DNA from: Actinomycetota bacterium
Lineage (GTDB): Bacteria; Actinomycetota; Acidimicrobiia; Acidimicrobiales; MedAcidi-G1
Reading direction: 5' to 3'
DNA length: 64,000 bases
Assembly (NCBI GenBank): GCA_902634555.1
Contig: CACPKO010000001.1
Location: 1 to 64,000, forward strand
Below the pieces are notes generated by a model. The model had not been told where the DNA came from. It searched no databases and was given only the letters and a program-made list of their open reading frames with translations. Positions 1-64,000 of the stretch are shown one piece after another. Both the position numbers and the translations under genes were made by a program. Each line of letters starts with the position of its first letter. Positions within the stretch are counted from its first letter, which is position 1.

Positions 1-1122
1 CCTCTTACTCTTGGCGAATTCATTAACGATGTTTTAATGGTTCTTTTCTTCTTTGTCGTTGGTCTTGAAATTAAAAGAGAGTTAGTAACTGGTGAATTAA
101 ACACAAAACGTGCAGCTTCTTTACCAGCTGCAGCGGCAATCGGAGGAATGGTTGTTCCTGCGCTTATCTACTTCGCCTTTAACCAATCAGGTGATGCCAC
201 TGCCGGTTGGGGTATTCCTATGGCAACTGATATCGCATTTGCAGTTGGAGTGGTTTCACTTTTGGGAACTCGAGTTTCAACTTCGTTAAAGATTTTTCTA
301 CTTACTCTTGCCATAGTGGATGACATCGGAGCCATTCTTGTTATAGCGCTTTTTTATACTGAAAAACTTTCTGTCGGATGGCTCATCGTGGCTTTCCTCG
401 TCATATTTGCAACCAGCCTTCTTAAGGCAGTCAAGATTTGGTATATGCCGATATACGTCATTCTTGGGTTCATACTTTGGTATGCGATTTTTGAGTCTGG
501 AGTTCATGCCACAATTGCCGGTGTCATTATGGGGCTTCTTGCACCAGCTCGCCCACTTCTAGATACCGATGACGAAGTAGAAATATTTAAAATACAAAAA
601 ATTGATGAAGTTGAAAGCCAGTCACTTCGACGGCTCGCATTTCAAATAAAAGAAACGGTTCCAGTAACTGAGCGTTTAGCGAACTTGCTTCACCCTTTAA
701 CAGGATTCATTATCTTGCCGCTTTTCGCTTTAGCAAATGCTGGAGTTGTAATAAGTACTGAATCGGTAGGTGACGCAGTTTCATCTGGTGTCACACAAGG
801 CATTGTGGTCGGACTGGTGGTTGGGAAGATTGTAGGAATTACATTATTTACACTTTTAGCTGTGAAAATTGGACTATGTACTCTTCCACCAGGAACTACT
901 AAACGACATATTGTTGGGATCGCTTCAATTGCTGGAATTGGTTTCACTGTTTCGATGTTCATAGGTGGGTTAGCATTTGATAATGCAATGCTTCAAGACG
1001 AAGCAAAAATTGGAATTCTTTTTGCTTCTGTTGTCGCAGCAATCATTGGAACTTTTATTCTTTATAAATCTTCTGAAAGAGAAGAATCTTCCATGGAAGA
1101 AGAAAAACAGGAGATGATTTAA
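1..1122 (+). CDS. nhaA: Na+/H+ antiporter NhaA, 5'-truncated by the window edge
   Basis: Frame open from base 1 (PLTLGEFINDVLMVLFFFVVGLEIKRELVTGEL), which extends the listed ORF upstream; NhaA motifs VVGLEIKREL and ATDIAFAVGVVSLLG. Confidence 0.93.
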   Translation, partial: PLTLGEFINDVLMVLFFFVVGLEIKRELVTGELNTKRAASLPAAAAIGGMVVPALIYFAFNQSGDATAGWGIPMATDIAFAVGVVSLLGTRVSTSLKIFLLTLAIVDDIGAILVIALFYTEKLSVGWLIVAFLVIFATSLLKAVKIWYMPIYVILGFILWYAIFESGVHATIAGVIMGLLAPARPLLDTDDEVEIFKIQKIDEVESQSLRRLAFQIKETVPVTERLANLLHPLTGFIILPLFALANAGVVISTESVGDAVSSGVTQGIVVGLVVGKIVGITLFTLLAVKIGLCTLPPGTTKRHIVGIASIAGIGFTVSMFIGGLAFDNAMLQDEAKIGILFASVVAAIIGTFILYKSSEREESSMEEEKQEMI

Positions 1123-4100
1123 ATGTCAAAAAAACTTGTCATTGTTGAATCTCCAACAAAAGCAAAAACTATTTCTGGCTACCTTGGCCAAGATTACGCA
1201 GTTGAAGCATCTGTCGGCCATATTCGTGATCTCCCTCAAAAAGGTCAAGCCATTGATATCGAAAATAATTTTGAACCCAAATGGGAAGTAAAAAATAAAG
1301 AACAGGTTTCAAAACTTAGAAAACTTTTAAAAACTGCAGACAGCCTTTACCTCGCTACAGATCTTGATAGAGAAGGCGAAGCCATATCAGTGCACCTTTT
1401 TCAAGAGTTTTGGAATGAAATAAATAAGAACTCAATACCCGTTTATAGGTTACGTACTCCAGAAATTACAAAAAGAAGCATTCAAGCAGCTATTAATGAT
1501 GCAGTTCCCTGGGCCCCAAATGGAGATTCCTCTGAAATCCCTGAAGAGGTTAAACCTGTCTTTGAAGCATATTTAGCTCGACGAATACTTGATCGTCTTT
1601 ATGGTTTTGAACTTTCTCCTGTGCTTTGGAGAATGATTTCAAAAGGCTTATCTGCAGGACGTGTTCAAAGCGTCGCTACCAGGCTTGTAGTTGAACGAGA
1701 ACAAGATCGTATGAGATTTAGTTCCGCAGAGTATTGGGACCTAAAGGGAACATTAGTAACAAAAACTGCAGAAACTTTTAATTCATCTCTAATTGAAATT
1801 AACGGAAAACGTGTAGCTACAAGTAGGAACTTCAACGAGAATGGTGAGGTAACAACTGATCAAGTCGTGGTCTTAAATAGAACACAGACCGAGGAAATCA
1901 CAAAAGATTTCACCGGGGCACTATTGCAAGTTTCGTCAGTAACGAAGAAGCCTTTGACTCGCCGTCCCATGCCTCCATTTATTACCTCAACTTTTCAACA
2001 GGCAGCATCAAGCCGGTTAAAAATGTCGCCTTCAATTGCAATGAATGCAGCTTCTTCCTTATTCCAAAAGGGTTACATCACGTATATGCGAACTGACAGC
2101 ACGACTCTTTCAGTAGATGCGCTTAATGCCGGTAGAGCAGCAATAAAAGAAAAATTCGGAGATGGCTACGTACCTGATGCGCCTCGGTCATATAAAGGAA
2201 AAGTACTCAATGCTCAAGAGGCGCACGAGGCAATTCGACCAGCAGGTGAACGATTTAAAAGCCCTGAGGAAGTAGCGGGAGAAGTTTCACCTGCGGAGGC
2301 AAAAGTTTATGAAATGATCTGGCAACGAACAATTGCCTCCCAAATGAATGATTTTGTTGGTGAAACTACTCAAATTCTTTTAAAAGCAAAAGATGGGAAA
2401 GAATCCGAACTTACTTTTTCAGCATCAGGAACAGTTGTTATTCATCAAGGATTCAGAAAAATTTGGCATCAGAGCACTAATGATGAAGATGAAGATGAAT
2501 CCGAAATGATTCTCCCCGACCTTCAAGAAAATGATGAAGTCACAATCAGCGAGATTATTTCAACCGGAAAAGAAACAAAGCCGCCGAATAGATTTAGTGA
2601 AGCCACTTTGATTAGAGAGTTGGAAGATTTAGGAATTGGAAGGCCTTCTACGTTCGCTTCCACAGTAAAAACTATTCAAGATAGAGACTATGTTTGGAAA
2701 AAAGGATCAGCACTCGTTCCAACTCTTGCAGCTTTTGCAGTAACAGAACTTCTAAAAAAACATTTTCCTAAATTAATTGATTTTGATTTCACTAAAAATA
2801 TGGAAACAGACCTTGATGCGATCGCTGAAGGAGAGGTTAACTGGCAAGACATGCTCAGCGACTTTTATTTTGGATCCAGTAATGGTGAAGACCCCGGTAT
2901 TCATGACAAAGTCACAAATCGGCTTGGCGACATTGATGGAAAAGCTATTTCAACAATTTCGTTAGGTAATCATCCAACAACGGGCGAACCAGTTGATGCA
3001 TCCTACGGAAAATTTGGGCCTTACGTCCGTACCGGAGAAATAACCCGCTCTATCCCTGATGATATTCCTCCAGATGAACTAACTGTAGAAAAAGCAATTG
3101 AATTTCTTGACGCTCCGACTGAGCGTCATCTTGGCGATGATCCGGAAACTGGCCTCCCAGTTGTTGTGAAATCTGGAAGATTTGGACCATATGTCTCTTT
3201 AGGTCGACCTCCTGAACCTCTTAAACGTTCTCCAGAATTGCTTGCACTTTCTGCTTTAGGGCTGCATCGAAAAGAAATCAAAGTGGCCTTAAATTATTTG
3301 AGACTTGCACATGGTTCGATTGATGAGAAAACGATTCGTCAAATAATTAATATTCCAAAAAGAGAGGGACTCGGTAAAGGCACTCTTGACAAAATCAGTG
3401 ATTTTGGGAATGAATCAAATAAAGATTTTCTTGATGCTTTAGAGAATGCTGCTGAAGTCGGAATAAAAGGTAAAGCGCTTGAAAGTGTAAAAAGCTTCTT
3501 GAGAGTAAAAAAGAAATTAGAAAAACTCTTTCCAGAAGGTCCAGCTGTAGTGGTAGAAGCTGCACTTACGACGTCTTTACGTAAAGAATTAGTAGCGAAA
3601 GATGAAAATCGATCAGAAAACCTTGATTCATTAATTGAAGCACTTCAAGGATTTTCAACTGAAGAAATTTCAGGTGCTGACGCAGTAACAAATGTTATTG
3701 ATCAACTTGAAAGTCTTAAGTCTGTAGAAGATGGACCAAAGCCAAAGATGGCTTCTTTATTTCAGACAATGACACCGGAACGAATAACTTTTGAAGAGGC
3801 GCAAGAAATTTTGAGATTACCTCGCACTGTAGGTGTAGATCCTAACGATCAGGGAACGATCACTGTGCACAATGGACGCTTCGGGCCATATTTAAGGAAA
3901 GAACTCCCTTCTGACGAAGGAGATTCCGAAAATAGTGGACCTGTTGACACACGTAGTCTTGATAACGAGGAAATGTTATTGACAATTACTTTAGACGAGT
4001 GCCTAACTCTCCTATCTCAACCGAAAAAATTTGGACGTAGAGGCCCTAAACCTCCATTAGCTCAGTATGGGAAAGATCCCGAATCTGGAAAAGAAATTAC

Positions 4101-4260
4101 ATTACGTGAAGGAAAATTTGGCTTGTATGTCTCTGATGGCGAGTACAACGCTTCTTTAAGAAGAGGTGACTCTCCAGAAACTCTTACTGAAGGAAGAGCT
4201 CAAGAGTTACTTGCAGAACGTCGCTTACAGGGTCCGGCAAAGAAAAAGAAAAGCCGTTAA
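1123..4260 (+). CDS. topA: Type I DNA topoisomerase with an extended C-terminal region containing a UvrD/PcrA 2B-like insertion
   Basis: MSKKLVIVESPTKAKTISGYLG; active-site region GYITYMRTDST; TopA_C repeats (GRFGPYV); lysine-rich tail AKKKKSR. Confidence 0.97.
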   Translation: MSKKLVIVESPTKAKTISGYLGQDYAVEASVGHIRDLPQKGQAIDIENNFEPKWEVKNKEQVSKLRKLLKTADSLYLATDLDREGEAISVHLFQEFWNEINKNSIPVYRLRTPEITKRSIQAAINDAVPWAPNGDSSEIPEEVKPVFEAYLARRILDRLYGFELSPVLWRMISKGLSAGRVQSVATRLVVEREQDRMRFSSAEYWDLKGTLVTKTAETFNSSLIEINGKRVATSRNFNENGEVTTDQVVVLNRTQTEEITKDFTGALLQVSSVTKKPLTRRPMPPFITSTFQQAASSRLKMSPSIAMNAASSLFQKGYITYMRTDSTTLSVDALNAGRAAIKEKFGDGYVPDAPRSYKGKVLNAQEAHEAIRPAGERFKSPEEVAGEVSPAEAKVYEMIWQRTIASQMNDFVGETTQILLKAKDGKESELTFSASGTVVIHQGFRKIWHQSTNDEDEDESEMILPDLQENDEVTISEIISTGKETKPPNRFSEATLIRELEDLGIGRPSTFASTVKTIQDRDYVWKKGSALVPTLAAFAVTELLKKHFPKLIDFDFTKNMETDLDAIAEGEVNWQDMLSDFYFGSSNGEDPGIHDKVTNRLGDIDGKAISTISLGNHPTTGEPVDASYGKFGPYVRTGEITRSIPDDIPPDELTVEKAIEFLDAPTERHLGDDPETGLPVVVKSGRFGPYVSLGRPPEPLKRSPELLALSALGLHRKEIKVALNYLRLAHGSIDEKTIRQIINIPKREGLGKGTLDKISDFGNESNKDFLDALENAAEVGIKGKALESVKSFLRVKKKLEKLFPEGPAVVVEAALTTSLRKELVAKDENRSENLDSLIEALQGFSTEEISGADAVTNVIDQLESLKSVEDGPKPKMASLFQTMTPERITFEEAQEILRLPRTVGVDPNDQGTITVHNGRFGPYLRKELPSDEGDSENSGPVDTRSLDNEEMLLTITLDECLTLLSQPKKFGRRGPKPPLAQYGKDPESGKEITLREGKFGLYVSDGEYNASLRRGDSPETLTEGRAQELLAERRLQGPAKKKKSR

Positions 4261-4299
4261 TTTGAAGAGTCTGTACGTCTCGTAAAAGACTGGTTTACA

Positions 4300-5721
4300 G
4301 TGGAAGAGATGTCAGAGCACCAAGACGGGATCCAACCAGAAGAATTAAGTAATGATTCTGAGATAGGTAAAACTCAGGATGGATTCCAGACGCGTGTATT
4401 TGGAACACCTGAATTCTTTCGACTTTGGTTAGCGCAAGTTGTTTCTGCCACAGGAGACTGGCTCGGATTGCTTGCTATAAGTATTCTTGCGATTCGAGTT
4501 GGGTCAGGTTCAGAAGGAGCGGCGCTAAGTCTTGTTCTAGTAGCCCGTATCGCTCCTGGATTTTTCTTCGGGCCAATTGCAGGAGTGTTGGTTGATCGAT
4601 GGGATAGAAAAAAAGTAATGGTGCGTTGCGACCTCGGCAGAGCAGCAGTAATGGTTGCGTTACCATTCGTTGACACCATATTGGGCCTCGTTATCGCATC
4701 TTTGATACTTGAAGCTTTAACTATGTTGTGGTCTCCAGCAAAAGAAGCCTCTGTGCCCAACTTGGTTCCCGCAGAGTACCTGACAACAGCGAACTCGCTT
4801 TCAATGATCGCAGCATATGGAACTTTCCCAATCGGGGCAGGTTTGATGGCTTTGTTCGGAAGATTGTCTACAGCACTTTTTAGTTCAGAATGGGCGGATG
4901 GTTTTCGACTCCATGAGGAAGGGTTGGCTTTTTATGCCAATGCTCTCACTTTCCTTGTTGCTGCAGGACTGATTTTTTCTTTAGATCTTCCTCATCGTTT
5001 GAAACGCTCTACAAAAGAAGAAACTTCTTTAAAGGGACGTTTATCAGAACCGATGATTGATCTTAAAGAAGGTTGGAATTTCATTTTCGTTAACCCCGTT
5101 GCTCGAACAGTAAATGTGGGTCTTGCTACAGCATTAATCGGTGGCGGAATGCTTGTTCCTCTTGGAGCTATTTATGCCACAGAAGTACTTGACGCTGGTG
5201 ATGGAGGGTTCGGATTTCTAATTACCGCATTAGGCATAGGTATGGCAGTCGGAGTTGGGATGGTCTCTTGGCTTCAACGACGTTTACAAAAAACTCTTAT
5301 GTTTACGTGGTCATTAATTTCGGCTGGAGTATTTTTGATATTCACCGCATCTACAAGTCAGATTCATTTCTCTGGGGTCATGACATTTTGTATTGGCATG
5401 TGTGCAGGATCTGTTTATGTATTGGGCTTCACGCTGCTTCATGAAAATGTTGCCGATGAACTTCGAGGTCGAATCTTTTCTACCTTCTATTTACTTACAC
5501 GAATGTGTGTGCTCTTAGCTTTAGTTGTTGGTCCATTATTGGAAGAAGTATTTGACCGGCTTTCTAAACGATTCTGGGAAAGAGATATAAACATTTTTGG
5601 ATTAGAGATTTTTGTTCCTGGGGTTCGACTTACCTTATGGCTAGCAGCCCTAATAATGTTGGCTGCTGGTGCGATTGCTGTTGTTTCGCTCCGATCAGGT
5701 CGAAGAACTGAGAACTCATGA
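4300..5721 (+). CDS. MFS transporter (start may be the ATG at 4309)
   Basis: Multiple TM segments; MFS-like loop GVLVDRWDRKKVMVRCDLGRA. Confidence 0.85.
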   Translation: MEEMSEHQDGIQPEELSNDSEIGKTQDGFQTRVFGTPEFFRLWLAQVVSATGDWLGLLAISILAIRVGSGSEGAALSLVLVARIAPGFFFGPIAGVLVDRWDRKKVMVRCDLGRAAVMVALPFVDTILGLVIASLILEALTMLWSPAKEASVPNLVPAEYLTTANSLSMIAAYGTFPIGAGLMALFGRLSTALFSSEWADGFRLHEEGLAFYANALTFLVAAGLIFSLDLPHRLKRSTKEETSLKGRLSEPMIDLKEGWNFIFVNPVARTVNVGLATALIGGGMLVPLGAIYATEVLDAGDGGFGFLITALGIGMAVGVGMVSWLQRRLQKTLMFTWSLISAGVFLIFTASTSQIHFSGVMTFCIGMCAGSVYVLGFTLLHENVADELRGRIFSTFYLLTRMCVLLALVVGPLLEEVFDRLSKRFWERDINIFGLEIFVPGVRLTLWLAALIMLAAGAIAVVSLRSGRRTENS

Positions 5722-6317
5722 CAGGTCGATTTATTGCATTTGAAGGAGGAGAAGGGTCGGGTAAAAGTACGCAAGCCCGCCGGTTAGCAGATCATTTAGG
5801 GGCTCTGCTGACCCGCGAACCAGGTGGCACACCTTTGGGTGAACGCCTTAGAGATCTAGTTCTTGATCCCCCTCAATCTGAAGCGCCTTCTGCTCGAGCT
5901 GAAGCGTTAATGATCGCAGCAGCGCGGGCACAACATGTATCTGAAGTAGTGAGACCAGCTCTTGAGAGCGGAAAAGATGTTGTAAGTGACCGATTTATCG
6001 GTTCTTCTTTGGCTTATCAAGGCGCTGGTAGATCACTAGGGGTACCTGAGGTAGAAGCCATATCACTCTTTGCGGTTGATGGTCTTGTAGCAGATATAAA
6101 TATTTTTATTGATGTCGACGAAGAAATTGCACAAAAACGACTAAATAGATCGTTAGATCGAATTGAACTTGCTGGTAAAGATTTTCATCACCAAGTTGCG
6201 GAAGCGTATAGAAAAATTGCTTCTGAAAATCCACAGCGTTGGGTAGTAATTGATGGAAATGTCAATGTTGATGAAGTAACGAAGCAAGTAATGGCAGTAA
6301 TTGATGAAAGATTCTGA
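5718..6317 (+). CDS. tmk: Thymidylate kinase
   Basis: FIAFEGGEGSGKSTQARRLADHL; LTREPGGTPLGERLRDLVL; VVSDRFIGSSLAYQGAGR. Confidence 0.96.
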   Translation: MTGRFIAFEGGEGSGKSTQARRLADHLGALLTREPGGTPLGERLRDLVLDPPQSEAPSARAEALMIAAARAQHVSEVVRPALESGKDVVSDRFIGSSLAYQGAGRSLGVPEVEAISLFAVDGLVADINIFIDVDEEIAQKRLNRSLDRIELAGKDFHHQVAEAYRKIASENPQRWVVIDGNVNVDEVTKQVMAVIDERF

Positions 6318-7366
6318 TGGAAAACGAAGAACTTTGGTCAACAGTTATCGGGCAATCACAAGCAATTTCTTATTTACAAACTGCGGTTGAATCACCAGTT
6401 CATGCTTATCTTTTTATAGGTCCAGAAGGGTCAGGCCGCAAGCAAGCAGCGTTTGCGTTTGCTGGAGCACTTTTAGCCGCTAACTCAGAAGAGGAATCAT
6501 TACGTCATCGACAACTCGCAGTTCTTGAGCAGCACCCTGACGTAACTTATGTTGCCCCACAAGGACCATCGCTGTTGGTTGTAGATTCTGAGCGAATTAT
6601 CAAAGAAGCATCGCGTTCTCCTATTGAGTCAAATCGAAAAATAATTATTGTTGATCGGTTTCATACCGCCGAACCTGAGGTTTCCGCCAGTCTTTTAAAA
6701 ACAATTGAAGAACCGCCTGAAAGTTCAATATTTGTGTTGCTTGCCGATGATGTACGAGAACACCAAATTACGATCTCTTCTCGATGCGTTCGAGTAGATT
6801 TTCCAGCTCTCTCTACAGAAGTGATTGCAGACGCACTGGTGGAAGAAGGTGAGAGTCAAGACCATGCTCAATTTTTAGCGATGGCTGCATCAGGAAGCCT
6901 TGAACGTGCACGTCTGTTAGCAAAAGATCCTTCTGTTATTGACCGTTACGAACTTTGGAAATCTATACCAACCCGACTAAACCACACGGGCGCAACTGTC
7001 GCTGAAATAGTGACAGAAATAGAAGAACAGATCAGTGAATCAGAAAGCCCACTTCTATCTAAGCATGAGAAAGAATTAGCAGATCTTGAAGAAAGAGAAG
7101 AGTCATTCGGAACACGCGGCTCTGGAAGAAAAGATTTAATAACAAGACAAAAACGCGAAATTCGACGCTTCCGAGAAGAAGAACTTACCTTTGGTTTCGC
7201 CGTTCTTTCCCGCCAGTATTTAGATGCATCTGAACATAAAACGGAAGAAGTAATTCTTGATGCGACTCAACGTATCACTACAACAGCTTCAGAACTTCTT
7301 GAACGGAATCCAAATGAAACTCTCATGCTTCAAGCACTCTTGTTAGATCTACCTGCGTTAAGGTAA
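6317..7366 (+). CDS. holB: DNA polymerase III delta' subunit
   Basis: VIGQSQAISYLQTAVESPVHAYLFIGPEGSGRKQAA; SASLLKTIEEPPESSIFVLLADD; adjacent to tmk. Confidence 0.9.
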   Translation: MENEELWSTVIGQSQAISYLQTAVESPVHAYLFIGPEGSGRKQAAFAFAGALLAANSEEESLRHRQLAVLEQHPDVTYVAPQGPSLLVVDSERIIKEASRSPIESNRKIIIVDRFHTAEPEVSASLLKTIEEPPESSIFVLLADDVREHQITISSRCVRVDFPALSTEVIADALVEEGESQDHAQFLAMAASGSLERARLLAKDPSVIDRYELWKSIPTRLNHTGATVAEIVTEIEEQISESESPLLSKHEKELADLEEREESFGTRGSGRKDLITRQKREIRRFREEELTFGFAVLSRQYLDASEHKTEEVILDATQRITTTASELLERNPNETLMLQALLLDLPALR

Positions 7367-7371
7367 GGAAC

Positions 7372-8343
7372 ATGCAAAACAACATGCAGAGCCCTGGACG
7401 TTACTGTGATCGTACTGTTGAATATGCAGGGGTTGTTGGTGAAAATCTTGAGATACCTTCTGCAAATCCAATCAACTACTACGAAGCAATTAACGCGTCA
7501 GATCAAATAGACAAAGTAATTATTGATGGAAAACTCTTTGTCCCTAGCGATAAAGAACTAAACCCACTTGTCATAATTGTTCCTGGAAGCCTAGGAGTAG
7601 GTCCAAATCATGAAGCACACGCGGAGACTCTCGTATCTGAGGGCTATGCCGTATTTGTCCTAGATCCGTTTGGGGCACGTTCAGTAGAGTCAACGGTGGA
7701 GAACCAAACTCAGTATTCCTTCGCTGCAAGCGCCTTCGATGTTTTAGCAACCTATAAGAAACTGAGCGAGCGAGAAGAAATTGATTCTGACCGTATTGGC
7801 GCTCAAGGACATAGCCGGGGTGGATCAGCGATATTGACTGCGGTTACAAGAAAATTTGCTGATCCGATCATTGGAAAACAAAACAGTCTTAAAGCTGCCT
7901 ATGCGGTCTACCCATGGTCAGGGCATCAATTCCTATCACCTGAAATAGGAGAAACTAATCTTCACTCAATTATTGGAGAACTTGATGACTGGCTTTCCGT
8001 TCAACAAGTTGAAGAACATATCGCAGCAATTACTGCTACAGGGGCAAATGCCACGATACGAATAGTTCCTGAAGCGCATCATAGTTTTGACCGCCAAGGT
8101 GAAGTTTACGAAGTACCTGAAGCAAAAGTAGCGCCTGAAGCTCCAACAATTATGATCACAGACGACGGTTTAATGATCAATCCTCAAACCGGACAACCTT
8201 CAACAGGCATGACAGACTTTGACGCATTTGTATATGCGCTAAAAAATGGTTTCGGTAAAACAGGGGCACACATGGGTGGGATAAAAGATCAACCAGAAGT
8301 ATTTTCAGTTGACATGGTTAGTTTCTTTAAAGAAAATTTGTAA
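7372..8343 (+). CDS. Dienelactone hydrolase-like alpha/beta hydrolase
   Basis: IIVPGSLGVGPNHEAHAETLVSEGYAVFVLDPFGARSVES; nucleophile-region motif GAQGHSRGGSAIL. Confidence 0.75.
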   Translation: MQNNMQSPGRYCDRTVEYAGVVGENLEIPSANPINYYEAINASDQIDKVIIDGKLFVPSDKELNPLVIIVPGSLGVGPNHEAHAETLVSEGYAVFVLDPFGARSVESTVENQTQYSFAASAFDVLATYKKLSEREEIDSDRIGAQGHSRGGSAILTAVTRKFADPIIGKQNSLKAAYAVYPWSGHQFLSPEIGETNLHSIIGELDDWLSVQQVEEHIAAITATGANATIRIVPEAHHSFDRQGEVYEVPEAKVAPEAPTIMITDDGLMINPQTGQPSTGMTDFDAFVYALKNGFGKTGAHMGGIKDQPEVFSVDMVSFFKENL

Positions 8344-8349
8344 TACAAA

Positions 8350-9063
8350 TTAACTGTCATGTAAAACAAATCGAACCCGCTTAAAACCTTTACCTTTCGA
8401 TTCAGTTTTTGTGATTTCAATTCGGCCGACTTGATTTGTAGAAGAGACATGTGTGCCACCATCGGCTTGACGATCAAGACCAACAATGTCAACAACACGT
8501 ATTTCAGAAACCGTTTCCGGGACAAGATTAGTTTTTGTGCGTATCAAATCTCGATCAAACACTGCGCTTTCACGCGACATAAAAGAAACTTCAACTGGCC
8601 GGTCCGCTTTTATCTCAATATTGCAGAGATCTTCAATTTTTTTAGCAAACCCTTCAGGGATTTGATCAATTTCAAAATCCATGCGCCCGGACAAAGCATC
8701 CATGTTTCCTCCAGTCACCACTCTCTTCCAATCACGCCATATAACCCCACAGAGAATATGCATAGCGGTATGAGTACGCATCATGTTTTTTCTTCGATCA
8801 GCATCAATTTCACCATGTATTTCAGTTCCAACCTCCGGAATAAGCCCTGCCAAAGTATGGAGAACCTTTCCTTCAACAGAACGAACATCAATAACTGATG
8901 CGGCACCGCTTTCCCAAGTGATATGACCAGTGTCATGCGGTTGCCCACCGCTTGTGGCATAAAAAGCCGTTTGGTCTAGTTCAATACGATTGTCGTCAAC
9001 AGACAGAACTGTGGCAGTGAATGAAAGAAGATTCGCATCACGTAAATAAATCCGATCAGTCAT
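8350..9063 (-). CDS. Alanyl-tRNA editing protein (AlaX-like)
   Basis: DQTAFYATSGGQPHDTGHI; HTAMHILCGV; VDIVGLDRQADGGTHVSSTNQVG. Confidence 0.85.
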   Translation of the reverse strand: MTDRIYLRDANLLSFTATVLSVDDNRIELDQTAFYATSGGQPHDTGHITWESGAASVIDVRSVEGKVLHTLAGLIPEVGTEIHGEIDADRRKNMMRTHTAMHILCGVIWRDWKRVVTGGNMDALSGRMDFEIDQIPEGFAKKIEDLCNIEIKADRPVEVSFMSRESAVFDRDLIRTKTNLVPETVSEIRVVDIVGLDRQADGGTHVSSTNQVGRIEITKTESKGKGFKRVRFVLHDS

Positions 9064-9544
9064 TCAAATCAGCGCCACTTAAATCATTAATTTCAATCCG
9101 GAGCTCATTTTCTATAACCTGCCAGTTCAATTCTTCCAAACCGAAACCATTAGGGGGAAACTGATTTTCAGGGTCACAAAAATCAACAAACATTTTTTCC
9201 ATCTCAATCCATTGAACAAAACAACCAGATTCTCCATCTGGAACTTTAGCCAAGAATACGACCCAGCCTTCTGACGAATCATTACCAAAGTGGTTGATCC
9301 AGATTGGTCGGTCACCGCCAACTAAATCCGGAAAAGGAATTGGGCCATTTTTAGAAATTTCATCTGCTAAATCGTCTGCCACAATTCCGCGAAAGTCAAC
9401 GTCCCCGAGCCTCACGTCAATCTCAGTAGATGTGCCAGCTAGTTTTAACATAAGAATCATTAAGCCAATTGTCAGTCCTAAACCGACAACACCAATTATT
9501 CCAGCTCTAATAGCAAAGCGACTAGTGCCCTGTTGACTTGGCAT
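9056..9544 (-). CDS. Membrane-anchored hypothetical protein
   Basis: Single N-terminal TM (GIIGVVGLGLTIGLMILMLKLAG); overlaps the downstream alaX-like gene by 8 bp. Confidence 0.6.
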   Translation of the reverse strand: MPSQQGTSRFAIRAGIIGVVGLGLTIGLMILMLKLAGTSTEIDVRLGDVDFRGIVADDLADEISKNGPIPFPDLVGGDRPIWINHFGNDSSEGWVVFLAKVPDGESGCFVQWIEMEKMFVDFCDPENQFPPNGFGLEELNWQVIENELRIEINDLSGADLND

Positions 9545-9563
9545 GAATTACTCCCATTTGACA

Positions 9564-9587
9564 GATTCCTCCGCCCAAGGAGGAATC
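9564..9587. promoter_or_regulatory. 9-bp perfect inverted repeat upstream of sucC (function unknown)
   Basis: GATTCCTCC-gcccaa-GGAGGAATC in the divergent intergenic region. Confidence 0.4.
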
Positions 9588-9655
9588 AGCATAAGTTTAT
9601 GCCTAATATCGCTGAGACTTCCTTTGATCCGCCCATTACATACAGGAGACGTTAA

Positions 9656-10810
9656 GTGGACCTATTTGAATACCAAGGAAAACAGTTTTTTTCTGAATAC
9701 GGACTGCCAGTGTCTGATGGAGAAATCACTTTTACTGTTGAAGAAGCAGTTGATGCAGCACAACGATTAGGAACACCAGTCATGGTTAAAGCCCAGGTAC
9801 ATACAGGCGGGAGAGGAAAAGCTGGTGGTGTCAAATATGCGGCAACAATCGAAGATGTGCGCGAACACGCTTCTAACATCTTCGGATTAAATATCAAAGA
9901 CCATGTTGTTAAAAGAATTTGGATTGAAAAGGCATCCGATATAGAAGAAGAATATTACGCCAGCTTCACTCTTGATAGATCAGCAAAAAAACATCTCGGG
10001 ATGCTTTCAGCCGAAGGCGGAGTTGAAATTGAAACAGTCGCCGAAGAAAATCCTGAAGCGATAGCAAAAGTTTGGATTGATCCAACTTCCGGTTTAACCA
10101 ATGAGCTAGCTGAAAGCTGGGTTCAGTCAGCCAACCTTCCTACACAAGCAGTGGAAGGAACCGTCAGGATACTCCTTGATCTCTATCAGTCATATGTAAA
10201 AGGAGACGCCGACCTGGTAGAAATTAATCCACTGATCCTTACATCGGCTGGGGATGTCCATGTTCTTGACGCAAAGGTCACTCTTGACGGAAATTCAATT
10301 TTTAGACATCCCGAATATGCAGAATTTGATAAAACACAAACTCGCGACGAGAGAGAAACAGCGGCACATGACCGAGGGCTCCAATACGTTGGCTTAGATG
10401 GGGCTGTGGGTGTAATTGCTAATGGCGCCGGACTAGCTATGGCGACAGTTGATGTAGTTAATCAAGTTGGCGGAGCAGCCGCTAATTTTCTTGATATCGG
10501 GGGCGGAGCAAACGCTGAAGTAATGGCAGGAGCTTTAGAAGTAATCAATAACGATCCAGAAGTTAAATCAATCTTCATAAATATTTTCGGAGGAATCACT
10601 CGAGGCGAAGAAGTAGCGAATGGGATCATTGAAGCCTTACAAAACGTTGATATAGAAGCCCCGATTGTTATCCGTCTTGATGGAACTAATGCTGATGAAG
10701 GAAAAAGCATTCTTCAACCACATTTATCCGAAACTCTATTAATGGCACCAACGATGTTGGACGCTGCACAACAAGCAGTTGACTTGGCACGAAAGGAGAA
10801 TGACAAATGA
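9656..10810 (+). CDS. sucC: Succinate-CoA ligase (ADP-forming) beta subunit, GTG start
   Basis: MDLFEYQGKQFFSEYGLPVSDG; VKAQVHTGGRGKAGGVKYA; FINIFGGITRGEEVANGI. Confidence 0.97.
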   Translation: MDLFEYQGKQFFSEYGLPVSDGEITFTVEEAVDAAQRLGTPVMVKAQVHTGGRGKAGGVKYAATIEDVREHASNIFGLNIKDHVVKRIWIEKASDIEEEYYASFTLDRSAKKHLGMLSAEGGVEIETVAEENPEAIAKVWIDPTSGLTNELAESWVQSANLPTQAVEGTVRILLDLYQSYVKGDADLVEINPLILTSAGDVHVLDAKVTLDGNSIFRHPEYAEFDKTQTRDERETAAHDRGLQYVGLDGAVGVIANGAGLAMATVDVVNQVGGAAANFLDIGGGANAEVMAGALEVINNDPEVKSIFINIFGGITRGEEVANGIIEALQNVDIEAPIVIRLDGTNADEGKSILQPHLSETLLMAPTMLDAAQQAVDLARKENDK

Positions 10811-11700
10811 GCATCTTCGTTGACGAAAACACAAAAGTCATTTATCAAGGTTTAACAGGAAGCCAAGGCCGCTACTACGGTCTTTTGAATCGCGACTATG
10901 GAACAAAAGTCGTTGCTGGCACCAATCCCAAAAAAGCCGGAGAAGACGTAGAAGGCATCCCTATCTACGCGAATATAAAAGAAGCAGTTGCAGCTACTGG
11001 CGCCACAGCATCATGCATATTTATACCGGCAGCCGGAGTGCAATCTGCAGTTATGGAAGCTGCGGAAGGAGGCATTGAATTCATCGTTGCTATCACGGAA
11101 GGTGTGCCAGCCCATGACGAAGCGTATTTTTACAATCATCTTCAAAACGAATTCCCACACGTTCAACTCCTTGGACCAAACTGTCCGGGAATTATTTCAC
11201 CCGGAAAATGCAACATTGGAATTACTGCCGGCCACATCGCTAAACCTGGTGGCCCAGTTGGGATCGTGAGCCGATCAGGGACACTTACCTACCAAGCGCT
11301 TTATGAATTAAAAGAAAAAGGAATTGGATGCACAACCTGTGTCGGTATAGGAGGAGATCCTGTCCCTGGAACTTCTTTTATTGACTGCCTTAAAGCATTT
11401 GAAGAAGATCCTGAGACTCAAGCCATCATGATGATTGGAGAAATTGGTGGCTCAGCAGAAGAAGAAGCAGCAGAATTTATTGCGAACAATATGACAAAAC
11501 CAGTATCTGCTTATGTGGCCGGAGTTACCGCTCCTCCTGGGAAAAAGATGGGCCACGCTGGAGCAATAGTTTCAGGAGGAAAAGGGACAGCACAAGCAAA
11601 AATGGATGCTTTAAGGGCAGCCAATGTGCGCGTAGGTCTCAACCCAACAGAAGCCGGCGAACACATGGTCGACATCATCGCTGAACTTACAAACAGCTAA
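10807..11700 (+). CDS. sucD: Succinate-CoA ligase alpha subunit
   Basis: KVIYQGLTGSQGRYYGLLNRDYGTKVVAGTNPKKAG; GLNPTEAGEHMVDII; 4-bp overlap with sucC. Confidence 0.97.
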   Translation: MSIFVDENTKVIYQGLTGSQGRYYGLLNRDYGTKVVAGTNPKKAGEDVEGIPIYANIKEAVAATGATASCIFIPAAGVQSAVMEAAEGGIEFIVAITEGVPAHDEAYFYNHLQNEFPHVQLLGPNCPGIISPGKCNIGITAGHIAKPGGPVGIVSRSGTLTYQALYELKEKGIGCTTCVGIGGDPVPGTSFIDCLKAFEEDPETQAIMMIGEIGGSAEEEAAEFIANNMTKPVSAYVAGVTAPPGKKMGHAGAIVSGGKGTAQAKMDALRAANVRVGLNPTEAGEHMVDIIAELTNS

Positions 11701-11738
11701 AGACCTCCTTACCAAATCTCGCTGCTACGGTCGCAACT

Positions 11739-12293
11739 ATGCGACTTGCTGTATTGGTTTCAGGAACAGGCTCCATATTGGAAGCTATAGCAAACTCTGA
11801 ACTATCAGTAGCCCTTGTTTTAGCAGACCGGCAATGTCCGGCATTAGAAAAAGCCCAAAGTCAAAACATTCCAACTGCTGTTTTGCCACGTGAATCTTTT
11901 GGTGCAGATTTTGATCGAATGGCATACACCGAACAACTCACTCAACTTTTAGAATCGGAAAATATAGACCTCATAGCCATGGCCGGATTTGGAACTATTT
12001 TGGAACAACCTATTTATGAGAGATTCAATCAAAGGATATTAAACACTCATCCATCGTTGCTTCCCGCTTTTCCTGGCTGGGATGCTGTACAGGACGCACT
12101 TAATCATGGAGTAAAAATTTCAGGATGCACTATCCATCTGGCTACGCTTGAAGTTGACTCTGGACCAATTTTAGCCCAAGAAGCAGTACCTGTATTTGAC
12201 GATGATGATGCAACCACTCTTCATGAGCGAATCAAAAAAATTGAAAAAAACCTTTACGTTGAAACTATTAAAAAAATAATCAAACAAAAATGA
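11739..12293 (+). CDS. purN: Phosphoribosylglycinamide formyltransferase
   Basis: RLAVLVSGTGSILEAI; AMAGFGTILEQPIYERFNQRILNTHPSLLPAFPG. Confidence 0.94.
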   Translation: MRLAVLVSGTGSILEAIANSELSVALVLADRQCPALEKAQSQNIPTAVLPRESFGADFDRMAYTEQLTQLLESENIDLIAMAGFGTILEQPIYERFNQRILNTHPSLLPAFPGWDAVQDALNHGVKISGCTIHLATLEVDSGPILAQEAVPVFDDDDATTLHERIKKIEKNLYVETIKKIIKQK

Positions 12294-13801
12294 GCCAAAT
12301 AAATTCCCCACGAGCATTGATATCTGTATATGACAAAACAGGCATCGTTGAATTCGCCAAAGCATTAGTTGATTTAGGGTGGGAAATTATTTCTAGCGGA
12401 GGAACAGCCCGGGAACTTTCAAAATCTGGTATTTCAGTAACAGAAGTAGCGGAAGTCACTCAAACTCCTGAAATGCTTGGAGGAAGAGTAAAGACTTTAC
12501 ATCCTCTTATTCACGGAGGAATTCTTGCTGACCGGTCTAATCCTGAACATCTAAAAGACTTACAAGACCGTGGGATTACTCCAATTGATCTAGTGGTATC
12601 AAATCTTTACCCATTCGCATCAAATCCAGGAACAGAACTTATTGATATTGGAGGACCCGCCATGGTCCGCGCTGCTGCTAAAAATAACGCTCATGTAGGG
12701 GTAGTTATTGACCCAACGGATTATGAGTCAATAACAGAAGAAATTAAATCAAGTGGGTCTCTTTGCGCTCAAACACGTCTCCATCTAGCCCAAAAAGCCT
12801 TCGAACATACAGCGGCATATGATGCGGCAATTAGCAACTGGCTTACTGAAGACAATGAGGAACTTCCAAATTCCTTACACATTGAATTTAAAAAAGCACA
12901 AACACTGCGCTACGGAGAAAATCCACACCAAACAGGGTCAAGATACCGAAACACCCAAAAATCAAGTTGGTGGGATAACGCAGTGATGCATGGAGGTAAA
13001 GAAATGTCCTACCTCAATGTTTATGACACGGATGCAGCATGGAGACTTGTTCACTCCTTAAGCGAAGAACCCGCCGCCGCCATCATCAAGCATGCAAACC
13101 CCTGCGGTGCCGCTATTAGCACTGACATAGCTTCTGCTTACCAGCTTGCATACGATTGCGACTCAATCTCAGCGTTTGGCGGAATCACAGCAGTAAACCG
13201 TGAAGTAACAAAAGATATGGCAGAACGTTTAACAGAGGTGTTCGCTGAAGTACTTATCGCACCAGGATTTACTGCTGAAGCATTAGAAATACTTTGTATG
13301 AAAAAAAATCTACGAATCCTAGAAGCTGAAAAACCAGAACGACCGGCATTTGAAATGCGAAGTATTGGGAACAGCCTTCTTGTCCAGACAAGTGATGTTG
13401 CGCAAACCAAGAGAGATGAATGGGAAGTAGTAACCACACGCGTGCCAACAGAAAACGAATGGAAAGACCTTGAATTCGCTTGGAAGATCGCCGCTCAAGT
13501 GACATCAAACACCATTGTTCTCACTAAAGATCTTCAGGCAGTCGGTATAGGAGCTGGCCAACAAAACCGGCGTGACGCCGGCCTGTTAGCAACAACAAAA
13601 GCTGACGGAAGGGCTTTAGGTGGCGCATGCGCTAGCGACGCCTTCTTCCCATTTCGAGACGGGCTTGATGCCGCAATTGAAGCCGGCGTTGCAGCCGTTA
13701 TTCAACCAGGCGGCTCTATCCGAGACGACGAAGTAATCGCCGCAGCTGAAGAAGCAGAAATCGCAATGATTTTTACGAACGAACGTCATTTCCGGCACTG
13801 A
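12290..13801 (+). CDS. purH: Bifunctional AICAR formyltransferase/IMP cyclohydrolase
   Basis: RALISVYDKTGIVEFAKALVDLGWEIISSGGTARELSKSGI; HANPCGAA; follows purN. Confidence 0.97.
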   Translation: MSQINSPRALISVYDKTGIVEFAKALVDLGWEIISSGGTARELSKSGISVTEVAEVTQTPEMLGGRVKTLHPLIHGGILADRSNPEHLKDLQDRGITPIDLVVSNLYPFASNPGTELIDIGGPAMVRAAAKNNAHVGVVIDPTDYESITEEIKSSGSLCAQTRLHLAQKAFEHTAAYDAAISNWLTEDNEELPNSLHIEFKKAQTLRYGENPHQTGSRYRNTQKSSWWDNAVMHGGKEMSYLNVYDTDAAWRLVHSLSEEPAAAIIKHANPCGAAISTDIASAYQLAYDCDSISAFGGITAVNREVTKDMAERLTEVFAEVLIAPGFTAEALEILCMKKNLRILEAEKPERPAFEMRSIGNSLLVQTSDVAQTKRDEWEVVTTRVPTENEWKDLEFAWKIAAQVTSNTIVLTKDLQAVGIGAGQQNRRDAGLLATTKADGRALGGACASDAFFPFRDGLDAAIEAGVAAVIQPGGSIRDDEVIAAAEEAEIAMIFTNERHFRH

Positions 13802-13833
13802 AACATGAAATAAGGCCGCTAGGGTGCCGAACC

Positions 13834-14697
13834 ATGACCGCACAATTATTGGCTGGTGGACCAGTCGCAGAAGTTGTTTTACAAGATGTACGATCTCGTG
13901 TTCAAACACTACAAAACTCTGGAATTACTCCTGGACTAGGAACAATCTTGGTTGGCGATGACGAAGCAAGCGCTGGATATGTCCGTAAAAAACACGAAAC
14001 ATGTGAAACAGTCGGAATCAACTCATTTCATCATCAAGTTAAATCAACTGACCCTGCGAACGCTTTAATAGAAGCAGTTGAAGAATTCAATCACAATCCC
14101 GAAATCCACGGGTACATCATTCAACATCCTGTAGCAGATGGCTTCGACTTCAACGAAGCTCTTGCAATCATGGATCCAGATAAAGACGCCGATGGTCTTC
14201 ATCCAGTAAATCTAGGAAAACTTGTTCTCCAAGAACAAGGCCCAGTGCCGTGCACCCCCGCTGGCATCCAAGCAATGCTAATTCATTACGAAATTGAAGT
14301 ATCTGGACGCCATGTTGTTGTTATTGGAAGAGGACCCACACTAGGCAGACCACTATCCCTACTCCTTACAACCAAATCACCCGGGGGGAATGCGGCGGTG
14401 ACAGTAGTGCATTCCGCAGTAAAAAATATTCCTGCGATAACTCGTGAAGCAGATGTTCTTATCGCCGCAGTCGGAATACCCAGTTTCGTTACACCTGACA
14501 TGGTTAAGGAAGGCGCAGTAGTGATCAGCGGAGGTATCAGTTGGGAAGGAAAGAAACTGTTAGCAGATGTCGACGAATCAGTCGGAGAAGTCGCCTCCTG
14601 GATCACCCCACGTCTTGGTGGGGTCGGCCCAACGACTGTGGCCATGTTATTACGTAACACAGTTGAAGCTGCAGAAAAAACATTGATTAACTCATAG
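13834..14697 (+). CDS. folD: Bifunctional methylenetetrahydrofolate dehydrogenase/cyclohydrolase
   Basis: [66 protein letters not shown]. Confidence 0.96.
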
Positions 14698-14735
14698 GTT
14701 CTCTAGACACCTATTTGACCGATAAGGTCAGAACT

Positions 14736-15932
14736 ATGTCGGGAAAAATAACAATGGGAGCAGACGGAAAACTCGTCGTTCCCGATAAACCACTTATTCC
14801 ATTCATTGAAGGTGACGGCACAGGAGTTGATATTTGGCCCGCTGCTCGACTTGTTTTAGATGCAGCGGCAGCAAAACATGGACACGAAGTCGAGTGGGTT
14901 GAAGTTTTAGCAGGTGAGAAAGCATATAACGAGACCGGCGACTGGCTACCAACTGAAACCATTGATTCTTTAAAAGAAAACCTAATTGGCATAAAAGGGC
15001 CGCTAACAACTCCAATTGGTGGCGGTTTTCGCAGCTTAAACGTAGCGATCCGCCAAATACTTGATCTTTATGTTTGCTTACGTCCAATCCGGTACTTTCA
15101 AGGTGTTCCATCACCAGTAAAACAACCCGAGTTAGTAAACATGGTCATTTTCCGTGAAAACACTGAAGATATTTATGCAGGCCTTGAAGTTGAAGCAATG
15201 ACATCAGATGCTAAGAAACTCCGTGAATTGCTTGAAGAGACCTTTGGCTGGGTAATTCGTGAAGACTCCGGAATAGGTATTAAACCAATTTCAAAAACTG
15301 GATCACAGAGACTCCAAAGAGCTGCTTTACAATATGCCGTTGCCCATGATCTTAAAAAGGTTCATTGGGTGCATAAAGGCAACATAATGAAATTCACTGA
15401 AGGTGCATTTCAGCGTTGGGGCTACGAACTTGTAAAAGAAGAGTTCTCAGATGTTGCAGTAAGTTGGGCTGACTGTGACGGAGACGCTGGAGACAAGATA
15501 CTTGTTCAAGATGTCATCGCTGACATTGCGTTACAACAAGTTTTAACTCGTCCTGCTGAATTCAATGTAGTTGCAACTATGAATCTAAATGGGGACTACT
15601 TATCTGATGCTCTAGCCGCGCAAGTAGGAGGAATAGGTATTGCTCCAGGAGGAAACATCAACTACATGACTGGCCATGGAATCTTTGAAGCAACTCATGG
15701 AACTGCCCCCAAATATGCCGGCCAAGACAAGGTGAATCCATCTTCAGTTCTGCTTTCCGGAGTGCTGATGTTTGAACATATCGGATGGAATGATGCCGCA
15801 AACGACATTGTTTCCGCAATGGAATCTGCTATCTCCGACAAAGTGGTCACATATGATTTTGCTCGATTAATGGATGGCGCGACTGAAGTAAAATGTTCAG
15901 AATTTGCTTCAGCAATCGTTGACCGTCTCTGA
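14736..15932 (+). CDS. icd: NADP-type isocitrate dehydrogenase (ORF track start is an upstream TTG at 14715)
   Basis: [79 protein letters not shown]. Confidence 0.95.
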
Positions 15933-15959
15933 TTAACGAACAGCAGACCTACTTCACCT

Positions 15960-17708
15960 ATGGACGGAGTCTTCCGAAGAGCAGCCAAGTTAGTAATACG
16001 CTCTTTCCGCTTACATCCAGTCCCGCACATTTTGGCGGCCATGGGCGCCAACATATTTTCTTTCGCAGTTGTCGGATTCACCGTAGTAATTGGACGTGTG
16101 ACCGATGAAGTGATTATCCCCGGTCTTGATCAAGAAGGAGTAAGCGGAAAAAGCGTCTTGATCGGAATGGGAGCAATTGGGATAGTTGGGCTCTCACGAG
16201 GCATGTCAATCATGATTCGACGATGGTTCAACATGATGGCTGTTGCTAGAACACAACGAACTTGGAGACAAAGTCTTACTTACCGTTACCTGTACGCACC
16301 AATGAAATTTCACTGGGAGTACCCAGCTGGAAAGCTTCTAGCTCACACCGACTCAGACGTCGAAGTCGCAACATCTATGCTGATGCCACTAGCTTTCGCC
16401 ATGTCAGTAGTAGTACTTATCGTTGTTTCGTTATTCAGCTTGCTTGTAGTGCATCCTCTCTTTGCATTAGTTGCTGTTTTACTATTTCCGTCGCTCACTT
16501 GGCTGACACGCTCAATGTCAAGTGGAATATCTGGTCCAGCAGCACAGGCACAAGAAGAGGTAGGAAAACTATCTTCTATAGCACACGAAAGTTTAGAAGG
16601 AGTTTTGGTCGTCAAAACTCTTGGAAGAGAACAAGATGAAGTTGACCGCTTTGAAAAAACGGCATCAGATTTAAAAGATCAAAGAATTAAAGTCGCTCGA
16701 GTTAGGTCAAATCATGCACCAGTAATTTTTGCTCTTCCACAATTAGGAAATTTAATCCTGCTCCTGTTAGGCGGATGGCTTTACAGCCAAGATGCAATAT
16801 CTCTCGGAGAGGTAGTAAGAGCGTTAGCCTTATTTTCTATTTTGGCTCTTCCCATGCAGATCTTAGGTTTCTTATTCACACAGATCCCTCAATCAGTCGT
16901 AGCGCAAGATCGTATTGATGGTGTATTAGAAACCGGCACAGAAAAGGAATTTCCTCAATCTGAAATTGAATCATCAGCTATTAAGTTCACAAACGTGTCG
17001 TTTAGTTATCCAGTTCCCGGACAAAACGATCATTTAGTACTGAATGACCTTTCAATAGATATCACTCCCGGAGAAACAGTAGCTTTAGTTGGTTCCACTG
17101 GTTCAGGTAAAAGCACATTAGTTTCACTACTTACTGGTCTCATGCCTACAACCAGCGGTGAGATTACATTAGGTGGCCACAACGTAAGTGATTTAGGACC
17201 TGAAGGCACTTCAACAGTAATTGCACCGGTGCTGCAAGAAACCTTTTTATTCGCAGACACACTCAGAGAAAATCTTACATTTGGACGCCCAATACCTGAC
17301 GGAGAGATTAATCGTGTTCTCCAACTCGTAGAAGCCGACTCTTTCGTCTTTGAATTATCAACTGGTCTTGAAACGATTGTAGGAGAACGTGGGGTGACAT
17401 TATCTGGCGGACAACGACAACGATTAGCTATAGCAAGAGCCCTGCTGAGTCGCCCAAAAATATTGGTACTTGACGATGCCACCTCTGCTGTTGACCCCAC
17501 GATTGAAGCAGAGATTCTCAGTAACCTCCAAACAAACCCTGATCGAACTCTTATAGTCGTAGCTCACCGACTTGCCACCATTCGATTAGCTGACAGAGTT
17601 CTTTTTCTCAGCGGCGGAAAAATTGCAGCAGAAGGAACACATGACGAACTATTGTCCGTTCCTGAATACTCTGCGCTAGCACAAGCCTATGAACGGGCTG
17701 GATCATGA
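15960..17708 (+). CDS. ABC transporter permease/ATP-binding protein (exporter half, degenerate Walker B)
   Basis: N-terminal TMD; GSTGSGKSTLVSLL; LSGGQRQRLAIARALL; ILVLDDATSAVDP; VAHRLAT. Confidence 0.92.
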   Translation: MDGVFRRAAKLVIRSFRLHPVPHILAAMGANIFSFAVVGFTVVIGRVTDEVIIPGLDQEGVSGKSVLIGMGAIGIVGLSRGMSIMIRRWFNMMAVARTQRTWRQSLTYRYLYAPMKFHWEYPAGKLLAHTDSDVEVATSMLMPLAFAMSVVVLIVVSLFSLLVVHPLFALVAVLLFPSLTWLTRSMSSGISGPAAQAQEEVGKLSSIAHESLEGVLVVKTLGREQDEVDRFEKTASDLKDQRIKVARVRSNHAPVIFALPQLGNLILLLLGGWLYSQDAISLGEVVRALALFSILALPMQILGFLFTQIPQSVVAQDRIDGVLETGTEKEFPQSEIESSAIKFTNVSFSYPVPGQNDHLVLNDLSIDITPGETVALVGSTGSGKSTLVSLLTGLMPTTSGEITLGGHNVSDLGPEGTSTVIAPVLQETFLFADTLRENLTFGRPIPDGEINRVLQLVEADSFVFELSTGLETIVGERGVTLSGGQRQRLAIARALLSRPKILVLDDATSAVDPTIEAEILSNLQTNPDRTLIVVAHRLATIRLADRVLFLSGGKIAAEGTHDELLSVPEYSALAQAYERAGS

Positions 17709-19546
17709 CAGTACTTGACGGCAGCGATGTCATCGGGCCAGGGGATGAACCTGAACCGATGGCGCTTGTAGATATAGATGATGTTGGCGCTTTACAAGTT
17801 CTCCGACGCGGTGTAGCAGAATCACCAGAACTTAAAGAAGGTTTCTGGGGAACAGTTATCAGAGCCTTAGGAGTTGCGGGATCAAAACTGCTAGTCCCCG
17901 TAACTATCCAACTCATCATTGATAAAGGACTATCCGGTGATGAAGTAGACCTATCCAAAGTCGTAACTTTTGCTTCGCTATCCGCTCTCTTACTAATAGC
18001 CAGCATCTTTTTAGAACGAGCCACCTATTTTCGCCTTGGATGCATGGCAGAAAATGTTTTACGCGGATTACGTGTAAGAGTTTTTTCACATTTACACAAA
18101 CTTAGTTTGGCAGAGCATACGGCTTCAAAAAAAGGAGTCTTAACCGCACGCGTGACAAGCGACGTAGAAACACTCACTCGGTTTGCCCAGTGGGGAGCAA
18201 TCGCATGGGTAGTAGATAGTTTCCAAATTATTGCAGTACTCGCGCTCATGACCTACTACTCATGGGAACTCACATTGGTGACTCTTGCAGTTCATGTTCC
18301 CCTAATCCCAACTCTAAGAATCATGCAGTACCGCCAATTACGGGCATATGACGTGTTACGTACACGGGTATCAGAAACTCTTGGCTCAATCTCTGAAGCC
18401 GTGATGGGTATGACCATGATAAGAAGTTACGGCCAGCGAAAAGCTACTCGTGAACGCATCGATCAAGCTATTGATGATCAGTACAAACAACAAATGCGTG
18501 CCGCCCGCTATTTCTCTTTCATCATCCCAATGACAGACATATTTGGAGTAGTAGCAATTGCTTCCGTAGTCGGATCGGGCGTTTGGTGGGGTAGCTCATG
18601 GGATCTCACATCAGGCGAGCTAATTGCTTTCATTTTCTTAGTGAACTTACTTCTTTCTCCAATCACTCAACTCGGAGAAGTACTAGACCAAACACAAACT
18701 GCTTTAGCTGGCTGGTGGAAAATATTAAAAGTCATTGACACCCCGATAGAAATCCCTGATAAGAATTCCGGACCTGAAATACAAACTGGACCTCTCTCAG
18801 TAAAAGCAGAGGGTGTCGAATTTGCTTATCGAGAAGGAGATCGTGTTCTACACGGAATAAACGTTGAATTGCCAGCAGGATCGTCTGTCGCGATTGTGGG
18901 AGAGACTGGATCAGGTAAAACAACTTTTGCAAAACTTATCGCTCGGCTTGCAGACCCAACCGCCGGAAAACTTTTTGTTGGAGGAGTAGATCTGAAAGAA
19001 ATGGCATCACAGGATCGAAGATCAGCGATACGCATGGTTCCCCAAGACGGTTTCCTCTTTGACACTACAGTTGCCGAAAATATTCGTTATGGGCGACCAG
19101 AGGCTACATACAACGAAGTAGAAGAAGCGGTTCACTCTCTAGACCTTCAACCATGGATAGAAAGCCTCCCTGACGGTATTAACACTCTTGTCGGTGAGCG
19201 AGGAGAGTCTCTTTCTGTTGGTGAACGCCAATTAGTGGCACTGGTTCGAGCCCAACTCGCTGACCCAGGGTTACTGGTTCTTGATGAAGCCACTTCGTCC
19301 GTTGATCCTGAAACAGAAACAGTTCTAGAGCATGCTCTTGAACGCTTAGCTGAAGGAAGAACCACAATTAGTGTCGCTCACCGGCTTTCCACTGCTGAAA
19401 GATCCGACCTCGTTCTAGTCTTTGATCACGGAAACCTTGTAGAACAAGGACCCCATGATGAACTAAAAGAAAATGGTGGCGTTTACAACAAACTTTATGA
19501 CTCTTGGCTAGGTAACACACGAGAGAATTCTGATGGATCCAATTGA
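17705..19546 (+). CDS. ABC transporter permease/ATP-binding protein (partner half)
   Basis: TMD plus GETGSGKTTFAKLI; LSVGERQLVALVRAQL; LLVLDEATSSVDP; overlaps previous gene by 4 bp. Confidence 0.92.
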   Translation: MTVLDGSDVIGPGDEPEPMALVDIDDVGALQVLRRGVAESPELKEGFWGTVIRALGVAGSKLLVPVTIQLIIDKGLSGDEVDLSKVVTFASLSALLLIASIFLERATYFRLGCMAENVLRGLRVRVFSHLHKLSLAEHTASKKGVLTARVTSDVETLTRFAQWGAIAWVVDSFQIIAVLALMTYYSWELTLVTLAVHVPLIPTLRIMQYRQLRAYDVLRTRVSETLGSISEAVMGMTMIRSYGQRKATRERIDQAIDDQYKQQMRAARYFSFIIPMTDIFGVVAIASVVGSGVWWGSSWDLTSGELIAFIFLVNLLLSPITQLGEVLDQTQTALAGWWKILKVIDTPIEIPDKNSGPEIQTGPLSVKAEGVEFAYREGDRVLHGINVELPAGSSVAIVGETGSGKTTFAKLIARLADPTAGKLFVGGVDLKEMASQDRRSAIRMVPQDGFLFDTTVAENIRYGRPEATYNEVEEAVHSLDLQPWIESLPDGINTLVGERGESLSVGERQLVALVRAQLADPGLLVLDEATSSVDPETETVLEHALERLAEGRTTISVAHRLSTAERSDLVLVFDHGNLVEQGPHDELKENGGVYNKLYDSWLGNTRENSDGSN

Positions 19547-20267
19547 TCCCCTTGAAGGAAATCAGGCCCAAGTATGGGATCAGAAAATAGAGAATCTTTC
19601 ACCACCGAAAATTACTTGGCCACCGAGTGGCCATATCGTTCTCATATCGCCACATCCAGACGATGAACTACTCGCAGCCGGAGCAACTTTGGCTACGGCC
19701 TCTGACAAAAAAACACCGATAACGATTCTTGGCGTAACTAATGGAGAATTATCGCATCCCTATTTAAATGAATCCGAGCGACAAGAACTTGGAAAAAGAA
19801 GAGAACGCGAAACAATTTCTGCTTATCAAACAGCAGGAATCCAAGCAGAAAGAATCGCACTTTCAGCACCTGACGGCTTTGTGTCGCAACATATTAAAGA
19901 GATTCAAAAACAATTAGAACAAATTATTCAAAAAGATACGATTTGTATAACCCCCTGGGAAGGAGATGGTCACCCTGACCATCAAGCTTGCGCTCTGGCG
20001 GCAAAAGAAATTTGTTCCAAAAACAAAGTGCCACTGTTTGCTTCCCCAATTTGGTTATGGAATTGGGACAACCCTAAAGATCCAACCTTTCCTTTTTCAG
20101 AAGCGTTTTCTTTTCGATTTGATGCTGACATTATGCGTCGTAAGCAAGAAGGAATTAACTGTTACACCAGTCAGATTCAATCTGAAGATGGTTACCGACC
20201 AGTTTTACCGCCGACTTTTTTAGAACATTTTGAACGTCAAGTAGAAGTATTTCTTCCAGTTAGTTGA
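19533..20267 (+). CDS. PIG-L family deacetylase
   Basis: HIVLISPHPDDELLAAGATLA; GDGHPDHQACALAA. Confidence 0.88.
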   Translation: MDPIDPLEGNQAQVWDQKIENLSPPKITWPPSGHIVLISPHPDDELLAAGATLATASDKKTPITILGVTNGELSHPYLNESERQELGKRRERETISAYQTAGIQAERIALSAPDGFVSQHIKEIQKQLEQIIQKDTICITPWEGDGHPDHQACALAAKEICSKNKVPLFASPIWLWNWDNPKDPTFPFSEAFSFRFDADIMRRKQEGINCYTSQIQSEDGYRPVLPPTFLEHFERQVEVFLPVS

Positions 20268-20342
20268 AATGATTAAAAAAATCTCCGCAGTACGAGAAAA
20301 AACAATTACGATCAAAACGGTCAAGCAAATTAGGAGAACACC

Positions 20343-21332
20343 GTGAGCCTTAAACCAATTCGAGTTGCAGTTACCGGAGCTGCCGGTCAAATCGGATACA
20401 GCCTTGCCTTTCGCATAGCGAGCGGCCAATTATTAGGTCCAAACCAGCCAATAATTTTACAGATGCTAGAAATCCCACCAGCAATGGGAGGATTAGAGGG
20501 CGTAGCCATGGAACTAGACGATTGTGCTTTCCCTCTACTCGACTCAATGGTTTTAAGCGATGACCCAAACACAGCTTTTGATGGTGCCGAAGTCGCATTA
20601 TTAGTTGGCTCCCGTCCCCGAACAAAAGGAATGGAACGCCAAGACCTTCTCGAAGCAAATGGCGCCATTTTTACTGTGCAAGGGCAAGCATTGAACTCTC
20701 ATGCTGACGACGGGCTAAAAGTGCTTGTAGTAGGTAACCCTGCGAACACAAACTGTCTTATCGCCATGAATAACGCCCCTGATATTCCTAACAATCGGTT
20801 CACCGCCATGATGCGCCTCGATCACAATAGAGCACGTTCCCAAGCAGCTACAAAATTAGGTGTGGCCTCCAAAGAAATAACTCAAATGACTATTTGGGGA
20901 AACCACTCGGCTACACAGTACCCAGACTTGGTTCATGCGCACATAAATGGTGAATCAGTTTCTTCTGTAATAAACGATCAAAATTGGATTGAGAATGACT
21001 TCATTCCCACGGTTCAACAACGCGGTGCAGCAATCATTGAAGCCCGTGGAGCATCAAGTGCAGCTTCTGCAGCGAACGCAGCAATTGACCATGTCCATGA
21101 CTGGGCGCTGGGCACACCAACAAATGACTGGGTGTCCATGGGTGTCCCGTCAGACGGAAGTTACGGCGTTCCTGAAGGCTTAATATGCGGGTTTCCAACC
21201 ACTTGCGTTGATGGCGAATGGTCAATTGTTTCTGATCTTCAAATAGATGATTTTTCTAGATCTCGTATTGATGCTTCAGTAGCAGAATTAGCTGAAGAAA
21301 GAGACATGGTTCAACAACTCGGACTTATTTAA
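20343..21332 (+). CDS. mdh: Malate dehydrogenase
   Basis: [52 protein letters not shown]. Confidence 0.96.
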
Positions 21333-21703
21333 TCTGGACGACAAGAAGCAAATACGTCACCTAAGCCCTTAAAAACATCATGGTTGTCCACGAGAAGACG
21401 TGGATCTCCGCCAATCTCAAGTTGGCCAGCAATGATTGACTCTAAAGGATCTGTTATTCCGGTAGCGATGTCCAAAGCTGTAGATCGGTCAGTGGTAAAC
21501 CAAACGTTTTCCGCTTCGTCAGTACCTGAATAAACACGAACCTCTCCATTTCCGATAGTTAGCCGCCAAGAAGGCCCGTCGGTAATTCGATAACCCAATA
21601 CCAAATCTTTATTTAAGGAAACTTCTTTAAGGCCGAGATGTGTAGTTGCTGCTTCATCAAGAGCAGATATCCATTCTGGTGAGAGAAATTCAGCCATCCC
21701 CAA
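21329..21703 (-). CDS. SCP2 sterol-binding domain-like protein
   Basis: [60 protein letters not shown] resembles the SCP2 fold. Confidence 0.6.
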
Positions 21704-21757
21704 ATCCTAGACGACGCTGACTCTCTTTAGTGATGCTTAAACATGTACGTTTAAAGG

Positions 21758-22120
21758 ATGGAACAGATCGGTAAGGGGCAAAAAACTTTCGACTATTCGC
21801 CTATAAAGGGCATCTGGCAGCGTTTAGAAGGACCAGAAGATGTGTTGACCTATTTAGAAAATGAAAATACTGAAGGGGTTATCGCAGTTATTCGTGATGC
21901 CGGCGCCACTTTTTTGTCACCAATTTTTGAAGACCTCACTGGAGTGATCTGTACCGGCGGAACAATTCGAAGCCACATCGGGATTATTAGTAGAGAATTT
22001 CAAATACCAGGGGTTGTGGCAGCTGAATTGCTTCATGAACCAGAAGACGGTACAGAAATCGAAATAGATGGAACCGGCGAGTTCGGGATAATACGGTTAC
22101 CGGGAAACTCGGAACGGTGA
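21758..22120 (+). CDS. Free-standing PEP-utilizing enzyme mobile (phosphohistidine swivel) domain protein
   Basis: GVICTGGTIRSHIGIISREFQIPGVVAAELLHEPEDGTEIEIDGTGEFGII, with the conserved TGG..SH..I..RE..IPGVV core. Confidence 0.8.
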   Translation: MEQIGKGQKTFDYSPIKGIWQRLEGPEDVLTYLENENTEGVIAVIRDAGATFLSPIFEDLTGVICTGGTIRSHIGIISREFQIPGVVAAELLHEPEDGTEIEIDGTGEFGIIRLPGNSER

Positions 22121-22124
22121 CAAG

Positions 22125-23219
22125 GTGATCGAAAGAGTCAACCATCTCATAGGTGAAATTAACGGCGTCTCACGAGATTTGATGGCAGAACGAACTCATT
22201 ACTCGTCTCAACTCATACCAGTTTCTGCCTATGTTGTGCTCTCCACCGTTGAAGCTTTTTTGCGTTACCCAGACATAGTGAAATCCATTGTTCAAGCAAT
22301 GCCACCTGAAGAAATAGGTAAGCGAGCGCGAACCCCGGGCAGCCAAGCCAACTCAGTTTTTTTATGGGGAATCGCAAATTTTTTTCTTATCGGTAGACGG
22401 GTGATGTCTTTAGTTGACCCGTCGCTTGATTCTGTGGAACGAACCCACGACGTACTTGATTTTTGGGCGAGAACTTCGCAGGCTTATCGCGGCAACGATC
22501 ACTTACATGCCGCAAACGCGAATGACACAATTCAGGTATACGACGAAGAAACATTAAAAGTCTTATTTGAAGGTGTTTCCCCGGTTGATGATGAGAGACG
22601 CCAAATTATTCGAAAAGCGAACGCGACACTTATTAATTATTTGTTTCTTTTATATTTTGATACTCGAGTTGGGCATGGAGACACCGGACCGTATCGCTTA
22701 CCTGATGGAAGGTCGGTGATAGTGAGAGATTATTACCGGTTAGGGGAAAGCGATTTTTGGTGGTCCGGAGTTTCAAAAGAAATGCCGTATAAAAACCTCA
22801 CCGCAGTGTTTGTGATCGGCAACGATGTTGATCTCACCATTACCGACTTTGGAACGACTGTTTCAGATCCGGAGAATTATCTTGACGGTTTAAGCGGTTT
22901 CGCACTCTTCACTACCGACTCTGGAGAGATCAGAGAACTTTCAGATGAGGAACTTGTTGAAATGGCGGGTGTGGCGAAAGCGGCTCAAAAAAAGCATTAT
23001 CGCAATATTGTTAAAATGAACAGAGATGAAAAAATTGCTTGCGGGTCATACGTTTATTTCACGTTTCTTCGCCCATTTGCTGAGATCGCTGGAATAAGTG
23101 ATGACATTGATTGGACGTGTCCACGGGACACCCCAGCCGATTTGTATCCGTTTATCACGTTAGATTCTGAACCACAGATCGCTGACCCAGACGCAGAATT
23201 GTTTACTTACTACGAGTGA
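22125..23219 (+). CDS. Conserved hypothetical protein coupled to the swivel-domain gene
   Basis: Clean 364-aa ORF starting 4 bp after the preceding stop; no family recognised. Confidence 0.75.
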   Translation: MIERVNHLIGEINGVSRDLMAERTHYSSQLIPVSAYVVLSTVEAFLRYPDIVKSIVQAMPPEEIGKRARTPGSQANSVFLWGIANFFLIGRRVMSLVDPSLDSVERTHDVLDFWARTSQAYRGNDHLHAANANDTIQVYDEETLKVLFEGVSPVDDERRQIIRKANATLINYLFLLYFDTRVGHGDTGPYRLPDGRSVIVRDYYRLGESDFWWSGVSKEMPYKNLTAVFVIGNDVDLTITDFGTTVSDPENYLDGLSGFALFTTDSGEIRELSDEELVEMAGVAKAAQKKHYRNIVKMNRDEKIACGSYVYFTFLRPFAEIAGISDDIDWTCPRDTPADLYPFITLDSEPQIADPDAELFTYYE

Positions 23220-24151
23220 GTAGTTCTTTTCGCTAACGCGTCAAAAACGAGAACTACAACAAAAGCTCCGACAGCCAACAAAGTAGGTGTCAGAAATTCA
23301 CTGCTGGCAGGCCAGTCAAGACCAACCCCTGGTTCAGTTTCAGAACCAACCCCATTAGGCCAAGGCCAAAGAACACGAAGTGACCCGACCATCAAACCAA
23401 TTAGTACAGCGAGAACAATGTTCCGGTGCCGGTTGAGTAAACGATCCAGCAAAGTAGCGAAAAGTGCTAACCCGATTACTGCTCCTACAGCAAACACTGC
23501 AGCATCTCCCCAAATACGGTCATCGATTACTTCAAGCACCGACTCATATAGGCCAAACATCAGCAGCAAAAAAGAACCAGATAAACCCGGAAGAATCATT
23601 GCGCAAATAGTTATCGCACCCGCTAAGAAAAGCACTAAAGGAGAAGGGTCGCTGATCGGTCCGCTTTGCCACCCTAAACAAAAGAAAACAATTAAACCGG
23701 TTCCTATGATCGTGGCAACTGTAGAAATGGTTTGTTGCGGAAGTAAACGCCAAGAAATAATAATTGACCCGAGAACAAGGCCAAGAAACAGTCCCGCCAT
23801 TTCTTCAGGATGATTTTCAAGACCGCTTTCTAATGGTCCAACAAGAATCACTACCGCGGCTACTGCTCCGACACCTAACGGAACCAATAATTTCCAGTTA
23901 ACAGATTTTAATCCTTGAGTTCCATCAGAAATTTTTCCGCGAACAAAAAAACTAACTGCTTTAGCTCCGTCACGTAAAGCTTCAATTAGCTCCTCGTAAA
24001 TGCCAAACATGAGAGCCAAAGTGCCACCTGAAACGCCCGGGACAGTATTAGCGACACCCATTAGGGCCCCTTGGCTTAACCGAAGTAAATGTTTAGTTTT
24101 TTTAATCATCAGCCGGGTTTGTAAGAAATGGCTTGAGGCCATCAAGAACAA
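23210..24151 (-). CDS. DUF368 family membrane protein (undecaprenyl phosphate translocase-type family)
   Basis: GALMGVANTVPGVSGGTLALMFGIYEELI; second repeat ICAMILPGLSGSFLLLMFGLYESVL. Confidence 0.88.
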   Translation of the reverse strand: MFLMASSHFLQTRLMIKKTKHLLRLSQGALMGVANTVPGVSGGTLALMFGIYEELIEALRDGAKAVSFFVRGKISDGTQGLKSVNWKLLVPLGVGAVAAVVILVGPLESGLENHPEEMAGLFLGLVLGSIIISWRLLPQQTISTVATIIGTGLIVFFCLGWQSGPISDPSPLVLFLAGAITICAMILPGLSGSFLLLMFGLYESVLEVIDDRIWGDAAVFAVGAVIGLALFATLLDRLLNRHRNIVLAVLIGLMVGSLRVLWPWPNGVGSETEPGVGLDWPASSEFLTPTLLAVGAFVVVLVFDALAKRTTHS

Positions 24152-24545
24152 TGTCGGGGCATCTCACCGGACGTCCGTCAGTGTTAGTTACCGCAATTGT
24201 TACTTCTTGAGAAGCCATTACCTCGTCACCACGTAATATTCGTTGCCCCCATCGTGAAGAAGCTCGCCGTAACTCTAAAACCTCAGTTTCAATAATAAGA
24301 GAGTCTCCTCCAACCGCTGAAGACAGGAACTTAGTTTCGATCTTTGAAACAATGAAACGAAATCCTATTTTTTCCAGATCAGGCAAACCTAGGTTTGCCT
24401 CATCGAGTAGTTCAATACGTCCAGTTTCAAATAATTGGACGTAAACCGAATGGTTTAAATGCCCGTAAGGGTCGAGTTCATAAAAACGTACTTTGACATG
24501 GTGTAGATGTGGCACACCGTTGACATTAGTCGGATTAGAAGTCAA
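24102..24545 (-). CDS. Acyl-CoA thioesterase (hotdog fold)
   Basis: HLHHVKVRFYELDPYGHLNHSVYVQLFETGRIELLDEANLG. Confidence 0.85.
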   Translation of the reverse strand: MTSNPTNVNGVPHLHHVKVRFYELDPYGHLNHSVYVQLFETGRIELLDEANLGLPDLEKIGFRFIVSKIETKFLSSAVGGDSLIIETEVLELRRASSRWGQRILRGDEVMASQEVTIAVTNTDGRPVRCPDIVLDGLKPFLTNPADD

Positions 24546-24624
24546 TACGGTGAAAGAGAGTTACAGAATTTATGAATCGATGATGGAAACGTGAAGGCGG
24601 TCTTGGACCATATAGAAGGGAAAG

Positions 24625-25407
24625 TTAAGCCTGTCCGCTTAACGCACGGTTCTTTACTTTTGCTTTCACGTAATCACGGTTCATGAACGCAATAAAGTCA
24701 AGGCTTATCTCTTTAGGGCATGCTTCGTGGCATTCTCCATGGTTTGTGCACGATCCAAAGAACTCTTCCATGACCTCAACCATTTCCTCGGTTCGGCTCC
24801 AACGTTCTGCCTGCCCTTGAGGAAGCAACGCAAGATGACCGATTTTTGCTGAAGTGAAAAGTTGTGCTGCAGAGTTCGGGCAAGCAGCAACACAAGCACC
24901 ACAACCGATACATGCTGCCGCGTCAAAAGCCTGATCAGCTGCATCTTTAGGCACTGGCGTCAAATTTGCATCTGATGCAGCTCCAGTGTTGACACTGATG
25001 TAACCGCCGGCTTCAATGATTCGATCCAGAGGGGAGCGGTCAACGGCAAGATCTCGAATTACGGGAAACCCGGCAGCGCGGAAAGGTTCAACAACGATTT
25101 CGTCGCCATCCTTAAATTCACGCATATGCAGTTGACAAGTGGCAGTAGCTTTTTGCGGACCGTGTGCTCTGCCGTTAATCATCACACCGCAAGTTCCACA
25201 GATTCCTTCACGGCAATCTGATTCAAACGCAATTGGTTCCGATCCTTGTTCGTTAAGCGAATCATTAAGGAGATCCAGCATTTCTAAGAAAGAAGCATCT
25301 GTCGTTATGGCTTGATCATAGGTTTCAAAATGGCCATCATCAGATGGTCCATTTTGGCGCCAAACTTTTATTGTTACGTTTATTATTTCTGCGTTACCAG
25401 TTGACAT
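24625..25407 (-). CDS. sdhB: Succinate dehydrogenase iron-sulfur subunit
   Basis: ESDCREGICGTCGVMINGRAHGPQKATATCQLHM; ACIGCGACVAACPNSAAQLF; CTNHGECHEACPKEI. Confidence 0.95.
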   Translation of the reverse strand: MSTGNAEIINVTIKVWRQNGPSDDGHFETYDQAITTDASFLEMLDLLNDSLNEQGSEPIAFESDCREGICGTCGVMINGRAHGPQKATATCQLHMREFKDGDEIVVEPFRAAGFPVIRDLAVDRSPLDRIIEAGGYISVNTGAASDANLTPVPKDAADQAFDAAACIGCGACVAACPNSAAQLFTSAKIGHLALLPQGQAERWSRTEEMVEVMEEFFGSCTNHGECHEACPKEISLDFIAFMNRDYVKAKVKNRALSGQA

Positions 25408-25419
25408 AATTATCCTCGC

Positions 25420-27345
25420 CTACTTGTACGAACGCTGTGAAAGCGCAACATTCTCGAAAGTAAGTTCTTCACGGTGACGAGTTTGAGTGTTACCTGCACC
25501 GTTCCATTCCCATGCCGCTACATGAGCAAAATTCTCGTCATCTCTTTGTGCTTCACCTTCCGGAGTTTGGTATTCCTCTCGGAAGTGACCCCCGCAAGAC
25601 TCGTCACGGGTCAAAGCATCACGGGCCATAAGTTCAGCGAGTTCAAAGAAGTCGTCTACCCGTCCGGCTTTCTCAAGGGACTGGTTTAACGTGTCAGCGC
25701 TACCGGGCACACGAACATTTTTTAGGAATTCCTCTCGTAGAGACGGAATATCAGATAGCGCCTGTTCTAGACCTTCTTTGTTGCGTTCCATACCAATATT
25801 GTCCCAAACTATGCGACCTAATTCTCGATGGTAGTAGTCAACTGATTTAGTTCCATTGGTTGATAGCCAACGTTGAGTATCAGCCTCCACTGACGCAACC
25901 GCTTGAGTGAAGACAGGATCCGAGGTTGGGACTGCTGGTTCGCCTAATCGGCCGGCAAGACCATCGCCAATGGTGTAAGGCAGCACGAAGTATCCGTCTG
26001 CTAACCCTTGCATAAGAGCGCTAGCTCCTAAACGGTTCGCTCCATGGTCAGAAAAGTTTGACTCTCCGATGCTGTACAGGCCAGGAACGGTGGTCATCAG
26101 ATGGTAGTCAACCCATAGTCCACCCATGGTGTAATGAATAGCTGGATATATCCGCATCGGAGTTTGGTAAGGGTTTTCTCCGGTGATTCTTTGATACATG
26201 TCAAAGAGGTTTCCGTACTTAGCGGAGATCGTGTCTAAACCATCCCGTTCTATAGCGGCGGAGAAATCCAAGTAAACCCCGTTAGCTAACGGTCCTACTC
26301 CTCGCCCTTCATCAACTACAGTTTTGGCGTTTCGCGAAGCCACATCGCGTGGAACAAGGTTTCCGAAGGCAGGATATTTTCTCTCTAAATAATAATCTCT
26401 CTCGGACTCAGGAATATCTGCTGCACGGCGTGACTCGCCCTCAATGTTTGGAACCCAAATTCTCCCATCATTACGCAGCGATTCTGACATCAAAGTGAGC
26501 TTTGATTGGAAATCGTCACTCGCTGGAATACAGGTGGGATGTATCTGGGTGTAGCACGGGTTAGCGAAAAATGCTCCCTTGCGGTGAGCGCGCCAGGCAG
26601 CAGTGACGTTACACATCATCGCGTTGGTGGAAAGGAAATAAACGTTGCCATACCCGCCTGTAGCTAAAACAACCGCGTGAGCGGAATGAGGAGTGACTTC
26701 TCCACTCAACAAATCTCGAACAACGATTCCGCAGGCTTGACCATCTTTAGTCACGACATCAAGTAACTCTGATCTTGTATGAAGTTCAACTGATCCTGCC
26801 GACACTTGACGCATAAGAGCGGAATAGGCGCCAATGAGGAGCTGTTGCCCTGTTTGACCACGGGCGTAAAAGGTGCGAGAAACTTGAGCTCCACCGAAAG
26901 AACGGTTATCTAACAGCCCGCCATAGTCGCGAGCAAATGGAACTCCTTGCGCAGTGGCTTGATCAATAATATTTGCTGAAACTTCTGCCAGTCGATGCAC
27001 GTTGGCTTCGCGAGACCGGAAATCTCCACCTTTTACCGTGTCATAAAACAACCGATGAACAGAATCTCCGTCATTTGTGTAGTTTTTCGCCCCATTGATT
27101 CCGCCCTGAGCTGCGATGCTATGCGCGCGACGAGGGGTGTCATGAAAAGTGAAAGCTTTAACTCGGTAACCCAACTCACCTAACGAAGCAGCGGCAGATG
27201 CTCCCGCAAGCCCTGTTCCTACGACAATGATGTCGAACTTTCTTTTATTGTTTGGGTTGACAAGGTTCATGGAAAATTTATGGTTCTCCCATTTGTCAGA
27301 AATAGAACCTTCTGGAACTTTTGAATCAAGAATGTTTTCGGCCAT
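25420..27345 (-). CDS. sdhA: Succinate dehydrogenase flavoprotein subunit
   Basis: [93 protein letters not shown]. Confidence 0.96.
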
Positions 27346-27349
27346 CTAA

Positions 27350-28189
27350 TTAATGCCCTTCTGCTTGTTCTGCAAGGCATTCCAAAACGTTAATTTCGCT
27401 TGCTGGGCATTTCCTGTTGTCTTCATTGATTAAACCGGTTTGAGTGAAAATTGGGAATGACAAATTACCGACCAGAATGATTCCTGCTAGCCCAGTAGCC
27501 AACCCGCGTCTCAGGTGATTGTATTTTGGATTATTGACTCCAAGGCTTTGAAACATTGACCAGGCCCCGTGGAAGATATGCATGGCCAGAGCGATGTTTG
27601 CGACAATGTAGAGAATCGCGACAGGAAGACTGGCGAGCGATTCTGAAACATTATGGTATGGATCTCCCGGCACGAAGTCGTCGCCTAGCCACCATCCCCA
27701 AGTTAAATCAGCTAAATGATAGAAGAGAAATAAAGCAATTATTGGTCCAATCCAGCGCATAGTTCGGCTGGCATAACCTGCAGCAATATGGTCTCTTCCA
27801 GACTCATATTTTTTTGCTCCCCCCATCAAAGTGGCCTTGTTGCTTGATTGTCCAGAAAAGTTTCTTAGGGTAATTGCAGAGTGAAGGTGAAGCCCGAACA
27901 TGGCAAGTAAGCCAAATCGAAGTAACCAGAGAATAAATCCTTTCGGAACAATTCCACCGGCCAAAGTCCTTAGAGACTCGGCGTATTCGTGCATACGTGC
28001 TGGCCCTTCATATATGTGAAGGTTTCCGATCATATGCACCAGAACAAAGCCGATTAAACCAATTCCGGTAAGGGCCATAACCCATTTGCGTCCTACTGCT
28101 GTTTGGTAAATATTCAGCGGGAAAGGCCAAGAACGCTTCTTAGAACGTAATGGAGTCACGCGGTAACGCTCGTTTGTGGTCTGGACCAT
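27350..28189 (-). CDS. sdhC: Succinate dehydrogenase cytochrome b subunit (single-subunit b558 type)
   Basis: TAVGRKWVMALTGIGLIGFVLVHMIGNLHIY; adjacent to sdhA. Confidence 0.92.
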   Translation of the reverse strand: MVQTTNERYRVTPLRSKKRSWPFPLNIYQTAVGRKWVMALTGIGLIGFVLVHMIGNLHIYEGPARMHEYAESLRTLAGGIVPKGFILWLLRFGLLAMFGLHLHSAITLRNFSGQSSNKATLMGGAKKYESGRDHIAAGYASRTMRWIGPIIALFLFYHLADLTWGWWLGDDFVPGDPYHNVSESLASLPVAILYIVANIALAMHIFHGAWSMFQSLGVNNPKYNHLRRGLATGLAGIILVGNLSFPIFTQTGLINEDNRKCPASEINVLECLAEQAEGH

Positions 28190-28295
28190 AAAAAGCCTTA
28201 TTTTCTAGTAGGAACTTACTTGTGACGGTATCGCCACACTGTCTTTCCTCCATCATAAGTGACTAGGGTCACGTCTTTAGAGTCAAAGCACGAGT

Positions 28296-30359
28296 TTATT
28301 TCGTATAAGTGTATTGGTTATACGCCGTTGCTTCTTCTGACTCAAGCTCAAGAATGAGGTTCACTGACTCAACATCACGAGGTACCGCATATTCAATCCG
28401 ACCAATATGTTTAGCAGCATCTGCTTCTATATTTCCTTCCCACTTGTTGATGTGAGTTTCATCTCCAATAGTTAAACGAGAAGTCACTAATGCCTGTTGA
28501 ATGGGTTCTCGACCATCGTGAATGGCAGTCACATTCGTAGCCACAATTTGCTCACTTGTAATTAAGTCAAAAAATGGATCAGCAATGATTATCGTTTGAG
28601 CGCACGCTGCAGAAACAGCGTTATATGCAGGTTTAAAATTCCCTCTTTGGTCAATCACTCCGCTTGTGGTTTCATGTCGATGATCAAACAGTGAGTCAAA
28701 GGTAAAACCTCCGCCAGGACGGTATTTGCGGCGACGAAGAATCTCAATTTGAGTTTTTAGTAAGTAGGCCTGTTGGCTTCTTGTGGTCGCAGACCAGTTT
28801 TCAAAATCGGAGAACATTTCTGGCGGGAAGACTCTAAGAAGAGTGTCAAGAGTGTTTTCATCTTCAACGTCTAATTTGGCGAAGTCAAAGATGGGCCATT
28901 GTTCAGAATTGATTTTTAGATCTTCAGGAACCGAGTAACTACCAAAAGCAGAAACAAATTTTCCAGCCCACGGTTGTTGATCTAAGTAAGCCGCGAGGTC
29001 TTGAGCTCTTCCTTGATGCCAACCAAACCATAGGTGGCTATTGGATTCTTGTGGTCTTGGCAAGCTTGGGAGTGTTCCTGAACTTGCTATTGCAGGACGT
29101 GAAGGATCTTGTCGGCGAAGAGATCGCCTTATTGATTCATCAAGTATTGAACGAGCCCATGTTGGTTTTTGTTGTTCAATTAAACTTGGAGCGCTTCGAG
29201 TCGTATCAACAGGATCAGGGCTATCGTGTCCGCACCAAACGATAATTGACGGGTGATGACCAAAATTGTCTACAAGCTCTCTGGCTTGCCGCATGCCTTG
29301 CTCCCGAACAGAACGGTGGTAACCGCCTGTTAGCGGCATGTCTTGCCATATGAGCATTCCCGCTCGGTCAGCTACATCATAAAAGGAAGGATGAGTTACG
29401 TGTCCTTTAACTCTGATGAGGTTTAGGTTGGCTTCAAGAGCCTGTTCAATACAGGAGTTAGCAGACTCGGTAGTTATCCCCGCGAGATCTTGACTAAGGG
29501 ACGCAACGTTTGCTCCGCGTAAAAAGATTTTTTCACCATTGATCAGCCAATGTTGACCCTTCATCCGCACAGATCGAAATCCGATCTGTTTTTCTCGCCG
29601 GTCACTTATTTCACCGGTTTCAGTTGACAGAGTGAACTCCGCATTAATTAATGGCTGCTCTCCGAGTTCATGAGGCCACCAAAGAGCTGGACGAGGAACC
29701 CGAATTATCCATTCAACCCGATTCTCTCCGGCTGCTAAAGGTTGTCGATGACGATGATCAATACCAAGAATTTTTGTTTTAAAAATTGTGAGACACGGAT
29801 GAGTTGTTTCAACAACAGCTCGCACTGCCAACGTTGCGACAGTCGGATTAGCATCAACACAAACTGCACGTAAATGACGGAAAGCAATTGGACCAGTTGC
29901 ACGTAAATGCACTGGTTGCCAGATACCGCCAAGATTAAAATTTTGGTTATTAAAGCCAGTTAACGAACGTTTTTCGCTTTCTTCTTCATCTGGGGGAGAA
30001 GTTACTTCAATAGCGAGAAGATGTTCTTTCTGTTTCTTAAGCACGTCAGTTAGCTCAAGGCTGTGTGGGAAGAAATATCCTTCGGTTACTCCGATAAATG
30101 ACCCATCAACCCAAACGTCTCCCTGTGAAAATATTCCATTTAAGTCAAGCCAAAAACGTTGATTTGATTTCGGGGGTTCTAACTCAAATTGAGTTCGATA
30201 GAAAAGTGGGCCGTCAGCGTCCTTAAAACCATCAACTAAACCCCAGTGGCCTGGAACTGGAATTTCCGGCCATTTACTGTCATCTAGGTCAATTAACGGA
30301 AAATCTCTTCTTAAATTGTCTTCGGCGTGATGCGCACGCCATAAACCAGAAAATTTCAT
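28296..30359 (-). CDS. Glycoside hydrolase family 2-like protein, apparently lacking catalytic residues
   Basis: GH2 architecture: PVPGHWG...GPLFYRTQFEL; DVWVDGSFIGVTEGYFFPHSLELTDVL; INGEKIFLRGANVASL; NLIRVKGHVTHPSFYDVADRAGMLIWQDMPL; HPSIIVW. Confidence 0.85.
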   Translation of the reverse strand: MKFSGLWRAHHAEDNLRRDFPLIDLDDSKWPEIPVPGHWGLVDGFKDADGPLFYRTQFELEPPKSNQRFWLDLNGIFSQGDVWVDGSFIGVTEGYFFPHSLELTDVLKKQKEHLLAIEVTSPPDEEESEKRSLTGFNNQNFNLGGIWQPVHLRATGPIAFRHLRAVCVDANPTVATLAVRAVVETTHPCLTIFKTKILGIDHRHRQPLAAGENRVEWIIRVPRPALWWPHELGEQPLINAEFTLSTETGEISDRREKQIGFRSVRMKGQHWLINGEKIFLRGANVASLSQDLAGITTESANSCIEQALEANLNLIRVKGHVTHPSFYDVADRAGMLIWQDMPLTGGYHRSVREQGMRQARELVDNFGHHPSIIVWCGHDSPDPVDTTRSAPSLIEQQKPTWARSILDESIRRSLRRQDPSRPAIASSGTLPSLPRPQESNSHLWFGWHQGRAQDLAAYLDQQPWAGKFVSAFGSYSVPEDLKINSEQWPIFDFAKLDVEDENTLDTLLRVFPPEMFSDFENWSATTRSQQAYLLKTQIEILRRRKYRPGGGFTFDSLFDHRHETTSGVIDQRGNFKPAYNAVSAACAQTIIIADPFFDLITSEQIVATNVTAIHDGREPIQQALVTSRLTIGDETHINKWEGNIEADAAKHIGRIEYAVPRDVESVNLILELESEEATAYNQYTYTK

Positions 30360-30388
30360 TAGTTAAGACGCTAGTCGGATAATTGGGT

Positions 30389-31228
30389 TTAACGAAGAGT
30401 CATTACCCCGTTGTCAAAAACTACACGTTCGTTGACACGGGTTTGGAAAAGAATTGAGTCTTCATTTTTCCAGATATGAACGGAAAGTTCTTCTCCGGGC
30501 ACAACCGGAGATTTGAATCGTCCTCCCATGCTGCCGAACCGGTCAGTGTCTGAGTTGCAAACTGCGTGGAGTAAAGCTCTTCCGGTAAATCCGTAGGTGC
30601 ACAGACCATGCAAGATTGGTTTTTCAAATCCTGCGGCTGAAGCGAACGTCGGGTCAGAGTGCAAAGGGTTTCTATCTCCGTTTAGTCGGTAAAGAAGAGC
30701 TTGGTCCGTTCTCGTGGTGTAGGAGACAATGTCGTCGGCTGGCCGGTCAGGTAGTTCCCAAGGATTTGAAGGGCCTCGATCTCCACCCCATCCTCCTTCG
30801 CCTCCTAAGAAAAGACCTGATTTTGTAGACCACATTGGGTTTCCATCAAGATCAGTTACATCGTTCTCTAAATAGACAAGTGCAGCTTTTTCTTTGTCAT
30901 AGATTTCTCCAACTCGCGCAGTAGCAATTCCTGTGCCTGACGCAGGCACGGTTTGATGCAACGTAATGTGTTGCTCAGCATGAAGAAGAAAAACAGGATT
31001 GAAATCACCGAAACCAGGGGTTTGTCCACCGCCCATTACGACAACTTGAGTGGGTAGAGATCTTTGCTCTATTTCATTGGAATTTTCAGTAGTGAAGTTC
31101 AGTTCAAAGCCTGTTGGGTCAGTGACACCGGCTCCTACTCCTAAGGAATAGAGAAGGCTGTCATCAGACGTCCAAGAGAATTCTTTTGGTTCACCTACCG
31201 AACCTGCAGCATCTGGGTTAATGGGCAT
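30389..31228 (-). CDS. MaoC-like double-hotdog 2-enoyl-CoA hydratase
   Basis: DQALLYRLNGDRNPLHSDPTFASAAGFEKPILHGLCTYGFTGRALLH. Confidence 0.88.
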   Translation of the reverse strand: MPINPDAAGSVGEPKEFSWTSDDSLLYSLGVGAGVTDPTGFELNFTTENSNEIEQRSLPTQVVVMGGGQTPGFGDFNPVFLLHAEQHITLHQTVPASGTGIATARVGEIYDKEKAALVYLENDVTDLDGNPMWSTKSGLFLGGEGGWGGDRGPSNPWELPDRPADDIVSYTTRTDQALLYRLNGDRNPLHSDPTFASAAGFEKPILHGLCTYGFTGRALLHAVCNSDTDRFGSMGGRFKSPVVPGEELSVHIWKNEDSILFQTRVNERVVFDNGVMTLR

Positions 31229-31456
31229 AGTTTCACGCTCCTTTTGATGCCTTCACGCTAGGAGAGTGGCTGTATTTCTGGCGAATCGGGTAAAAAAACC
31301 CTAAAATAAGGAGATTTTTGTCGCACCATTTGCAATTTATTAAATAACAATGGTGTAATTACATGTATAGGCTTTGTAAGGTAAGGCTTAATACATACGC
31401 CAATCATCAATTTTGATGAAGTCAAAATCTGATGGAAGAAGGAGGCGAAAAAGTAA

Positions 31457-31744
31457 ATGGGTATCTTTGCTAAACCAGGTTTAGACACCTCCTGGCAAGA
31501 ATTTTCGAATTGTCTAGGAGTAGATCCCGATCTCTTTTTCCCGGAGCGTGGAGCGAGCACGCGTGAAGCAAAAGATGTATGTAGGGGCTGTGTGGTAAGA
31601 GAAGATTGTCTCGAATTTGCTTTACAAAATGGGGAAAAATTTGGAATTTGGGGCGGGATGAGCGAACGTGAACGTCGCCGTATTCGCCGCCAGCGTGCAC
31701 TTGAACGAGCCGCTGCCGCTGCTGCTGCTGCTGAATCAGCTTAA
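31457..31744 (+). CDS. WhiB-family Fe-S transcriptional regulator
   Basis: NCLGVDPDLFFPERG...AKDVCRGCVVREDCLEFAL...FGIWGGMSERERRRIRR: four Cys and the GIWGG turn. Confidence 0.95.
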   Translation: MGIFAKPGLDTSWQEFSNCLGVDPDLFFPERGASTREAKDVCRGCVVREDCLEFALQNGEKFGIWGGMSERERRRIRRQRALERAAAAAAAAESA

Positions 31745-31817
31745 ATATTTTTTTACAACAAAGACGGATTACCTTTTCTGGTACCCACTACCGCTCAAGT
31801 ACAGATAGTCTGAGATT

Positions 31818-31997
31818 ATGAATATTGTTGGATTTCTTTCAAGTAATGAATTGATCATTGTGGCAATTGTCGCTGTTGTTCTTTTTGGGGGTAGTCAACT
31901 TCCAAAGTTGGCGCGCAATCTTGGTAGAGCTCAAAAAGAGTTACGCGACGGTATGGCTGAAGGCGCTGCTGATGCCGAAACCGAAACTGACGCTTGA
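31818..31997 (+). CDS. tatA: Twin-arginine translocase subunit TatA (59 aa, absent from the ORF track)
   Basis: MNIVGFLSSNELIIVAIVAVVLFGGSQLPKLARNLGRAQKELRDGMAEGAADAETETDA: N-terminal TM, FGG.QLPKLAR.LG.A..E amphipathic helix. Confidence 0.93.
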   Translation: MNIVGFLSSNELIIVAIVAVVLFGGSQLPKLARNLGRAQKELRDGMAEGAADAETETDA

Positions 31998-32053
31998 TCA
32001 GAATAAAAAATCAGAAACTAGTTTGAAATTCGAATTGCTTGAGGAGCCCTGTC

Positions 32054-32338
32054 ATGACTGACACCACAGAAGATCTTGAACCACAACCACCACAAGGCGA
32101 CGTAAAGGTCGTATATCTTGGACCCATCGCACCTCACTGGGAAGTGCATTCAACATTCGGTGAACGCGATTTAATTGACTCATTTCGAGATCGAATTTCA
32201 TCTCGATTGCTACTCCTTCCACCCCATGATCCACAGTTTCGAAGAAATCGAGAACGAATCAATAGGGATGCAGAAAGAGAAAATGTTTTAATTAGTTGGG
32301 ATCTTGGTTTCGAAGAGGCAGACGAAGATCTCGGTTAA
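32054..32338 (+). CDS. Conserved hypothetical protein
   Basis: ATG preceded by GAGGAG; MTDTTEDLEPQPPQGDVKVVYLGPIAPHWEVHSTFGERDLIDSFRDRISSRLLLLPPHDPQFRRNRERI...; ORF track start is an upstream TTG at 32039. Confidence 0.65.
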   Translation: MTDTTEDLEPQPPQGDVKVVYLGPIAPHWEVHSTFGERDLIDSFRDRISSRLLLLPPHDPQFRRNRERINRDAERENVLISWDLGFEEADEDLG

Positions 32339-32356
32339 AGATCTAGTTAATAATTT

Positions 32357-32394
32357 AAAAACACCCCTGGCTCAAAGCCAGGGGTGTTTTTGTT
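32357..32394 (+). terminator. Rho-independent terminator
   Basis: AAAACACCCCTGGC-tcaaa-GCCAGGGGTGTTTTtgtt: 14-bp perfect stem ending in T-rich sequence, A-rich 5' flank (could act in both directions). Confidence 0.92.
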
Positions 32395-32513
32395 TTACAC
32401 CGAGTCTGAGAGGGGAAACATCCTCGGAGGTAAGTCCTGTTTATGAGGGTTCGATATTAGGTAACCGAAATACCCCCATTTCAGAAGATAGGAGATGAAG
32501 CGCTCTAACATTT

Positions 32514-32768
32514 TTAAGCTGCGCTAACTGAAAGAGGCTGATGAGAGACACGCCGTGCTTTTAAGATGCGGCGGCGTTGACGTTCGGAGCATCCGCCCCA
32601 TACGCCATGATCAATGCGGTTATGGAGGGCATATTCAAGACACGGTTCAGTTACGGGGCAGCTATTGCAAATATCTTTAGCAACAATGACTCCCATGCCG
32701 TCGCTAGGGAAGAAAGTGTCAGCAGGAGAATTTGCGCAAGAACTTTGTTTCATCCATGTGGTGTTCAT
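32514..32768 (-). CDS. WhiB-family Fe-S transcriptional regulator
   Basis: SSCANSPADTFFPSDG...AKDICNSCPVTEPCLEYALHNRIDHGVWGGCSERQRRRI. Confidence 0.95.
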   Translation of the reverse strand: MNTTWMKQSSCANSPADTFFPSDGMGVIVAKDICNSCPVTEPCLEYALHNRIDHGVWGGCSERQRRRILKARRVSHQPLSVSAA

Positions 32769-33006
32769 TATTTTTCTTTCTGTATTTCGGGTTTAGTTAA
32801 CTAATTGCTTATTTATGCCATATCGGACCGAAAATTGGTGTAAAGAAAACCGAAAATTTATATAAAAAGATTAAAGAATCAGTTGCATTTTTTTAAAAAA
32901 ATTTATTTAATATCAGGAATGATTCTCAGTAATAATTAAGTGTCTTGTTAGGTAAGATTAAATAATGGAAGAAATGATTCGTACTTAAATTTGGTTTAGG
33001 AATCTT

Positions 33007-34161
33007 GTGACAAACTCTTCTCCAGCCCTCAATTCTGAAAATTCGAACGAACGTGGAATGCCTACGTTGGTTAGGGCACTTCTAGTTATAGCTCTTTTGT
33101 ACTTATTCCTTACAGGAGTGGAGTTACTAGGTGGTGGGTTTAAAAGTCTTGGCAAAGATCTCGTAGATGGCCTATTCAAAGGTGTTTCAAACCCCATTGG
33201 GGGACTCTTCGTTGGGCTTTTAGCAACCGTCTTAGTTCAGTCTTCCTCAGTTTCAACTTCAGTCATAGTTGGCTTAGTAGCCAGCGGTGTTGTGAGTACT
33301 AGCGATGCAGTGCCCATGATCATGGGAGCCAACCTAGGGACAACAGTTACAAACACCTTGGCGTCATTGGGTCATGTTCGACGTGACATTGAATTCCGAC
33401 GGGCGTTTGCTGCCGCTACCGTTCACGATTTTTTTAACATTCTTGCTGTAATTGTTTTCCTTCCCATCGAACTCGCAACCGGCTATCTCTCATCTTCTGC
33501 TTCGTGGCTCACTGAAAGAGTTATTGGATCATCTGGGGCTGAATTTAAAAGCCCCCTAAAAGCAGCTGTGAAACTACCTGCAACATGGGTCAAAGAATTA
33601 CTTTCACATTTCGGAGCCCACGGGGATGTTAAGGGCGGCTTAATGATTGGAGTGGGCTTACTATTTATCTTCTTAGCTTTGGCGTATATCACTAAAAACA
33701 TGCGATTGTTAGTTGCAGATCGTGTAGAGGTAGCCATCAATCGTGCACTAGGTGCAGGTTCAGGAGTGGTTGCCATATTAATCGGGGCAATAATTACCAT
33801 TTCGGTACAGTCATCCTCTATCACTACTTCGGTGCTTGTTCCTTTGGCAGCTTCCGGGGTTCTTACGCTCGAAAATATTTATCCGGTAACTCTTGGAGCA
33901 AACGTCGGAACCACAGTAACTGCCCTCCTAGCTTCGTTAGCGACTGGAAGCCCTGCCGCAGTCACTGTAGCGCTTGTTCACACGCTATTTAATATCAGTG
34001 GGATACTCGCTTTTTACCCGCTATCAAGACTTCGAGAACTCCCTATAAAGATGGCAAACAAACTTTCTGATATAGCAGCAGAACGAAGATCGTTGGCTCT
34101 CATATATGCCTTAACCATGTTCGTAGTGATCCCATTATTGGGAGTATTGGTTTTACGGTAG
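33007..34161 (+). CDS. Na/Pi cotransporter family protein
   Basis: Duplicated VQSSS motifs: GLLATVLVQSSSVSTSVIVGLVASGV and IITISVQSSSITTSVLVPLAASGV; GANLGTTVTN/GANVGTTVTA; start codon is GTG or TTG type. Confidence 0.92.
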   Translation: MTNSSPALNSENSNERGMPTLVRALLVIALLYLFLTGVELLGGGFKSLGKDLVDGLFKGVSNPIGGLFVGLLATVLVQSSSVSTSVIVGLVASGVVSTSDAVPMIMGANLGTTVTNTLASLGHVRRDIEFRRAFAAATVHDFFNILAVIVFLPIELATGYLSSSASWLTERVIGSSGAEFKSPLKAAVKLPATWVKELLSHFGAHGDVKGGLMIGVGLLFIFLALAYITKNMRLLVADRVEVAINRALGAGSGVVAILIGAIITISVQSSSITTSVLVPLAASGVLTLENIYPVTLGANVGTTVTALLASLATGSPAAVTVALVHTLFNISGILAFYPLSRLRELPIKMANKLSDIAAERRSLALIYALTMFVVIPLLGVLVLR

Positions 34162-34226
34162 AACATTTAATGAAAATATTTAAACAGAAAAGAAAGTATG
34201 ATTAGAGATAGTAGGGGGAATAAAAA

Positions 34227-34895
34227 ATGGTGATGAGTTTCTTCCGCCGGCCAGAAGAAGGCGGACTAGAGAGCATTGAATCTCAGGTACAGAGAATGGT
34301 TACTGATGCTCGGCACACATTTGATTTAGCACTTAGCGCTATAACTGGAGGACCAGTCGAAACTGTAGCTGAGGAAGTTCGGCGCACAGATCGCGGAATT
34401 AACTCAACAGAGGTTGAGATTCGTCGAGCATTGGTGGTTCATGCATCAGTTCATGGAGGCGCAGATACACCAGAGATGCTGGTATTCATGAATATGGTAA
34501 AAGATCTGGAACGCATTGGAGATTACAACAAGAACATTTTTGATCTTGCCGAAGAGGGGGTTTCTTTTGCTGATTCTTCTGATCTTGAATCTATTCTCGT
34601 TCTACGTGACGAGATATCGTCACGAATTGCACTCATGGGTGAGATATTAAACTCTCGCGACGAAGATCGAGCTCGTATCTATATCGAAAGGGGCGATGAA
34701 CTTCGACGCGATTTTGACAGTCGCATAAGTAAGCTTCTCCATTCTGATGAACCTGCAGTTACCTCTGTTCCGAAAGCTTTGCTTTACCGATTCTTAAAAA
34801 GAGTCACTGCCCACTCTTCTAATGTTGTATCTGCGGTCGTCATGCCGGTTGACCAAATCGACTACTTTGATGAATCAGAGGACACACGTAACTGA
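34227..34895 (+). CDS. PhoU-domain protein
   Basis: VRRTDRGINSTEVEIRRALVVHA; FMNMVKDLERIGDYNKNIFDLA; downstream of the Na/Pi cotransporter. Confidence 0.82.
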   Translation: MVMSFFRRPEEGGLESIESQVQRMVTDARHTFDLALSAITGGPVETVAEEVRRTDRGINSTEVEIRRALVVHASVHGGADTPEMLVFMNMVKDLERIGDYNKNIFDLAEEGVSFADSSDLESILVLRDEISSRIALMGEILNSRDEDRARIYIERGDELRRDFDSRISKLLHSDEPAVTSVPKALLYRFLKRVTAHSSNVVSAVVMPVDQIDYFDESEDTRN

Positions 34896-34906
34896 GAGGT
34901 CCACAA

Positions 34907-35710
34907 GTGACTGAAACTAAAAGAGTATTGGTCACTAATGATGATGGAATTGATTCACAAGGACTTGCAGCATTAGCGCAGATGGCTAAAGAATCAGGAT
35001 TTAGTCCAGTTGTTGCTGCACCTTCCAAAAATTGGAGTGGGGCTTCCGCTGCCCTTGGCCCTTTAACTAATCCGAATCATATACCTGTCACTTCGACAGT
35101 TCTGCCTGAAGTAGAAACAGTAGAAGCGTTCTCAGTTGACGCTCCACCCGCTTTGATCGTCATGCTTGCAATGCTTGGCGGTTTTGGAGATCCCCCGGAT
35201 TTACTGATATCTGGAATCAACAAAGGACCAAATACTGGACGATCCACCATGTATTCCGCAACAGTCGCCACCGCACTTGTGTCTTCTAAATTTGACCGTC
35301 CAGGATTAGCGGTAAGCATTGGTGACGGGACAGAAGATGGCTCTGATGAGTGGGAGTGGCCAACAGCGACAATGATTGCAGCCCCACTGCTGAGTTGGTT
35401 AGCAACTGCACCACGGAAAACAGTTCTGAATTTAAATGTGCCAAATATAAAACCAGAAAAGATAAGAGGGTTATGTCAATGTGACTTAGCGCCTTTAGGC
35501 GGTGTTCATACCAGCATTGTCAACAGAGACGAAACTGGAATACATATTGACCTCTTACCGACTCAAACCGAAATACCTGCTGGGACAGATTCAGCAAAAT
35601 TACGTGAAGGCTACGCAACAGTTACTCCTCTCGCTCCCACAGCGGCGGTAGAGATAGATCTTCCCATTCAGGGGTGGTCTGAAGAATATATACAACAACA
35701 CCATCAATAA
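34907..35710 (+). CDS. surE: 5'/3'-nucleotidase SurE
   Basis: RVLVTNDDGIDSQGLAALAQMAKESGFSPVVAAPSKNWSGASAAL; LLISGINKGPNTGRSTMYSATVATAL. Confidence 0.93.
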   Translation: MTETKRVLVTNDDGIDSQGLAALAQMAKESGFSPVVAAPSKNWSGASAALGPLTNPNHIPVTSTVLPEVETVEAFSVDAPPALIVMLAMLGGFGDPPDLLISGINKGPNTGRSTMYSATVATALVSSKFDRPGLAVSIGDGTEDGSDEWEWPTATMIAAPLLSWLATAPRKTVLNLNVPNIKPEKIRGLCQCDLAPLGGVHTSIVNRDETGIHIDLLPTQTEIPAGTDSAKLREGYATVTPLAPTAAVEIDLPIQGWSEEYIQQHHQ

Positions 35711-35730
35711 TTAAGGCATAGTCTTAGATT

Positions 35731-37107
35731 GTGGACTTCGTTGATGAACCCTCCTCGGGACCTAAAGAACAAAAACCACCATCTGGTCTTTGGTTAACAC
35801 CGTTCGCTCGGCTCGGACGAACCCACGCGTTTGGGACTATGTCTGATGCAATGATCGCGGTAGCTCTCGCCGGTTCAGTCTTCTTTTCAGTAGATCCAAG
35901 CGATGCCCGTTGGCGAGTCGCGCTTTATTTAGTTCTCACTATTGCTCCCTTCGCGGTCGTCACCCCACTCATCGGGCCTTTAATCGACAGGATTCGCGGA
36001 GGGCGACGCCGAATGATCCTTTTCACAATCATCGGACGCGGTGTTTTAGCGTGGCTAATGACACGACATATAAACAGTTTGCTTTTATTCCCAGAAGCTT
36101 TCGGCTTTCTTATCTTAGGGAAAAGCTATTCCGTAGCGAAAAGTGCGGTACTTCCTGAATTAGTACGATCCGACCTCGGTCTCGTAGAAAGCAACGCCAA
36201 ACTCAGTGTCGTAGGTGCTTTGAGTTCAATGACAGGTGCAGCAATTGGAGGCCTAGCTTTACTCGGAGGAGATGCTTGGCCAGCATGGGCAGCCGTATTC
36301 GGATTTGGATTAACAACTTTATATGCGCTCCAGATACCAAAAATTGTTGTAGCCAAAAAACCAGCAACCGTTAACGAAATAACCGAACTTCGCAGCGAAA
36401 GCATTGTTTATACAGCTGCCACCATGGCATTCTTGCGCGCCTCGGTAGGATTTGTGACTTTTTTACTCGCCTTCGAATTTAGAGGAGGAGACGAAGGGCT
36501 TTCTATAAGCGGAATTGGTGAAGGAGTAGGAGTAGCAACAGGCCATCTACGTGACCAAAACGTTTTCGGAACCCCGGGTGCCCCCGCCTGGCATTTCGGA
36601 GTGGTCATGGCAGCCGCAGGGCTTGGAATGCTTATTGGAGCGAATCTGGCACCTCGGTTACGGAAAAGACTCCTTGAAGAACAAATAATTTTCTCCGCAC
36701 TGTTACTGCTTTTTACTGGAGCGATAATCGCTGCTGTCGCTCGTGGGATTGGGGTTCTCGCCGCTGTTCTTATTTCATTTGTGACTACAGTTTCCGCCGG
36801 AACAGCCAAACTCGCCTTCGATTCATTAGTTCAACGCGACGCCCCTGATGCAAACCATGGAAGATTTTTCGCAAGATTCGAGGGAAGGTTTCAAATGAGT
36901 TGGGCCATTGGAGCCCTCGTTGCTGCTCTTGCGCCAATACCGGTTTATGGCGGTTACTCAGTACTAGCAGGACTCTCGATCGCCGCTCTTTTCTGGTATC
37001 ACATCGCAACTCAAGAATCACGTAGACGAGCCACTCCTACAAAACCTGACCGACCAGATGGTCAACTTCCGATCTGGGAAAGAGAAAAAATTGATCCAGA
37101 TGACTAG
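35731..37107 (+). CDS. MFS transporter (GTG start)
   Basis: Multiple TM segments; TPLIGPLIDRIRGGRRRMILFTIIGRG. Confidence 0.8.
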   Translation: MDFVDEPSSGPKEQKPPSGLWLTPFARLGRTHAFGTMSDAMIAVALAGSVFFSVDPSDARWRVALYLVLTIAPFAVVTPLIGPLIDRIRGGRRRMILFTIIGRGVLAWLMTRHINSLLLFPEAFGFLILGKSYSVAKSAVLPELVRSDLGLVESNAKLSVVGALSSMTGAAIGGLALLGGDAWPAWAAVFGFGLTTLYALQIPKIVVAKKPATVNEITELRSESIVYTAATMAFLRASVGFVTFLLAFEFRGGDEGLSISGIGEGVGVATGHLRDQNVFGTPGAPAWHFGVVMAAAGLGMLIGANLAPRLRKRLLEEQIIFSALLLLFTGAIIAAVARGIGVLAAVLISFVTTVSAGTAKLAFDSLVQRDAPDANHGRFFARFEGRFQMSWAIGALVAALAPIPVYGGYSVLAGLSIAALFWYHIATQESRRRATPTKPDRPDGQLPIWEREKIDPDD

Positions 37108-37111
37108 CAAC

Positions 37112-38374
37112 TCACGTATCAAGAAGCTCAGTTCTAGCTAACCAAAGACGCGAGTTCTCCACCTCATTGGGTGTAGGAAGAAATCTCTTATCCTCCCATA
37201 ATCGAGAAAGATCATTTGCGCCACCCCATTGGATCACTCCACTGACAAATGCAGCACCGCGGTCTACTTGTTCTTGCGTGAGGTTAAGGCCAAGAACTTT
37301 TTCAACAAATCTGTCCGACTCACTTGTTTCAACCCGTCTCCGCCGTAAAGCCTCAGTGATCATCGAATAATTTGGAACAAGTCCCGTACCGATTTCGTCC
37401 ATAAAGTAGTCGACGTAGCCGATGACGACCGCAATAAGGGCTTCAAGATATGGTAATAATTCTTCCTGATCTGCTGATCTCACTGCACCTAAAATAAAAC
37501 TTGGGTCAAGGTTCTCCCCAATGCTTAAAAGGTCTTCAATATTAGGTGAAACACCCATTTCGTTTAATTGCTGTTCAAGCGCAGCGGAGTCACTTTCAAA
37601 ACTGCTGGCATGACGTGTCAATAGTTCACTTATGGCATCACTGACATGGGGAACCCCAAATAAGGCTTGATGAAGAGATTCATGCAGACACATCCAAAGC
37701 CGTAAACCTTCAATTGGTAAAGTCCAATCTTTCCCAAAGCCAACAATGTTTGGATCAATTAAAAGAAGATTTTCTTCAGACCGTGGAATGGGAAGATCGT
37801 AGCTGCCTAAATTTCGAGCAGCGAGCCTCCCAACCATTGTTCCGGTAGTGATACTAGACATTTGTGGTGCAAGCGCGGAAAAGATCTCAATAAATGCTTC
37901 CATTGCTCCTTCCGGCAAACCAAGCAAATCTTCACTTGGAAGATTTTCTTTAAGTATCTCTGGATCAGGCATTCCTTCTTGTAAAGAGTCAGTCATTTGA
38001 GAAAGCAACGGTTCAAGAGAACTAATACTCTTTTCTGCCCATAAAGAACGATTAAGAGGCTCAATCACGAGAGGACGTCCATGGTTAATTAAAAGACCAG
38101 TGTGATTTTCTACCTGTAGCTGCGCCACTCGCGCTAGCGGTTCGTATTCCATGCGAACAATCGGATCAACGTTTGTCTCAGGCTTACCTTCAGAGGCGAT
38201 AGACATAGCCAATTGCCTCGCATAGTCACTAGGGTTAATTTTTGAAATCCCACTAAACTCACTTGACCCCATGACTTTAAAAAAATCACTCAACTGTTCA
38301 AATGGATCAGAAGGGTCTTCGCTGAACCCATCATCTGGTGTTTCATTTTTGTCCACAAAGGCATCGTAGAGCAA
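37112..38374 (-). CDS. Zinc-dependent metalloprotease (DUF2342-type); start uncertain, TTG or downstream
   Basis: LLIDPNIVGFGKDWTLPIEGLRLWMCLHESLHQALFGVPHV with an HESLH zinc motif. Confidence 0.82.
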   Translation of the reverse strand: MLYDAFVDKNETPDDGFSEDPSDPFEQLSDFFKVMGSSEFSGISKINPSDYARQLAMSIASEGKPETNVDPIVRMEYEPLARVAQLQVENHTGLLINHGRPLVIEPLNRSLWAEKSISSLEPLLSQMTDSLQEGMPDPEILKENLPSEDLLGLPEGAMEAFIEIFSALAPQMSSITTGTMVGRLAARNLGSYDLPIPRSEENLLLIDPNIVGFGKDWTLPIEGLRLWMCLHESLHQALFGVPHVSDAISELLTRHASSFESDSAALEQQLNEMGVSPNIEDLLSIGENLDPSFILGAVRSADQEELLPYLEALIAVVIGYVDYFMDEIGTGLVPNYSMITEALRRRRVETSESDRFVEKVLGLNLTQEQVDRGAAFVSGVIQWGGANDLSRLWEDKRFLPTPNEVENSRLWLARTELLDT

Positions 38375-39423
38375 TGAACACCCAGAAGCCTCGCGTTGTA
38401 GTCACCGGATCCACTGGGGCTGTCGGACGACAAGTATGCGTTCGCTTAGCTGAAGAGGGTTACCAAGTACTCGGGTTAGATAAACGATCAGGGATTTCCT
38501 TAAATCCAGAAGTCGTATTAGAAACAGTTGATTTAGCAGTAGCAGATCTACGCTCCCTCCTTAACGGGGTTGAAGTAGTAGTTCACCTTGCCTCAGGAGT
38601 TCAAGCCCATGACGTTGATGAAGACCCGGGGCATAACATGCTTGCTGTTGCTGAACGGCTATTAGCTGCAGCAGATGGCGCCGGAGTTTCTCACCTAGTG
38701 ATTCGTTCCTCAGCAATGGTTTACGGAGCTTGGGAAGATAATCCGGTGCCTCTCACTGAAGAAGCGGAAATTCGCCCCTGCCCCGGTTTTCGATTTGCTG
38801 AACATCGAGCAGCCCTTGAACACCTTGCCCAAAAATGGGTGGAAAAAAATAAAGGACGATCTGCTTCAATTCTGCGTACAGCAGTAACCGTCGCTGAAGA
38901 ACGACCAGGTGGTCTTGCCAGAGTTTTAGAATCAGCGAAAAACATTCGTACAGAAGAAGGCGACCCAATGGGTCAATTCCTTCACGCAGACGATTTAGCA
39001 GAAGCAGTGGTATGTGTAGTTAAAAACACTTTTAACGGGCCAGTGAATGTAGCACCAGATGGATGGATGTCATCCGCTCTTCTAGCAGAATTAAGCGGAC
39101 CAGTTCCTCGGCTACGACTACCGGCGTTTATCGCACGCCTAGTCGCATCAATAAGATGGCAAATTGGTTTAACAGACGCCCCAGCATCCATAGTTCCCTA
39201 CACCATTTATCCATGGATTATCGCTAACGACAAACTCAAAGAATTAGGGTGGGAAGCGAAACATACAAACGAAGAAGCCTACGTCGCAGGGTACGAACCA
39301 AAATTGAGCGACCAACTTACTGCCGGAAGTCGCCAACGATTAGCACTTATTGCCGCAGCAGCAGCTCTAACTCTTCTCATTTATGGAGTGGTAAGAGTGT
39401 TTCGTGGCTCACACGAAGACTAA
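38374..39423 (+). CDS. NAD-dependent epimerase/dehydratase
   Basis: RVVVTGSTGAVGRQVCVRLAEEGYQVLGLDKRSG; GVSHLVIRSSAMVYG; ATG at 38374. Confidence 0.88.
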   Translation: MNTQKPRVVVTGSTGAVGRQVCVRLAEEGYQVLGLDKRSGISLNPEVVLETVDLAVADLRSLLNGVEVVVHLASGVQAHDVDEDPGHNMLAVAERLLAAADGAGVSHLVIRSSAMVYGAWEDNPVPLTEEAEIRPCPGFRFAEHRAALEHLAQKWVEKNKGRSASILRTAVTVAEERPGGLARVLESAKNIRTEEGDPMGQFLHADDLAEAVVCVVKNTFNGPVNVAPDGWMSSALLAELSGPVPRLRLPAFIARLVASIRWQIGLTDAPASIVPYTIYPWIIANDKLKELGWEAKHTNEEAYVAGYEPKLSDQLTAGSRQRLALIAAAAALTLLIYGVVRVFRGSHED

Positions 39424-39456
39424 AAATACGTGGAGGCTCTCCGAACGGGTCGTACG

Positions 39457-39990
39457 ATGAAATACATGTCAGAAACTTTGGAAGAATCTTCATGCACCGC
39501 ATCTTCAACTGAAGATGACTGGTGCGCACTGCATGAGTCAGATCTTCCAGTCGAAGAAGTTCTCAGTTGGGCTAATCAACCAAGCTGCGGAGCAGTAGTT
39601 CTCTTCACAGGAAACGCTCGAGATCATGCTCCTGAACGACCTAATGTAAGTGAACTTGCTTTTGAAACTTATGAAGAACAGGCACTCCCCAGAATGCAAG
39701 AAATTATAAATCAGGCACGCTTAAAGTGGCCAGAAGTAAAACGGTTAGCGCTCTTACATAGAACCGGAAAAGTAGAAATTGGCGAAACCGCAGTCATTGT
39801 AGTTGCCTCTTCTCCGCACCGACCAGACGCATTTGAAGCGGCGAGATTTTGCATCGATGTCCTGAAAGCAACAGTTCCAATTTGGAAATACGAAAAATGG
39901 GACGGTAACGAAAGTTGGGGTGTTGACACCCAAAATATAGTCACTATTTCTGATCTCCCGCCTAACGGAAATGTAACTAATTCTGTATGA
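39457..39990 (+). CDS. moaE: Molybdopterin synthase catalytic subunit (start 39457 or 39466; ORF track uses a GTG at 39430)
   Basis: CGAVVLFTGNARDHAPERPNVSELAFETYEEQALPRMQEI; LLHRTGKVEIGETAVIVVASSPHRPDAFEAARFCIDVLKATVPIWKYE. Confidence 0.92.
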   Translation: MKYMSETLEESSCTASSTEDDWCALHESDLPVEEVLSWANQPSCGAVVLFTGNARDHAPERPNVSELAFETYEEQALPRMQEIINQARLKWPEVKRLALLHRTGKVEIGETAVIVVASSPHRPDAFEAARFCIDVLKATVPIWKYEKWDGNESWGVDTQNIVTISDLPPNGNVTNSV

Positions 39991-40247
39991 ACTCTTCTGT
40001 ACTATTTCTTGCTGGCGGAGTAGCTTTTGCTTTTCTTGGTTCACTACTTGTATGGATTGTGAGCCGTCCTCGTTCGCGTCCACAAGACCCAAATGAGTTA
40101 AGAAACACTTTGAGAGATCTACACCAAAATGGTGTCAAAACAAGTCGTTCTGGGCCAATAACTCACCCAATCAACGGCTCATACCAACAGAAAAGATCTC
40201 AGTCGGAACAATCCACAGATAAACATTCCACTCCGGATAACAGGTAA
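39987..40247 (+). CDS. Small single-TM hypothetical protein
   Basis: SSVLFLAGGVAFAFLGSLLVWIVSRPRSRPQ; 4-bp overlap with moaE and just upstream of mreB. Confidence 0.65.
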   Translation: MNSSVLFLAGGVAFAFLGSLLVWIVSRPRSRPQDPNELRNTLRDLHQNGVKTSRSGPITHPINGSYQQKRSQSEQSTDKHSTPDNR

Positions 40248-40252
40248 ACGAA

Positions 40253-41272
40253 ATGGCACGAGACCTCGCTATTGATTTAGGAACCGCTAACACTCTGGTC
40301 TATGCACGCGGCGAAGGACTAGTTTTCGCTGAACCATCGGTTATTGCTTTAAACAAACGAAATGGTGAAGTTCTTGCCATGGGCAACGAAGCATGGAAAA
40401 TGATTGGGAGAACCCCCGGGCATATTGTTGCTGAAAGACCACTTCGTAAAGGGGCAATAAAAGATTTTGATATTACTCAACGTATGGTTCGCGTTTTATT
40501 CGAAAGAGTAGGTGTCAGTAGATTTAACCGACCAAAAGTACTTATTTGCGTTCCTTCAGCAATCACAGCTGTGGAAAGAAGAGCAGTAACCGAAGCAGCT
40601 AGAAGAGCTGGAGCAACCGACGCTCAACTCATCGAACAGCCGTTAGCTGCAGCAATCGGAGCAAACCTTCCAATAAGCGAACCGGTAGGAAACATGGTGG
40701 TTGACATAGGTGGAGGAACCTCAGAATCGGCGATGCTATCGCTAGGTGGAGTGGTGGCTTTAGAAGCAGTTCGAGTTGGTTCTTTTGATATCGACACAGC
40801 GATTCAGGACTATCTCCGAAGCGAATATGGAATGGCCATTGGAGAACACACAGCCGAAGAGATAAAAATACAAATCGGATCAGCTGCTCCACTGCCGGTG
40901 GATCTCAGAGCGGAAGTAACGGGCAGAGAAATTATGACCGGATTGCCAAAGAAAGTGATTTTGACAGCATCAGAAATTCGGAAAGCAATCAACGAACCAG
41001 TCACTGCGATGATTGAATCTGCGGTTACCTGTCTGACACAAGCTCCTCCAGAATTAGGTCAAGATCTCATAGCCCAAGGGATCCATTTAGTAGGAGGTGG
41101 AGGTCTTCTTAACGGATTCGACTTACGTCTTGCTGAAGAAACCGGTGTTCCAGTCCGTCAAGTAGCAGAACCTCTTGAATGTGTAGTTTTAGGTGCCGGA
41201 CAATGCATTGAAAGCTTTGAAGCCATGCGAGCAATGTTTATGGATTCGCGCCCCAGAAAAGTTGGCCGATAA
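40253..41272 (+). CDS. mreB: MreB-like actin-family protein
   Basis: DLAIDLGTANTLVYARGEGLVFAEPSVIAL; MVVDIGGGTSESAMLSLGG; IHLVGGGGLLNGFDLRLAEETGVPV. Confidence 0.93.
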   Translation: MARDLAIDLGTANTLVYARGEGLVFAEPSVIALNKRNGEVLAMGNEAWKMIGRTPGHIVAERPLRKGAIKDFDITQRMVRVLFERVGVSRFNRPKVLICVPSAITAVERRAVTEAARRAGATDAQLIEQPLAAAIGANLPISEPVGNMVVDIGGGTSESAMLSLGGVVALEAVRVGSFDIDTAIQDYLRSEYGMAIGEHTAEEIKIQIGSAAPLPVDLRAEVTGREIMTGLPKKVILTASEIRKAINEPVTAMIESAVTCLTQAPPELGQDLIAQGIHLVGGGGLLNGFDLRLAEETGVPVRQVAEPLECVVLGAGQCIESFEAMRAMFMDSRPRKVGR

Positions 41273-41276
41273 CACG

Positions 41277-41939
41277 TTACGCGAGGAGATCTTCTGCGGC
41301 TTGACGTGTCTGTAAGTCTCGATCTTTTAATTTTCTTTTTAACGCTTCTTCTACTTCAGGCCCTTCAAAAGGGGCAAGAGCTAATGTGGCTCGCCGCCGA
41401 ACATTAGGTTTATCATCAAGCACCCTAAGAAGAGTAGCTAAACCATCAATATGACCAAGAGAGCCAAGGCAAGCGACTGCTGCTTCTCGGCAAAGAGAAT
41501 CGTCATGGGTTAAGGCGATTTGACTTACCTTGCTAACTACTTCAGCAACGTTTTCGTAGTTATTTCCAATTTCTCCAATAACCCAACAAACCGTTTCAAC
41601 AACAAATGTTGACGAATCATCTAGTAAAACTAAAATTTTACTTATGTAATCTTGGTTGTCAGAAAGGTCAATAACTAGTTCTATAGCACGTTTCCTGACC
41701 CCGTGATCGTCGTCGTTAAACGCGTTTACGATGTGTTTTCCAGCGTCAAGATTTAATTTAACAACAGTGGCTAACGCGGCTTCTCTAACCACAGCAGCTG
41801 TGTCATTTAAAAACCCGGTGATTTCGCTTTCCTCAAGTTCGCTATTTTCATATCTAGCCAAGATGGCTTGACGGCGACGTTCAGCCACCTCTTTAGAAGG
41901 AGGATCTCCTTCATGTACATGCTTTTTCAAGGTCGTCAC
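41277..41939 (-). CDS. HEAT-repeat protein
   Basis: Repeats such as DDDHGVRKRAIELVIDLSD, DDSLCREAAVACLGSLGHIDGLATLLRVLDDKPNVRRRATLALAPF. Confidence 0.82.
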   Translation of the reverse strand: MTTLKKHVHEGDPPSKEVAERRRQAILARYENSELEESEITGFLNDTAAVVREAALATVVKLNLDAGKHIVNAFNDDDHGVRKRAIELVIDLSDNQDYISKILVLLDDSSTFVVETVCWVIGEIGNNYENVAEVVSKVSQIALTHDDSLCREAAVACLGSLGHIDGLATLLRVLDDKPNVRRRATLALAPFEGPEVEEALKRKLKDRDLQTRQAAEDLLA

Positions 41940-42199
41940 CCGATAAATTGCTCAAGTAAAAATCCGGCTGCAAAAAATACTGCACCTAAGACAGTAGCTA
42001 TAGCAATGCCTCCACCGACCACGATACAAACAATCAAAATGAGCGACCTTAGACGGTGCCACCACTGAATTTTGGCTTTTTCCCCGGTGGAAACTTTTCG
42101 AGGAGGTTGAAACCAAATTCCAGATAGTGCACCGATACCCCATTTTTGGTCTACACCTTTTTCAACATCACCATCTGGCGGTAATAGATTTCTTCGCAT
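41936..42199 (-). CDS. Small membrane protein (start at 42199, trimmed from the listed ORF)
   Basis: MRRNLLPPDGDVEKGVDQKWGIG...RLRSLILIVCIVVGGGIAIATVLGAVFFAAGFLLEQF; overlaps the HEAT gene by 4 bp. Confidence 0.6.
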   Translation of the reverse strand: MRRNLLPPDGDVEKGVDQKWGIGALSGIWFQPPRKVSTGEKAKIQWWHRLRSLILIVCIVVGGGIAIATVLGAVFFAAGFLLEQFIG

Positions 42200-42282
42200 G
42201 GCATGGACAGAAGACCCACCTAGTCCATTAAAAGCTTCTTTATTCAAGATTGTTTTAGTGGCAGGGAAAACAAAACGAATCA

Positions 42283-43502
42283 TGGCAGGCTTAATAGAAG
42301 TAGCACAAAACTGGATCCATAAAAATAAAATCAGAGAACAAACTCCGAAGGTAAATAAAGACATGGAAGAAGACATTAATGACAAGAATACAGGAGAGGA
42401 TGTCACACTTAAAGAAACGCCACTTGGATCTACAGTTTTAGAAGAACCAAATCAAAGAAAATGGCCTCAAATTCTTTTCCTACTGGGTCTTATCTTTGTG
42501 CTTGTTATGTCATTTGTTCAATTTCCTTACTACGCCTACGCTCCGGGCTCAGTGAATGCACTAACTGAACGCGTGGTTATTTCTGGAGCAGAAGCCTTTG
42601 AGCCCGAAGGAGAAATTCTCTTCACCACCGTTTCTCAAGATTCACAAGTTAACGGATGGGAATTTTTACAAGGAACATTTGACGAGTCAATTTTGTTAAT
42701 AGATGAAGATGTGATTCTTGGACAACGTGATCGCAGTGAAGTCCGGGCATTCAATCTTGAATTGATGAGGTCATCAAAAATGACTGCAGTCGCCGTAGCT
42801 CTTCAACACTTAGGATATGAACCTTATGTAGCGACCGGAGTTGGAATGGTAGAGGTGCAAGGCCCAGCGGAAGGTTTACTCACGACGAACGATGTCATTA
42901 TTTCAATTGCTGCTGATGACACAGAAAATTCAATGGAATGGATAGAACTCAACACATCCGAAGACCTGATTGCTAAATTACAAACCTATTCCCCAGGCGA
43001 CACTGTCGTTTTCAAGATCGAATCAGTAGAAGGAACAAATCAACGTCAAATATCTGTTGCCCTTGGATCGCGACCAGATAACCCAGACGTAGCCTTTCTC
43101 GGGATTTCAGCGCAAACAAGAATTGAAGATGCCCCAGACATGCCGTTCTCAGTTCATTTCAACACCGGAGCGGTGGGCGGTAATTCTGCGGGTCTCGCTC
43201 TTACCTTGTCTGTGCTGGATTTAGTTACCTCTGGTGAACTAACCGGAGGTTTAAAAGTTGCAACTACCGGCACTATTTCCTTAAATGGGGACGTCGGACC
43301 TATCGGTGGAATCGTACAAAAAACAATTACGGCGCGACGATCTGGCGTGGACCTTTTTATAGTTCCAACCAGTGAATATCCAGAAGCAATTAAACACGCC
43401 AAAGACCTCAACGTTGTAGGTGTAGACAACTTAGATCAAACTCTGAATGCTCTTGCTGAAGCCGGAGGTAATGCCCTCAACCTGTCTCTACCAAATAACT
43501 AA
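42283..43502 (+). CDS. PDZ-S16 (Lon-like, YlbL-type) membrane serine protease; start uncertain within 42198-42364
   Basis: TM FLLGLIFVLVMSFVQFPYYAYAPGSV; S16 Ser/Lys motifs GGNSAGLALTLSVLDLVTSGELTGG and GPIGGIVQKTITARRSGVDLFIVP. Confidence 0.88.
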
Positions 43503-43548
43503 ATCGGGTAGTGCAGTGGCTGCTTAAGACGGCGGTAGAATTCTAGAC

Positions 43549-46500
43549 ATGAGTCCCGAACCACCTCCACCACCTCCAGAACGGCCAGGTTCCTCAGAAT
43601 CTAAAGCGCGCTCAGCGTTCGGTGGCTTTATCGGCAGAGATAACGGCAGAGGAAGAAACACCGGAAAAGGACCGAGAAGGTTTAGAACAATAGCTGTCGG
43701 CATATTTGCTTTAGTTACTTTCGGTTTAATGTTCTTCCGCGGACTTGCGAGTTTTTATACTGACTTTCTCTGGTTTGATCAACTAGGGCACGGAGATGTT
43801 TTTACCTCAGTATTCGGTGCCCAAGTAGTACTTGTCTTAATCTTCACACTCCTCTTCTTTGCTCTGCTCTTTAGCAACCTAAGAGTCGCTGACCGTATAG
43901 CACCATCCGTAAGACCAGCTGGACCAGAAGAAGACATTTTGGGACGTTTCCATGAACTCGTTGGAAACCGAACTTTACGAATACAACTGCTTCTGTCCTT
44001 ACTGCTTGCTGTACTGGTAGGAATCGGAGTATCAGGGCGATGGCAAGAATGGTTACTCTTCACAAACGGTGTTGACTTTTCTACCACGGATGCACAATTC
44101 GGAAAAGACATCAGCTTTTACGTTTTCCAACTCCCTTTCCTAACCTTCGTCGTTAACTGGCTTTTCCGCAGCCTGCTCATTGTTTTTTTCATCACAGCAA
44201 TCGCCCACTATGTAAATGGTGGTATCCGTCTACAGACTTCCGGTGACAGAGTAAAACCAAAAGTAAAAGCCCACCTCTCAGTTATTCTCGCTCTTCTTGC
44301 GTTAGTCAAAGCCGCTGATTACTGGTTCGCTCGATTTGAACTCACGACCTCGACTCGAGGACATGTTGACGGCGCAAGTTACACAGACGTTAAAGCACAA
44401 TTACCCGCTACTAACCTCTTGATCCTGATTTCTTTGTTTGCAGTACTTCTTCTGTTCGTAAACATTCGACGTAAAGGATGGGTGCTGCCAACATTAGCTG
44501 TCGGTCTCTGGGCGTTCGTAGCGTTAGTAATGGGAAACATTTATCCAGCAGTGATACAAAATCTACGAGTTCAGCCCGCAGAATCAGAAAAAGAAGCTCT
44601 TTATATTGAACGCAATATTGATGCAACACGACAAGCTTTCGGCTTAGACCAAGTACTTGAAGTACAAATCGATGATTTCGATACAGAAATAACTGCAGTT
44701 GACCTTCTCTCAAATCCCTCCACTGTCCGCAACATACGAGTACTTGATCCCGTTGTCGTCCAAGGAACCTTCGACCGTCTGCAAGGCGAACGCGAGTTTT
44801 ACCGATTTTCTGACGTTCTTGACTCTGACCGATACCAAATAGATGGAGAAACAACCCAAGTGCTTCTTGGAGCACGCGAACTCGATCTAAATGAAACACG
44901 GTCATGGGAAAGTCAACATGTCGCTTTCACCCATGGATACGGATTAGCAATGGCACCAGTAAGCCGAGTAAGAGGATCCGGAGATCCAGATTTCGTAATA
45001 GGGGATCTCCCAGTTTCAATTGATGACTCGCTGGAAATAACGCTCGATAAACCTCAAATCTATATTGGGGAAGGTCTTGGCGGATATGCCGTAATAGGGG
45101 CAAGCCGAGACGAAGTTGACTTCACAGACGAAAATCAGGAAACTCAAGATGTTCGATACGACGAAATTGATGGCCAAGGCGGAGTAGAAATAAACTCCTT
45201 CTTACGCAAAGCCGCATTTGCATTACGATTCGGCCAAATCGAACCATTAATCTCTAATTTCTTAACTGATGAATCACGAATAATTTATGTCAGAGATGTT
45301 CGAGACAGAGTCGAGAAACTAGCACCATTCCTCAAATTTGATGCCGACCCATATCCCGTGATCCTTGACGGAAGACTGGTCTACGTAGTTGACGGCTACA
45401 CCACAACAGATCGCTACCCATATGCACAACGGGCACCAGTATCTGATTTAGATTCCGACAGCGGTCTACGTGACAGGTTCAACTATGTGCGTAATTCAGT
45501 TAAAGCAGTCGTTGATGCATTTGACGGAGATGTGAAATTTTATGTCGTTGATCCAGATGACCCCATCATTCAGGCATACCAATCAGCCTTTAGTGGCCTT
45601 TTTTCTCCAGCTTCAGAAATGCCACAATTACTCAATGACCACCTTCGATATCCAGAAGATATGTTCCGTGTTCAATCAGAACTCTGGGGCTCATACCACG
45701 TAGAAGAAACAGAAAACTTTTACCAACGAGCCTCTGAATGGGCAATCTCTCAAGACCCAGGCCGCAGCGGTGAAGGAGCAGCCAACTTGGCACTTGTTGA
45801 CAGTCAAGGAGTGAGAATAGGCACACGAGATGTTCGCATGTCGCCATATAGAACAATCGTTAACTTATCTGACTCCGAAGAAGCAGAATTTGTCATTTTA
45901 CGAGCCTTCGTGCCTCTTGATGAAGAAGACGCGCGTAAAGAACTTGCCGCCTATGTAGTAGGTCGCAGTGACGGAGAACATGCTGGAGAACTCGTGGTGT
46001 ACCGTCCTCCAACTTCAAACTTTGATGGTCCGGCGCTAGCCGAAGAACGAATCCGTAACGACGAAGCAGTCGCCAGCCTCCAAACCTTGCTTAGCCAACG
46101 CGGATCAGACGTCCTATTTGGCGAACTGCTTCTTGTCCCAATAGAGAATTCAATACTTTATGTTCGCCCGCTTTACGTACAAGCAGATGGTGACTCAACT
46201 GTTCCTGAATTGGAACGTGTCATTGTAGTTGCCGGGGAAAAAGTCGTAATGGAAGATACTCTTCAAAAAGCACTTGAAGAACTTACCGGACAAAGCCTCA
46301 GTACCTTGTTCCCCGCTCAGGGATCGATAAGCACACCGATCGTCCAATCAGAAACAACACCCGAAGACACTGGCGCGGAAGAACCGCCTGAACCGATTTC
46401 CCAAGACTTAAACGCTGTTGTTCAAGAAATAGAACAACTTCAAGTTGCAGCTGCCCAGGCGTTAGCTGAAAATCCTCCAGACTGGCTGGAGTTCGGTGAA

Positions 46501-46557
46501 ATTCAAAGTCAGATACAAGACTTACTTACTTCGTTAACCACCGCATCAGAAAATTAG
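43549..46557 (+). CDS. UPF0182 family large membrane protein
   Basis: DFLWFDQLGHGDVFTSVFGAQVVL; HLSVILALLALVKAADYWFARFELTTSTRGHVDGASYTDVKAQLPA; YIERNIDATRQAFGL. Confidence 0.94.
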   Translation: MSPEPPPPPPERPGSSESKARSAFGGFIGRDNGRGRNTGKGPRRFRTIAVGIFALVTFGLMFFRGLASFYTDFLWFDQLGHGDVFTSVFGAQVVLVLIFTLLFFALLFSNLRVADRIAPSVRPAGPEEDILGRFHELVGNRTLRIQLLLSLLLAVLVGIGVSGRWQEWLLFTNGVDFSTTDAQFGKDISFYVFQLPFLTFVVNWLFRSLLIVFFITAIAHYVNGGIRLQTSGDRVKPKVKAHLSVILALLALVKAADYWFARFELTTSTRGHVDGASYTDVKAQLPATNLLILISLFAVLLLFVNIRRKGWVLPTLAVGLWAFVALVMGNIYPAVIQNLRVQPAESEKEALYIERNIDATRQAFGLDQVLEVQIDDFDTEITAVDLLSNPSTVRNIRVLDPVVVQGTFDRLQGEREFYRFSDVLDSDRYQIDGETTQVLLGARELDLNETRSWESQHVAFTHGYGLAMAPVSRVRGSGDPDFVIGDLPVSIDDSLEITLDKPQIYIGEGLGGYAVIGASRDEVDFTDENQETQDVRYDEIDGQGGVEINSFLRKAAFALRFGQIEPLISNFLTDESRIIYVRDVRDRVEKLAPFLKFDADPYPVILDGRLVYVVDGYTTTDRYPYAQRAPVSDLDSDSGLRDRFNYVRNSVKAVVDAFDGDVKFYVVDPDDPIIQAYQSAFSGLFSPASEMPQLLNDHLRYPEDMFRVQSELWGSYHVEETENFYQRASEWAISQDPGRSGEGAANLALVDSQGVRIGTRDVRMSPYRTIVNLSDSEEAEFVILRAFVPLDEEDARKELAAYVVGRSDGEHAGELVVYRPPTSNFDGPALAEERIRNDEAVASLQTLLSQRGSDVLFGELLLVPIENSILYVRPLYVQADGDSTVPELERVIVVAGEKVVMEDTLQKALEELTGQSLSTLFPAQGSISTPIVQSETTPEDTGAEEPPEPISQDLNAVVQEIEQLQVAAAQALAENPPDWLEFGEIQSQIQDLLTSLTTASEN

Positions 46558-46558
46558 T

Positions 46559-47011
46559 TCAGTCAGCAGGCTGCCAGCCATCGAGACGACGACCAGTGGA
46601 AGAAGAATCTTCAGCCCTAACTGGAGAATCAGCACTTAAGTCTTTGAAACTCTCATCGCTGGCTAAATCTGGTGATATGTGCGTGGCATCAATGGGTTCA
46701 AAACGGCTAGCTAAATCTGCGATTTGACCTTTTAACTCAACACTGACACGTGTAATTTCTCCAGAAAGTCGAGCAGTATGTACACGTAAATCCATGAGAG
46801 TTTCCTCATCACCTTCATCGGCTTCAGATCCGAAAGCATCAAACTTATGCTCTAAAAGGCTTATTCTTTCGTCTAAGTCCCTTAAACCATTGGCTAAATC
46901 CAACAAAATTTGATCGGCGATCGGTTCCCCTTCAGAGGATTGAATAGCAGAAGAACTCGCTCCCGTTCGGCCATCCCGCTTCTTATTTCTTTTACCTAAT
47001 TTCTTCGCCAT
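46559..47011 (-). CDS. Coiled-coil hypothetical protein
   Basis: Basic N-terminus MAKKLGKRNKKRDGR, then heptad-rich LANGLRDLDERISLLEHKFDAFG. Confidence 0.6.
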   Translation of the reverse strand: MAKKLGKRNKKRDGRTGASSSAIQSSEGEPIADQILLDLANGLRDLDERISLLEHKFDAFGSEADEGDEETLMDLRVHTARLSGEITRVSVELKGQIADLASRFEPIDATHISPDLASDESFKDLSADSPVRAEDSSSTGRRLDGWQPAD

Positions 47012-47092
47012 ATAACGATGGTAGTACTCCAGAGATAGTGAACGGGACCAGTCCGCGATAACAGGCCAAAAGAAGATAGGTACGATAGAGAT

Positions 47093-48043
47093 ATGAACAA
47101 ACCATCCAAACTACGCGGATCAAAGATTCGTTTAGTTTTATTTGTTTCACTCCTCGGATTAGTTTCATGCGCCAGTTATGACGGGCGATCAATGAAAGGG
47201 GAGAACCCAACAGACACTCTCGATGTCCTTGTCGTCATGGATGATGAATCTGAAAATCAGAAAAACACTTTCTCTAAACCCTCAACGACTCAACTAGACG
47301 ACTTTTCAAACCAACCTAATGGAGAGAAAGGTGAACCGAATTTAGACCTTGATCCATTTCAAGGAATAGGAGGAGAATCAGGCATAAATTTAGAAACCCT
47401 TTCCGGCACAATTGGAGAAATCGGCTCTTATGAACTTTCCTTCCCGCAAATTTCTGACACTCCGTCTGATTTTGCTATCAACGGAGCAATACAGTCCGTG
47501 GCGGACAAAATTTATCTTAATTTCGCAGCAGAACTTTCCGAAATGCTAAACGAAGGCACCCCTATGGGATCAAGTGACCTTGTGGGTGAAGGAAGAATTA
47601 TTTTCAACAACGGATATTTGCTAAGTGTTTTATTTGAAGGGTCTACCGATTGGGGAGGAGCTGCGAGTCAACAACTCTGGGCAGATTCAATAATGATTGA
47701 CCTTTCAAACGGCCAAGTATTAACCTCGGAAAATTTGTTCCAACTTGAAATCACTACAGACTGGAAAGAAGTACTAGCAGAAAAATCATATGACTTACTC
47801 ATGGAACGTTTAGGCTCCGAAATGGTTTGGGATGAAGGACTGCTCCCCACTGGAGAAAATTTCAATAACATACTGGTTACTCAACCAGGACTCCTCATTA
47901 TTTTTGACCAGTATCAAGTCGCAGCCGGAATTGCTGGAACACCGACTGTGATCATCCCATGGGTTGAAATAGCAGCGATCATCAACCCTCAAAGCAGAAT
48001 CGGGGAACTTGTAATCGCAGGCGGTTCCTTAGAAGTCAACTAA
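47093..48043 (+). CDS. Putative lipoprotein with a DUF3298/RsiV-like domain
   Basis: Lipobox-like LLGLVSC; GSYELSFPQISDTPSDFAINGAIQS; STDWGGAASQQLWADSIMIDLSNGQVLTSENLF. Confidence 0.7.
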   Translation: MNKPSKLRGSKIRLVLFVSLLGLVSCASYDGRSMKGENPTDTLDVLVVMDDESENQKNTFSKPSTTQLDDFSNQPNGEKGEPNLDLDPFQGIGGESGINLETLSGTIGEIGSYELSFPQISDTPSDFAINGAIQSVADKIYLNFAAELSEMLNEGTPMGSSDLVGEGRIIFNNGYLLSVLFEGSTDWGGAASQQLWADSIMIDLSNGQVLTSENLFQLEITTDWKEVLAEKSYDLLMERLGSEMVWDEGLLPTGENFNNILVTQPGLLIIFDQYQVAAGIAGTPTVIIPWVEIAAIINPQSRIGELVIAGGSLEVN

Positions 48044-49622
48044 GGCCAAGTCGGACAAACTGTTCATCCGGAGCTTCAACTTCCTCCAGAGCATGATGCA
48101 ACAACTCTTCATAATGATGGGCCCGTTCGGAGTCAACAAGATTTTCGGTTTCTTGTTCATCTTCATAATCAAACAAATACGATTTGTCTCCAGCCCCTCT
48201 ACCAGCAAGAAGTACCGCCCGATTTGATAACTCTTGACCTGAAAGTGGCTGGCGAATAACCGGAATCTCACTACCAGGCATCCGATCCAACCAAGCACGA
48301 CCATCAGGCCGTGGCAAACCAGCATTTGGGAATATATGCATCGGCATCGTTGACCAACGATTCGACCAGATACTGATATCGCCAACAGGCCCTTCTGCTC
48401 CCCGAATATATTTACCTTCGGAATCAATCACATTTACTTCAAGCCCAAAATATCCCTGAAGCATGTAATCTCTCGCGCTTTGCTCCTGTCCTTCAATAAC
48501 AGACCGCAAAGAAACGCCATGAGTCCGATGCTCTACATCTAGATTAAATAAGTCCACAAGAGTTGCATGAACATCAACACTTGTAGTCAATGCTTGACGG
48601 CTGCCGGCTTTAACTCCTGGCCAATGCACCAGCATCGGGATATGACCAAGCAAGTTAAATATTGGAGACATTGGTTTACCAAAGGTTTCGTCTCGTTCAC
48701 CTAAGTAATGGCCATGATCAGTAACAATAAAAAGAGCAGTGTCGTCCCACAAATTATTGCGATCCATAGCATCTAAAATTTTTCCAAACCAGTGATCAAT
48801 CATGGAGAGTTTCGCACCGTAATTAGCCCGTACTTGAAATGCTTGCTCTTCAGTTAGCACCCCTTTTTCAATTGCTTTTTGCATATACGGAGGCCAAATA
48901 ATGAGGTCTTCGTCGCGTTGGTCATGATATTTGTAAGCCCATGGTTCTGGAGTGTCAAATGGTTCATGAGGGTCAAATTCGTCAACGAAAAGAAAAAACC
49001 TTTCATGCTGGTTAGCGTTCCGATCTAACCAATCCGCGGTTGCTTGCATGGTACGTGGGCCAGGAAAATCTGTTTCTTTCTTAAAGTAGGTACGGGACGT
49101 GTCGTAAGGGCGGCGGAACCATCCTTCAGTTGAAGGTAACGCAGGTGTCCCCACCCAGCTAGGGTCATCGCAAAGTCGCCAAGGGTCTCCTTCATGTCCA
49201 CGCATGTAATCCCACATGCCGAAATCAGTGTGATAATTTTCTCCACCGGATTCAAAAAGGTGCGGGTGATCAGATATCAGACCGGTTGCCACTCCCTTCA
49301 TTTTCATCGAATGAGCAATATTTGACTCCCATAGCTCAATAGATCCCCAAGGTTTCCAAAGAAAATCCCACGCTCCACAGAGAATGTCGTGACGGGCAGG
49401 CATGCAGGGAAGCGAAGCCGAATAGTGGCGATCAAATCTCAAACCACGTGCAGCAAGCCGGTCAAGGTTCGGTGTCTCAAACTCGTCTCCTCCATAGCAA
49501 CCCAGCATGCGTCGGTTAAGGCTGTCAAGGAGAACAACAATCGCGTTCCTCGGGCCAGAACCTGGTTCATATTTATCAGCGGTTGGCTGTTCAAAGAGGT
49601 AAGGATGAGCGATTTCGGTCAT
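48036..49622 (-). CDS. Sulfatase family protein
   Basis: NAIVVLLDSLNRRMLGCYGGDEFETPNLDRLAARGLRFDRHYSASLPCMPARHDILCG with CxPxR motif; FIVTDHGHYLGERDETFGKP. Confidence 0.93.
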   Translation of the reverse strand: MTEIAHPYLFEQPTADKYEPGSGPRNAIVVLLDSLNRRMLGCYGGDEFETPNLDRLAARGLRFDRHYSASLPCMPARHDILCGAWDFLWKPWGSIELWESNIAHSMKMKGVATGLISDHPHLFESGGENYHTDFGMWDYMRGHEGDPWRLCDDPSWVGTPALPSTEGWFRRPYDTSRTYFKKETDFPGPRTMQATADWLDRNANQHERFFLFVDEFDPHEPFDTPEPWAYKYHDQRDEDLIIWPPYMQKAIEKGVLTEEQAFQVRANYGAKLSMIDHWFGKILDAMDRNNLWDDTALFIVTDHGHYLGERDETFGKPMSPIFNLLGHIPMLVHWPGVKAGSRQALTTSVDVHATLVDLFNLDVEHRTHGVSLRSVIEGQEQSARDYMLQGYFGLEVNVIDSEGKYIRGAEGPVGDISIWSNRWSTMPMHIFPNAGLPRPDGRAWLDRMPGSEIPVIRQPLSGQELSNRAVLLAGRGAGDKSYLFDYEDEQETENLVDSERAHHYEELLHHALEEVEAPDEQFVRLGLS

Positions 49623-49680
49623 GTATTTATATTCTCACGTCTAAACACTTTGCTGCGTATTGGCGGTACTGTCTTAATTT

Positions 49681-50109
49681 ATGCGAGAAGAAAGAAAAGC
49701 TGAGCGACTCCACATGCTCAGAACCACAGGCATGGACGGGGTGAGTGGGACCAGAGTCATTCTTCGAGGCTTATTTATGGCCTGCGCTGCTTGTGGAAGC
49801 CGCGGGTTGTTTCATCATTGGTGGAAAATGAGGGAATCCTGTCCAAAATGTGCTTTGGTCTTTGACCGGTCAGACGGTTACTGGATAGGAGCAGTTGCCG
49901 TTAACACAATGATGAGCGCATTTTTGCTTCTTGTCACTGTGGTTGTCTCATTTCTACTTGCTTTACCGGACCCGCAATGGCAACCCGTTCTTATCCCATC
50001 AGTAGTAGTCGGGGTTATAGCTCCAGTGTTTCTTGATCCGATTTCGCGAACTTTTTGGACATCTATGGTCGCTCTTGGTCGCCCGCCTGGAAAACGTGAT
50101 GAAAATTAA
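49681..50109 (+). CDS. DUF983 family protein
   Basis: RGLFMACAACGSRGLFHHWWKMRESCPKCALVFDRSDGYWIGAVAVN plus two TMs. Confidence 0.82.
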   Translation: MREERKAERLHMLRTTGMDGVSGTRVILRGLFMACAACGSRGLFHHWWKMRESCPKCALVFDRSDGYWIGAVAVNTMMSAFLLLVTVVVSFLLALPDPQWQPVLIPSVVVGVIAPVFLDPISRTFWTSMVALGRPPGKRDEN

Positions 50110-50134
50110 CGAAGCAGGATGTTAGGTTCAAACT

Positions 50135-51136
50135 GTGGAAGTTGACGGCTATAACACTGGACCTGAAGCTGACGAGATGAATGAATTTTTGGCTGCAGCT
50201 TATGAATCGGTTATACATGATCCGCCAGGGTGGAGAGAATATCTTAAAAGTGTTCACCGAGAAGTAGGAGCCTTTAGAGAAAAAAGCCTTAAATCGTACC
50301 TTCGGGGCAGGAAGTTCCCAGCGGATCTCAGACAAGCGGATCTTCGGTGGGTGAGGATTCACAAACTAAATCTTGCTGGAGCGGATCTTACTGGAGCGAA
50401 CCTGAGTCCTTCGAACTTTGAAAAAGCGAACCTGATTGAGGCAAACCTTCTTGACGCAGTCCTTAGCGGGGTAACGCTCGCCAACGCGAACTTCACCGGA
50501 GCGAACCTTACCGAAACAGATCTTTACGGAGCGACCCTCATTGGAGCAAATTTTTCAGGAGCGAACCTTACCGGAGCACGTCTCGAATTGGCGGACCTCA
50601 TGAAAGCGAACTTCGAAGGAGCGAATTTAGAAGGAGCGAATCTTAAAAGTGAATGTTTCAGAGGGGCGATTTTTGCCGGAGCGAACCTCTCAGGTGCGGA
50701 CCTCAAAGGAACAGACCTCATGCAAGCAAACTTCGAAGGAGCGAACCTTGCAGGAGCGGACTTGTCTGGTGCAACATTCAGTGACGGTGTGCTTTACGCA
50801 GCGAACTTCGCCAGAGCAAACCTCTCAGAGGCGGACCTTTCAGGTGCGAAACTTTCGATTACAGGGCGATATGCATCAATCATTAGTAGACGCGACCCGC
50901 ATACTAAAAAGTTTTTACGAACCAAAGTGCTCGTTAAAGGAGTGAATCTCAAAGGAGCGAACCTTGCCGGAGCGAACCTTGTCGGAGCGAATTTCACTGA
51001 TGACTATGAGCCAGGTCCCGACGACCTTGAAATAAACGTTGGTGGCTTAGAAAACCTTAAAGGGACGAACTTTCAAGGAGCAGTTTGGGATGAGTCAACG
51101 ATTTGGCCTGAAGGATTCACCCCACCCGAACAATAA
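50135..51136 (+). CDS. Pentapeptide-repeat protein (GTG start)
   Basis: Multiple A(N/D)LxG/xAN repeats (LAGADLTGANLSPSNFEKANLIEANL...), ending TIWPEGFTPPEQ. Confidence 0.92.
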   Translation: MEVDGYNTGPEADEMNEFLAAAYESVIHDPPGWREYLKSVHREVGAFREKSLKSYLRGRKFPADLRQADLRWVRIHKLNLAGADLTGANLSPSNFEKANLIEANLLDAVLSGVTLANANFTGANLTETDLYGATLIGANFSGANLTGARLELADLMKANFEGANLEGANLKSECFRGAIFAGANLSGADLKGTDLMQANFEGANLAGADLSGATFSDGVLYAANFARANLSEADLSGAKLSITGRYASIISRRDPHTKKFLRTKVLVKGVNLKGANLAGANLVGANFTDDYEPGPDDLEINVGGLENLKGTNFQGAVWDESTIWPEGFTPPEQ

Positions 51137-51157
51137 AACATGTGTTAAGTTCAAATT

Positions 51158-51229
51158 GTGGAAGTTAACGGTTACAAGATTCAACTACTTAACGAAGTCA
51201 AGAGAATCGATTCTCTAGTGAGCGTTTAG
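51158..51229 (+). pseudogene. Decayed duplicate of the 5' end of the upstream pentapeptide gene
   Basis: gttaagttcaaattGTGGAAGTTAACGGTTACAAG matches gttaggttcaaactGTGGAAGTTGACGGCTATAAC at 50121-50155; frame ends after 23 codons (VEVNGYKIQLLNEVKRIDSLVSV*). Confidence 0.7.
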
Positions 51230-51233
51230 TTTA

Positions 51234-51755
51234 GTGTCCAAGGGGATCAAGAAGAGTAGGTCTCGTGCGACGCGACCTGATCGCACTATTGGTTATGGAG
51301 CGAACCTTAAGGGCGGGAGATTTGGAGGAGCGAATCTTGAAGGATGGAGCCTCGCCGGAAAGAACTTCGCCGGAGCGGACTTTAGTGGAGCGAATCTTAA
51401 TGAAGCGAATCTTGAAGGAGCGAATCTTGAAAGTGTGACCCTTCATCAAGCGACCCTTATCGGAGCGAACCTTATCGGAGCGAACCTTAAAGGAGCGAAG
51501 TTTATCCATGCGAATCTTGAAGGAGCGAATCTTGAAGGAGCGAATCTTGAAGGAGCGAAGCTTAAAGGAGCGAAACTTAGAGGAGCGAATCTTAAAGGAG
51601 CGAATCTTGAAGGAGCGAAACTCCAGGGAGTGGACCTTAGTGGGGTGGACCTTCGAGAAGCGAACCTCAGGGTTGGGCTTCCTGAAGAGTTTTGGAATGA
51701 GTTAACGGTGTGGCCTGAAGGATTCACCCCACCTGAAAAACCTTCTGATCCGTAA
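51234..51755 (+). CDS. Pentapeptide-repeat protein, paralogue of the preceding gene
   Basis: ANLEGANLEGANLEGAKLKGAKLRGANLKGANLEGA; C-terminus VWPEGFTPPE shared with the upstream gene. Confidence 0.9.
   Translation: MSKGIKKSRSRATRPDRTIGYGANLKGGRFGGANLEGWSLAGKNFAGADFSGANLNEANLEGANLESVTLHQATLIGANLIGANLKGAKFIHANLEGANLEGANLEGAKLKGAKLRGANLKGANLEGAKLQGVDLSGVDLREANLRVGLPEEFWNELTVWPEGFTPPEKPSDP
51510..51554 (+). repeat. Three perfect 15-bp tandem repeats inside the pentapeptide gene
   Basis: gcgaatcttgaagga x3, flanked by further diverged 15-mers. Confidence 0.95.
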
Positions 51756-51761
51756 ATAGAT

Positions 51762-53336
51762 TTACCAACGACTCGACTTTGTTAACTCTTCAACTGGTAG
51801 GTAAATATCGAAGCGTTCTCGGACTCGTGCATCCGTTTCTGGTGAAATGTGATTCGGGAAATGGCTACTTAGTGTTTCTTTAACTACTTGTCTTGCTCGT
51901 TCGTCAACTGATGTAGCTCCTGCGTCATGCCAGTCGTCTGGGCTTAACCGGTCACCGACTTCTGGGTAAACGTATTCTGATTGCATCATGGACAAGGTTT
52001 GGTCTTGTCCGAGGAAGTGAGAAGGTCCATGCACTACTTCGTTGATGGTTTCTGCTGACAGGGTGTCTTTGTTGATTTCAATTCCGCGAAGGGTTCGGTT
52101 AATTGCACCCAACATGTCGTTATCAACAACTATGGCTTCGAATGAACAGGCGAGAAGACTGGCTAACATGCCAGCCGATTCATAAATCAGATTGGCTCCT
52201 GCTTGCGCAGCCAACGTAACTGTCACTCCTTTTTCGTGACCGGCCTGGTTGTCAGGCATTTTTGAATCAGCCATACCGGCGGCAACTCCAGAGGGGAGCC
52301 CTAACCAGTTCGCTACCTGAGCTGCTGCAGCATTTAAGATCGCTTCTTCTCCTGAACCGCCACTCATCGCCCCCGTACGAAGATCGGAGACAAACGGCCA
52401 CAATCCCATAACGCAGGGATGACCAGGAGAAAGCAGATTCACGCAGGTAAGAGCTGATAAACATTCTGCTAATGCTTGCGCTAGAGACCCAGCTAATGCA
52501 GCAGGTGAAGTCGCCCCTGCCTGGCCAGCGGAAAGCAGATTGATAGGCATACCGGTTCTAACTTGAGCAACCATTGAACGAACTGCGTCTTCTGCGTAAC
52601 GCAACGGCGGCACCACAAACGTATTGTTTGCAACACAGAATGGCCGTTGGGCAAAAGACCCGGGGGTGCCTCCAAGCATCTCATCAAACATTTCTACTGT
52701 TTCATAAACATGCTCGGGTTGAAAAAAGGAAGTTCCAATAGGTTTAGTCGTACCCATCATCAACGCATAGGCCGTGTTGACATCAAGATCTCGTGCTTCG
52801 ATCATGTCTCGCGGTACAAGGCTTCGGACATGAAAATGAATGTGTTCACAGGTGTCCACTAACCGGGCGACATCATAAATATCTTGAAGTTTTGAATGAC
52901 GGTGCGTGCGTGTTTCATGTTCATAAACCGATACCGCCGCACCAGCTGTACCGAAGAAAACTTTGTCGCCCCCTACTTCTATTGTTCGTTCGTCATCTAA
53001 CCCGTACCAGGTAAAACTTTTCGCCGCGGTGCCGATGGCGTCTTCTACCACTTTCCGAGGGAAATGCAGGCGGTCGTCTTTGACGTAACCGCCGGCGGCT
53101 TCAACCACTTCAATGAATTCAGGTATCGGACTCCCCATGCCGATTTCTTCAAGTAAATAAAGAGCGGTTTCGTAAACCTGTTTACATTCGTCATCTGAAA
53201 GTGGTTTGTACGCTCCGCCGCTAAAACCAGGTCGCACGGCACGTTCTTCAGTAGGAGGCCCAGCAGCTCTAGCCGCAACTCTCGCCGCACGCCCTCCGGC
53301 TCGGCCTGCCTTTGGCTGCTGATCATTTTCAGACAT
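51762..53336 (-). CDS. Trimethylamine methyltransferase (MttB) family protein, without an in-frame amber codon
   Basis: LLEEIGMGSPIPEFIEVVEAAGGYV...LHFPRKVVEDAI; MMGTTKPIGTSFFQPEHVYETVEMFDEMLGG; NNTFVVPPLRYAEDAVRSM. Confidence 0.9.
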   Translation of the reverse strand: MSENDQQPKAGRAGGRAARVAARAAGPPTEERAVRPGFSGGAYKPLSDDECKQVYETALYLLEEIGMGSPIPEFIEVVEAAGGYVKDDRLHFPRKVVEDAIGTAAKSFTWYGLDDERTIEVGGDKVFFGTAGAAVSVYEHETRTHRHSKLQDIYDVARLVDTCEHIHFHVRSLVPRDMIEARDLDVNTAYALMMGTTKPIGTSFFQPEHVYETVEMFDEMLGGTPGSFAQRPFCVANNTFVVPPLRYAEDAVRSMVAQVRTGMPINLLSAGQAGATSPAALAGSLAQALAECLSALTCVNLLSPGHPCVMGLWPFVSDLRTGAMSGGSGEEAILNAAAAQVANWLGLPSGVAAGMADSKMPDNQAGHEKGVTVTLAAQAGANLIYESAGMLASLLACSFEAIVVDNDMLGAINRTLRGIEINKDTLSAETINEVVHGPSHFLGQDQTLSMMQSEYVYPEVGDRLSPDDWHDAGATSVDERARQVVKETLSSHFPNHISPETDARVRERFDIYLPVEELTKSSRW

Positions 53337-53360
53337 ATGCAGAACTCCTTACTTCTACTC

Positions 53361-55826
53361 TTACGCCCTTAATCTTTCATTACTTGGATCGTGAGCTGGA
53401 CTATCCAACACAGTCGCGATATGACGCTCGCCGAATAGTGTTACAGCAAAATGGCTTCCAGGGGTGGCAAACGAAGGATCAACGTAGGCAAAACATAAAC
53501 TTTTCCCCGTGCTGTGACTATAGGTTCCGCTCGTGGTCACTCCCATCGGAGAATCTCCTATTTGAGCGTCAACGGCGTAACACGGTTCGTTCCCTCGACA
53601 ATCTGAGTCCGTGACATCAACACTGGCGTAAACCAGAACCATTTCAAGGCCATAATTATCGTCACCTGCTTGCTCTTTACGAGCGACAACGCTTTCTTTA
53701 CCGACAAAATCTCGATCAAGGACAACAAAACGTTCAAGGTCAGCCTCAATAGGAGTTATTTCAGTAGTTAGTTCGCTACCAAAAGCTTTGTAACCTTTTT
53801 CAATTCTCATCACATTCATGGCGTAAGAACCAAAGTGAGTCATCTCATGTTTTAAGCCTTCAGCAACTAGTGCTTCATACAGAACAGGCATTTGGTCGAT
53901 TGGATGATGTAACTCCCATCCAAGTTCTCCAACATAAGAAACACGTAACGCGATGCAAGGAACTCCAGCGACCTCAATTTCTTGCCCGGTAAGCCATTTA
54001 AAGTTTTCGTTATCAAGAGAGGCATCGGTTAATGGAGCGAGCACTTCACGAGCACGGGGACCGGTAACTGCAAGCAGCCCGTAATCGCCGGTCACATCTT
54101 TAACGCTTACATCTTCCCCGTCTTGGATGTGTTTTATCATCCAGTCGTAATCATGAGACTCTCCAGTGATCCCAGAATTCAAATAAAAACGATCATCAGC
54201 AAGACGAGTTATGGTCATCTCGCCTTCAATGCCGCCAAGTTCGGTCAAAAGATGGCAAAGACGTATACCGCCATCAGCAACGGGGAGACGATTAGCGCTG
54301 ATCCGATCCAGTAAACGGCCAGCATCTGCACCAGTTACTTCAAATTTTGCAAACGCGGTTAAATCAGCGATCCCGACTCTTTCACGAACCCCGGTTACTT
54401 CGTCAGCGACATGATTAAAAGCGTTGGAACGTCGCCATGAGTAACTTTCAGGTTCACCGAAATATGCGACTCGTTCCCAACCCCAAACATCTTGCCATTG
54501 CGCTCCAAGAGCATCCAGATGGTCATATATCGGAGTTTTCCTTAACGGGCGGCCCGCGGGACGGTATTCACCAGGCATCCTGACTTGATACATCTCGTGA
54601 TATTCATCAATTGATTTTTCAACGGTGTAATCCAGAGTCGCCCACGGACCAAAACGGCGCGGATCCATTTCCGCTACGTTGATTTCCGTTTGCCCATGAA
54701 CCATCCATTGCGCTAAGTACTTGCCGGCTCCAGGGCCTTGAGTGATTCCAATAGAAGCACCGACACACATCCAATAGTTTTCTAACCCGGGTGCGGGCCC
54801 CATCAAGTAACCGCCGTCAGGGGTGTGAGTTATTGGCCCAGAGACAACTTGTTTAATTCCTGCGTTAGCGAATGCGGGAATGCGTTGGGCGGTGTATTCC
54901 AACCACGGCATTAACACTTCTAAGTTTGGGTCAGTGAGGTAGAAGTGGAGGTCCCAGTCGATGCCGTCAACTCCGTAGGTTTCTGCGTTTTCTCTTTCGT
55001 ATGGTCCAACGAGGAGGCTGTCTATTTCATATCGGTAGTAGGCCGATGAACGCGGGTCGCGAATAACTGGCATTTCTTTAGAGGTAACTGCTTTATGTGC
55101 GGTTATTTCATCCATGCTTTCGGTGATGAGGTATTGGTGGATCATTGAAACGATGGGAACGTCGAGACCAACCATGGCGCCAAGTTGCGGACCGTAATGC
55201 CCGGCAGCGTTAACGACATGGTCGGCAACAATTTTTCCTTGTTCTCCATTTTTTTCCCAGGTGACTTCCCAACGGCGGTCGGGTAGTTGCCGCATACCGG
55301 TAACGAGAGTGTGGCGAGCGATCTCCGTGCCTAACTGTCTTGCACCGGCGGCCATTGCGTTAGTGGAGCCGGTTGGGTCAGACCATCCATCATGTGGGGT
55401 CCAAAATCCGAGGCGAATATCAGAAAGATCCTCAACTAGGGGAGCGTGTTCCGGAATTTCATTTGGGCTAATTAGATGAGATTCAATGCCGATTAACTCC
55501 AGGACTCCTTGTACGTAGCGGTACCATTCAACTTGCTCATCAGTAACAGCAAGCCGTATTGCTCCACAGCCATGCCAGCCAGTGGCAAGTCCAGTTTCTT
55601 CTTCAAGTTTGTTGTAAAGATCGACACCGTAAGCATGAACTTTGGCCATGTTTAGGCTGCCAATAAAATGAGGAACAAGTCCAGCAGCATGCCACGTAGA
55701 ACCCGAAGTTAATTCCCCTTTTTCTATGAGAACAGTGTCCGTCCAGCCTTCATGCGCCAAGTGATAGAGCAGTCCGACGCCCATAGCGCCCCCACCTACA
55801 ATCACACACTGTGCTTCATCCCGCAT
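53361..55826 (-). CDS. FAD-dependent dimethylglycine/sarcosine dehydrogenase-like protein fused to a GcvT domain
   Basis: AQCVIVGGGAMGVGLLYHLAHEGWTDTVLIEKGELTSGSTWHAAGL; C-terminal GcvT region VGIADLTAFAKFEVTGADAGRLLDRI...YVGELGWELHHP. Confidence 0.93.
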   Translation of the reverse strand: MRDEAQCVIVGGGAMGVGLLYHLAHEGWTDTVLIEKGELTSGSTWHAAGLVPHFIGSLNMAKVHAYGVDLYNKLEEETGLATGWHGCGAIRLAVTDEQVEWYRYVQGVLELIGIESHLISPNEIPEHAPLVEDLSDIRLGFWTPHDGWSDPTGSTNAMAAGARQLGTEIARHTLVTGMRQLPDRRWEVTWEKNGEQGKIVADHVVNAAGHYGPQLGAMVGLDVPIVSMIHQYLITESMDEITAHKAVTSKEMPVIRDPRSSAYYRYEIDSLLVGPYERENAETYGVDGIDWDLHFYLTDPNLEVLMPWLEYTAQRIPAFANAGIKQVVSGPITHTPDGGYLMGPAPGLENYWMCVGASIGITQGPGAGKYLAQWMVHGQTEINVAEMDPRRFGPWATLDYTVEKSIDEYHEMYQVRMPGEYRPAGRPLRKTPIYDHLDALGAQWQDVWGWERVAYFGEPESYSWRRSNAFNHVADEVTGVRERVGIADLTAFAKFEVTGADAGRLLDRISANRLPVADGGIRLCHLLTELGGIEGEMTITRLADDRFYLNSGITGESHDYDWMIKHIQDGEDVSVKDVTGDYGLLAVTGPRAREVLAPLTDASLDNENFKWLTGQEIEVAGVPCIALRVSYVGELGWELHHPIDQMPVLYEALVAEGLKHEMTHFGSYAMNVMRIEKGYKAFGSELTTEITPIEADLERFVVLDRDFVGKESVVARKEQAGDDNYGLEMVLVYASVDVTDSDCRGNEPCYAVDAQIGDSPMGVTTSGTYSHSTGKSLCFAYVDPSFATPGSHFAVTLFGERHIATVLDSPAHDPSNERLRA

Positions 55827-55937
55827 GTTTTATCTCCTTACGTAACCCTCTGAGTATAGGAACTACGAAGCGTTGAAGGAAGCCGGAAAGACAGAGAGTA
55901 TATTGCCTCCCGAAGGAAACTTTATTACTATCTAGTT

Positions 55938-56186
55938 ATGTCGAAGTATGATCCGTTGTTGCATTATTTAGTAAGAAATGATTCTCTACATTTACAGCTT
56001 TCATTTAGGGAAATTGAGAGAATTTTGGGTACTTCACTTCCGCAGTCAGCTCGCCGTCACAATGCATGGTGGTCAAATGAACAGAATGGCCGTCATGTCC
56101 AAGCGGCTTCATGGTTAGAGGCGGGGTACCGAACTGAAAATCTTGACTTTAACTCTGGAACTATTTGGTTTCGAAAGACCGGCTAA
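55938..56186 (+). CDS. Small protein resembling DUF7662
   Basis: KYDPLLHYLVRNDSLHLQLSFREIERILGTSLPQSARRHNAWWSNEQNGRHVQAASWLEAGYRTENLDFNSGTIWFRK. Confidence 0.7.
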   Translation: MSKYDPLLHYLVRNDSLHLQLSFREIERILGTSLPQSARRHNAWWSNEQNGRHVQAASWLEAGYRTENLDFNSGTIWFRKTG

Positions 56187-56187
56187 C

Positions 56188-56922
56188 TTACTTATTTGAT
56201 TTCTTAGGTTTGCTTCGCTTCAAGGGAGGGCTTAAGTCTTTTTCTGGTCCTGCCGTATAGAGATCTGCAGGTCGTCCTCCAGAGCTTTCCGATGGAGATT
56301 TCTCACCTGTCGGGGCAAGGAAATCAGCGGATTGTTGAAGTTTTCTTTGAAAGTTACCGGGATTCAGTTCAGTGTCCCAAGCCGCTTCGTAGGCGCTTCG
56401 AAACTCGCTGACGGTAAAAGAGTCTTCAAAGAAGTTTGTGGCAACATTTGTGTATTCCATTTTGGACCGCATACGTTCAATAGCATCTATCAAGATTTGT
56501 TCGTGATCGAAAGCTAACCGTAAACGGCCACTTTCAATTTCAGTTACTGGGACAACTTCGGCGTGACGGGCATCCCCACCACCTATGGGTTTATCTAGGT
56601 TGGGGACAATGGCCCAATATGCCACCGTAACTACTCTCATTCGCGGGTCTCTTTCCGGTGAGCCGTAAGTACCGAGTTGTTCAAGGTGTATTGCGTCATC
56701 GGAAATATTTGTTTCTTCTTTTAATTCACGAAGAGCTGCATCACCAAGGTCTTCATCAGGGAGAACGAAACCGCCTGGGAGAGCCCATGCGTCTCGAAAA
56801 GGGCCCTGTCCGCGCTGTATAAGCAGTATTTTTAAGGTCTTTTTGACCATCGTGAGGATTACGACGTCAACAGTCACGGCGAAAGGCGGGTAATCGTGGG
56901 GATCGTATGGTTTCTCTGTCAC
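56188..56922 (-). CDS. Nudix-domain transcriptional regulator (NrtR-like), GTG start
   Basis: Nudix box GGFVLPDEDLGDAALRELKEETNI; C-terminal winged-helix-like FFEDSFTVSEFRSAYEAAWDTELNPGNFQRKLQQSADFL. Confidence 0.85.
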   Translation of the reverse strand: MTEKPYDPHDYPPFAVTVDVVILTMVKKTLKILLIQRGQGPFRDAWALPGGFVLPDEDLGDAALRELKEETNISDDAIHLEQLGTYGSPERDPRMRVVTVAYWAIVPNLDKPIGGGDARHAEVVPVTEIESGRLRLAFDHEQILIDAIERMRSKMEYTNVATNFFEDSFTVSEFRSAYEAAWDTELNPGNFQRKLQQSADFLAPTGEKSPSESSGGRPADLYTAGPEKDLSPPLKRSKPKKSNK

Positions 56923-56958
56923 ACCTGCATGTTAACTTGGTAATAAATAAATTTCAAC

Positions 56959-56987
56959 TTGACAATAACTAATTTACTAGTTATACT
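56959..56987 (+). promoter_or_regulatory. Consensus sigma70-type promoter with a palindromic candidate operator in the spacer
   Basis: TTGACA(56959-56964)-17 bp-TATACT(56982-56987); inverted repeat ATAACTA-atttac-TAGTTAT at 56965-56984. Confidence 0.75.
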
Positions 56988-57019
56988 CAATTATACAATA
57001 ACCTACACAAAGGAAACAT

Positions 57020-58726
57020 ATGAAACTCATAAAAGATATTAAAGCAAGATTTGGGAGTCAACCAGTCCAAGAACTGGCTAGACGTGTTGGTGATCCCCAA
57101 CTTGGTGACCCCACAGTTTCTCCTGCCAGCTACGACAGGATTCTTGCTTCCATGACTGCTTTTGCCGTTGGTGAAGCTCTTGGCGCTCCTATCGAGGGAC
57201 GCTCCAGGGATTGGATAGTAAGACATTTAGGAAATGTCACAGATTTTGTTGTACCAAAGCCACAAACCGACACAGATACCCAGTTGATGCTCATCACTGC
57301 CGACAGCGTGCTTGCTGATCTTCAAGATCACCCAAGCCAGTTCGCATTACGTCTTCGCGGAGCATCCCTTAACACCCATGGTGTAGCTGTGCGTCGAGCG
57401 CAAAGAAATTTAATTGCTAATAAGCCTTGGTGGACTGCCGCTGATCCGGATTCTGCTGGAACCTCAGCAGCCGCACGATCAATAGCCTTTGGTCTGATCT
57501 GGTCAGGAAATCCAGAAAGAGCAGCCTACGAAGCTGCACTCTCTGCATCAGTCACTCACGGCCATGCAATGGGCGTAACCGGAGCCGCCGCAATGGCAGC
57601 AGCCGTTTCGTTAGCTTCAGATGGAAGAACAACATTGGATGCAATGTGGCTAGAAGCCATTGCCAAAGTATGTGAAAGTTATGCCCCTATTGAAGTGCAT
57701 GGCACCACACTCTTTGATCGAATCAAAGTGTTGCCATCTCTTCTGGGTCAAACCGATAAAACCGTCTTAACCATGTTGGGTACCGGTCCACTTGCCGGAG
57801 AAGCAGTATTAGCTGCTCTTTGGTGTGCCACCCTTCAACCAAATGGTCATGAAGGAATACTTACCGCAGTAAACGCCGGTGGAGACACAGACACAATTGC
57901 CGCTATGGCTGGAGCCTGTTTAGGTGCCTGCTATGGCTTAAACGTAATTCCTGTTGATTCCAACCGAGTAGTGAATATTGGCGAGATTGAAGTTTCAGCA
58001 AAACGGATTGCCGCCGTTTCTGAAAAAACTTCAAAACAAGCCGCTGCTGATGAAGGACCGAAAGCAGCTGAAAATGTTCATGCCTCATTTCTAATTGATC
58101 GTTCGGGATCTATGAGCGGTTTAGTTGGTGATGTAATTGGCGGGTACAACCAGTTTGTTGAAAGTCAACGGAACATTCAGGTAACTGGGGAGTGCGCATT
58201 TACTGCTGTTCAGTTTGATAGCGATGAACCTTTCAAAGTCGTACACGATGGCACACCCATTGGTAGCGTGCCGGCGATGACTTCCGCTGATTATCAGCCG
58301 CGAGGCCTTACCCCATTGTTTGATGCGCTAGGAAACCTTATAAAAACTATTGAAAAGCGAATAGCTGCATCAATAGTTCCAGAAGATCAAATAGTTGTGG
58401 TGTTCACTGATGGGATGGAAAATGCGAGCAACGAGTGGACTCGAGAAGCTTTATTCAAACTGATTACGGAAAAAGAAAACGAAGGCTGGACATTTAATTT
58501 TATGGGAGCGAATCAAGACTCCTATGAAACTGGACGTGGACTCGGGTTCAAGCACGAAAATACCTCAAATTTCAGGGGCGATGGTCGTGGAACCAAAGCT
58601 GCTTTTGATGGCGTAAATAGGGCAATGAGTGAGTATCGCCTACTAACTCCTTCCCAAAAGATGTCAAGAAAAGCAAACTTTTTTAACGACATCAAAGAAG
58701 CCGAAGAGGATATGCGTAATCGATAA
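57020..58726 (+). CDS. ADP-ribosylglycohydrolase (DraG-like) domain fused to a C-terminal VWA domain
   Basis: ARH part: ASMTAFAVGEALGAPIEG, QTDTDTQLMLITADSVL, VNAGGDTDTIAAMAGACLGA; VWA part: ASFLIDRSGSMSGLVGDVIGGYNQFV, RGLTPLFDAL, VVVFTDGMENAS (intact MIDAS); RBS AAGGA. Confidence 0.9.
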   Translation: MKLIKDIKARFGSQPVQELARRVGDPQLGDPTVSPASYDRILASMTAFAVGEALGAPIEGRSRDWIVRHLGNVTDFVVPKPQTDTDTQLMLITADSVLADLQDHPSQFALRLRGASLNTHGVAVRRAQRNLIANKPWWTAADPDSAGTSAAARSIAFGLIWSGNPERAAYEAALSASVTHGHAMGVTGAAAMAAAVSLASDGRTTLDAMWLEAIAKVCESYAPIEVHGTTLFDRIKVLPSLLGQTDKTVLTMLGTGPLAGEAVLAALWCATLQPNGHEGILTAVNAGGDTDTIAAMAGACLGACYGLNVIPVDSNRVVNIGEIEVSAKRIAAVSEKTSKQAAADEGPKAAENVHASFLIDRSGSMSGLVGDVIGGYNQFVESQRNIQVTGECAFTAVQFDSDEPFKVVHDGTPIGSVPAMTSADYQPRGLTPLFDALGNLIKTIEKRIAASIVPEDQIVVVFTDGMENASNEWTREALFKLITEKENEGWTFNFMGANQDSYETGRGLGFKHENTSNFRGDGRGTKAAFDGVNRAMSEYRLLTPSQKMSRKANFFNDIKEAEEDMRNR

Positions 58727-58742
58727 AACCATACCCCTACCC

Positions 58743-58779
58743 GGGATCCAGAGAGTTTTGTTGGTGCTCTCTGGATCCC
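58743..58779. other. 13-bp perfect inverted repeat/hairpin between operon genes, no U-tract
   Basis: GGGATCCAGAGAG-ttttgttggtg-CTCTCTGGATCCC. Confidence 0.85.
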
Positions 58780-58847
58780 AAAGCCGTTAGCAAATCAAGT
58801 CAAAAAGTTTGAAAACATTTTCAGAATAATTCGAAAGGTAAAAATCT

Positions 58848-59465
58848 ATGAATGAAAAAATTAAACCTCAAGATTGGTGGAGGAAGCTTTGCCTAATCAC
58901 TGATCGTCTGCACCTTTGTGGCGACTTGCCACATCCGCAGTGGGAACCAGAAGCCGCCACAAAACAACTCACTCAGTGGGTTGACGCGGGTGTCACACAC
59001 ATTGTTGATGTTCGAGGTGAAGCAACCGATGAAAAGTGGGTTGGCTTAATTCAACCTGACATCACATACATTCATCTTGGCACCCACGACAATGGTGGAG
59101 CTCAGGACATCACCTGGTTTGACCAGGGAGTCCAAGCAATAGTCAAAGCTTTAGAAGAAGCAGACGCACAAGTAGTTGTGCATTGCCATATGGGAATAAA
59201 CCGTGCACCGTCAATGGTGTTCGCTGCTTTGCTCGAACTCGGATATGGAGTTCAGCCTGCGCTAAACGCTATTCGTCAAGCCCGCCCAATTTCAGGAATC
59301 ATTTACGCCGAAGACGCGGTGCGTTGGTACGGTCATTGCAACAACTGGGGCGAATCAGAAATTTTCGTGGCTTGTGAAGAAGTACGACAATGGCATCAAG
59401 ACAACCCAGTTGATGTCGGATGGGTCATTAGTCGCATCCGCAGAGCCGAAATGGAGAGAGTGTGA
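58848..59465 (+). CDS. Dual-specificity/tyrosine phosphatase-like protein
   Basis: VVVHCHMGINRAPSMVFAALLELGYGVQPALNAIRQARP (HCxxGxxR P-loop). Confidence 0.88.
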   Translation: MNEKIKPQDWWRKLCLITDRLHLCGDLPHPQWEPEAATKQLTQWVDAGVTHIVDVRGEATDEKWVGLIQPDITYIHLGTHDNGGAQDITWFDQGVQAIVKALEEADAQVVVHCHMGINRAPSMVFAALLELGYGVQPALNAIRQARPISGIIYAEDAVRWYGHCNNWGESEIFVACEEVRQWHQDNPVDVGWVISRIRRAEMERV

Positions 59466-60376
59466 CTTCTCTAACCCCAACACGGCCACAGACGGCCAAA
59501 TCTGAGAGAAAAACAACTCTGAAGATTGCATACAACCCAAAATACACAATTGCTAAATATGGGTTCGATACAACCCGTAAAGCCCAATGGATAGCTGACG
59601 AACTACAAAATGGAGCAGTTCCGAACTCGGCACTAGTAGACCCCGTGTCTTTTGTTGACCGAGTTAAAGAACTAATTAGCGAAATACATAGCCATGACTA
59701 TGTTCAAGCGTTAATGACAGGTTCTCCATCTATTTTGGCGACCAGCCAAGGTTTCTCCTGGGATAAAGGAATCTGGGAAATGGCAGTAAATTCAACTGCC
59801 GGTGTCCTTGCCGCTACCGAAATAGCTTTAAAAGAAGGTGCAGCAGGAAGTTTGTCTTCAGGTTTACATCATGCTCGCCGCGACTCTGGAGCCGGATTTT
59901 GCACCGTTAACGGTTTAGCAGTTGCTGCTACACACGCTAAAAGTCTCGTTGATGGCCGAATCGTCATCCTTGATTTCGATGCACATTGCGGGGGAGGCAC
60001 ACACAGTCTGATTAAAAACGATGAACAAATACTTCATTTGGATTTAAGTACGAATAGCTTCGACAGTTATGAACCAACTGGTGAAAACTGTTTAGAAATC
60101 GGCGACTATTCAGATGAAAGTTATTTAGAAGCAGCGGAAGAAATGTTGGAACGTATTCCAGGTGATACTGAACTTCTGATCTATAACGCTGGGATGGATC
60201 CTGCTCCCATGATTTCTGGCGAGACTCTTAAAGAAAGAGAACAACGCGTGGCTTCATGGGCGGCCGATCGTCAGATTCCGGCTGTTTTTGTTCTTGCCGG
60301 TGGGTACACCTGGTCAATGAGTCAAGAAGAACTCGTCGAACTTCACTTAAACACTATTGAAGCGTTTACTCAGTAA
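59462..60376 (+). CDS. Histone deacetylase-family (HDAC/AcuC/APAH fold) deacetylase
   Basis: SGLHHARRDSGAGFCTVNGLAVAATHA; VILDFDAHCGGGTHSL; IYNAGMDPAP; LAGGYTWSMSQEELVELH; 4-bp overlap with the preceding gene. Confidence 0.88.
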   Translation: MTSLTPTRPQTAKSERKTTLKIAYNPKYTIAKYGFDTTRKAQWIADELQNGAVPNSALVDPVSFVDRVKELISEIHSHDYVQALMTGSPSILATSQGFSWDKGIWEMAVNSTAGVLAATEIALKEGAAGSLSSGLHHARRDSGAGFCTVNGLAVAATHAKSLVDGRIVILDFDAHCGGGTHSLIKNDEQILHLDLSTNSFDSYEPTGENCLEIGDYSDESYLEAAEEMLERIPGDTELLIYNAGMDPAPMISGETLKEREQRVASWAADRQIPAVFVLAGGYTWSMSQEELVELHLNTIEAFTQ

Positions 60377-60470
60377 CTTCTAAATGATGCTACATGTGAA
60401 GGATTTTCAGAGTTCCAGCTACTGGTATAACCTTTCAAAAGTTTAGTTAAAGAACGTTAGGTCTATAGAA

Positions 60471-63400
60471 ATGCCACTTTGCCCGATTCATGAGATTCCG
60501 ATGGACCTTAAGACAAATGGGAAAACTGGAGAAGCATTCTATGGCTGCCCAAAATTCCCAAATTGTAGACAAACAGAAAATTCCAATTTTCAACCGTCAA
60601 TATCCACAAGTCAGAGCCTAGAGCTAGGACAGTTTGTTTTTGCCCGCCATTGGGGTTTTGGGAAAGTAGCATCCGTTAGTAGGAGAGAAGTAGAGGTCGA
60701 ATTTTTTTCATCACCAGAGGAACCTGTAGAAACAGAATTTTTTTCAAAAAGATTAGTCAGACCTCGAGACCCTACGCACCGCATTTGTAGTTATAAAGAA
60801 GAGGATGAGTGGCGTTTAGGTAAAATCACCAGCGTCGACTTGCCAGAAGAAAAAGTAGTTGTGCATCCGTTGCAAGATGAACGAGCCCTCACTCAGGTTT
60901 CTTTGGATGATGTCTTTATTCGTTATAGAAGGGCATCAACAAATTCACGATATGTCCTACAACTGATTAAACAGAAAGTTATTCGTTCTCCTCTTTATGC
61001 GCTTTCTCGGCAGAATTTTGTTCAGAAAGTACTTGATTTTCGTTCAAAAACACGAGGGATTAGTGGTCTTTCTTCTGCCAGAGTGATGCTGCATCCTCAT
61101 CAGGCTGAAATAGTCTCTCGGGTACTTCACGATCCAATTCAGAGGTATTTGCTCGCCGATGAAGTTGGGTTGGGTAAAACGATTGAGGCGGGTTCAATCG
61201 TTCGACAATTTTTGTTAGATCATCCAAGCGATAGAAAGCAAGTAGAATTTTTAGTTCCTCCACTTCTAGCAAACCAGTGGGAATCAGAACTAAAAGAAAA
61301 ATTTAACTTCAAAAGTGACGAATTTGTTGTTTCTAAACAAGGAGCATGGAAGCCGAATGATTCAATCAATTTTCTAGTTGTGGATGAGGCACATCATCTG
61401 GCGGCACACGCATTTTCTTCAGATGAACAAGAACGTCAAAATTATCGATGGTTGAAGACAGCTTGCACCGATGCTGACCGTGTTTTGTTACTATCAGCTA
61501 CTCCTCTTCTCCATAACGAAGATTCCTTTCTTAGTTTGTTACATCTATTAGATCCTGAGTTGTATCCCCTAGAAAATTTAGAAATATTTAAGGAAAGTGT
61601 AAGAAATCGTCAAGATTTAGCAAAAAGGTTTTTTGCTTTTAGAGAGAACTCAAGTCCTCTTACATTAAAAATAAATGCAAAGCATTTTCTTGAAATGTTT
61701 TCAAATGATGAAGATTTGGTCGCGGATTTAAAAGAGTTACTAAATTTACTTGATGCCAAAGACGGTAACAGTTCTGATTTCATACCCCTTATACAAAAGA
61801 TCCGTCACCATATTGGTGAGACGTATAAACTCCATCGCCGTGTCTTAAGGACAAGACGAGGTTCTGACATTGCTAAAAATTTTCCAGTTAGAGGCCGTGT
61901 AAAACCAACCGTAATTTATGATGAAAGTCATCACGTAGGACTGATTGAGACCTGGATGAATGAGTGGGTTACCAAAATGATGCTTACTCGCGAAGGTGAT
62001 CTACAAGCTCAAAAGATACTTCTCGAACTACTTAATAATTGGCAGACGGCCCCTAAGGTCTTTTCTGAATTTATAAAAAAAGAAATTATTAACAAATTTA
62101 GAGATCAAACATCAGGAGGATTTTTTCTAAATGAAGAAGAAAAGAAACTTCTTGAAAGTCTTTGTGATCTTTTAGATAGACGACAAAAAGATTGGGTATC
62201 TCATGTACTTGAGAATTTACCAGAACTCAAAGAGGAAGAAAAAGCGATTGTATTTTGCGGTGACACTAAAACCGCGTTACTTCTATCCGAAAATTTACAG
62301 AAGATTGGAAGGTTTGACTCGGCGCTTTACGTTGACAAAAGGTTTAACGAAATTGATGTCGAGAAAGAAGTTGAACGATTTAAAAATCGTTCTTCTTGCC
62401 AATATTTGATTTGTGACCATACTGCAGAAGAGGGAAGAAATTTTCAATATGCGGATGTAGCAGTTCATATAAACCTTCCATGGAACCCGAATCGTATTGA
62501 ACAACGCATTGGACGTATTGATCGTTTTAGCATTGGAAAACCTGTTAAATCGTTTGTGTTTGTAGATCGTGATTCGATTTCGGAACAGTGGCTTAAATTT
62601 CTTGTTGAAGGTTACGGAGTCTTTAATGATTCGATCGCTACTTTACAGCAAGTTATAGGCAGTACCGTCAACGAACTAATTGGTGAATTATTTAAAGGTG
62701 GGATTGATGAGATTACTTACAGCATCGAAGGCCTCCGAGAGAAATTAGATACCGAACGTCAAGAAATTTCTGAAATTGAAAGTTTGGAATCAATAGAAGA
62801 AGAAAGTCGCGAAACGCGAGGGATGTTTGAACAACTTTTAAGTCTCGAAGAAAAGTCAGAAGAACTTGAAGAAGCAGTCACTAGATGGCTTACTTCAGGA
62901 AGTGATAATTCTTCTGGTATTGGGCTTGAAAGAATGTCGAGCACTGGAAAGTTTATATGGTTTGAACTTACCGATAATTTAAAAATGCCTAAAGAACAAG
63001 TTGAATACTTCTTAAAACATTACCTAGATGAGGAACCTGCTGTTTTTGATCGTGAAGCCGCTTGTAAAAATGCAAGAGGGATGCTTATGCGACCAGGAAA
63101 CGACTTTTTTGATGCTGTTTTTGATTTAACCACTACAGAAGATTTAGGACAGACTTATGGGTTTATTCGTTCAAGCGATCAAGTTACGGAGCCACTACTT
63201 GTTTTACGGTTTGCTTTTACGGTTATATCAACGACGCGAGAAAAGTTTCGGGTCTACGAATTTGAAAGTAGTCAAGTAGACGCGCTTGTAAGGAAAATGG
63301 ATGATTTTTTCCCACCAATGACATTTGAAATTTTATTTGATTCAGATGGAAATCCTTTATCAAAGACGGTAGAGGAGTTAGTTAAAGAAACTTATGGTGA

Positions 63401-63767
63401 GGTAGATGGTGATAAATCGATTCGTGAAATAAATGAGATTGAAGAGATTTGTAATCAATTTGGGCTCAGTTGGGAACCCTTATGGGAAAGTAGTTACTCG
63501 CATGCACAATCACTAGCTTTCGAATATCAAGATTTGAATCGCATTAAATTTGAAGCTCAGAAAAAAGCTGAAAACCGATTCACCACTCAAATCCAGCAGA
63601 TACGTTTACGCCTCACCGATGAAACAGAGGAGCGGAGCCGACAAGTGTTTGAAAAAGAACTTGCTTTATTAGAGAAGTTTTCGGATGTGTCTAAAGAGAT
63701 TATTGAAACAATTGAACCTCAACTTGAATCAATAGGGTTCACTTATTTTCAGCCGAGCCAATCATGA
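60471..63767 (+). CDS. SNF2-family helicase/ATPase, DpdE-like, with N-terminal topoisomerase-type zinc ribbon
   Basis: Zn ribbon CPIHEIPMDLKTNGKTGEAFYGCPKFPNC; LADEVGLGKTIEAGSIVRQFLLDHP; VVDEAHHLA; LLLSATPLLHNEDSFLSLLHLLDPELYPLENL; ETYKLHRRVLRTRRG; VHINLPWNPNRIEQRIGRIDR. Confidence 0.85.
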   Translation: MPLCPIHEIPMDLKTNGKTGEAFYGCPKFPNCRQTENSNFQPSISTSQSLELGQFVFARHWGFGKVASVSRREVEVEFFSSPEEPVETEFFSKRLVRPRDPTHRICSYKEEDEWRLGKITSVDLPEEKVVVHPLQDERALTQVSLDDVFIRYRRASTNSRYVLQLIKQKVIRSPLYALSRQNFVQKVLDFRSKTRGISGLSSARVMLHPHQAEIVSRVLHDPIQRYLLADEVGLGKTIEAGSIVRQFLLDHPSDRKQVEFLVPPLLANQWESELKEKFNFKSDEFVVSKQGAWKPNDSINFLVVDEAHHLAAHAFSSDEQERQNYRWLKTACTDADRVLLLSATPLLHNEDSFLSLLHLLDPELYPLENLEIFKESVRNRQDLAKRFFAFRENSSPLTLKINAKHFLEMFSNDEDLVADLKELLNLLDAKDGNSSDFIPLIQKIRHHIGETYKLHRRVLRTRRGSDIAKNFPVRGRVKPTVIYDESHHVGLIETWMNEWVTKMMLTREGDLQAQKILLELLNNWQTAPKVFSEFIKKEIINKFRDQTSGGFFLNEEEKKLLESLCDLLDRRQKDWVSHVLENLPELKEEEKAIVFCGDTKTALLLSENLQKIGRFDSALYVDKRFNEIDVEKEVERFKNRSSCQYLICDHTAEEGRNFQYADVAVHINLPWNPNRIEQRIGRIDRFSIGKPVKSFVFVDRDSISEQWLKFLVEGYGVFNDSIATLQQVIGSTVNELIGELFKGGIDEITYSIEGLREKLDTERQEISEIESLESIEEESRETRGMFEQLLSLEEKSEELEEAVTRWLTSGSDNSSGIGLERMSSTGKFIWFELTDNLKMPKEQVEYFLKHYLDEEPAVFDREAACKNARGMLMRPGNDFFDAVFDLTTTEDLGQTYGFIRSSDQVTEPLLVLRFAFTVISTTREKFRVYEFESSQVDALVRKMDDFFPPMTFEILFDSDGNPLSKTVEELVKETYGEVDGDKSIREINEIEEICNQFGLSWEPLWESSYSHAQSLAFEYQDLNRIKFEAQKKAENRFTTQIQQIRLRLTDETEERSRQVFEKELALLEKFSDVSKEIIETIEPQLESIGFTYFQPSQS

Positions 63768-64000
63768 GCGCTGAAGCCACTGAGGTTTTTAATGAAATTA
63801 GTAAATGTTTATTTGAGTGGCCTGAAAGAGAGTTGCCAGATCCAGAAGGGATTGGTGTTCCCCATTTTCGCCGTTTAGTTCATTGTTTGGCAACGATTAA
63901 AAATGACTCAAGTAAAGTTGGGTGGGCCGATCTAGCATCACTCTTACGTCAAACTCTTCGATCTGGACATCCGATGCGACTTGAGGACGTGGATCTTATT
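63764..64000 (+). CDS. Unidentified protein, 3'-truncated by the window edge, translationally coupled to the helicase
   Basis: ATGA overlap with the preceding stop; MSAEATEVFNEISKCLFEWPERELPDPEGIGVPHFRRLVHCLATIKNDSSKVGWADLASLLRQTLRSGHPMRLEDVDLI... Confidence 0.7.
   Translation, partial: MSAEATEVFNEISKCLFEWPERELPDPEGIGVPHFRRLVHCLATIKNDSSKVGWADLASLLRQTLRSGHPMRLEDVDLI

Follow-up and report, generated by a model that had tools for sequence, protein, structure and literature searches.

Host conflict systems centred on an ARG domain were described by Iyer et al. (2022; PMC9503650, section 3.8) as combinations of a Nudix-HTH or WYL regulator, a vWA domain or other chaperone, ARPP and REases, in which a phosphatase of the R-P (rhodanese) superfamily stands beside ARG or is fused to it. 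The role predicted there for these systems is the reversal of viral ADP-ribosylation. Neither HDAC nor Dpd appears in the main text of that paper, in which the word deacetylase is confined to a PF01522 enzyme and the references.

The locus analyzed here lies in a 64,000-bp stretch (the window) of a draft Acidimicrobiales genome, the nearest named relative of which is AG-410-I20 (L008). Gene calls and profile searches in the window placed all four genes on the strands given in a preliminary description: an NrtR-like regulator on the minus strand (56188-56922), followed on the plus strand by a fusion of an ADP-ribosylglycohydrolase with a VWA domain (ARH-VWA, 57020-58726), a DSP-type phosphatase (DSP, 58848-59465) and a predicted HDAC-fold deacetylase (HDAC, 59462-60376). 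The domain matches bear out the arrangement proposed there, with the regulator divergent from ARH-VWA and with DSP and HDAC downstream. The 4-bp overlap between DSP and HDAC was also observed; it reads GTGA in the window and ATGA at the same junction in the sister genome L008, and the overlap is therefore conserved. The view of an ADP-ribose-linked, recurrent locus with an NrtR-type switch was upheld, but the statement that no system of this composition had been described was wrong for the core, since a Nudix-HTH regulator, ARH, an R-P superfamily phosphatase, vWA and ARPP are all found in section 3.8 of PMC9503650.

Like the ARG-centred systems as set out in that section, the block contains an ARG/ARH domain (PF03747, 5.6e-45), a divergent Nudix-sensor regulator that is kept in relatives, a coupled R-P phosphatase (with DSP-ARH fusions in relatives) and, as a counterpart of the peptide-binding vWA chaperone, a VWA fold at residues about 351-543 of the fusion. 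ARPP and REase-type genes occur in relatives, and the window block lacks the optional ARPP. As in the ARG-centred system of that section, neither a coupled ART nor a coupled sirtuin was seen among the genes scanned in the block and directly beside it. Unlike the systems in the paper's main text, the block has an HDAC-fold enzyme paired with DSP, and its VWA is joined to an ARH whose metal motif is altered. The block is an Acidimicrobiales version of the ADP-ribose conflict system already predicted, and DSP-HDAC is the part that lies beyond the main text of PMC9503650. Three points go beyond that text: the linkage of HDAC to DSP, the presence of DSP-HDAC in phages, and the altered TDDT motif in the ARH of the fusion. 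The locus is real and recurrent, and its core, being of a known predicted kind, supports the predicted class of host systems that counter ADP-ribosylation; the mechanism is one that we infer, and an anti-phage role is plausible.

In ARH-VWA, the ARH domain occupies residues 44-311. The C-terminal part scored under the Pfam VWA cut-off and matched phrog_7371 (4e-49); a MIDAS-like DxSxS motif was kept, and in the structure model the predicted fold of this part matched VWA/I domains with pLDDT of about 80-89. The ARH half of the model was of low confidence, so that its active site was judged from sequence. Known members of the ARH/DraG family use both aspartates as metal ligands. In 9/9 fusions the TDDT metal motif has lost its first Asp, all of them carrying [DG][TS]DT (TDDT becoming TDT or SDT), whereas this Asp was kept in 71 of the 72 other ARHs, which together with the DSP-ARH partners show [STG]DDT. 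This replacement and the C-terminal VWA set the fusion apart from human ARH3, DraG (2woe) and MJ1187 (1t5j), with which it shares the ARH fold by profile, the GGDTDT motif and the N-terminal Glu. Since the first Asp is missing, ARH-VWA may read ADP-ribose rather than remove it, binding it without normal hydrolysis, as judged from these residues and from what is generally known of ARH/DraG metal ligands. The fusion is more likely to act as a reader, or else as a hydrolase that is slow or altered. Of the three removal activities ascribed to the locus in the preliminary description, that of ARH is consequently doubtful, and the catalytic residues of HDAC and DSP are intact. The changed motif also offers a testable separation of the reading of ADP-ribose from its erasure. 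A DSP-ARH fusion with an intact TDDT motif is encoded elsewhere in the same genome, on C22 (L004 14096-15778), far from the window block, and is a likely active partner.

The regulator consists of a Nudix domain (NUDIX, 5.5e-19) and an NrtR winged helix (NrtR_WHD, 3.3e-11), and matched SoNrtR (3gz5) and AraR (5bs6). As in the NrtR family (SoNrtR, 3gz5; MsNrtR, PMC6800001), these two domains go together with a divergent gene and a palindrome over the target promoter. Unlike that family, the protein remained below the cut-off of the NCBIfam NrtR equivalog NF050029 (126.7 bits, cut-off 400), kept the REXXEE Nudix motif and had no NAD-biosynthesis target beside its gene. The 97-bp gap between the regulator and ARH-VWA contains a plus-strand promoter for ARH-VWA (TTGACA-17-TATACT, 56959-56987), the hexamers of which are covered by a candidate NrtR operator, the palindrome GACAATAAC-N10-GTTATACTC (56961-56988, plus strand), spanning -35 and -10. 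The same layout was found in L008-L012 and L120-L122. The exact operator pattern had a single match in the window's genome, the assembly of which is 73% complete; no match was found at the second ARH gene (C22) or elsewhere in the genome's contigs. A conserved palindrome placed over -35 and -10 has the appearance expected of a repressor operator.

The preliminary description had made its case depend on recurrent co-occurrence across genomes, and this was found. A genome-collection scan yielded six relatives of ARH-VWA, all on Acidimicrobiales-type contigs and all with NrtR divergent (6/6); the order of divergent NrtR followed by ARH-VWA-(ARPP)-DSP-HDAC was seen at four loci in three related genomes. 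The divergence of NrtR and the recurrence of the block in relatives indicate that the arrangement is not due to chance. Across 397 Acidimicrobiales genomes, sampled evenly from the order, the full fusion was confined to the window's family, and the VWA part alone was present in about 50, often beside NrtR as well. The fusion is followed either by DSP and HDAC (window, L008, L118, and L119, in which ARPP is inserted) or by a DSP-ARH fusion (L009-L012, L121, and L122). ARPP (ARPP-1) was present in the sister locus L119, in L009/L122 and in L194. Characterized NrtRs control NAD metabolism (PMC6800001), and the block contains enzymes of ADP-ribose breakdown, both of which would fit a housekeeping role in NAD salvage, with NrtR controlling the recycling of ADP-ribose from turnover and no part in conflict. 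We regard this explanation as quite unlikely, given that no NAD-biosynthesis gene occurs in the block or its listed relatives, that the distribution is patchy with parts swapped even inside one family, and that a PD-(D/E)XK gene follows HDAC in L119.

The phosphatase (DSPc, 2.4e-10) carries the sequence HCHMGINR, and the motif HCHMG[IV]NR[AG]PS is common to the DSPs of its subfamily, with one exception (L195). The deacetylase (Hist_deacetyl, 1.9e-28) has the complete Zn-hydrolase residue set of the HDAC superfamily, the closest solved members being 9gkv and 9gz5; zinc ligands D173, H175 and D246, the HH pair at 136/137 and Y282 were invariant in 22 relatives, as were the catalytic residues of DSP among its relatives. 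The window subfamily differs from the rest of the superfamily in being compact (about 300 aa) and linked to DSP in bacteria and phages.

Window-type HDACs, scoring >150 bits as against about 45-50 bits for other HDACs, were detected in 17 of the 397 genomes. The VWA protein was also present in 13 of these 17, compared with 2.2 expected (hypergeometric p about 1e-9, kinship ignored). DSP lay within 6 kb of HDAC at 16 of 24 subfamily loci and at none of 18 other HDAC loci (Fisher p 4.5e-6), and within the same distance ARH was found at 8, NrtR at 5 and ARPP at 2 of the 24, each being absent from the 18 control loci; the neighbour profiles behind these counts drew in part on these very loci, which blastp with the window protein had uncovered, and some of the loci lie at contig ends. 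DSP went undetected at 8 of the 24 loci, some of them at contig ends, and 4 of the 8 ARH-bearing loci come from one genus-level lineage. The bond of HDAC is with DSP, rather than with ARH. Plasmid matches to HDAC had 23-33% identity, and no DSP was seen at the two inspected.

Pairs of DSP and HDAC were also found with no ARH, NrtR or VWA nearby (G383, G168, G216, G275, G041, and others). These would be expected if DSP-HDAC were an independent two-enzyme module, acting for example on a metabolite or protein mark that is both phosphorylated and N-acylated, and in this lineage stood beside an ARH-VWA system by chance; the phage pairs described below, which lack the same three neighbours, fit this too. 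The genome-wide co-occurrence with the VWA protein argues against such independence, as does the recurrence of ARH, NrtR and ARPP beside DSP-HDAC in unrelated families, where the gene orders were NrtR, ARH-DSP, DSP, HDAC (L195), ARPP, DSP, HDAC (L194) and DSP, ARH, DSP, HDAC (L190). On this evidence, an independent module is rather unlikely.

Other genes were seen within or next to such pairs. In two genomes (L188 6819-7250 and L160 329-775), a small protein of about 145 aa with no Pfam match is encoded between DSP and HDAC, and it resembles the C-terminal extension of DSP in a third (L190 6360-7373). In both copies in G128 (L200 5888-8986 and L202 7827-11186), a large helicase lies between VWA and HDAC; its N-terminal nuclease part is Cas4-like, and it matches the PADLOC model MkoA weakly.

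Scanning of viral contigs revealed 80 relatives of HDAC (L257-L336) with 35-48% identity. An HCxAGxSR frame abuts or overlaps HDAC just upstream at 25 of the 80 loci, several of the contigs being near-duplicates; in a wider interval, chance would yield about 2 frames of this kind. A major head gene was located about 3-4 kb from two viral DSP-HDAC loci, and other such loci have class II RNR, ThyX, primase or PAPS-reductase genes in their vicinity. Gp202 of Rhodococcus phage E3 is 44% identical to the window HDAC. Within the viral loci examined, the phage pairs had neither ARH nor NrtR nor VWA as neighbours. Searches of named phages for ARH-VWA gave the VWA half alone or a weak ARH match, and the whole fusion was not found. 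HDACs of the window subfamily are common in viral contigs, and their settings there included DSP with class II RNR, ThyX with a HAD_SAK-like gene, and ParB with a PAPS-reductase-like gene.

The association of DSP with HDAC in both bacteria and phages suggests that the two enzymes act on one common substrate, and this conserved phosphatase-deacetylase couple is a concrete new lead. In the preliminary description it was suggested that the pathway might process O-acetyl-ADP-ribose; this compound is an ester, while HDAC-fold enzymes are mainly amidohydrolases. A tentative and somewhat doubtful possibility is that DSP-HDAC, as a two-enzyme cassette not described before, has passed back and forth between phages and the ADP-ribose systems of bacteria and strips a phosphate and an acyl group off a single compound signal or modification, a mark contested by phage and host, with ARH-VWA serving as a non-catalytic ADP-ribose reader that delivers the targets.

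We favour, as fairly probable, the reading that the block represents a form, specific to this lineage, of the ARG-centred conflict or repair system in section 3.8 of PMC9503650, composed of a predicted NrtR switch, a probable ARH-VWA reader, hydrolysis by DSP-ARH and stepwise processing by DSP-HDAC. In such a variant, NrtR would repress the ARH-VWA promoter until the level of ADP-ribose or of a derivative goes up, as it might once a phage enzyme has ADP-ribosylated host proteins, and would then release it. The ARH pocket of ARH-VWA would recognize the ADP-ribosylated proteins and the Mg-dependent VWA would hold them. Hydrolysis would be carried out by an intact DSP-ARH, encoded on C22 in this genome and next to ARH-VWA in relatives. 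The translationally coupled DSP-HDAC would take off a phosphate and an acyl group stepwise, acting either on that same target or on the ADP-ribose product once it has been released.

The spacer between ARH-VWA and DSP is 121 bp long and holds a strong 14-bp hairpin on the plus strand (58743-58779, -27.7 kcal/mol) without a T run. A compensatory change was present in this hairpin in the sister genome L008. The possibility that it is a dispersed repeat was rejected, as its exact pattern occurs once in the genome's contigs. Upstream of DSP, no operator-type site like that before ARH-VWA was found. In view of this gap and hairpin, one operon for all of the genes was not retained; the gap may separate DSP-HDAC from ARH-VWA transcriptionally.

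The next same-strand gene after HDAC, left out of the block in the preliminary description, is dpdE (60471-63767, plus strand), which opens a Dpd (7-deazaguanine DNA modification/restriction) island. With dpdE starting 94 bp downstream of HDAC and followed by dpdF, G, H, an unassigned gene and dpdJ at the contig end (C1, from 60471 through the end of the window at 64000 to 74123), the block might be taken as part of this adjacent defence system. This is very improbable. In L008 the block is present and dpd is absent, and within 1.2 kb downstream of HDAC come the genes that on C5 flank dpdC-like, dpdA and dpdB; DNA similarity between the window and L008 ends about 5 bp past the HDAC stop codon. 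The empty site and the break in similarity indicate that the Dpd island is an insertion. G129, of the same genus, has two blocks and no dpdE, and dpdE scored over the cut-off in 5 of the 397 genomes. Membership of the block in Dpd was rejected on the basis of the empty site and the other carriers without dpdE. Genes dpdD, B and A lie at the end of C5 (L007 8002-12132), and we infer that the island joins C1 to C5.

On the other side of the block, a DUF7662 gene (55938-56186) stands tail-to-tail with NrtR; it is unrelated to the block and is missing at that place in L008. Farther upstream, positions 51762-55826 of the window encode an MttB-family methyltransferase and a dimethylglycine-dehydrogenase-like protein, a pair likely to function in methylamine or betaine metabolism, and its upstream position is conserved in L008. 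Positions 50135-51755 contain two adjoining pentapeptide-repeat-like genes rich in A(N/D)LxGA repeats.
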